33,092 nucleotides of DNA from Victivallales bacterium (GTDB lineage Bacteria > Verrucomicrobiota > Lentisphaeria > Oligosphaerales > Oligosphaeraceae). A program made the translations under genes and the position numbers. The notes beneath the pieces are model-generated. The model was not told the origin of the DNA. It saw nothing but the letters and a program-made list of their open reading frames with translations, and made no database searches. Of this stretch, positions 1 through 33,092 are shown piece by piece. The stretch spans positions 1 to 33,092 of the forward strand of contig JAFRLI010000304.1 in assembly GCA_017431255.1 (NCBI GenBank), in the 5' to 3' direction. Numbering within the stretch: position 1 is the stretch's first letter; every line of letters starts with the position of its first letter.

Positions 1-1
1 A

Positions 2-1174
2 GCCGATTGCGTCGTGATGAACGCCTACCATTCGCATCCCGTCGGCTCGTCTGTGAAGCAGAGCAGTCCCATCAACACGGGGCTCGCCTATTCCAGGAAG
101 TTTGCTACGACGCGCATTACGGGGAAGCCGTTTGTCGTCTCCGAGCACAACGTCGCCTTCTGGAACCAGTACCGCTACGAGCAGGCATTCGGCATGGGTG
201 CCCTTGCCGCCTTCCAGGACTTTGAGGTGCTCACCATCCATGGCGACGGCATCAACCTCACGGTGGAGCCAATCTGGAACTTCGCGAACTCCAAGGACCC
301 TGTCGCCAGGGCCTGCGAGTTCCTCACCTATTTCCTATTCCGCAGACGGGATGTGAAACCCGGGCGTTCCGCCATCCGCGTTCGTGTCAAGGAATCCGAC
401 ATCTTCTCGCCCAATGGTCCGAAAGGCGGCATGCCTGCGGAACAGGCCATCACCGGCCTCGTCTCAAAACTATCTTTGGAATGCGTCGGCAAGAATAGCA
501 AGCCCCTTCCACTCCTCAAAAATGAAATATTGCTCAATCTCGACAAATCCTCCGCCGTCTCCATTGGACAGGGATTCATGGACTCCAAAGACGCCTCACA
601 GGCTTCCATGGGTGCCATCCTGAAACTCCTCAGGCAACGCGGATGCCTCTCCGCTAAAAATCGCACCGATGGAGTTCACCTCTTCGAAGCCGATACGGAC
701 GAGTTCTTCCTTGACCTCGACCACTCCTACATGGAGGTCAATACTCCGCGCTTCCAGGGAATGTGCGGGTTCGCCGGTGCCACTGCGAAACTCCCCAACT
801 TCCAAGTCCACAAAATGACAAAAAACGGCATCCTCTCGCTTGTCTCAGTCGACGGCAACGCTCCGTTGCAGGACGCAAAGCGCATGACGCTCGTCTACGC
901 CACCAACGCCCTCAATACGGGAATGACCTTCCGCTCCGACGATATGACCCTCTGCACCAAGAAGGGCACGCTCCCCGTCCTGGTCCTTTGCGGTCAGTTC
1001 GAGGTCTCCATCACCAACAAAAATGCCGCCAAACTCAACCTCTACCCGCTCGACTTTGCCGGAAAACGCCTTAAGAAAATCGCCCCGTCCTCCGTTCAGG
1101 GAAATACCGCCCGCTTCGCTGTCGATATGCGCAACGACGGCCACGCCTTCTTCTATGAACTTAGCCTGAATTAG
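2..1174 (+). CDS. C-terminal part of a clan GH-A glycoside hydrolase (5'-truncated)
   Basis: The reading frame is open to the left edge of the window, so the GTG/ATG at 14-19 is probably internal and the true start lies outside. The visible part begins in a TIM-barrel-like segment with NAYHSHP, followed by the beta-strand PFVVSEHN, whose Glu fits the catalytic nucleophile of clan GH-A retaining glycosidases (GH5/GH39/GH42-like). After the barrel, about 250 residues of predicted beta-rich sequence follow, as in C-terminal accessory domains of large beta-glycosidases. No transmembrane segment or sorting signal is seen at the C terminus. It converges with the minus-strand glycosidase at 1258-4650, with 83 bp between the two stops. 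The family is not certain, because the acid/base half of the active site is missing from the window; substrate cannot be assigned. Confidence 0.6.
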   Translation, partial: ADCVVMNAYHSHPVGSSVKQSSPINTGLAYSRKFATTRITGKPFVVSEHNVAFWNQYRYEQAFGMGALAAFQDFEVLTIHGDGINLTVEPIWNFANSKDPVARACEFLTYFLFRRRDVKPGRSAIRVRVKESDIFSPNGPKGGMPAEQAITGLVSKLSLECVGKNSKPLPLLKNEILLNLDKSSAVSIGQGFMDSKDASQASMGAILKLLRQRGCLSAKNRTDGVHLFEADTDEFFLDLDHSYMEVNTPRFQGMCGFAGATAKLPNFQVHKMTKNGILSLVSVDGNAPLQDAKRMTLVYATNALNTGMTFRSDDMTLCTKKGTLPVLVLCGQFEVSITNKNAAKLNLYPLDFAGKRLKKIAPSSVQGNTARFAVDMRNDGHAFFYELSLN

Positions 1175-1207
1175 AGGGGCTAGAGGGTGGGCCGCAGGGC
1201 GTGCGGG

Positions 1208-1241
1208 CGTGTCGGTTTTGCAGGCCACGCTCCGCACGGCC
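1208..1241 (+). repeat. Dispersed 34-bp intergenic repeat, copy 1
   Basis: Core CGTGTCGGTTTTGCAGG followed by CCACGCTCCGCACGGCC. The same core recurs at 12595-12629 (minus), 12683-12717 (plus), 31404-31436 (minus), 32484-32517 (minus) and as a partial copy at 25126-25147. This copy sits between two convergent stop codons. CGTGCGG just upstream (1199-1205) pairs with CCGCACG inside the repeat, so the copy can fold into a stem; it may double as a terminator, although no T-run follows. Confidence 0.7.
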
Positions 1242-1257
1242 ATGTAGGGGAAGCGCA

Positions 1258-4200
1258 CTACTTTTGGATACGGATGTTTCGAACAGCGAGGCCGCTCTTG
1301 TAGTCGCGCATTTGCTGGTATTGGAAGAAGAATCCCGTGATGCGTGTGTCAGGAGGGAGGTTGGCGGGGATGAGAGTGTCCAGTCGGAATCGAATCTCCT
1401 GCCAGGAGTCAGGGTCTTCGTCCACGGGAGTTCTCCAAGGACGCTTAGGGGATGGGATGCGTTCGCCGGTGGAATCTTCGAAACGAAAAGCGATTTGTGC
1501 GCGTTGTCCTCCTTGGTGCCGTCCCCATTCGTCTTTGAGGCCATTCACCTCGAAAACCAGGTATCCTTCGGCTGTTTTCGGGACTTCGTAGGTTTGTGCG
1601 AAGGAGATGTTGGCCCCGCACCAGTCTAGGCATTTGGGGGAAAGGAGTACGGAGAATGAGGACACGGCCTCGTCAAACTCCACGGTTGCCCCGCCCCAGG
1701 GACGCGGCCCCTTGTTGGTAAATACCAGAGGGAAGGAGGTCTCATCTGGTTTTTCCACCGTGATTCCGCCGATGAGACCGATGGCGTTGTTCCAGGAGGA
1801 GACAATGTCCAGGGAGGCGATTTCCACGTTCGGGGAGGGATTCGACCATGCAAACAGCCATAGACCGCGCCCGTCTCGATTGCTCCAGCCAGGTACCAGT
1901 GTGGGCGAGGTGATTTTTGCTCCCATCCAGTACCAGTCGCCGACATTTTGACCGCAGATCACGGGAATCTCCACGCGGGTTCCATCTGTGTAGTTCACAA
2001 CATAGCGGAACACCTCTTCCCCACCGGAACCCCATGCATATCCTTGCAGGAAGAAAATCCGCGACGCCTTGCAATGGACAGGAATGCCGCGCAGTTCCCG
2101 TGGACCATGGAGCAGTTTTTGGGAACCCACCACAATACAGGAACGTCCGTCGTTCATGTCGGGTCGAATGAAGTCCACGGGAACGCCATTGCAGTCCGTC
2201 ACTTCCCAGGGGACATTGCGGAGACAGTTTTCGCCCTGGTCGGTCCATCCGCCCTTGCCGTCACCAGCGACTCGATCCGTGTAGGAACTATTTGCGACAG
2301 CACGCAAATCGAGCATTTTGATGTTGTCCTTCTTGCAATGGAACGCGGTATTTTCCTGTTTGCGGGAGGCTTCTTCCGCCTGCAGGAAAGCCAGTGCCTG
2401 TTTCTTGCAATCGGCAACAGCCAGAGTGGTTTGCGGCGCATATTTGGCAAGAACCGCTTCCTCGCCGCCCACCAGAATCTTCGCTTCGCCTTTCTTCAGA
2501 AGAAGCACGATGCTGCCATCGGAATCGGGGCGAAGCAACGTCTTTTCGCCCGGGATGCACCAGGCGGGGCAACGTACGGAGGGAGTCAGGCGAACGCATC
2601 TGCTGCGCAAGGACTTGTTGACGAGGATGAACCCCCGTTCGGCACCACGGATGGCCGCATGCGGCTCAATGTCCAGACTACGCGTGCCAGTCTCTTCATC
2701 CCAAAGTTTGCAAGTCGCCTGGATGCCTTTGCCGTGGATGAACCACTGAAGGAAATCAGCGATGGAAGTATCTGGCAACTTGGTGGCCAGATACAGCATT
2801 TCTCCCTGTCCCAAACGCCGTTTCCAGACGGCTGGACTCTGCTGCCCCTTTCCCAGCACCTGCCACTGCGTTGCTTCCGCAAATCGCGGGGTTCGAACAA
2901 TCGCTGCATGCAACGGCACATCTCCCAGCATAACCCGTTCCGATTTCGCCACTCGTTCCTCGCCAGGCTGGACACCCGGGAAGACGGTGCTCGGCAACGG
3001 ATTGCCATATTCATCCAATTGCAGAGCTTCTTCGATAAAGACGGCCGTCCCGCCCTGAAGAACGTATTTTTCCAATGCGGCACGCGCCTCATCCGTCAAA
3101 CAGGCGACTCCTGGCACCAGAATGACCTTGTATCGTGCGGCGCGTTGCGCCAATTGTCCCTCGAAGACAATATCGTAAGGCAGGGCAATCCGTTCGGCAG
3201 CCTGGGCGTAGTCGTAATAGAGATTGTAGGAGGAACGTCCCGTTGCGCGCGCCAGACGTCTGGCGGGTTGAGAATGCAAAACCGCGATCTGGGAGGCAAT
3301 TCCGCGATTTCGAGGCGTGAACAGGTGCGACGTGAGCAAAATCTCCTCTTTGGCCTGGCGGATTCCCCGCAGTTCCTCCGTCTTCACGCAATATGGGTTC
3401 AGGAGCAGGAAGGAGAACTTGTCCGCCAGCCTTTTCCCACCGTCTTTCTGCTTCCAAAGAGGATCCCATGGACGCCTGTCCCATTTGAAGGCGAACGACG
3501 CATTCAACCCGCGCGCATATTGTGTAATCAGGTTGCTGCGCATGGTTTCTACGGAATGTCCCAAGTACGTCTCTCCGTCAAACACGGGTTTCCCGCCTTC
3601 CGCCATCGAAAGGAACTCCCTCGCATTGATGGCCGTTCCGCCTCCCGTGCAAGTGCAGACAGCATTCAGGTAGCGGTTGATTTCAAATTGGTTGACATTG
3701 CCCAGATTGGCTCGCAACGGCTGCACACAAATCAGGATTTCGGGGCGCGGATCCGCCTCGCGAACCGTCTTCACGCCCAGACGCACGGCATTGGTGAAAC
3801 TTTCCTCCATGAACTTGATCCATTCCACCGCCAGCGCAGGATTTTCCACCTCATTCTTAAACTGTCCGAGCGCCTCGAAGGAGGGATAGGAGGTACTCCA
3901 GGCAGCATTGAGTTTCTCGATGGTCTTGTAACGCGCCCGCATCTTTTCCACGAAGAGGGCACGGCTGGTGGGGCTCAAGTCATTGAGACCAGGCTCGTTG
4001 AACAATTCATAGACAAAGGGCCTGGCACCCAGCGACAGCGCGTACTTCACCCCATGGCTCCACATCTCCTGGTACAGGCGCATCCCCTCGGGATGATTGG
4101 GATTGTAGTACATCCAGTGGTGGAAATTGTTCCCTGGCTGCGTGAACGCCTCCTTGCACGGCGACTGCCCCTCCACATATTTCAACTGCCCATGGTTCCA

Positions 4201-4650
4201 GCTTGCGGCCGTGAAGTCCACGTATAACGGCAAACCACTGCCGATGACAACCTTCAGAAAATCCTCTCCCATTTTGGCGAAACTACGATGCTTTCCAGGA
4301 CGGTATTTGTCAATCCAGGCGTTGCTGGTGCACATGCCCGTCGCGTCAAACCCCGTCCGTTGGTGTGTCTCGTATCCATGCGGGTGCTCGTAGAGCCATG
4401 CCAGGGATTCGGGGTATCCGTCCGTCTTTACGGCAAACGTGTCCGCAACCCCTTCATAGAAAATCGTGCCAGGAAGATAGCGAGGCACGCCGTTGACCAG
4501 AAAATGACCCTCCGGCGAGACGGTCAGTTTCGCCCCACGAGGATACAGTGTCTCCGGCGACAATTCCGAAAACTCCGCCAGCGGGCCTCCGACAACCGAA
4601 CCCAGCATCCCCAACACATACGCAATCCAAAACAATCGCATCGACTTCAT
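1258..4650 (-). CDS. Secreted GH42/GH5-like beta-glycosidase with C-terminal beta-sandwich domains
   Basis: About 1130 residues, far longer than a bare GH-A barrel. The frame extends to an ATG at 4695, but I prefer the ATG at 4650: it gives a clean signal peptide (MKSMRLFWIAYVLGML...) and the best upstream promoter (4697-4726) would place the transcript start near 4690, past the 4695 ATG. In numbering from 4695, the motif YELFNEPG has the putative acid/base Glu at 234 and FDGETYLG has the putative nucleophile at 375, both typical of clan GH-A. Residues about 465-560 (KVILVPGVACL, GGTAVFIEE) resemble the glutamine-amidotransferase-like trimerisation domain of GH42 beta-galactosidases. The last 400 residues are beta-rich, with a jelly-roll-like pattern expected of carbohydrate-binding modules. 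Likely acts in the periplasm or outside on beta-linked oligosaccharides; exact substrate unknown. Monocistronic and divergent from the isomerase gene. Confidence 0.8.
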   Translation of the reverse strand: MKSMRLFWIAYVLGMLGSVVGGPLAEFSELSPETLYPRGAKLTVSPEGHFLVNGVPRYLPGTIFYEGVADTFAVKTDGYPESLAWLYEHPHGYETHQRTGFDATGMCTSNAWIDKYRPGKHRSFAKMGEDFLKVVIGSGLPLYVDFTAASWNHGQLKYVEGQSPCKEAFTQPGNNFHHWMYYNPNHPEGMRLYQEMWSHGVKYALSLGARPFVYELFNEPGLNDLSPTSRALFVEKMRARYKTIEKLNAAWSTSYPSFEALGQFKNEVENPALAVEWIKFMEESFTNAVRLGVKTVREADPRPEILICVQPLRANLGNVNQFEINRYLNAVCTCTGGGTAINAREFLSMAEGGKPVFDGETYLGHSVETMRSNLITQYARGLNASFAFKWDRRPWDPLWKQKDGGKRLADKFSFLLLNPYCVKTEELRGIRQAKEEILLTSHLFTPRNRGIASQIAVLHSQPARRLARATGRSSYNLYYDYAQAAERIALPYDIVFEGQLAQRAARYKVILVPGVACLTDEARAALEKYVLQGGTAVFIEEALQLDEYGNPLPSTVFPGVQPGEERVAKSERVMLGDVPLHAAIVRTPRFAEATQWQVLGKGQQSPAVWKRRLGQGEMLYLATKLPDTSIADFLQWFIHGKGIQATCKLWDEETGTRSLDIEPHAAIRGAERGFILVNKSLRSRCVRLTPSVRCPAWCIPGEKTLLRPDSDGSIVLLLKKGEAKILVGGEEAVLAKYAPQTTLAVADCKKQALAFLQAEEASRKQENTAFHCKKDNIKMLDLRAVANSSYTDRVAGDGKGGWTDQGENCLRNVPWEVTDCNGVPVDFIRPDMNDGRSCIVVGSQKLLHGPRELRGIPVHCKASRIFFLQGYAWGSGGEEVFRYVVNYTDGTRVEIPVICGQNVGDWYWMGAKITSPTLVPGWSNRDGRGLWLFAWSNPSPNVEIASLDIVSSWNNAIGLIGGITVEKPDETSFPLVFTNKGPRPWGGATVEFDEAVSSFSVLLSPKCLDWCGANISFAQTYEVPKTAEGYLVFEVNGLKDEWGRHQGGQRAQIAFRFEDSTGERIPSPKRPWRTPVDEDPDSWQEIRFRLDTLIPANLPPDTRITGFFFQYQQMRDYKSGLAVRNIRIQK

Positions 4651-4696
4651 CTTTTCATCGCTCTCTTGCTGAAAACATTCCGGAAACTGTTTCATA

Positions 4697-4726
4697 AATA
4701 TACCCTTTGAAACTCGTGCTTGCCAA
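4697..4726 (-). promoter_or_regulatory. Sigma70-like promoter for the minus-strand glycosidase
   Basis: On the minus strand, TTGGCA (4721-4726) and TATATT (4697-4702) are separated by 18 bp. The implied transcript start near 4690 lies downstream of the ATG at 4695 and supports translation from 4650. Confidence 0.5.
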
Positions 4727-4755
4727 TGCTAACGCCGACTTTTCTCCAATCTGCT

Positions 4756-4784
4756 TTGCAAACCAGCGAAAGAGACTTTATATT
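4756..4784 (+). promoter_or_regulatory. Sigma70-like promoter for the isomerase-ettA-kinase run
   Basis: TTGCAA (4756-4761) and TATATT (4779-4784) with a 17-bp spacer, followed by a 42-nt leader and a GAGGT ribosome-binding site (4816-4820) ahead of the ATG at 4827. Divergent from the promoter at 4697-4726. Confidence 0.55.
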
Positions 4785-4826
4785 AGGGTGGTATTTTTTT
4801 CACACTTCTGTTTTCGAGGTAATTTT

Positions 4827-5738
4827 ATGAAACAACTTGCCATGGCCATGTCCCCCGTTTCCATCCTTGCGGACGACTTTGAGGATGCCCTGAGGAAGTC
4901 CCACCTGCGCGCCATCGAGTTCAGCCAGGGAAAAGTCACCTCCGAGGAGGCCGTTGAACTGGAATTGACGAAGGCCGCCGCGAACAAGGCTCGTTCCTTG
5001 CACGAAGCAGGCCTCCTCCAGGTTCCCTCCATCCATCTGCCTTTCTGCCCGGAGAATCCCTGGAGTGTCACAAGCCTGGACGAAGCCGAGCGCGCGTCCA
5101 GCGTCCAAATGATTCGGCGCTACCTGGAATGCATGGAAGGACTGGATTTCCACTATATCACCATCCACTGCGGCATCGAATGCACCTCCAACGACCCCGC
5201 TTTCCGCAAGTCCTTGCGCCAGCAGATGAAGCGCACCTGCCTGGACCTTCTCCCCTTCCTCGAAAAAATCCAGGCTTCTCTCAACCTGGAACTCCTCCCG
5301 CGTCTCTGCATCGGCAACCACGAAGACGAACTCCTCGAAATCGCTTCCGACCTCCCGACGCAGTACATCAACCTCAATCTGGACATCAACCATTTCATGA
5401 ACCGTGCGGCGGAGGTCCCCAACGTCATCCGCAAATGCGCCTCCCGCATTCGTGCATTCCACCTCTCCGACTACGATTCCGTCGATGAATGCCACTGGCA
5501 ATTCGGCCACGGCGTTTTGGATTGGAGCGCCATTCTGGACGCCATCAACGAACTGCCTGACAATGTCCTCCTCATTGACGAAACCTCCGCACTGCTCCCG
5601 CCCGCCTACCGAAAAATCTCCGGCAACAACACACCGACTCCTCTCGCCGTTCGCTTCCACTCCGCAGAAGCCGACTTCGTCCGATTCCTCTGCGCACACG
5701 AATGGGACGCCCTCGTCGCAAAGGTCTTCCCCAACTAG
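4827..5738 (+). CDS. Sugar phosphate isomerase/epimerase-like TIM-barrel protein
   Basis: 303 residues, normal length for the xylose isomerase-like TIM-barrel family (AP endonuclease 2 superfamily). The start at 4827 is chosen because GAGGT lies 6 nt upstream; an in-frame ATG at 4707 would add a poorly coding 40-residue extension that overlaps the promoter. Candidate metal-binding residues of the family are visible: Glu155 in NLELLP, Asp186 and His189 in LNLDINHF, His212 in RAFHLSDYD, and Glu252 in LLIDET, with the family's GHGVLDW segment at 228-233. No signal peptide, so cytoplasmic. The next gene, ettA, starts 33 nt later, which suggests co-transcription. Reaction (isomerisation or epimerisation of a keto-sugar, or inositol-type catabolism) cannot be decided from sequence alone. 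Confidence 0.8.
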   Translation: MKQLAMAMSPVSILADDFEDALRKSHLRAIEFSQGKVTSEEAVELELTKAAANKARSLHEAGLLQVPSIHLPFCPENPWSVTSLDEAERASSVQMIRRYLECMEGLDFHYITIHCGIECTSNDPAFRKSLRQQMKRTCLDLLPFLEKIQASLNLELLPRLCIGNHEDELLEIASDLPTQYINLNLDINHFMNRAAEVPNVIRKCASRIRAFHLSDYDSVDECHWQFGHGVLDWSAILDAINELPDNVLLIDETSALLPPAYRKISGNNTPTPLAVRFHSAEADFVRFLCAHEWDALVAKVFPN

Positions 5739-5770
5739 CAACCAACTCGAACATCACAGGAGCGCAGCGC

Positions 5771-7405
5771 ATGGCTTCCCCGAAATTTGTATTCCAGACC
5801 ATCGGCATGTCGAAGAGTTATGGTGACCGTGTGGTTCTGCGCGACTTCAACCTGGCGTTCTTCCTCGGCGCGAAAATCGGAATCGTCGGCGAGAACGGTG
5901 CCGGCAAATCCACGTTGTTGCGCATTATGGCGGGACTGGACACGGATATCCAGGGAACCGCCTACATCGCAAAGGACTGCACCTCCCTTCTGGTTCCCCA
6001 GGAACCCCAACTCGACCCATCCACCGATGTCCGCGGCAACCTCCAGAAGGCCATGAAACGCGTGACCGACCTCATTGAACGATACGACGCCGTCATGGAA
6101 AAAATGGGAGACGACTCCCTCTCCGAAAAAGAACAGGATAAACTCAATAACGAGTTCGACTTCCTTCAAAACGAAATCGACCGCCTGGACGGATGGAACC
6201 TCGACCACCTCCTTGATGTCGCTGCATCGCGACTCTCCCTCCCGCCCATGGACGCCGATGTCACAAAACTTTCTGGCGGCGAACGGCGCCGCGTCGCCCT
6301 CTGCCAGGCACTTCTCACCAAACCGGACTTGCTCCTGCTGGACGAACCCACCAACCACCTCGACGCAGAGGCCATCTCCTGGCTCGAAAAAGAACTGCGC
6401 GCCTTCCCGGGCACCGTCATCATCGTCACTCACGACCGCTATTTCCTTGACCGCATCACAAAATGGATTCTGGAAATCGAAAACGGGCGTGGACTCCCCT
6501 TCGAGGGAAACTACTCCGACTGGCTCAAGCAGAAGCAGGAAATCCTCCGTGTAACGGAAAAGAAGGAAACCCTGCGGCAGCGCGTCCTAGCGCAGGAACT
6601 GGAATGGATTCGTTCTTCCGCCTCTGCGCGGCACCAGAAGAACCAGGCACGCGTCAAACGCTACAACGAACTGGCCAACCAGTCTTTCGAGGTGGTCGGC
6701 AACGACGACTACCGCATCCAGATTCCGCCAGGACCGCGCCTCGGCAACAAGGTTTTGGAGGTCGAGCACCTCTGCAAAGGGTTTGGTTCCCGGGAACTCA
6801 TCAAGGATTGCTCCTTCCGCATTCCTGCGGGTGCGGTGGTTGGCGTCATCGGTCCCAACGGCACAGGCAAGACGACCCTCTTCAAGATGATTACGGGCGA
6901 GGAAAAGCCCGATTCTGGCAGCCTCACGCTGGGCGAGACCGTCCAACTCTCCTACGTCAGCCAGAACCGCGATGAATTGAACGACGACCTCACCGTTTTC
7001 GAGGAAATCTCAGGCGGGCAGGAGGACATTCTCCTCGGCTCCAAGAAAATCAACGCGCGTGCCTACATCTCCAAGTTCAACTTCCGCGGTCCTCAGCAGC
7101 AGAAGAAAGTCGGTCTGCTTTCGGGAGGCGAACGCAACCGCGTGCACCTCGCGAAACTCCTCAAGACCGCTGGCAACTTCCTGCTTCTGGACGAACCTAC
7201 AAACGATTTGGATGTCAACACCATGCGCGTTCTGGAAAACGCCATTATGGACTTTACGGGGTGCGCAATGGTCATCAGCCACGACCGATTCTTCCTCAAC
7301 CGCATCTGCTCCCATCTCCTCGTCTTCAAACCCGACCACACCGTCCAGTGGTTCGAGGGTGACTTTGAGGACTACGAAGCCGCCTACGGAACTTCCGACG
7401 AATAA
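5771..7405 (+). CDS. ettA: ABC-F protein EttA, energy-dependent translational throttle
   Basis: 544 residues with two ABC ATPase domains and no membrane part. ATG at 5771 is preceded by AGGAG (5758-5762); the frame upstream overlaps the isomerase gene and is not coding. Domain 1: Walker A GENGAGKST 40-48, signature LSGGE 167-171, Walker B LLLLDEPTNHLD 187-198. Domain 2: Walker A GPNGTGKTT 361-369, signature LSGGE 450-454, Walker B LLLDEPTNDLD 471-481. The text closely follows E. coli EttA, including SFFPGAKIG-like, PQEPQL, LSGGERRRVALC, EGNYSDWL and FEGDFEDYE segments, and an inter-domain linker with arginine/lysine-rich helix. Known role of EttA: binds the ribosomal E site and gates the first elongation steps according to ADP/ATP ratio. 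It is slightly shorter than the E. coli protein (lacks most of the basic C-terminal tail). The kinase gene starts on the very next base after its stop (TAA then ATG). Confidence 0.93.
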   Translation: MASPKFVFQTIGMSKSYGDRVVLRDFNLAFFLGAKIGIVGENGAGKSTLLRIMAGLDTDIQGTAYIAKDCTSLLVPQEPQLDPSTDVRGNLQKAMKRVTDLIERYDAVMEKMGDDSLSEKEQDKLNNEFDFLQNEIDRLDGWNLDHLLDVAASRLSLPPMDADVTKLSGGERRRVALCQALLTKPDLLLLDEPTNHLDAEAISWLEKELRAFPGTVIIVTHDRYFLDRITKWILEIENGRGLPFEGNYSDWLKQKQEILRVTEKKETLRQRVLAQELEWIRSSASARHQKNQARVKRYNELANQSFEVVGNDDYRIQIPPGPRLGNKVLEVEHLCKGFGSRELIKDCSFRIPAGAVVGVIGPNGTGKTTLFKMITGEEKPDSGSLTLGETVQLSYVSQNRDELNDDLTVFEEISGGQEDILLGSKKINARAYISKFNFRGPQQQKKVGLLSGGERNRVHLAKLLKTAGNFLLLDEPTNDLDVNTMRVLENAIMDFTGCAMVISHDRFFLNRICSHLLVFKPDHTVQWFEGDFEDYEAAYGTSDE

Positions 7406-10400
7406 ATGGACACCGCTACGGACATCAAGCCTGCAGGCTACGAATACCTCCAACTGTGCGGCAAAGGCCGCTACGGGGAGGTCTGGCTTGCCAATGAACT
7501 GCCTGCAGGCAACCGCGTGGTCCTGAAAATCATCCGCAAGAATGCGGAGAACGAGGAATGGCGCACCGAACTCGAAGGCCTGCGAACCTACTGCGCCACC
7601 CTCGCGAAGATGTCCCCGGATGAACGACAGCACCTCGTCTCTATTCTCCATAACGGTGAAAACGAGCACTGCTTCTATTACACGATGGAACCGGCGGACA
7701 ATCTTTCCCCGCTCCCCGGCAAATACCTCGCCAGCACCCTCGCCACACGAATGCAGGACCATCGCCTCGAATACCCTGAAATCGTGCACATCGCCCAGGA
7801 AATCCTGCAGGCACTTGTCGTACTGCGGCAGCACAACATCGTCCATCGCGACATCAAGCCAGAGAACATCTTCTTCTTCCAGGGAACCGCTCGCCTGGGC
7901 GACATCGGTCTGCTAGCAACTCAGGCCGACCACATCGACCTTCTTGGCACCCCCGCATTCGTTCCGCCGGAACTCTTCCAGAACGCCGACACCCTCCCCA
8001 TCCAGGGCGGCGAATGGGACCTCTACGCCCTCGGAAAAGTCCTCTATTCCATGGACACGGGTCTCTACCCGGACAACTATCCCCTCACGAACAACACCAA
8101 TCCGCGTCCCGAACTCCCCACGCTCGTCAATCTCTGGACCCGGATGGCCGCCGAAAAACGTTCCGAGCGTTTGAACGACATCCAGACCATCCAGACGGAA
8201 CTCGACGCCATCGCGAACTCCCTCGCCCCACGTCCCCGCCGCTTGCGACGCTCCCTTCTCTACGGCGCAATCGCAGTTGTTCTGCTCTGTCTGCTGGGCA
8301 CGCATCTCTTTTTCCGTTTCACCAGACGTCACCACGTCTACAATAGCCTTCTGGAAGCCATCGAAGCCAATGACCCCGCTGGTGTCTCCGCACGCCTCAA
8401 ACAAGGGGATTCCCCCAGAACTCCAAATCCCGACGGTTCCTCCCCGCTCTCCGTTGCACTCCACATCCCAGGAATCTCACCCGCCATCGTGCAGGAACTG
8501 ATTGCTCGCGGAGCCTATCTCCAAATTGACCCCAATGCTCCCGACGGGGCCCTGCCCACCGCCATTCGCCTCCGTCAACACCCGCAAATCATTCATTCTC
8601 TCCTCCTCGATACCCCGCGGCTGGATGAACTCCTCGCAACGCCAGGATGTCCCCTCCTGTTCGCCGCCATCGACGCCCACAATCCCGATGTGCTCAGGCA
8701 ACTCCTCGAAAAGTCCTCCGCCCAAATGCCAGACGAGGCCGGACGCACCCCGCTCATGCTCGCACTCTTCCGCCGTGAACATGACCTCGCACATCTCCTT
8801 CTGGAACACGGTGCTGACCCCAATGCCGTGGATTCCGCAGGACTCGGTCCCCTTCACTGCATTCGTAACGACGATCCTGCCATCGTCCAGGAACTCCTCA
8901 AACGCGGCGCCGACCTGCACCACCACGCACAGGATGGAACCACGCCTCTTCTGGCAACCGTCCGTGCCAAACTTCATTCCCCCGATGGCCCTCGCGTCAT
9001 TCGTGCCCTCCTGGAAGCGGGCGCAAAGGCAGATGAGTGCGACGCGCAGCACATCACCCCGCTCCACGAAGCCATCGCCCTGGGTTCGCGCGATGTCGCT
9101 GAACTGCTTCTTCAGAATGGGGCCAACCTGGAGGCACGCACCACGCGCGGCTTTACCCCTCTTCATATCGCCGTGCTCTACCGGCGTGAAGACCTCTGCC
9201 AATGGCTCCTGGAACGCGGCTGCTCCGTGGCCGCAACGGATGTCGCCGGCCGAACTCCCTTGCATCTTGCAGCCTTCCGAAATCTTCCCAATATCGTGAA
9301 AATCCTGCTTCAGGCATCCGCAATTCCAGAGGCAAAAGACAAACTCGCGCTCACGCCCGCCGACCTGGCCTTCATCTCCTCCGCAAAGGACGCCCTTGAA
9401 CTCCTGCCTCCTCCCCAAGACAAATCCGACCTCTCCCAACGCTATCGCCTCCTCCTCAATCAATTCTCCTTGCGACGGGCTCCCATCTCTCCCGAACAAC
9501 GACAGCGCCTCCTGACCGCCATCACCGCAAAGGAACTCAATCGCAGCGAAATCCTTATGGCTCTCGATGGTGCTCCCGACCTCAATCCCGTCAAACCCGA
9601 CGACCCTGACTTCGTGCGTCTTGCAGTCGACACGGGACAACTCACCATTCTTCGCTCCGTCCTCGCCTCCTATCCCAAACTCGACATCCTTGGAAAAGAC
9701 GGTCTTTCCCCCCTGCAGGCCGCTGCCCGTTCCGGTCGCGTCGACCTCTGCGAAACCCTCTGCGCCGCAGGTGCTCAGACAAACATCCACCAGGGACTCC
9801 CAGACTGGCTTGACGCCGCAATCCAGGCAAAGCAACCCCGCACTGCCTATTTCGCCGTCTACAGTCTCCCCGACCTGCTCGATTCCCCCTGTCCTGAACC
9901 TCTCAGCAAGGCACTCCCCTTTGCACTCACGGGAATCAACCAGAAATGGTCCCCCAATTCCCACGCACCTCACCCCATCCTCGAAACCTGGAAACGACAG
10001 GGAATCTTTGACGAATGGGACTTCGCACGCGTCAAGTGCCTTCGCCTCAATACCACGGCCGTGCGACGTGCGCTGGAACGCGGTTTCATCTCTCCCAATC
10101 TCGAGCGTTCTCCTGGAGAGCCCCTCCTCGCCGACCGCAAAATCCTCCATCCTATGATGTTCACACTCCTCCATAACGGCGCACAGCCAAATCTCTCCGG
10201 AATCGACGGAAATACCCCGCTCCTCGCCGCTATCCATGCGCGGCGGCAGTTCTATATCCTCAAACTCCTCCTCGACTTCGGCGCAGACCCCACATTCACT
10301 CCCCCGAATGGAAAATCCGCCATCGACTGCGCAAAAACCTACGGCATCAACGCACAAAACCTTATGCGATTCTACATCGGCCAAAAGGACCTTCCCAAAG

Positions 10401-10408
10401 ACCGATAA
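7406..10408 (+). CDS. Membrane Ser/Thr protein kinase with C-terminal ankyrin repeats
   Basis: 1000 residues. The ATG abuts the ettA stop, so translation is probably coupled. Kinase domain about 10-270: glycine loop GKGRYGEV (19-26), Lys41 in VVLKIIRK, catalytic loop HRDIKPEN (147-154), and DIG (166-168) in place of DFG with the metal-binding Asp kept, then a GTPAFVPPE activation/P+1 segment. The basic stretch RPRRLRRS precedes one transmembrane helix at about 284-303 (LLYGAIAVVLLCLLG). From about 340 on there are many ankyrin repeats (for example AGRTPLMLALFRREHDLAHLLLEHGADPN), dense at 340-660 with further units near 755-790 and 930-985. The kinase must be cytoplasmic, so the single helix would put the ankyrin region outside the cytoplasmic membrane, perhaps as a ligand-sensing ectodomain. 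Substrate unknown; EttA or ribosome-related targets are possible from context only. Bounded by the hairpin at 10416-10441. Confidence 0.88.
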   Translation: MDTATDIKPAGYEYLQLCGKGRYGEVWLANELPAGNRVVLKIIRKNAENEEWRTELEGLRTYCATLAKMSPDERQHLVSILHNGENEHCFYYTMEPADNLSPLPGKYLASTLATRMQDHRLEYPEIVHIAQEILQALVVLRQHNIVHRDIKPENIFFFQGTARLGDIGLLATQADHIDLLGTPAFVPPELFQNADTLPIQGGEWDLYALGKVLYSMDTGLYPDNYPLTNNTNPRPELPTLVNLWTRMAAEKRSERLNDIQTIQTELDAIANSLAPRPRRLRRSLLYGAIAVVLLCLLGTHLFFRFTRRHHVYNSLLEAIEANDPAGVSARLKQGDSPRTPNPDGSSPLSVALHIPGISPAIVQELIARGAYLQIDPNAPDGALPTAIRLRQHPQIIHSLLLDTPRLDELLATPGCPLLFAAIDAHNPDVLRQLLEKSSAQMPDEAGRTPLMLALFRREHDLAHLLLEHGADPNAVDSAGLGPLHCIRNDDPAIVQELLKRGADLHHHAQDGTTPLLATVRAKLHSPDGPRVIRALLEAGAKADECDAQHITPLHEAIALGSRDVAELLLQNGANLEARTTRGFTPLHIAVLYRREDLCQWLLERGCSVAATDVAGRTPLHLAAFRNLPNIVKILLQASAIPEAKDKLALTPADLAFISSAKDALELLPPPQDKSDLSQRYRLLLNQFSLRRAPISPEQRQRLLTAITAKELNRSEILMALDGAPDLNPVKPDDPDFVRLAVDTGQLTILRSVLASYPKLDILGKDGLSPLQAAARSGRVDLCETLCAAGAQTNIHQGLPDWLDAAIQAKQPRTAYFAVYSLPDLLDSPCPEPLSKALPFALTGINQKWSPNSHAPHPILETWKRQGIFDEWDFARVKCLRLNTTAVRRALERGFISPNLERSPGEPLLADRKILHPMMFTLLHNGAQPNLSGIDGNTPLLAAIHARRQFYILKLLLDFGADPTFTPPNGKSAIDCAKTYGINAQNLMRFYIGQKDLPKDR

Positions 10409-10415
10409 AAACAGA

Positions 10416-10441
10416 AAAGCCTGCAGAATCCTGCAGGCTTT
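10416..10441. terminator. Bidirectional hairpin terminator between kinase gene and tRNA
   Basis: AAAGCCTGCAG (10416-10426), loop AATC, CTGCAGGCTTT (10431-10441): an 11-bp perfect stem. Read on the minus strand it is followed by a T-rich run (TTTTCTGTTTTTAT), which suits termination of the tRNA; on the plus strand TTTCC follows the stem, a weaker tail for the kinase transcript. Confidence 0.75.
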
Positions 10442-10452
10442 CCTGTAAAAAC

Positions 10453-10528
10453 TGGTGCCGGGCAACGGACTTGAACCATTGACCCAGGGATTATGATTCC
10501 CTTGCTCTACCAACTGAGCTAGCCCGGC
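10453..10528 (-). tRNA. tRNA with CAT anticodon (Met or lysidine-modified Ile2)
   Basis: 76 nt including an encoded CCA. Acceptor GCCGGGC pairs with GCCCGGC; D arm GCTC...GAGC; anticodon stem AGGGA/TCCCT enclosing loop ATCATAA, anticodon CAT; T arm AATGG-TTCAAGT-CCGTT. Elongator tRNA-Met and tRNA-Ile2 (CAT changed to lysidine-AT by TilS) cannot be told apart securely from this alone. It is not the initiator: the first base pair G-C is intact and the anticodon stem lacks the three consecutive G-C pairs next to the loop. Confidence 0.92.
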
Positions 10529-10539
10529 TTTCATCTATT

Positions 10540-10567
10540 AATTTACTCGCATAAATCGCTTTTGCAA
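10540..10567 (-). promoter_or_regulatory. Possible promoter of the tRNA gene
   Basis: Minus strand TTGCAA (10562-10567) and TAAATT (10540-10545), 16-bp spacer, 11 bp ahead of the tRNA 5' end. The -10 match is modest. Confidence 0.35.
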
Positions 10568-10704
10568 GCCCGTACCCCCGATTTTTCCAGTTTTTTCACT
10601 CCGAGAACAACTACGGCTCTCCGGCCTCTGGCCAGGGGACCGCTGTTGTTCCTAAGAATAACTACGCTCAAGGCAGCGGTTCCAGAATCAAAGACTGGGG
10701 GATT

Positions 10705-10732
10705 TGCATCAGTTCTTGCGAATGGTATAGTA
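10705..10732 (+). promoter_or_regulatory. Sigma70-like promoter for the aldo/keto reductase gene
   Basis: TTGCAT (10705-10710) and TATAGT (10727-10732) with a 16-bp spacer, 61 bp upstream of the ATG at 10794. The rest of the 10529-10793 gap contains no gene I can see, only imperfect short inverted pairs such as GAACAAC/GTTGTTC. Confidence 0.5.
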
Positions 10733-10793
10733 ACTACATCGCAAATGGAATATCCTCTATTCGTTCCATCTCAACAAAGAAAGGAAAGAGTCA

Positions 10794-11723
10794 ATGCAAA
10801 CAATCGATGTAGTCAATGGGCCGCAAGGGGTGTCTCGTATCATTTTGGGTTGTATGCGGATGCCCGCGCTGTCTGTCCAGGATGCGGCGACGATGCTGCG
10901 CACCGCGTCTGAAGAAGGGATCAATTTCTACGACCATGCGACGTGCTACGGAATGGGTGAGGCGGAAACCCGCTTCGGGGACGCCTTCCAGGTTGCGGGA
11001 TTGAAGCGGGAAGAGGTCGTCATCCAATCCAAATGCGGTCTGCATCATCGTGACCGTAAGGAGTTCGACTGGAGTCGGGACGACATTCTGGACAGCGTGG
11101 ACGGCAGCCTGAGCCGCCTAAAAACCGATTACCTGGATGTTCTTCTTCTGCACCGCCCCGACCTCCTGTTTGAACCGGAGCAGGTGGCAGAGGCCTTTGA
11201 ACGATTGGAAAAAAGCGGGAAAGTGCGCTTTTTCGGCGTCAGCAATGTGACGCCTGGCCAACTGATGCTCCTGAAGAAGTTTGTCCGCCAGCCGCTGGTG
11301 TTCAATCAACTCCAGTTCTCTCTGGATCAGACCCAGTTGATTGATGGCGGTCTTTATATGAACAACCTCAAGACGGAACGCTCCATCGACCGCGACAACG
11401 AGGTCCTGAACTACTGCCGACTGAACGACATCACGGTGCAGGCCTGGTCCCCGTTGCAGTTTGGAATGTTCAAGGGCTGCTTTGTCGACCATCCCGATTT
11501 CCCCGAATTGAACGAAGTCCTGGGACAACTGGGCGAGCAGTACCACGTCCCCAAGACGGCCATTGCCATCGCCTGGATTCTACGACATCCCGCGCATATG
11601 CAGGCCATCGCGGGCACGATGAATCCACAGCATTTGAAGGACATCTGCGCCGCCTCAAACGTCAACCTCACCCATCAGGAATGGTATCGCCTCTATCTGG
11701 CTTCGGGCAAGTTCCTCCCCTGA
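10794..11723 (+). CDS. Aldo/keto reductase, YdhF-like
   Basis: 309 residues, single TIM-barrel NAD(P)H-dependent oxidoreductase of the aldo/keto reductase superfamily, closest in layout to the YdhF group. AAGGAAAG sits 8-10 nt ahead of the ATG. The catalytic tetrad is complete: Asp47 and Tyr52 in YDHATCYG, Lys80 in QSKCG, His120 in LLLHRPD. Cofactor-side segments follow, including FFGVSN at about 155, NQLQFSL, and AIAIAWILRHPAHMQAIAGTM near the C terminus. No signal peptide; cytoplasmic. It has its own promoter and is followed by a long stretch without protein genes, so it appears monocistronic. Family members reduce aldehydes or ketones including keto-sugars; the physiological substrate here is unknown. 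Confidence 0.9.
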   Translation: MQTIDVVNGPQGVSRIILGCMRMPALSVQDAATMLRTASEEGINFYDHATCYGMGEAETRFGDAFQVAGLKREEVVIQSKCGLHHRDRKEFDWSRDDILDSVDGSLSRLKTDYLDVLLLHRPDLLFEPEQVAEAFERLEKSGKVRFFGVSNVTPGQLMLLKKFVRQPLVFNQLQFSLDQTQLIDGGLYMNNLKTERSIDRDNEVLNYCRLNDITVQAWSPLQFGMFKGCFVDHPDFPELNEVLGQLGEQYHVPKTAIAIAWILRHPAHMQAIAGTMNPQHLKDICAASNVNLTHQEWYRLYLASGKFLP

Positions 11724-11770
11724 CGCAACATTCCCCTGATCGCCATACGGCACGTTCCCAATGACATCCT

Positions 11771-11840
11771 AGCCGTGGGTTACCCTCGTGCTCCCACGGC
11801 TCGTCCACTCACGGCAATACGCTGGCCGCCGCTGTGCGGC
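11771..11840. repeat. REP-like pair of hairpins after the aldo/keto reductase gene
   Basis: AGCCGTGGG (11771-11779) pairs with CCCACGGCT (11793-11801) around a 13-nt loop; GCCGC (11825-11829) pairs with GCGGC (11836-11840). Two GC-rich hairpins close together resemble a REP/BIME element. No T-run follows either stem, so it is not a standard terminator. Only one copy is present in the window. Confidence 0.35.
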
Positions 11841-11962
11841 TTCCCCTTTTCCTATGAAATGTAGCCCACTGAAACCGCAGGGGGAGATTCTCAAAATAGT
11901 CATTTCGTATCTCAAAAAGGTAGTGTTAACTGGTACTTCTTGCAGTATTTGGACAAAAATGC

Positions 11963-11991
11963 TTGACAAGGACCTTGACAAGTGCGATATT
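11963..11991 (+). promoter_or_regulatory. Promoter-like leader of the CRISPR-like array
   Basis: TTGACA (11963-11968) and GATATT (11986-11991) with a 17-bp spacer; a second TTGACA lies at 11975-11980. The implied start near 11998 is about 20 nt ahead of the first repeat at 12019. The preceding 100 bp is A+T-richer than its surroundings, as expected of a CRISPR leader. Confidence 0.5.
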
Positions 11992-12018
11992 AGGGCCGGT
12001 ACCCACCAGGGCGGGGGA

Positions 12019-12592
12019 CCATCCTCCCCGCGCGCGTGAGACGTGCCCGTGCGCGAGAGCGGCACTGACAACTTCTTGTCATCCTCCCCGCGCGCGTGAG
12101 ACGTGCGTTCCTTGTCGTATGAGATGGAGTCGCGGTGCCGTCATCCTCCCTGCGCGCGTGAGACGTGCCGTATGACAATCTTGCGCCGATAATAGAGAGA
12201 CGTCATCCTCCCCGCGCGCGTGAGATGTGCGATCTACTATCTTCCCCGAAACCCAACCTGCAATCATCCTCCCCGCGCGCGTGAGACGTGCCTTCAGAGC
12301 CTGGGACCGCTGGGAGTGGTGATGTATGCTACCCGCGCGCGTGAGACGTGCCGCCGGAGAAGGACGAATGAGGATGGACGTTTTCATCCACCTCGCGCGC
12401 GAGGCGTGTCGGGTGGTGAGCGTTTTTGGGGGGTGCCCAGCACCGCATCCATCCCGCACGCGAGGCGTGTCGGGTGGTGAGCGTTTCGGGGGGCTGCCCA
12501 GCACCGCATCCATCCCACGCGTGAGAGATGTGCCGGAGGCCGAGGGCATCAGCTCCGAGCAGGACGCATCCACCTCGCGCGTTCCCGTCCCG
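12019..12592 (+). CRISPR. Orphan CRISPR-like array with a degenerate distal half
   Basis: About ten repeat units at a spacing of 59-62 bp. Units 1-5 (starting near 12019, 12079, 12141, 12203, 12264) share a 28-nt repeat beginning TCATCCTCCCCG and ending GCGCGTGAGACGTGC with at most one or two substitutions; spacers of 32-34 nt between them are all different. Unit 6 (12324-12351) keeps the 3' 20 nt. Units 7-10 (near 12384, 12446, 12506, 12566) diverge to forms such as CGCGAGGCGTGTC. Repeat length, G+C-rich centre and 60-61-bp period fit type I-E-like arrays. A promoter-like leader precedes unit 1 and the decay lies at the far end, as expected of a trailer. No cas gene occurs in the window. Open frames across it (for example LTRAGRM-like repeats) are by-products. 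Confidence 0.68.
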
Positions 12593-12594
12593 GG

Positions 12595-12629
12595 GGACCG
12601 CGCTCCGCGTGGCCTGCAGAACCGACACG
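12595..12629 (-). repeat. Dispersed 34-bp repeat, copy 2
   Basis: Minus-strand copy of the element at 1208-1241 with CGTGTCGGTTCTGCAGG then CCACGCGGAGCGCGG. It directly adjoins the degenerate end of the CRISPR-like array. Confidence 0.6.
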
Positions 12630-12682
12630 CAGCAACCCTTTTCTCCGCATGTCTAAGCCTGAGGCATCGTGGGGCGTGTTAG

Positions 12683-12717
12683 CGCGTCGGTTTTGCAGGG
12701 CTGCACTCCGCGCGGCC
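12683..12717 (+). repeat. Dispersed 34-bp repeat, copy 3
   Basis: Plus-strand variant GCGTCGGTTTTGCAGGG then CTGCACTCCGCGCGGCCC. Inverted relative to copy 2, 54 bp away. Confidence 0.6.
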
Positions 12718-12908
12718 CAAGAGGGGGCGTTGCACCTGCATTCGCCCCCTGTGCGCGATGCATGCCGGCGGAGTTTGCTGAAATGCATGGTACCCGCTTC
12801 ATCGGCTTCTCTTCTGCAGAATAACATTTTTGTATTTCTTCAGAATCCCAGACAGAGAAATGGCACGTTCTGGACTTCTGAATAGTTACCTTTTTTTTCA
12901 AAAATCAC
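12718..12908. other. Non-coding stretch before the pseudopilin promoter
   Basis: No credible reading frame. It holds one GC-rich hairpin, AGGGGGCG (12722-12729) pairing with CGCCCCCT (12743-12750), and then becomes A+T-rich towards the promoter at 12909. Nothing else recognised. Confidence 0.4.
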
Positions 12909-12937
12909 TTGAAAAGACTTGGGAAATATGGTATAAT
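12909..12937 (+). promoter_or_regulatory. Strong sigma70-like promoter for the pseudopilin gene
   Basis: TTGAAA (12909-12914), 17-bp spacer, perfect TATAAT (12932-12937). The expected start near 12944 falls inside the palindrome at 12943-12956. Confidence 0.75.
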
Positions 12938-12942
12938 AGTAA

Positions 12943-12956
12943 CTAATACGATTTAG
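12943..12956. promoter_or_regulatory. Putative operator, copy 1
   Basis: CTAATACGATTTAG, flanked so that AACTAA pairs with TTAGTT (12941-12958). It differs at two positions from the perfect palindrome CTAATACGTATTAG at 13864-13877 and overlaps the predicted transcript start, a usual place for a repressor site. The central CG and dyad symmetry suit a LacI-family regulator, one of which is encoded at 17925. Confidence 0.5.
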
Positions 12957-13009
12957 TTTGTCTTTTGATTCGAATGGAAGTACCATTTTGCTAAGGAGTG
13001 GTAGACGAG

Positions 13010-13744
13010 ATGAAAAAAGTGTTCACGTTGATTGAGTTGTTGGTAGTGATTGCGATCATTGCGATTTTGGCGGCGATGTTGTTGCCGGCGTTGGCGAAAG
13101 CGCGTGAGAAGGCGCGTGCGATTGCGTGCACGAACAACCTGAAGATGTACGGTACATCGATTATGATGTACGGGAGCGACTTCAATGATTATCTGGTGTA
13201 CTACGATCGCGCGAACTATGAGACCATCGGCACGAAGATGCTGAATGCGGGGATTGTGCAGGTTTCGGACGCCTGCTCGTTCCGTTGCCCGAAGATGGGT
13301 TTTGCGCGCAAGGTGAGCAACTCCACGAATGCGGCGGAGTACAAGCGCAACTTTGAAAACACCTACGGTCTGAACATCAACCACAAGGCGGGGACCGGTA
13401 TTCTCAAGTGGCACAATTTCTTCTGGGACTACAACAGCGCAACAAGCGAACCCAACCAATACTGCTACATTGTCATCTCCCAGGCCCCGACCTCCCCCTC
13501 CAGTTACGTCATGGCGGGCGACCAAATCACCAACGCTGGCGTCTGGCTTGGCGGCACCCTTTGGAAACCCGGTCAGCGCTGGTTCTGGCCAGGCACCGTC
13601 AGAACCATCGTCCTCGAGGGCAATGACGTAGGCGCCTGCTGGCACTCCGGCAGACAAAACTGCCTCTTCGGCGATGGACACGTCTTCAGCCACACCAGGC
13701 AGGAAATGGTCCAAACCCACGGTTTCATTGACGCCGGTCTGTAG
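13010..13744 (+). CDS. Type II secretion/type IV pilin-like pseudopilin (H-x9-DG type)
   Basis: 244 residues from the ATG at 13010 (AAGGAG at 12993-12998; the GTG at 12998 overlaps that site and is less likely). MKKV is followed by the prepilin N-methylation motif [15 protein letters not shown], a long hydrophobic helix and an AKAREKAR segment. The residue before the cleavage Phe is Val instead of the usual Gly. The C-terminal part contains [14 protein letters not shown], matching the H-x9-DG motif typical of the large pseudopilin families in Lentisphaerae and Planctomycetes. Expected to be inserted in the inner membrane, processed by a PilD-like peptidase, and assembled or displayed; function of these large families is not established. 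First gene of a possible regulon with the DUF4091 gene, since both promoters carry the same palindrome. Confidence 0.85.
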
Positions 13745-13794
13745 TTTTTCACGCACGGCGTCGCCGTGCTGACACGTCCAAAAGAGACCTTCTG

Positions 13795-13823
13795 GGAATC
13801 CGCAGAACATCTGCGGATTCCCG
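13795..13823 (+). terminator. Hairpin after the pseudopilin gene
   Basis: GGGAATCCGCAGA (13795-13807), loop ACA, TCTGCGGATTCCC (13811-13823): 13-bp perfect stem, followed by GGTTCCCCTTTCTCC, only moderately T-rich. A smaller hairpin GCACGGC-GTC-GCCGTGC lies at 13754-13770. Confidence 0.55.
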
Positions 13824-13840
13824 GTTCCCCTTTCTCCATT

Positions 13841-13868
13841 TGCACTCTTTTGGATGTTCTAACCTAAT
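13841..13868 (+). promoter_or_regulatory. Candidate promoter of the DUF4091 gene
   Basis: TTGCAC (13841-13846) and CCTAAT (13863-13868), 16-bp spacer. The -10 is overlapped by the palindrome at 13864-13877, so binding there would block transcription. Confidence 0.4.
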
Positions 13869-13877
13869 ACGTATTAG
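13864..13877. promoter_or_regulatory. Putative operator, copy 2
   Basis: CTAATACGTATTAG, a perfect 14-bp palindrome with central ACGT, 30 bp ahead of the DUF4091 start. Near-identical to the site at 12943-12956. Confidence 0.55.
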
Positions 13878-13906
13878 CCACTTGCATGCAAGAGGAGAGC
13901 ATTGGA

Positions 13907-16900
13907 ATGAGACGTGTGTTTTGGATGTTGTTGGTGTTGGGTTTGGGATGTTTGGGAGCGGAGATCAGCGGGAACGGGTATCGAGTGGCGATGGATTCGC
14001 AAGGGATGCGGATATACCATCGCGGGCAGTTGTTGCAGGCGACTGCGTATCCGAGTGTCGTGGAGGGCCCGAAATGGAAGCGGGTGTTGCTGAGTGATAA
14101 GAATTGGAGGACCGCGAAGCAGGCTGTGGAGAACGGGGAGTTGCGTTCGGAGTTTACGGGGGAGGACGCGAAAGCAGTTCTCACGGCAAAGATTGCGGGA
14201 GACGGGGTGGATATTTCGATGCAGTTTGATTCGGAGGTGCAGCCGTTGACCGTGGCGGAACTCTGGTTCGGTTCGCTGCCGCTGGAACGCTTTGCCGACT
14301 GCAAATACACCCTGCGTGGAAAAAAGGACGTCTACACGCTCCCGACCACGAAGGAAAAGGAACCCGAGCAGAAATCCAAATGGCGCATCTCCCCTGACGT
14401 GAAGGGGGTGTCCATCGAGACGGCGACAGGAACGCTGGAGGTCACCAGCGATACCTATTTTTCGTTGTTTGACGCGCGATTCCACCTCAGCGTTCCCGTC
14501 TTTGCTCGCACCATTGGCTTCCGTTCGATGGGCAAGATGGTCTCTGGCGAAACCTACACCTTCCATCTGAAGTTCACTGAAAATGAAACCGCGAAGAAGG
14601 GGAATACCGACTACCAGGTCAAGGCTGACCAGGAAGGCATGAGCATTACCTGGCGCGGACACGAAATCCAGACCACGGCGTGGCCGTCTGTCGTCGAAGG
14701 CCCCCAATGGAAAAAGTCCCGGATGGACAATGGGTTCTTCTGGAAGAATGCCAGCATCACGACTGAGGGCACACTCACCACGGTCAAAAGCGTCGCGAAC
14801 GATGTCACGTCCATTCTGACGGCGGAAATCCAGGCGGATGGCGTGGAACTCACCTATCAGTATGACACGCAAGTGGAGCCGATTTTCGTGGCAGATTTCT
14901 GGTTCGCCTCCTTGCCTCTGGCGGACTTTGCGGGACGCACCTACCGCAGCGGGGAAAAGCCCGACGTGCTGACGCTCCCGCCCTCCCTGGAACGCGAATC
15001 CGTCCCCAAGTCCCGCTGGGACCTCTGGCCCAACACGCGCCGCCTCGAAATCGATGCCGACTACGGCACCCTGGTCATCACTGGCGAAACTCCATTCCAC
15101 CTCTTCGATGCACGTTACCACGGCTATTTCCCCGTCCGTGCCCACACCATCGTCGTCCGTTCTGAAAAAGGGATGCAAAAGGCCCGTGTCTACCGCTACA
15201 AACTCCAGGTGAAAGAAACCAAGAAAGACATCACACCAGAAGCCTCCAACGAAAAGCAGCCCCTGCTTTTGAGACCGATGAAACAGGCCCCCGCAATCGA
15301 TGGCAAACTCGCACAAAACGAGTGGGCCGATGCTGCGGAATACTCCCTCCACAAACTCGCGCTCCGCAAGGATATCACCGCCAACACCACCGTCTGGGCC
15401 GGCTATGACAACGAAAACCTCTACTTCGCATATCGCTGCGAAGACCCGCGCGGCCGTGAACTCCTCAAACAACCGCAGCAACGACATGTCTACGGCAACG
15501 ATTGCATTGAAATCCTGCTCAACACCGATGGCGAAGTCGCCTACAAGCAAGTCCAGGCGGACGTGCTCGGGCGCCTGGATGTCAACCACCAGGGTGCCAA
15601 GGCCATCTACGAACTCAAAAACGAGCGCGTCAAGCATCAGGTGACGGTGGATGACACCGGCTGGAACATCGAAATCGCCATCCCGATGAAGGACCTTGGC
15701 ATCACTCCCGATACGGATTGGCCCATGTTTGCCAACATCTCCCGCTCCCGACACTTTGGATTCGACCACGATTCCAAGAGCGAACACTCCACGCTGGCAC
15801 CCTTGCAGAGTGCTTTTCAGGAACTTCACCGCCTTCTGCCGCTTCGCTTCGCGGGCCGCAAGAACGGAATCCCGTTCGCGGACAAGAAGCGAGAAATCCC
15901 CGTCGCCGCAGGTGATGGCTGGGTCGTCGCCTCCTTCGCTTCCCAGGAAGCCGCCGACGTGCTTCCCAAAATCCTTTGCGGTCAGGAGAAAAAACTGCGC
16001 GCCGTCAACGCGCAACCCCTAGCGCTCTCGCCTGCCCGTCCCTCCGTCGCGACTTTTCATTTTGATGTCACGAAGGACGACGAACTCTTCTACGTCCAGT
16101 GCTACGACAAATCGGGAACGTATCTGCTGGCCTCACGAGGCCCCTTTTTTTTTGCGCAGAAAAGCCTTGGCTCTGAACTTGTCCGATTCCAGAATGACAT
16201 TCCCAATCTCGCCAAAACTTTTCAGGTGACCGATGGTCTCACCGCTCTCTCCGCCGAAATCCAGGAAATCGCGAAAAAATACGCAGCCAACCATGACGAA
16301 GCCATCACCGCGCAGGCGGAGGACCTCGCCAACACACGCAACCGCCTTCGCATTCTGGCTGCTCAAAAGAAGGCGGGGATGTTTCAGAAGCACTTGGCGT
16401 ATTACCTTTGCTCTCCGATGATGAAAGTTCGACGCGTCCTGCCCGTCGCCGATTCCGTGAAGTTGGGCGGCACGCTGGAACTGGAAGGTGCCGGGGACGA
16501 AGTCGTCAACGGGCAAGTGGTGTTATTGCCGCTGGACCGTTCGCTGGGAACGATGGAAGCGAGCGCGAGCGATTTGCGCACGGCAGACGGGAAGGTCATC
16601 CCGGCAAGCCAGATTTCGCTGTATTTTGTGGAGGATGTTTCGCTGTATACGGTGATGTGGCCCGACCGGCTGAACCGCAAGCCCACGGCTCTGCCGCGCG
16701 CCGCCAACCAGCAACCCGCCTGGGTGGTCGTCAAAATCCCGAAGGGAACTCCTGCCGGGACCTACCAGGGCGCCCTCACGTACCGCGCACCGGAAGGAAG
16801 TACCGAGGTTCCGGTTACCCTTCGCACCTACGGATTCGACCTGCCGCATATCCGCAAGCCCGTCGCCTGGGCGGATGTCACCCCGGAGTTTTTCAAGAAG

Positions 16901-17905
16901 CCCGAACACTCCCGAGCCTTCCGAAAGGAACTCATCTCCCGCGACATTTTTCCCGGAGCCCCCGCCGCCAACCATCCACGATGGCTCGATACTGCCGACT
17001 TCCTGCTGGACGACATCAACTACGATGCACTTGCCAAGTTCGACCTCATCGTCCCTGCCATGTTCCCCTGGGTTGAGTGGCTTGAACGCTTCTACAAAAA
17101 CGGAAAGTATCCCACGCCATCCGCTTATTACGACCACGTCTGCGAAATTGTCAAGTCGCAACTTCCCGAAATCCAGAAGCGCGGCGGCAAGAACGTCACC
17201 TACTTCTACTACGATGAAATCAACCTCGAACAGAAGTTGGTCTACGATATGTTCATGAAACTCAAGAAGGAGACGGGAGTCAAGGTCATCACCTGCTTCT
17301 GCACCCCGTCCCTCGGCACCTCCAAGGTCGATTACTACCGCGATATGGTCGATTTCTACGTCTTCAGCGGAAACCACTTCACCGACCCCATGTGGATTGA
17401 CTACATTGACAAACTCCAGAAAAAAGGTAACAAAATCGGATGGTACTTCAATATGGCCTATCCGAAAATGCCCACCAGCAACGTCATCGACTGCCCGGGC
17501 GCCGTCAACCGCATCCAACTTTTCTTCCAGTGGAAATACCACGTGGACATGAGCCTGTACTGGTGCGCACACCACTGGAACAGCGACACCTACAAGAATC
17601 CCGTCCTTCACAAGAGCCGTGGCAACGGGATGTTCTTCTATCCCGATCAGGAAGATGGTTTCACCCCTTCCATCCGTTCCGAACTCCTTCGCGACGGCAT
17701 CCAGGACTACCGCTACCTTCACTTCCTCGATACCCTCTTCCGCGAAAAGGGTGCCAAGGCCGACGCAAAACTCGCGTCCGAGGTGAAGGACATTCTTGCG
17801 GTCACCTGGGCCAAGTCCATCACAGATTATCCGGAGGATCCGGAGACTATCGAAGCGCAGCACCGCCGAATGGTCGCCGCAATCGCAAAACTTCGCGCGC
17901 TCTAG
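13907..17905 (+). CDS. Exported DUF4091/GH123-like protein with CBM9-like domain and duplicated N-terminal domain
   Basis: 1332 residues. The ATG at 13907 is chosen over 13886 because AGGAG lies 9 nt upstream and it gives a signal peptide directly (MRRVFWMLLVLGLGCLGAE). Two homologous beta-rich domains follow at about 27-210 and 239-436; both contain an AxPSVVEGPxWK segment, a W-F-[GA]-SLPL segment and a LFDAR segment. Residues about 458-640 resemble a CBM9-like carbohydrate-binding domain (PAIDGKLAQNEW, VWAGYDNENLYFAYRCED). The C-terminal half resembles the DUF4091/GH123 fold: YFYYDEIN carries adjacent Asp1103-Glu1104, as in the substrate-assisted Asp-Glu pair known for GH123 N-acetyl-hexosaminidases, and the end has the family-type LRDGIQDYRYLHFLD segment. 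Likely a secreted glycosidase, perhaps on N-acetylated sugars; that substrate is inferred from the fold. LacI gene starts 19 nt after the stop. Confidence 0.82.
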   Translation: MRRVFWMLLVLGLGCLGAEISGNGYRVAMDSQGMRIYHRGQLLQATAYPSVVEGPKWKRVLLSDKNWRTAKQAVENGELRSEFTGEDAKAVLTAKIAGDGVDISMQFDSEVQPLTVAELWFGSLPLERFADCKYTLRGKKDVYTLPTTKEKEPEQKSKWRISPDVKGVSIETATGTLEVTSDTYFSLFDARFHLSVPVFARTIGFRSMGKMVSGETYTFHLKFTENETAKKGNTDYQVKADQEGMSITWRGHEIQTTAWPSVVEGPQWKKSRMDNGFFWKNASITTEGTLTTVKSVANDVTSILTAEIQADGVELTYQYDTQVEPIFVADFWFASLPLADFAGRTYRSGEKPDVLTLPPSLERESVPKSRWDLWPNTRRLEIDADYGTLVITGETPFHLFDARYHGYFPVRAHTIVVRSEKGMQKARVYRYKLQVKETKKDITPEASNEKQPLLLRPMKQAPAIDGKLAQNEWADAAEYSLHKLALRKDITANTTVWAGYDNENLYFAYRCEDPRGRELLKQPQQRHVYGNDCIEILLNTDGEVAYKQVQADVLGRLDVNHQGAKAIYELKNERVKHQVTVDDTGWNIEIAIPMKDLGITPDTDWPMFANISRSRHFGFDHDSKSEHSTLAPLQSAFQELHRLLPLRFAGRKNGIPFADKKREIPVAAGDGWVVASFASQEAADVLPKILCGQEKKLRAVNAQPLALSPARPSVATFHFDVTKDDELFYVQCYDKSGTYLLASRGPFFFAQKSLGSELVRFQNDIPNLAKTFQVTDGLTALSAEIQEIAKKYAANHDEAITAQAEDLANTRNRLRILAAQKKAGMFQKHLAYYLCSPMMKVRRVLPVADSVKLGGTLELEGAGDEVVNGQVVLLPLDRSLGTMEASASDLRTADGKVIPASQISLYFVEDVSLYTVMWPDRLNRKPTALPRAANQQPAWVVVKIPKGTPAGTYQGALTYRAPEGSTEVPVTLRTYGFDLPHIRKPVAWADVTPEFFKKPEHSRAFRKELISRDIFPGAPAANHPRWLDTADFLLDDINYDALAKFDLIVPAMFPWVEWLERFYKNGKYPTPSAYYDHVCEIVKSQLPEIQKRGGKNVTYFYYDEINLEQKLVYDMFMKLKKETGVKVITCFCTPSLGTSKVDYYRDMVDFYVFSGNHFTDPMWIDYIDKLQKKGNKIGWYFNMAYPKMPTSNVIDCPGAVNRIQLFFQWKYHVDMSLYWCAHHWNSDTYKNPVLHKSRGNGMFFYPDQEDGFTPSIRSELLRDGIQDYRYLHFLDTLFREKGAKADAKLASEVKDILAVTWAKSITDYPEDPETIEAQHRRMVAAIAKLRAL

Positions 17906-17924
17906 TGACGCACTGGTGGCAACG

Positions 17925-18965
17925 ATGATTACGATGAAAGAACTTGGGAACCTGGCGGGCGTCAGCCAATCTACCATTTCAATTGTTCTCAATCACAAGG
18001 CAAAGCAGTACGGCATCAGCGAGGAAACGCAGAAACGTATTCACGCTCTGGCGCACCAGCATGGATTCCGCCCGAACATGATGGCGCGTTCCATGCGGGT
18101 CGGGCGCACGGGCATCGTCGGCCTCCTCGTTCACGAAGGCGCTATGCGGCAGTCGTTCGATCAGCAAGGAAACGAAAACTCCTACATGCGTCTCCAGGCC
18201 GCATTCCTCCTCGCAGGATACAAAATCATGCTTGAGGTCGTTACCGACGAAGACATCCGCACCCTCACCATACCCAAATTCGTCTCCGATGGCCTTGCGG
18301 ATTTCCTCATCCTCATGGAGAACTTTGTCGATTCCACCCGTTCCACAAACTACATCGCCGCCCTTCATCGTTTCCTACCGCGTCTCATGCTCTACGATGA
18401 CTGTTGCGATTTGCCAGACATCCCCACCCTCAGCCGCGACAACGCGGAGGCCGCCATCATCGCCGCAGACCATCTCTGGGAGCGTGGATACCGCTCTTTC
18501 GGCATCCTCTGCGATGCCTCGTTCCGCCTCGCGCACTCCCTCCGCGCCAAGGCATTCCAGACCCGCATCGCGGAACTGTCTGGCGGCGCGTCCCCCGTCG
18601 AACTCGTCACCGCTGGCGACCGTTGGACGCTCAACTGCGGGGGGCTTGCTGTCACGGAACTGCTGGAACGCATGCAAGGCAAATTGCCTGACGCATTGTT
18701 CTGCACGAACGACTACTTTGCCTACGGCGCAGAGCAGGAACTGCTCCAGCGGGGATACTCCATCCCCAAAGACACGGCGCTCATTGGGGTCGGGGAGTGG
18801 GGCATGTCGGAACAGGCGCAAATCCCGATTACGACGGTGTCCCAGGATGTCAAGGAACGAATCGAAGCGGCGGTGAAGCGCTGGAAGGACATCCAGGCGG
18901 GCGTGGCCCTTTCCGAGAAGATACCGCCTTTGCCGTCGCGTCTGCAAGTGCGTGCAAGTACGTAA
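17925..18965 (+). CDS. LacI-family transcriptional regulator
   Basis: 346 residues, normal for LacI/PurR proteins. ATG at 17925 preceded by GGTGG; ATG at 17934 (MKELGNLAGV) is an equal alternative. N-terminal helix-turn-helix at about 4-23 with AGVSQSTISIVLN as recognition region, then SEETQKRIHALAHQHGFRPNMMARSM, the hinge helix. Residues from about 62 (TGIVGLLVHE) form the periplasmic-binding-protein-like effector domain; ALFCTNDYFAYGAEQELLQRGYSIPKDTALIGVGEWG is the usual C-terminal signature region. Cytoplasmic sugar-responsive repressor or activator. Placed between the DUF4091 gene and the beta-propeller gene, with short gaps on both sides (19 and 21 nt), so probably part of that operon. 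Candidate targets are the palindromes at 12943 and 13864. Confidence 0.92.
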   Translation: MITMKELGNLAGVSQSTISIVLNHKAKQYGISEETQKRIHALAHQHGFRPNMMARSMRVGRTGIVGLLVHEGAMRQSFDQQGNENSYMRLQAAFLLAGYKIMLEVVTDEDIRTLTIPKFVSDGLADFLILMENFVDSTRSTNYIAALHRFLPRLMLYDDCCDLPDIPTLSRDNAEAAIIAADHLWERGYRSFGILCDASFRLAHSLRAKAFQTRIAELSGGASPVELVTAGDRWTLNCGGLAVTELLERMQGKLPDALFCTNDYFAYGAEQELLQRGYSIPKDTALIGVGEWGMSEQAQIPITTVSQDVKERIEAAVKRWKDIQAGVALSEKIPPLPSRLQVRAST

Positions 18966-18986
18966 GCGTTCGGAGGAACTCCCAAA

Positions 18987-21098
18987 ATGTCTGCTGAACT
19001 CAAGGATAACTATTTCATCAAGGATTTGCCGAAGGGATATTTTGACCTGATTCCGCAAGAGGCCATCCGTGCGCAACGGGTTCCTTCGGACACCCGGCAC
19101 AACGCCGCCTGGGACTTCATGCTTTGCCGGGACAAACGCACCGTCTATTTCCCCATTTGCGGCGAACTCTCCCAGCCTCTCTCTGCAAAACTCTACCGCT
19201 ACGATTGCCGCACGGGCGAAATCACCCTCTGCTTCTCCTGCGACCGCGAATTCTTCGTCTCTCCGCGTGAAACCCCGCCCAGCAAAATCCATACCAGTCT
19301 CTGCGAAATGGAGGACGGCCGCATCCTCATGACCACCCACACCACCTCGCGCTCCCCCTCCCACCCATACTGGCTCTTCGAAGCATACTACGAACACGCC
19401 TACGAGGGATACCCTGGCTCCCACGTCCTGATCTACGACCCGCGCGACGGCTCCGTCAAAAACCTCGGCATCCCCGTCAATCGCGATTCCATCTATGGAG
19501 CCGTCTATGACGCCAAGCACAATGCCTACTTCTTCACGACCTTCCTGCGCGGAGAACTCTACCGGCTCGACCTCAATACCCTCGAAGTGAAGGATCTCGG
19601 CCAAATCACTGAGTTCGGCTCCTATTGCCTCTTCCTGGACGGACGCGGCGGCGTCATTACCTCCTCCCGCACAGGACACGTCTTCCGAATCGACACGGAA
19701 ACGCTCGCCATCCGCGACCTGGGTCTCGTCGGCTCCGAGCCGGAAGATTACTACCGCTGGAGCGTGCACCGCGTCATTGCGCACCATGCGAAGGGACCAG
19801 ACAACGCCATCTGGTTCACGATGCATTACAGCGAGAAAATCTACCGCCTGGATTTGAAGACGTTCGCCATCACCGAACATCCCCTCGGCATCCACGGCGA
19901 ATGGGAAAACACGCCTCCGCTCATGGAGAAAGGGCATGTCTTTGATTCCCAAGGCATCCTCTGGTATTTCGAATCCCGCGAGGCTGCCAACAAGCATGCC
20001 GGCGGCGGACTTCATCTCTTTCGCAAGGATATCGTTCACGATGGCAAATCCGAGTACATGGGAATGGTCGGCGTCCCCGAACACGGTTGCGCCATCCTCT
20101 CCGAATGTGACATCGACGACCAGGACGTCGTTCATTTCCCCGACGGCAACCATTGCGAGGATATGGCTTGGATCATTTCCATTGACCTCCGCAAGGTTGC
20201 GGCACACGCCGGCGACCCGCGCGCCGTCTGCCGCGACCCGTTCGTCTACTCCCCCTTCGCCGATGGCGCGGACTTCTACCCGGGCAAGGACTACGCAAAG
20301 GACACGGAATCCTTCAACCACTTCCGCCAATACTGCCGCCAGGACGCGCAGTTCCGCGTCCGCTACGCCAATGTGGTCGTGAAATATCGTACCGCCGCCG
20401 TTGGACGCGTCTGGGAGGAAATCCCCTTTGAGGAAGACCACACCGTCCATGAAATCCATTTTACGGACGATGCGCACGTCTCCTGCCGTTGCGGCGACCA
20501 GGGAAAATACCGTTTCTCCCTCGGCCTCGAAGGCCTTTCCGCCCCCGAACTCTGCAATGAGCCTCTTGCGGCACCCGCCCTGGAACTCCCGCCTGACCTC
20601 GAACTCAGTTCCCTTCCCGCCCGCAGCGGGCGGCGTTGGCTTGCAGAGCAAATCTCCGCAGCCGTCCAAATGGCGGACGGACGCTGGCTCATTGCCAGCA
20701 AAGACGCCGTCTTTTCCCTCTTTGACCCCTCCACAAAAAATGTTTTCGCGCTCGGAGCCATCGGTGCACACGGTCCCGTCACCCTCGCCATTTCGGGCGA
20801 CCGACAAGTCGTCTACGGTCTCAGTGGAGATCCCGAAGATTTGGCGCATCTTCTCCGCTACGACAACCGGCGCGGCCTTGTTGACCTCGGGCGCCCCATC
20901 CGCACCAATGTCGTGACCAATATCACAGGCGCAAAAGACCCTTCCGCGAACCTCATCATTCCACGGAACCGCAAGGCTCCCGACCTCGTGGTCGCCGCCA
21001 ATGCGCAGTACTCCTGCCTCGCTGTCAACCAGGACGGCAGCGCCTGCGCGGTCGGCGCCGCCGGACGCCTCGCCACCTGCTACCTGTTCTTCTTCTAG
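18987..21098 (+). CDS. Cytoplasmic beta-propeller protein of unknown function
   Basis: 703 residues; GGAGGA at 18972-18977 precedes the ATG. No signal peptide or membrane helix. The sequence has recurrent propeller-blade features: short strands with YDPRDGSVKNLG, YRLDLNTLEVKDLG, FRIDTETLAIRDLG and YRLDLKTFAITEHP at regular intervals of 45-90 residues, then a second blade set near the C terminus (GRWLIASKDAVFSLFDPSTKNVFALG, LLRYDNRRGLVDLG). The first half could be a seven-bladed propeller resembling NHL or Vgb-lyase-type folds. Many histidines and aromatic residues (HTTSRSPSHPYW, HRVIAHHAKGP) could form a metal or sugar site, so a lyase role is possible, but I cannot name a family. Context between a LacI regulator and an SSS transporter suggests processing of an imported saccharide. 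Confidence 0.7.
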   Translation: MSAELKDNYFIKDLPKGYFDLIPQEAIRAQRVPSDTRHNAAWDFMLCRDKRTVYFPICGELSQPLSAKLYRYDCRTGEITLCFSCDREFFVSPRETPPSKIHTSLCEMEDGRILMTTHTTSRSPSHPYWLFEAYYEHAYEGYPGSHVLIYDPRDGSVKNLGIPVNRDSIYGAVYDAKHNAYFFTTFLRGELYRLDLNTLEVKDLGQITEFGSYCLFLDGRGGVITSSRTGHVFRIDTETLAIRDLGLVGSEPEDYYRWSVHRVIAHHAKGPDNAIWFTMHYSEKIYRLDLKTFAITEHPLGIHGEWENTPPLMEKGHVFDSQGILWYFESREAANKHAGGGLHLFRKDIVHDGKSEYMGMVGVPEHGCAILSECDIDDQDVVHFPDGNHCEDMAWIISIDLRKVAAHAGDPRAVCRDPFVYSPFADGADFYPGKDYAKDTESFNHFRQYCRQDAQFRVRYANVVVKYRTAAVGRVWEEIPFEEDHTVHEIHFTDDAHVSCRCGDQGKYRFSLGLEGLSAPELCNEPLAAPALELPPDLELSSLPARSGRRWLAEQISAAVQMADGRWLIASKDAVFSLFDPSTKNVFALGAIGAHGPVTLAISGDRQVVYGLSGDPEDLAHLLRYDNRRGLVDLGRPIRTNVVTNITGAKDPSANLIIPRNRKAPDLVVAANAQYSCLAVNQDGSACAVGAAGRLATCYLFFF

Positions 21099-21123
21099 CA
21101 ATGAATAAACTGTGAACATACAA

Positions 21124-21222
21124 ATGCTCTAGATGTTCTAGATGTTCTAGATGTTCTAGATGTTCTAGATGCTCTAGATGCTCTAGATGCTTTAGATGCG
21201 CTAGATGCTCTTGACGCTCTAG
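21124..21222. repeat. 9-bp tandem repeat, 11 copies, upstream of the transporter gene
   Basis: Unit ATGYTCTAG: copies 1, 6 and 7 are ATGCTCTAG, copies 2-5 are ATGTTCTAG, and copies 8-11 carry one or two substitutions. It starts 25 bp after the propeller stop and ends 31 bp before the transporter start. Each exact unit reads start codon, one codon, stop codon. The gradient from identical to diverged copies suggests expansion at the left end. Confidence 0.9.
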
Positions 21223-21253
21223 CCCCCTCACCCTCACCCCCAAAAATACCACC

Positions 21254-23269
21254 ATGCACTGGATAGACTGGCTCATCGTCCTCGCCTCCCTTGTAATCCT
21301 GGCCGTCCTGGCTGTGCGTTCCATGAAATACATGCGCAAAGTCGCGGACTTCCTGGCCGCCGACCGTGCTGGCGGGCGGTACCTCATCACCTCGGCAGAT
21401 GGCATGGCTGGCATCGGGCTCATTTCGCTCGTCGCCTATGCGCAGAAGTTCCGCCATGCAGGGTGGGCCATCTTCTGGTGGAACGAAATGGCGTGGTTGG
21501 TGTTGACCATTCTCAGCATCAGCGGATTCGTCTTCTATCGCTACCGCCAGACGCGTGCATTCACGATGGCGCAGTTCTTTGAAATGCGCTATGACCGCCG
21601 TTACCGCATCGTGATGGGAATCGTCTGCTGGTTTTCGGGAATCGTGAACTACGGGATATTCCCTGCCATTGGCGGGCGCTTCTTCGTCAGTTTCCTGGGA
21701 TTGCCCGAGAAAGTCTGGGGGATTCCCTCGTATCCCCTCGTGATGTTCCTGTTCTTGGGTGGAGCGCTCCTCATTTCGGCGGGCGGCGGACAGGTTTTGA
21801 ACATGGTCACGGACGCCATCCAGGCCCTCTTCACCTACACCATGTGCGTCGTTGTCGCCATCACCGTCCTTTGCATGTTCCACATCGACGACTTCCGCAC
21901 CGCCCTTTGCTCCAATCCCTCCGGCCGCTCCTACATCAACCCCTTTGACACCGCGAACATGCCCGATTTCAACATCTGGTTCTTCCTGATAAACCTGTAT
22001 ATGTGCGTCGTCGGATACGGTTCCTGGCAGGGAAACCAGGGCTATGCGGCGTCTGCGATCAACCCGCATGAAGCCAAAATGGGCAACATCCTCTCCACCT
22101 GGCGCAAAATCTCCATCACCCACTTCAACACCGTCTTTGCCCTCGGCGCGTTCACGGTCCTGCTTGTCCCGCGGTTCGCCGACACTGCCGCAAATGCGCT
22201 CAACTCCATCGCGCACCTTCCTGCTGCCGTTGCCGACCAGATGCAGATGCCCATGGCCATCTCCCTCCTCCTCCCCATCGGAATCAAGGGAATGTTCGCC
22301 GCCGTCCTTTTCTACTATATGCTCTCCACCGACACCACCTACATCCACAGTTGGGGCTGCATCTTCGTGCAGGACATCGTGCTTCCCATCTATCACAAGC
22401 CGGTCAGCCAGAAAACCCATATCCTCTTGCTGCGCCTCTCGCTTGCTTGCGTCGCCATTTTCGCCTTCTTCTTCTCCTGGCTCTTCCAGCAAGGCGATTA
22501 CATCAACATGTTCCAGATGGCCACGGGCGGCATCTTCAACGCCGCGGCCGGCTGCGCCATCATCGGGGGCCTCTACTGGCGACGCGCCACCCGCTGGGCC
22601 GCATGGGCCGCGCTCTGCGTCGGTGTCCCTCTCGCCCTCTTCAACATCTTCCTCATGGATGTCCGTGGCTGGCACTGGATGCGGGAACTCCTTCTCACCT
22701 GGTTCCCCACCAATCAAACTCTCCTCAACGCCGTTGACAAGTGCCCCATCGGTGCCGCATACCGCTCCCTGACCATTCTTCTCCTCTGCGAACTCTCCTA
22801 CATCACCGTCTCCTTCCTCACCTGTAAAAAACCGTTCGACCTTGATAAAATGCTTCACCGCGGGAAATATGCTGACGAAGCCAGCCGCAAACTCGAACAA
22901 TCCAACTCCGCCATCCCCTGGTACAAGCGTCTCTTCCTCGGATTCGACAACGAGTTCACCTTCGGCGACAAGATTATCTCCGTCTCGGCCTCCTGCTGGG
23001 CCTATTTCTGGGGCGGCGCCTTCCTCTTCATTTCCGGCTGGAACGTCCTCGGCTGGTTCTTCCCCAATGTCATCCCCATGTGGCCCGATTCCTGGTGGTT
23101 CAACTGGCTTATGTTCTATCTCACCATGTTCACCATCCTCGCTCCCATTACTGCCGTCTGGATGACTTGCTTCACCATCCGCGACCTTAAGAATATGTTC
23201 AAACTCCTTGACGAACGACAGAAAAACAACTCCCAGGACGACTCCGACGACGGCACCGTCCGAGAATAA
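21254..23269 (+). CDS. SSS-family sodium:solute symporter
   Basis: 671 residues, about 13-15 hydrophobic segments, matching the sodium/solute symporter (SSF) family but longer than the classical 500-550, with an extended C-terminal region carrying two further membrane segments (about 575-660). N terminus MHWIDWLIVLASLVILAVLAVRSMKYMRKVADFLAADRAGGRYL is the family's first helix and loop; GISLVAYAQKFRHAGWA-type text and the YRQTRAFTMAQFFEMRYDRRYRIVMG loop are characteristic. Inner-membrane Na+-coupled uptake, probably of a sugar or related organic solute released by the hydrolases in this cluster. There is no recognisable Shine-Dalgarno sequence: the leader is C-rich (CCCCCAAAAATACCACC) and follows the 9-bp tandem repeat, so translation may be coupled or controlled unusually. 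Last gene of the block. Confidence 0.9.
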   Translation: MHWIDWLIVLASLVILAVLAVRSMKYMRKVADFLAADRAGGRYLITSADGMAGIGLISLVAYAQKFRHAGWAIFWWNEMAWLVLTILSISGFVFYRYRQTRAFTMAQFFEMRYDRRYRIVMGIVCWFSGIVNYGIFPAIGGRFFVSFLGLPEKVWGIPSYPLVMFLFLGGALLISAGGGQVLNMVTDAIQALFTYTMCVVVAITVLCMFHIDDFRTALCSNPSGRSYINPFDTANMPDFNIWFFLINLYMCVVGYGSWQGNQGYAASAINPHEAKMGNILSTWRKISITHFNTVFALGAFTVLLVPRFADTAANALNSIAHLPAAVADQMQMPMAISLLLPIGIKGMFAAVLFYYMLSTDTTYIHSWGCIFVQDIVLPIYHKPVSQKTHILLLRLSLACVAIFAFFFSWLFQQGDYINMFQMATGGIFNAAAGCAIIGGLYWRRATRWAAWAALCVGVPLALFNIFLMDVRGWHWMRELLLTWFPTNQTLLNAVDKCPIGAAYRSLTILLLCELSYITVSFLTCKKPFDLDKMLHRGKYADEASRKLEQSNSAIPWYKRLFLGFDNEFTFGDKIISVSASCWAYFWGGAFLFISGWNVLGWFFPNVIPMWPDSWWFNWLMFYLTMFTILAPITAVWMTCFTIRDLKNMFKLLDERQKNNSQDDSDDGTVRE

Positions 23270-23299
23270 CCCTCCCTCCTCCCATCGCTCCCATAAAAC

Positions 23300-23410
23300 G
23301 ACTTTTGACGATAATGCCCGCTTTTATCGAGATATAGTCAAAAGTCATGCCAAAATTGCAGGGACTTTTGACTATAACTCCGTTTTTTGGGGGAGATATA
23401 GTCAAAAGTC
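23300..23410. repeat. Four alternating copies of GACTTTTGACTATA forming two hairpins
   Basis: Copies at 23300-23313 (plus, one mismatch), 23333-23346 (minus), 23363-23376 (plus) and 23397-23410 (minus). The second pair extends to an 18/19-bp stem (23363-23381 with 23392-23410). It ends 13 bp before the promoter of the ATPase gene. It may be an operator set, a terminator pair for the transporter, or the end of a mobile cassette. Confidence 0.85.
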
Positions 23411-23422
23411 AAGCAGATAGAC

Positions 23423-23450
23423 TTGCAAAAAAAGGGAGACGTGTTATGTT
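23423..23450 (+). promoter_or_regulatory. Candidate promoter of the ATPase gene
   Basis: TTGCAA (23423-23428) and TATGTT (23445-23450) with a 16-bp spacer, directly after the inverted-repeat set. Confidence 0.45.
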
Positions 23451-23535
23451 TTTATGAGACGGGAAAAGGAGGAGAAACCTTTTCGTACTTTTACCCCTGG
23501 TCGGTCCCCTCGGTTCTTGAAATGGAGATGTTTCT

Positions 23536-24960
23536 ATGATGGTAGGTCGAGAGAAAGAACGTGATATGCTGGAGCGTGCGCTTCGGAGTGAGAACTCGGA
23601 GTTTGTAGCGGTATATGGTCGTCGTCGCATAGGGAAGACGTATTTAATCCGGGAGACGTTTCATTCTCGATTCACGTTTCAGCATTCAGGCATTGCGAAT
23701 GCAAACACACAGATTCAGCAGGAGCGGTTTCGTCAGTCTCTCATAGAGGCAGGGCACGTAAAATGTCCTGTTTTGCGCACTTGGTTTCAGGCGTTTGACG
23801 AATTGAAGGAACTGTTGAAAGCGTCACCTGCGAACAAGAAGATTTTGTTCATAGACGAAATGCCGTGGATGGACAAGCCGAATGCCAATTTTCTTCCAGC
23901 ACTGGAGAATTTCTGGAATGCGTGGGCTTCGGATAGGAAAGACGTTCTGTTGATTATCTGCGGTTCTGCGACCTCATGGATGTTGAAGAATATGATTCAC
24001 GCGCGAGGCGGGCTTCACAATCGTGTCACGATGCGAATCCATTTGAATCCGTTTACGCTGGCGGAATGTGAAAAGATGGCGGTCAATTTGGGGTTAGAAG
24101 TCTCGCGATATCAGCTGTTGCAGTATTATATGGCGTTGGGAGGGGTTCCATTTTACTGGACATTTCTGCAGCGTGGCTTGAGTGTTGCGCAAAATATGGA
24201 CGCATTGTTTTTTTTGTCCAATGCCAATTTGGAAGGAGAGTTTCAGGATTTGTATTCGTCCTTGTTTTCCAAGGAGGCTCCTTATATTCAAATCGTTTCG
24301 GCGCTAGGGAAAAAGCGGATGGGAATGAACCGTGAAGAGATTGCGGCGGAAACTGGCATCGCGACTTCAGGAACGCTGACGAAATATCTGGAAGAACTGC
24401 AACAATGTGGATTCCTGCGGAAGTACCATCTTCCTGGAAAGAACATTCGGGATGCCATATATCAGTTGATTGACAACTATACCCTCTTTTATTTCCGTTT
24501 CATTCGCGATAATACTGCGCAAGACCCTCATTTCTGGACATCATCCGTGGACACCAGTCGTTTCCGCACTTGGCAAGGGCTTGCCTTCGAACTGGTTTGC
24601 CTCCAACACGTGGATAATATCCGCAATGCTCTCCAAATCAGTGGCATGCAATCTGCCGTCTATGCCTGGCAGGCAAGCGCTACTTCGAAAACAGGCGGTG
24701 CCCAAATTGATCTTGTCATTGATCGCAAGGACGGCGTCATCAATCTTTGTGAAATGAAATACGCGGCTGACAAATATGCCATCACCGCCAAGGACAACAC
24801 TGCTTTGATGCAAAAAAAAGAGGCATTTCTACAGCAAATGCCACGTCGCAAGGCCTGCCATATTACAATGGTCACAACATTCGGACTGGTCCACAACGCC
24901 TATTGGAACAATGTTCAATCCGAAATTACACTCAATGACCTATTCAAGGAGCTGAGGTAA
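23536..24960 (+). CDS. Archaeal-type ATPase with C-terminal DUF234/PD-(D/E)XK-like domain
   Basis: 474 residues; ATG at 23536 or 23539, with GGAG about 8 nt upstream. Opens with VGREKERDMLERAL, typical of the archaeal ATPase family (PF01637). Walker A GRRRIGKT 28-35; Walker B ILFIDEMPW around 103-111 with catalytic-type Glu108. A winged-helix segment follows at about 250-330 (GMNREEIAAETGIATSGTLTKYLEELQQCGFL). The C-terminal domain has Asp392 ... Glu406-x-Lys408 (QIDLVID, CEMKYA), the D...ExK pattern of restriction-endonuclease-like folds found with DUF234. Role of these ATPases is not known; links to toxin or defence and mobile cassettes have been suggested. Codon usage is less C-ending than the neighbours, especially up to about 24450, and the gene is bracketed by repeats, which points to horizontal transfer. 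Its stop codon lies inside the element at 24950-25109. Confidence 0.85.
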   Translation: MMVGREKERDMLERALRSENSEFVAVYGRRRIGKTYLIRETFHSRFTFQHSGIANANTQIQQERFRQSLIEAGHVKCPVLRTWFQAFDELKELLKASPANKKILFIDEMPWMDKPNANFLPALENFWNAWASDRKDVLLIICGSATSWMLKNMIHARGGLHNRVTMRIHLNPFTLAECEKMAVNLGLEVSRYQLLQYYMALGGVPFYWTFLQRGLSVAQNMDALFFLSNANLEGEFQDLYSSLFSKEAPYIQIVSALGKKRMGMNREEIAAETGIATSGTLTKYLEELQQCGFLRKYHLPGKNIRDAIYQLIDNYTLFYFRFIRDNTAQDPHFWTSSVDTSRFRTWQGLAFELVCLQHVDNIRNALQISGMQSAVYAWQASATSKTGGAQIDLVIDRKDGVINLCEMKYAADKYAITAKDNTALMQKKEAFLQQMPRRKACHITMVTTFGLVHNAYWNNVQSEITLNDLFKELR

Positions 24961-25109
24961 TTGCAAAACTACCGCCCAATCGCCAAACCGCCGCAAGCGA
25001 GGGCGAAGAACGAAAGCGAAGCGTGGTGACCACGCCTAGTTAGAGCGATGAAGCCATTGCGCCTCGCCGTGAAGGCGGTTGGGATGAGAGGTTTGCAATT
25101 CCCTCAGCT
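24950..25109. mobile_element. MITE-like palindromic element, 160 bp
   Basis: Terminal inverted repeats AGCTGAGGTAATTGCAAA (24950-24967) and its near-complement at 25092-25109, 17 of 18 matching. The interior is GC-rich with a central palindrome GCGTGGT-G-ACCACGC (25020-25034) and no coding potential. The left terminus GAGGTAATTGCAA is identical to that of the element at 28330. The ATPase stop codon (24958-24960) lies in the left repeat. A structured RNA is an alternative reading. Confidence 0.6.
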
Positions 25110-25125
25110 GAGAAGAACCGCCCCC

Positions 25126-25147
25126 TGTTTTTGCAGGCCACGACGGA
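25126..25147 (+). repeat. Dispersed 34-bp repeat, partial copy
   Basis: TGTTTTTGCAGGCCACGACGG matches the centre of the element at 1208-1241 but lacks its CTCCGC half. It lies just beyond the end of the pseudopilin transcript. Confidence 0.4.
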
Positions 25148-25156
25148 AAAGGAAAA

Positions 25157-25190
25157 GGACGGGCAGGGCGAAAACTCGTCCTGCCCGTCC
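25157..25190 (-). terminator. Terminator of the minus-strand pseudopilin gene
   Basis: GGACGGGCAGG (25157-25167) pairs with CCTGCCCGTCC (25180-25190), loop 12 nt. On the minus strand TTTTCCTTTT follows the stem. It lies 35 bp after the stop codon. Confidence 0.8.
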
Positions 25191-25224
25191 CGTTTATGCG
25201 AAGAGAACAGAGGAAGGGGATTGC

Positions 25225-25998
25225 TTAGGGGAACTCAGGAGTGGCGGCGGGAGCACCCCAGAAGTAGCCATCGGCGGCGTAGCGGTTCTTGGGGAGCGCA
25301 GAAGCCTTCTGGTTCTGGACGTGTCCATCCGCAAAGAGATTGTTGACGGTGGTGTTGCCGCCGTGGTGGGGGAGTCCGCCATTGCCTAGACCCAAGTCGA
25401 CGCTCTGGTAGACGGCGGGGGTGGGATAACTGCCATTGTAGGTATCTCGTTCCGTAAGAGCAAGGCGTTCACTGGGCTTACGGATACGTCCGATGAGTCG
25501 GATTTCGTTGCCGTTGTCTCTCGGCAGGCTGCAATATCCCGTGGAGGAGTTGGGGGCGTAGTGGTAGTAATCCTTGGTGTAGTCGCAGGGGGTGGGACGG
25601 TTGGGGCAGGCGTACGGGGCGACGGGAATCCATTTTCTCACGGATCCTTCCAGCACTTTCTTGCCTTTCGTCATGAAGATATAGTCCCAGCCGGATTGCA
25701 GTTGCAAGTTATACGCTTGCATGCACAGCACATCCAGGAACTTTCCCTGCGATTTGTGGTTCAAGTTTCCGTTCGCGCACGGAATGGCACCACCATCATC
25801 CTCAAGATAAAATGCGATTTGCAGACCAATCTGCTTCTCATTGTTGATGCAACTGATTTCGCGCGCCTTTTCACGCGCCTTCGCCAGCGCCGGCAGCAGC
25901 ATGGCCGCCAGAATCGCGATAATCGCAATCACGACCAGCAACTCAATCAGGGTGAAGTGCTTGTTTTCAGAGGATGGGGGGGTAAATTGTTTTTTCAT
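25225..25998 (-). CDS. Pseudopilin-like protein with prepilin N terminus, H-x-DG C terminus
   Basis: 257 residues from the ATG at 25998, preceded on the minus strand by AAAGAGG; the frame continues to 26160, but that extension overlaps the promoter at 26090-26117. [14 protein letters not shown] precedes the prepilin motif [15 protein letters not shown]. From this Phe, 32 residues are identical to those of the pseudopilins at 13010 and 31512. The residue before cleavage is His, not Gly. The C-terminal motif [17 protein letters not shown] is the family motif with two extra residues between His and DG. The middle has several Cys and Tyr residues ([10 protein letters not shown]). Inner-membrane, cleaved by a prepilin peptidase. 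It is monocistronic with its own promoter and terminator, and divergent from the IclR gene. Confidence 0.85.
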
Positions 25999-26089
25999 GG
26001 GGAATGCCTCTTTGGGGTTTGGTGGTGGTATTATGTTACGAAACGAAAAATGTTCACATTTGAAGGATGTTCTTTTCAAATCTAAACAC

Positions 26090-26117
26090 ATTATACCGAT
26101 ATTTTCCCCCTTTTCAA
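26090..26117 (-). promoter_or_regulatory. Strong sigma70-like promoter of the minus-strand pseudopilin gene
   Basis: Minus strand TTGAAA (26112-26117), 16-bp spacer, perfect TATAAT (26090-26095). Leaves an untranslated leader of about 85 nt. Confidence 0.7.
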
Positions 26118-26208
26118 GAGTTTTCCCCTTAAAAATTTCATTTCTGAAAAAAATTTGCAAAAATCTTCGGATTGTGGTTAGGAAAGGGGGTTTTTCAAGG
26201 GAGTGCTC

Positions 26209-26236
26209 TTGACAAAGGGGGGAATGGGGTTAGATT
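26209..26236 (+). promoter_or_regulatory. Promoter of the IclR-led catabolic run
   Basis: Perfect TTGACA (26209-26214), 16-bp spacer, TAGATT (26231-26236). GTTCACA occurs twice downstream, at 26243 and again just before the start codon (26265), and could be part of an IclR site. Confidence 0.55.
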
Positions 26237-26272
26237 ATTCTAGTTCACAACTGAAAAGAGCGAGGTTCACAT

Positions 26273-27001
26273 ATGAAAAACACAATCCCTGCTGTAGACA
26301 AGACGCTGCATGTACTGGAACTTTTGAGTACTGGTGCGCTGGGTCAGACGGAACTGGCGAAGCGGACGGGTGCGAGCACCTCGACGTGCTACCGCATTCT
26401 GCAGACGTTGTTGAGTAGGAGGTGGGTGATTCGGGACGAGTCGGGTCGGTATGCGCTGTCGACGGTTTTCTTCATGATGTCGAAGCGCAGTCCATTGGCG
26501 ATGTTTGAGGGATTGGAGCCATTGATGGTGGAGCTGTCCCAAAAGTCGGGTTTGGCGTGTAAGATATCGGTTCGTCAAGGAGGGGAGCAGGTAACGATTT
26601 TGCGGGTAGACAGTCCGTTAGGAGTCGGGTTTTCCTTTTCTGTGGGGGCGAGGTTTCCGTTAATAGAAGGCACAGTTGGAGCGGCGTTGTTGAGCAAGGA
26701 GACGGACGAAACTCTGGAACTCTTGCGGCAGCGTTGCCATTCCGATATTGTGGAAGTGCGCGAGCCGGGATTGCTGGAGCGTCGCGTGGCGACGGTTCGC
26801 AAGGATGGCTATGTGCTAAGCGAGCGGGAAACTCGCTGGAAAATCAATGCCATTTCGGCGCCATTGCATGGAGAGGGCGGTTTGGTTGTCGCGGCCCTCA
26901 CTCTCATCGGGAATGCGAAGGATTTTGAGCCGGAGCATCTTCCGTTCATTTGCAGGGAACTCAAGACAACAGTCCGTCACATGGAGGCAAGACTTTCGTG
27001 A
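26273..27001 (+). CDS. IclR-family transcriptional regulator
   Basis: 242 residues, typical for IclR proteins. GAGG at 26262-26265 precedes the ATG. N-terminal winged helix at about 5-65: TELAKRTGASTSTCYRILQTLLSRRWV is the helix-turn-helix and SGRYALSTVFFMM the wing and linker. The effector-binding domain starts near 75, with LEPLMVELSQKSGLACKISVRQGGEQVTILRV and the family's GTVGAALLS and INAISAPLHGEGGLVVAALTLIG segments near 130 and 200. Cytoplasmic regulator, probably sensing a sugar acid or a breakdown intermediate. Its stop overlaps the start of the next gene (GTGA), so the two are translationally coupled; it most likely controls the run 26273-31393. Codon use is more G/T-ending than in the genes that follow. 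Confidence 0.92.
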   Translation: MKNTIPAVDKTLHVLELLSTGALGQTELAKRTGASTSTCYRILQTLLSRRWVIRDESGRYALSTVFFMMSKRSPLAMFEGLEPLMVELSQKSGLACKISVRQGGEQVTILRVDSPLGVGFSFSVGARFPLIEGTVGAALLSKETDETLELLRQRCHSDIVEVREPGLLERRVATVRKDGYVLSERETRWKINAISAPLHGEGGLVVAALTLIGNAKDFEPEHLPFICRELKTTVRHMEARLS

Positions 27002-28314
27002 AAATTGACCCATCGCAGCTGAAGATTACGGATGTCCGTTTTGCGGACATCGATGGCGCGCCGAAGCGGTGCACGCTCATCAAGGTGTACACGAACCAGG
27101 GGCTGGTGGGATACGGCGAGGTGCGTGACGCATCGAGTCGTACCTACGCCGCCATGCTGAAGAGCCGCATCCTGGGCGAGAATCCATGCAATGTGGAGAA
27201 GATTTTCCGCCGCATCAAGCAATTTGGCGGAGATTCGCGGCAGGCTGGCGGCGTGTGCGGGCTGGAGGTCGCGTGCTGGGATTTGGCCGGGAAGGCGTGG
27301 GGCGTGCCCGTCTGGCAGTTGCTCGGCGGCAGATTCCGCGACCGCGTCCGCGTCTACTGCGACACCGATTCGGAAGGCGGTGGACGCGACATGGGCAAGG
27401 CACTCAAGGAGCGCATGGCCAAGGGATTTACTTTCCTCAAGATGGATTTGGGCATTGAGTTGCTTACCGATGTTCCCGGCGCCCTCTCCGCGCCGCTCGG
27501 CTTCCTGGAAAAGATGCGCGAGTACAAGCACACCGTCTTCAGCACACCGCACGGCTCCATCGACCCACGCGCCATGCGCGGCGAAGCCTATGACCTCTTC
27601 AACACGGCACACCCCTTCACGGGAATCCACATCACCGAAAAGGGACTGGACTTCCTCGAAAAATATATGGCGGACGTGCGCGCCGAGGTCGGCTATGAAA
27701 TCCCCATCGCCATCGACCACCTCGGCCATATCCCCCTCGAAGACTGCATCAAGCTCGGACGTCGCCTCGAGAAGTATAACCTCGCCTGGATGGAAGACCC
27801 CATTCCCTGGCAGATGACCGACCAGTACGTGCGCCTCGCAAACGCCACCACCACCCCACTCGGCACGGGCGAAGACATCTACCTCAAGGAGAACTTCCTA
27901 CCGTTGCTCAAGTCAGGCGCGCTTGCCGTCGTCCATCCCGACATTCTGACGGCGGGCGGCATCCTCGAAACCAAGAAGATTGGTGATTTGGCCGAAGAGT
28001 ACGGCGTCCAGATGAACATTCACATGGCGGAGAGTCCGATTGCGTGCCTGGCGGCCGTCCACGTCGCCGCAGCGACGCGCAACTTCATGTCGCTGGAGAT
28101 TCATTCAGTGGACGTGCCGTGGTGGGCCGACCTCGTGAACCCGCGCCTCGAAATCCAGGATGGCTACGTCGCCGTCCCGAACACGCCCGGTCTCGGAATC
28201 GAATCTCTTAACGAACCCCTCATTCAGGAAAAACTTCACGCCGACTTCCCCGAGGCCTGGGCACCCACCGACGCCTGGGACAAGGAGTGGGCAAACGATC
28301 GTCAGTGGTCCTAA
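26998..28314 (+). CDS. Enolase-superfamily (mandelate racemase/muconate lactonizing type) sugar-acid dehydratase-like protein
   Basis: 438 residues from the GTG at 26998, which overlaps the IclR stop by 4 nt and has GGAGG 10 nt upstream. N-terminal capping domain with KITDVRFADIDG and TLIKVYTNQGLVGYGEVRDASS, then the TIM barrel. Putative metal ligands are Asp240 (AIDHLGH), Glu266 (WMEDPIP) and Glu292 (GTGEDIY), the standard Asp/Glu/Glu of the superfamily; Lys148 (FLKMD) and His342 (NIHMAES) are candidate acid/base residues. This pattern fits the dehydratase-type members acting on sugar acids such as mannonate, galactonate or gluconate, but no single substrate can be read from it. Cytoplasmic. 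The following gene is separated from it by the MITE-like element 28330-28516. Confidence 0.88.
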   Translation: MKIDPSQLKITDVRFADIDGAPKRCTLIKVYTNQGLVGYGEVRDASSRTYAAMLKSRILGENPCNVEKIFRRIKQFGGDSRQAGGVCGLEVACWDLAGKAWGVPVWQLLGGRFRDRVRVYCDTDSEGGGRDMGKALKERMAKGFTFLKMDLGIELLTDVPGALSAPLGFLEKMREYKHTVFSTPHGSIDPRAMRGEAYDLFNTAHPFTGIHITEKGLDFLEKYMADVRAEVGYEIPIAIDHLGHIPLEDCIKLGRRLEKYNLAWMEDPIPWQMTDQYVRLANATTTPLGTGEDIYLKENFLPLLKSGALAVVHPDILTAGGILETKKIGDLAEEYGVQMNIHMAESPIACLAAVHVAAATRNFMSLEIHSVDVPWWADLVNPRLEIQDGYVAVPNTPGLGIESLNEPLIQEKLHADFPEAWAPTDAWDKEWANDRQWS

Positions 28315-28329
28315 CCAATCAAACCAAAA

Positions 28330-28516
28330 GAGGTAATTGCAATACACTCTAAAGTCCACAGAACACACGGAATACACTGAAATGTTTGTCCGCGCTTCGC
28401 GCGGCCAAACACTTGATGTATCATAAAATACAAAGTGCAAGCCACCGCGGAGCAGCGGATTACTTTCTGTTTGTTCTGTGTATTCTGTGGACTAAAAAGT
28501 TTTTTGCAATTGCCTC
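28330..28516. mobile_element. MITE-like element, 187 bp, with long imperfect terminal inverted repeats
   Basis: The left arm GAGGTAATTGCAA (28330-28342) continues into AGTCCACAGAACACACGG; the right arm read backwards is GAGGCAATTGCAA (28504-28516) continuing into AGTCCACAGAATACACAG. The arms match over roughly 50 bp with scattered mismatches. The centre has TTTG-T-CCGCGC-TTC-GCGCGG-C-CAAA, a stable hairpin. No coding potential. It sits between the dehydratase stop and the GH10 ribosome-binding site, so it is transcribed with the operon. Confidence 0.75.
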
Positions 28517-28530
28517 AACAGGAGAACAAC

Positions 28531-29868
28531 ATGAGCGAACGACAAGCAGTCCTCAAGGAATTCCACCGCCAAAGCCTCTACATGGAAGGTCGCATTCGCG
28601 ACGGAATCGAAGCCAATCGCAAGGGCTATGCCCAAATCAAACTCGTTGACGCCGACGGCAACCCCGTCCCCAGCGCCCACATCAAAGCAACCCAACTGAC
28701 GCACGACTTCCGCCTCGGCGCAAACTGCTTCATGCTGGGCGAACTCGAAACCCCCGAAAAGAACGTCGCCTACGAACAATATTTCAAGGACGCCTTCAAC
28801 CTTGCGACGATTCCGTTCTACTGGAGCGACCTCGAACCTGAGCAGGGAAAGCCGCGTTTCGCCAAAGACAGCCCCCGCATCTACCGCCGTCCGCCCACCG
28901 ACCGCTGCGTCGAGTTCTGCGAGCAGAACGGCATTGAACCCAAGTGCCACTGCCTCCATTACGTCGCGTTCCATCCCAAGTGGCTTCCGCTGGGAGACCT
29001 CACCGCGCAGAAATACTTCCTGGAGAAGCGCATGAGGGAACTTTCCGAACGCTATGCGGCCCGCATCCCCTCCTGGGAGGTCCTCAACGAAAGTTACTGG
29101 GGCACCCATCGCTTCCAGGGATCGCTTTATCATGAGCCCGACTTTGTGGATTGGTCCTTCTCCACGGCTGACCGCTACTTCCACAGCAACCGTCTCATCA
29201 TCAACGATGATTCTCACACCGTCTGGTGCAATTACAAAGACTTCCGTTCCGCGTACTACATGGAGATCAAGCAGGCCATCGACCACGGCGCGCACCTCGA
29301 TTCCATCGGAATGCAGTACCACATGTTCATGCGCCGCGAAAACGAAATCGAAAACCTCGAGCACTTCTACAATCCCCGCCGCCTCTTCAACGTGATGGAC
29401 ACCTATGCCACCCTTGGACGCAAACTCCAAATCACGGAAATGACCATCTCCGCTTACGGCGATTCCCAGGAAGACGAGGAAATCCAGGCCGAACTCGCCT
29501 ACAACCTCTACCGCATCTTCTTCTCCCATCCCGCGATGGAAGCCATCATCTACTGGAATCTCGCCGATGGATATGCGCATCGCGCCGTCCCCGGCGACAT
29601 GACTGCCGGCGAAAACTACTACTACGGCGGCCTCATCCACTTCGACTTTACCCCGAAGCCTGCCTACAAAGTCATCAAAGACCTCTTCCAAAAAGAGTTC
29701 CGCACCGATGCCGAGGCGCAGGGAGACGACGAGGGATTCGCCTTCTTCAAGGGATTCTACGGCAACTACGCCCTCGAAATCACTACTCCCGACCGCGTCT
29801 TCAAAACCAATTTCCACCTGAACAAAGTATTCACGGAACCCATCACCATCACGATTCCAAAGGAGTAA
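28531..29868 (+). CDS. GH10 endo-1,4-beta-xylanase-like enzyme, intracellular
   Basis: 445 residues; AGGAG at 28520-28524 precedes the ATG at 28531. An in-frame ATG at 28435 lies inside the MITE-like element and is not used. GH10 barrel: acid/base Glu187 in SWEVLNES and nucleophile Glu303 in LQITEMTIS, with the family's HCLHYVAFHPKWLP (about 140-153) and IIYWNLADGYAH near 350. An N-terminal beta-domain (GYAQIKLVDADGNPVPSAHIKATQ) precedes the barrel, as in other GH10-like proteins of this phylum. No signal peptide, so it should act in the cytoplasm on imported xylo-oligosaccharides, possibly ones carrying uronic acids, given the sugar-acid enzymes next to it. The RraA-like gene starts 5 nt after its stop. 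Confidence 0.88.
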   Translation: MSERQAVLKEFHRQSLYMEGRIRDGIEANRKGYAQIKLVDADGNPVPSAHIKATQLTHDFRLGANCFMLGELETPEKNVAYEQYFKDAFNLATIPFYWSDLEPEQGKPRFAKDSPRIYRRPPTDRCVEFCEQNGIEPKCHCLHYVAFHPKWLPLGDLTAQKYFLEKRMRELSERYAARIPSWEVLNESYWGTHRFQGSLYHEPDFVDWSFSTADRYFHSNRLIINDDSHTVWCNYKDFRSAYYMEIKQAIDHGAHLDSIGMQYHMFMRRENEIENLEHFYNPRRLFNVMDTYATLGRKLQITEMTISAYGDSQEDEEIQAELAYNLYRIFFSHPAMEAIIYWNLADGYAHRAVPGDMTAGENYYYGGLIHFDFTPKPAYKVIKDLFQKEFRTDAEAQGDDEGFAFFKGFYGNYALEITTPDRVFKTNFHLNKVFTEPITITIPKE

Positions 29869-29873
29869 AGAGT

Positions 29874-30632
29874 ATGCCCTCCCTGAAAGATATGAAACGT
29901 GAAATCGGCAACGAAGCGGGCCTGATGAAGGTCGAAAAACTTGTCGAACTCCGCGAGAAAGTTTCCAACACCGAATTCCCCATCCCCACCGAGGAACTCT
30001 GTGCACGATTCGCCAAACTCTACAGCGGCTGCATCAACGACGTGCTCCGTGAGTTCACTCTCCTCAACCAGGCACTGCCGAGCGACATCATGCCCCTGCG
30101 CGAGGGGATGGTGATGTGCGGCGAGGCGTTCACCGTCAAAAGCGCTCCAAATGCGATGATTCGCGGCGAAATGACGTTCCGTGCGCAGATGCTGGACGAC
30201 TTCAAGCCCGGCTGCATCGTCGTCTGGGACACGAGCAATGACCAGGATGGTTCGCTGTGGGGCGGCGTGATGACCGCCACTGCAAAGACCAAAGGCATCA
30301 AAGGCGCTGTCATTGCAGGCGGCATTCGCGACACCAAGCAGATTCTGGAGCAGGACTTCCCCATCTTCTACCGCTACCGCACCTCCAATGGCTCCCTCGG
30401 ACGCTGCATGATTACCCACTACCAGACCACCATCCTCATCGGAAAAACCCTCATCCGACCGGGCGATATCATCTTCGGCGACATCGACGGCGTCCTTTGC
30501 ATCCCACGCGACATCGCTTACCCCGTCCTCCAACGCGCCGAACATATCGCCAGCAATGAAGTCGATATTTTCGACTGGGTCCACCAGGGCGACACCATCT
30601 CCGAAATCATCGCCAAGGGAGGATACTTCTAA
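29874..30632 (+). CDS. RraA-like aldolase-family protein
   Basis: 252 residues; AGGAG (29861-29865) lies 8 nt ahead of the ATG and still inside the GH10 gene end. Family signature of the RraA/4-hydroxy-4-methyl-2-oxoglutarate aldolase fold: LYSGCINDVLRE at about 49-60, GEAFTVKSAPNAM at 83-95, and AGGIRD at 148-153, the substrate- and metal-binding segment. The segment LWGGVMTATAKTKG replaces the more usual WGE..ATAAKARG, so the acidic residue present in characterised aldolases is missing here; activity may differ. The N-terminal 40 residues are an extra helical extension. Cytoplasmic. In this context a retro-aldol step on a 2-keto-3-deoxy sugar acid formed by the dehydratase is plausible, but that is an inference. 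Its stop overlaps the next start (TAATG). Confidence 0.85.
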   Translation: MPSLKDMKREIGNEAGLMKVEKLVELREKVSNTEFPIPTEELCARFAKLYSGCINDVLREFTLLNQALPSDIMPLREGMVMCGEAFTVKSAPNAMIRGEMTFRAQMLDDFKPGCIVVWDTSNDQDGSLWGGVMTATAKTKGIKGAVIAGGIRDTKQILEQDFPIFYRYRTSNGSLGRCMITHYQTTILIGKTLIRPGDIIFGDIDGVLCIPRDIAYPVLQRAEHIASNEVDIFDWVHQGDTISEIIAKGGYF

Positions 30633-31393
30633 TGACAGTCATCGATGAGATGTTCTCTCTGAAAGGGCGTCTGGCACTCGTGACGGGGTCCTCGCGCGGA
30701 ATTGGGCGCGCCATCGCCGTCGCCTTCGCGCAGGCGGGAGCACGCGTCATTCTGCACGCCAGCAAGCCTGCGCCGCGCCTGGACGAGGCACTCGCCGAGG
30801 TCCGCGACATCGGCGCGGACGCGACTGCCGTCACTTGCGACCTCACGGATGCCGACGCGCTCCGCCAGGCCATACAGGCCATGCCCGAACACCCTGACAT
30901 TCTCGTGCTCAACGCTTCCTGCCAGCAATATATGCCTATGGAACTGTTTGAGGAGGAGGAATTTGACAAAGAATACGCTGCCAATGTGCGGGCCAGTTTC
31001 ACGCTCTGCAAGGCGTTTCTGCCGAAGATGGTAGAATCGCGCTGGGGGCGTGTCATCGCCATCGGCAGTGTAAACGAGTGGAAGCAGTCTCCGCGTCTGC
31101 CCGTATATGCTTCCAGCAAAAGTGCGCAGACTGGGATGATTATGAGCATTGCGCGGACCCATTCGCAGTACGGAATCACCGCGAACTCCATTGCCCCGGG
31201 AATTATTACGACCGACCGCAACGTCAAGACGCTTTCTGACCCGGAAAAGGTGAAGATGCTCCTCGCCGGCATCCCCGCAGGGTTCTTCGGCAAGCCGAAG
31301 GACATCGCGGGAACCGCACTCCTGCTCGCTTCCGACGCTGGCGCCTACATCAACGGCGCCAACATCCCCGTCACCGGCGGCATGCACCTCTGA
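30632..31393 (+). CDS. Short-chain dehydrogenase/reductase (SDR)
   Basis: 253 residues, classical SDR length. The start codon overlaps the RraA-like stop by one base, with GGGAGG 8 nt upstream. Rossmann motif TGSSRGIG (18-25), NAS (94-96) in place of NNAG, and the catalytic tetrad Asn118, Ser146 (IGSVNEW), Tyr159 and Lys163 (YASSK). PGIITTD and VTGGMHL end the fold as in the family. Cytoplasmic NAD(P)-dependent oxidoreductase. As the last gene in the IclR-dehydratase-GH10-aldolase run it may oxidise the sugar, or reduce an aldehyde or keto-acid formed by the aldolase. Substrate and cofactor cannot be read from sequence with certainty. Followed by a minus-strand dispersed repeat and the terminator of the convergent pseudopilin gene. 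Confidence 0.92.
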   Translation: MTVIDEMFSLKGRLALVTGSSRGIGRAIAVAFAQAGARVILHASKPAPRLDEALAEVRDIGADATAVTCDLTDADALRQAIQAMPEHPDILVLNASCQQYMPMELFEEEEFDKEYAANVRASFTLCKAFLPKMVESRWGRVIAIGSVNEWKQSPRLPVYASSKSAQTGMIMSIARTHSQYGITANSIAPGIITTDRNVKTLSDPEKVKMLLAGIPAGFFGKPKDIAGTALLLASDAGAYINGANIPVTGGMHL

Positions 31394-31403
31394 TACAGCT
31401 ACG

Positions 31404-31436
31404 ACCGCGCGGAGCGCGGCTTGCAAAACCGACACG
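31404..31436 (-). repeat. Dispersed 34-bp repeat, copy 4
   Basis: Minus strand CGTGTCGGTTTTGCAAG then CCGCGCTCCGCGCGGT, with a local CCGCGC-TCC-GCGCGG hairpin. Located 11 bp after the SDR stop. Confidence 0.75.
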
Positions 31437-31453
31437 AGGCATTCCTACATAAA

Positions 31454-31487
31454 CAAACGGACTCCAAGGTTGCCTGGAGTCCGTTTG
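31454..31487 (-). terminator. Terminator of the third pseudopilin gene
   Basis: CAAACGGACTCCA (31454-31466) pairs with TGGAGTCCGTTTG (31475-31487), 13-bp stem, 8-nt loop; on the minus strand TTTATG follows the stem. Repeated at 32535-32568. Confidence 0.75.
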
Positions 31488-31511
31488 TCGCGTGTAAGGG
31501 AAATGCCCGGA

Positions 31512-32318
31512 TTAGAGTTTCTGGTAGATACCGCCGGCGTGTCCGAAGTGGTTCACAGTATTGAAGCCACTGCGGAGTTCGCCTGCGAGGTTGGTGTTGA
31601 CGTGACCATCGAACCAGCCCACGTTAGCCTTGTCGCCATGGCGAAGACCGACCGCATAGTGCTTGCTAGTGTCAAAGGAACTGTAGCGATAGACGATTTG
31701 GCTGCGCTGATAACCAACATATTCGGGGGTGGTGCAAGCCGTGAGTACCATGGAGTCGCCGATCAGTTGCGTATCGGACGGGCGCTTCATCATAGAGGCA
31801 ACCCAGACCATACCGCGTTCCTTTCCGTCTGACGGATTGTTGATTTTGATCCAAAATTTACCACCAATTTCATCCTTGGGGCTGAAGGCGTGTGCATACA
31901 TGCCATAGCAGAAGTAGCGGTATTTGCCAGTATCGCAACCGACAGGCATTCGGTCGGGAGTGGTGGGGCAGAAGAGGGTCGGAGGGCACTGAGTGGTATT
32001 CGTATATCCCTCGCGACGGTCACGCATTGCGATGGTTTCCATATACTTTGGACCGCCATTGTAGCCGACCATCGTGTCGAGGTAAGTCAAGGACGCGCCA
32101 TAGTCTGCGCGTGGCATAGTCACGCCAGGCATCATGTTCGGGAAGTCGGATTCGTAGAAGGAATTGGCAAGGATGTACTGCTTCAGGTTGTTGATGCATG
32201 ATGTGGTGCGTGCCTTTTCGCGTGCCTTCGCCAGCGCAGGCAAGAGCATCGCCGCCAAAATCGCAATGATCGCTATGACCACCAGTAACTCAATCAGGGT
32301 GAACTCTTTCTGTTTCAT
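31512..32318 (-). CDS. Pseudopilin-like protein, H-x9-DG type
   Basis: 268 residues; on the minus strand GAAGGA lies about 8 nt ahead of the ATG at 32318. MKQKE precedes the prepilin motif [15 protein letters not shown], so the residue before cleavage is Glu. The first 32 residues after it equal those of the pseudopilins at 13010 and 25225, while the rest is unrelated in detail. [12 protein letters not shown] is a perfect H-x9-DG motif near residue 240. The middle holds paired Cys ([15 protein letters not shown]). Expected inner-membrane protein exposed outside after processing. Monocistronic, with an A+T-rich upstream region and its own terminator. Its 3' half is duplicated 1081 bp to the right. 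Confidence 0.87.
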
Positions 32319-32389
32319 CTGGGGATTCCTTCGGGGTTGGGGAGGGTAAAAACACTTTTTTAATTCATTAAGAAAAACTTACATATTAT

Positions 32390-32418
32390 TTAATATATCT
32401 CTTCCAATGAAAAATCAA
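32390..32418 (-). promoter_or_regulatory. Candidate promoter of the third pseudopilin gene
   Basis: Minus strand TTGATT (32413-32418), 17-bp spacer, TATTAA (32390-32395), within a markedly A+T-rich stretch (32345-32465). TATATT at 32392-32397 is an overlapping alternative -10. Confidence 0.4.
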
Positions 32419-32483
32419 GTATAAATATCAAAAAAAAGTAAATTTTATAGGTATTTTACAAAATCCGCACTTCCTCAGGGTTT

Positions 32484-32517
32484 GGCAGCGCGGAGCGTGG
32501 CTTGCAAAACTGACACG
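32484..32517 (-). repeat. Dispersed 34-bp repeat, copy 5
   Basis: Minus strand CGTGTCAGTTTTGCAAG then CCACGCTCCGCGCTGCC. It lies at the left end of unit B of the long direct repeat. Confidence 0.7.
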
Positions 32518-32928
32518 AGGCATTCCTACATAAACAAACGGACTCCAAGGTTGCCTGGAGTCCGTTTGTCGCGTGTAAGGGAAATGCCAGAATTAGAGTT
32601 TCTGGTAGATGCCGCCAGCGTGTCCGAAGTGGTTGCAGTAGTTGGCGCAACTGCGGAGTTCGCTTGCGAGGTTGGTGTTGACGTGACCATCGAACCAGCC
32701 CACGTTAGCCTTGTCGCCATGGCGAAGACCGACCGCATAGTTCTTGCTAGTGTCAAAGGAATTGTAGCGATAGACGATTTGGCTGCGCTGATAACCAACA
32801 TATTCGGGGGTGGTGCAAGCCGTGAGTACCATGGAGTCGCCGATGAGTTGCGTATCGGACGGGCGCTTCAGCAGAGAGGCAACCCAGACCATACCGCGTT
32901 CCTTTCCATCTGACGGATTGTTGATTTT
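32485..32928 (-). repeat. Long direct repeat, unit B
   Basis: Second copy of 31404-31847. Identity stops abruptly at 32928, where the sequence changes to an ABC-transporter ATPase-like reading frame. Confidence 0.9.
32535..32568 (-). terminator. Terminator copy in unit B
   Basis: CAAACGGACTCCA (32535-32547) pairs with TGGAGTCCGTTTG (32556-32568), identical to the hairpin at 31454-31487. Confidence 0.7.
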
Positions 32929-33090
32929 AAGTTCTTTTCCGTTCAGGCGAACGGATCCGGATTCTCTTCGTCTGCCTCCGAAAACGGTTTTGCAAAATTC
33001 CGTTTTGCCTGCGCCTACAAGTCCGTCAATTCCTACTATCTCGCCTTTTCTTACCGTGATCGATGCATCTTTGACCATACCTTCTGCATC
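32593..33090 (-). CDS. Chimeric frame: sugar ABC-transporter ATPase fragment joined to a pseudopilin C terminus (5'-truncated)
   Basis: The frame is open to the right edge of the window, so the ATG at 33078 is unlikely to be the true start. The first 55 or so residues (VKDASITVRKGEIVGIDGL, then VGAGKTEFCKTVFGGRR and GSVRLNGKEL) match the second ABC domain of RbsA/MglA-type sugar importer ATPases, with the family's G-L-V-G-A-G-K-T-E Walker A. From [12 protein letters not shown] on, the sequence is the C-terminal half of the pseudopilin encoded at 31512, including its H-x9-DG motif and the final YQKL. The two parts meet at a 20-nt stretch, AAAATCAACAATCCGTCAGA, present in the pseudopilin gene. 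The ABC part uses A-ending codons unlike the rest of the window. A working ABC ATPase is not encoded. Either recombination or an assembly join. Confidence 0.7.
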   Translation of the reverse strand, partial: DAEGMVKDASITVRKGEIVGIDGLVGAGKTEFCKTVFGGRRRESGSVRLNGKELKINNPSDGKERGMVWVASLLKRPSDTQLIGDSMVLTACTTPEYVGYQRSQIVYRYNSFDTSKNYAVGLRHGDKANVGWFDGHVNTNLASELRSCANYCNHFGHAGGIYQKL

Positions 33091-33092
33091 GC

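Follow-up and report, generated by a model that had tools for sequence, protein, structure and literature searches.

The window, the whole 33,092-nucleotide stretch of DNA analyzed here, lies in a draft genome of 3.54 Mb that is divided among 352 contigs and is 89.8% complete. An array of ten 28-nt repeats with nine 32- to 34-nt spacers occupies positions 12019-12580 and has an aldo/keto reductase gene on one side and a DUF1559/prepilin-like gene on the other. A leader precedes the array. No cas gene was found among the window genes examined, in agreement with the earlier note on this DNA. Elsewhere in the window, 7406-10408 (+) encodes a protein of 1000 residues that has a Ser/Thr protein kinase domain at its N terminus and ankyrin repeats at its C terminus, and 23536-24960 (+) encodes an AAA ATPase with a full-length match to the PADLOC phage-defence candidate PDC-S27 (E 6e-194). 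The leader and array consist of the following features.

11850-12018 (+), leader, delimited by alignment A1 and the sequence-only model R1; left boundary approximate
11963-11991 (+), promoter in the leader, TTGACA-17 nt-GATATT, reads into the array
11998-12020 (+), GGTACCCACCAGGGCGGGGGACC, stem-loop at the leader-repeat junction; most conserved leader block
12019-12046 (+), repeat 1, leader-proximal
12047-12078 (+), spacer 1
12079-12106 (+), repeat 2
12107-12140 (+), spacer 2
12141-12168 (+), repeat 3
12169-12202 (+), spacer 3
12203-12230 (+), repeat 4
12231-12263 (+), spacer 4
12264-12291 (+), repeat 5
12292-12323 (+), spacer 5
12324-12351 (+), repeat 6, 5' end diverged
12352-12383 (+), spacer 6
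12384-12411 (+), repeat 7, diverged
12412-12444 (+), spacer 7, near-identical to spacer 8
12445-12472 (+), repeat 8, diverged
12473-12505 (+), spacer 8, near-identical to spacer 7
12506-12533 (+), repeat 9, diverged
12534-12565 (+), spacer 9, match in a relative's MoxR-type ATPase gene
12566-12580 (+), repeat 10, truncated, array end

The repeat starts are separated by periods of 60, 62, 62, 61, 60, 60, 61, 61, and 60 bp. Repeats 1-5 are nearly identical, divergence grows over repeats 6-10, and repeat 10 is cut off at ~12580. This bears out the five well-kept repeats and decaying later units of the earlier note, whose five spacers are all in place and are followed by four more. The promoter-like character that it ascribed to the leader also holds, since the window promoter is sigma-70-like and agrees with the consensus at 10 of 12 positions. 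A genome-wide search for the repeat with up to three mismatches returned six occurrences, all in the window array, and the reversed control pattern returned none. The window array is therefore not a chance pattern.

The leader is not confined to the window. A BLAST search of the genome first showed it elsewhere, and a pattern search located 14 leader-repeat junctions at two or fewer mismatches. Model R1, built from the 16 aligned leaders of A1 on sequence alone, matches 34 places in this genome, which correspond to 32 leaders and two 5' fragments; these counts are a lower bound because the first pass scored 61 of 743 candidates, and more places may exist. Three leader subfamilies were distinguished by inspection: I (n = 19, including the window array), II (n = 10), and III (n = 3). 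The leaders L168 (contig C315) and L166 (C200) belong to the third and most diverged subfamily, and C315 has a longer stretch between the -10 box and the repeat. Every leader with an assembled 3' end joins a first repeat directly and often an array. Many arrays of the family lie at or near contig ends; C108 carries a further array and ends before any leader position. Tandem units with two leaders each are found on C133, C189, C232, C265, and C315, and on C7 an upstream trailer precedes the leader, which marks another tandem unit. A search of 47 other genomes of the order with the leader model, which could miss weak relatives, found the leader in none of them, and leader and promoter patterns had no match in GTDB genome contigs or IMG/VR.

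The units share a common anatomy. The leader is ~170 bp long and begins with a conserved block, TTCTCAAAATAG...TATCTCAGAAA.TTAGT, followed by the promoter, TTGA(C/A)A-17-GATATT, and a stretch capable of forming a stem-loop. TTGA, CTTGACA, and CGATAT are nearly invariant in the 16 aligned leader copies. This last stretch reads GGTACCCACC(A/T)GGG(C/T)GGGGGACC in subfamily I and CCCCCACCC(A/T)GGG(C/T)GGGGGG in subfamily II, and it joins the first repeat directly. In the larger arrays the first repeat is followed by up to ten more ~28-nt repeats with ~33-nt spacers between them. The repeats have a common 5' box (CCATCC[A/T]CCCC, CCTCCTTCCC or CCTCTTCCCC). They also share a CG-alternating core, and their 3' part differs array by array. 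The trailer consists of the last repeat plus GGGGGG.TGTTTCGTGCGTTGTGTT and is partly conserved in several copies; it has an imperfect inverted match to the left end of the leader.

Repeat conservation follows the distance from the leader. Identity to the array consensus is 0.95 for first repeats, 0.89 for middle repeats, and 0.80 for last repeats, and within subfamily I the repeats of different arrays are 94% alike at the first position and 70% alike at later ones. Growth at the leader end predicts this order, with the first repeats kept best and the last worst, as in CRISPR arrays. Overall repeat identity is 81% within arrays and 44% between arrays.

The earlier note had remarked that a period of about 61 bp fits type I-E-like systems, and the family agrees with that size. 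The exact 61-bp period (28 + 33) accounts for 31 of 70 periods over all arrays and, once arrays with duplicated spacers are excluded, for 19 of 32; several outlying periods lie between 57 and 75. A protein-coding repeat was ruled out because a 61-bp period breaks the reading frame. Spacers were compared pairwise: 149 of 165 within-array pairs are close to shuffled similarity and the other 16 are clear duplicates, and none of 2250 between-array pairs are alike. The mean pair score is -6.5 for the 149 non-duplicate pairs within arrays, -7.9 for shuffled pairs, and -7.6 between arrays. Unit duplication with divergence does not give diverse spacers of constant length; capture of measured fragments can. 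The dissimilarity of the spacers also rules out a decayed minisatellite for most arrays. Duplicated spacers accompany plain unit duplications in C336, C115, and C133, and non-neighboring duplicates occur in C136 (units 2, 4, and 7) and C335 (units 1 and 4). Three separate arrays, at L088, L090, and L092 (C341, C314, and C167), have an expanded GTGGTTAGTGG simple repeat at the first spacer position.

The comparison of spacers with phage and plasmid collections that the earlier note had proposed gave no convincing match. The phage collection returned a single match, between spacer 9 and a Gordonia phage at E 0.9, which was taken as chance. The plasmid collection, queried with a subset of the spacers, returned none, and neither did IMG/VR when searched with codon-degenerate patterns of six spacers. 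Against the rest of this genome the spacers had no match beyond 18 nt at E 0.2. In related genomes, a spacer of C335 agrees at 28 of 32 nt with a phage-type DNA primase gene (PHROG primases) on a 3.5-kb contig, and three of the four mismatches are synonymous; the E value of 0.003 was obtained for one genome among 198, so chance could give this match and it is not significant alone. The phage-type primase used as an IMG/VR query had no relative there. The MoxR gene of a relative agrees with spacer 9 at 27 of 29 nt (E 3e-4, one genome of 198), and this match is weak because the one changed codon alters the amino acid. The G005 match, first read as another dispersed repeat, is this match of spacer 9 to the MoxR gene. 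The remaining weak spacer matches involve ordinary cellular genes or a low-complexity spacer and look like chance.

The earlier note had left open whether the array is a relic or relies on Cas proteins encoded elsewhere in the genome. That alternative is incomplete, for the array is one of ~32 elements and four cas families were not found in the 89.8%-complete draft. Cas1, Cas7e, and Cas6e were not detected, and the Cas3 search gave 32 bits against a cut-off of 102, a match that is in all likelihood another helicase. At this level of completeness the absence of cas genes is not proven. The same Cas1 model matches, weakly, beside the type I-E loci of relatives, so a type I-E Cas1 would probably have been seen here if it were assembled.

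The family shares with type I-E arrays a 28-nt repeat plus 33-nt spacer, the resulting 61-bp ruler, a promoter-bearing leader, distal repeat decay, and diverse spacers. It differs in that no cas genes were found, the leader exists in at least 32 copies, the 3' halves of the repeats diverge between arrays, and most repeats lack a stable hairpin. The closest likeness is in C136, the best-kept long array, with ten units. The C136 repeat, CCTCTTCCCCGCGCGCGCATGTGCGCGTG, has CTCTTCCCC at its leader end, as do repeats of relatives, and folds into a 7-bp stem with a 4-nt loop (z -3.2). Type I-E repeats of relatives begin with CTCTTCCCC or GTCTTCCCC, and the C136 repeat agrees with one of them at 19 of 28 positions in the forward polarity expected from the leader; none of 300 shuffles was as good. 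The repeats of other arrays match type I-E repeats less well. The reverse polarity, in which GGACCATCC resembles the reverse complement of the type I-E 3' handle, was not adopted, as the forward polarity suits subfamily II and C136 better and palindromy leaves subfamily I ambiguous. An RNA hairpin is unsupported as a general property of the repeats, which on average fold no better than shuffled sequences (mean z -0.4), and C136 is an exception. Together with the divergence of the 3' halves between arrays, this average does not support Cas6-type processing.

On balance, the window array appears to belong to a family of orphan, type I-E-sized CRISPR arrays that has multiplied in this genome, and the arrays are probably no longer served by Cas. 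The array structure, the ruler, the diverse spacers, the leader, and the distal decay all support CRISPR-type growth, and the regularly spaced direct repeats are of a length within the range of about 21-48 nt that defines CRISPR arrays. The lack of detected cas genes, the repeat divergence, and the lack of stable hairpins argue against a working type I-E system. A Cas1-Cas2-type integrase would have recognized the junction of leader and first repeat together with the repeat's 5' half. At that junction it would have inserted captured ~33-bp fragments, presumably of foreign origin, copying the first repeat each time. Duplication would then have carried leader-array units to new places and set some of them in tandem. 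The integrase may since have been lost, or its gene may lie in the tenth of the genome that the draft lacks. Old units would decay distally, with ordinary recombination duplicating some of them, and any present function of the arrays is conjectural.

The main rival to an orphan CRISPR family is a set of STAR-like interspersed intergenic repeats, or "false CRISPRs", which are GC-rich, open with a start signature, carry variable motif copies, and vary through slippage and recombination without capturing spacers. The present elements resemble those described (PMC3532100, PMC5294841) in being dispersed over many places in a genome, GC-rich, and intergenic, with a conserved start, one to several copies, locus-specific spacers, some of them duplicated, and no cas genes. 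STAR-like behavior is seen in the arrays of C336, C115, and C133 and in parts of C138 and C139. This explanation is nevertheless unlikely for the family, because 149 of the 165 within-array spacer pairs are near shuffled similarity while the repeats are 81% alike, and duplication alone gives neither unrelated spacers of constant length nor a decay gradient from the leader to the distal end. According to the published description (PMC5294841), false CRISPRs have no spacer diversity within a locus, unlike most arrays here; C336 would fit that description. The spacers of a STAR locus are 40-44 bp long and for the most part identical or almost identical, whereas those here are mostly unrelated, and the present units have a ~170-bp leader with a promoter. 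By inspection, the STAR signature T[G/A/T]TGTTG[G/T]GGCCC[C/A] (PMC5294841) does not occur in the listed repeats. The earlier note had itself considered a dispersed repeat family without array structure; the units are dispersed, but arrays are present and their spacers differ from place to place.

Three further explanations bear on the machinery and the mode of spread. The second rival is an intact type I-E-like system whose cas operon falls in the ~10% missing from the draft and serves the arrays in trans. The incomplete, fragmented assembly, the position of many arrays at or near contig ends, and the type I-E operons of relatives (Cas7e in 8 of 60) are consistent with it. It is quite unlikely given that none of the four cas families searched scored above cut-off, that between-array differences among the repeats are too large for a single Cas6 and most repeats lack a stable hairpin, and that many arrays are decayed. 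It is very unlikely that a non-Cas integrase builds and keeps the ~30 arrays, recognizing the leader that they share and the repeat's 5' half and capturing 33-bp fragments; this would mean Cas-independent array making, or repeats that act as DNA sites and not as guide-RNA precursors. A miniature transposable (MITE-like) element carrying a minisatellite is highly improbable as the whole explanation: dispersed copies, tandem units in six contigs, and a trailer that is conserved in part and matches the left end of the leader imperfectly in inverted orientation are in its favor, but the copies reveal no consistent right end and no terminal inverted repeat or target duplication, and the diverse spacers of constant length are left unexplained. 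Such an element could be the route by which the units spread.

An orphan array is commonly regarded as a lone relic, and here one genome has ~30 leader-bearing places. The CRISPR2 array of Enterococcus faecalis and the RliB array of Listeria have uniform repeats. In the published accounts (PMC4580645 for CRISPR2, an orphan array, and PMC3886909 for the cas-less RliB), both have no cas genes nearby, like the window array, and are single loci of a species, in contrast to the ~30 places here with a common leader and no common repeat. No description of such an array family was found in the open-licence literature searched. If the orphan-family reading is correct, CRISPR arrays can multiply as units and outlast their machinery, and the conserved versus drifting parts of leader and repeat could tell what an integrase needs. 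Continued spacer gain by the arrays would imply an unknown integrase.

Two other dispersed elements were observed in the genome. A short repeat around GCGGCCTGCAAAACCGACACGC has five copies in the window, at 1207, 12612, 12682, 31419, and 32500; one copy lies directly after the array, and the repeat is also present in other contigs. A second element, approximately CACAGAACACACAGAA...GGCGGATTGC...TTCTGTGTATTCTGTGGACT...AGTTTTGCAA, was found at L081, L088, L157, and L161 (contigs C7, C341, C201, and C153) and often adjoins arrays. At the contig end, the ORF 32593-33078 (-) starts like a sugar ABC-transporter ATPase, and after a shared 15-residue stretch it resembles the C-terminal part of the prepilin-like protein encoded by 31512-32318 (-). 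The contig-end ORF may be an assembly chimera or a product of recombination.
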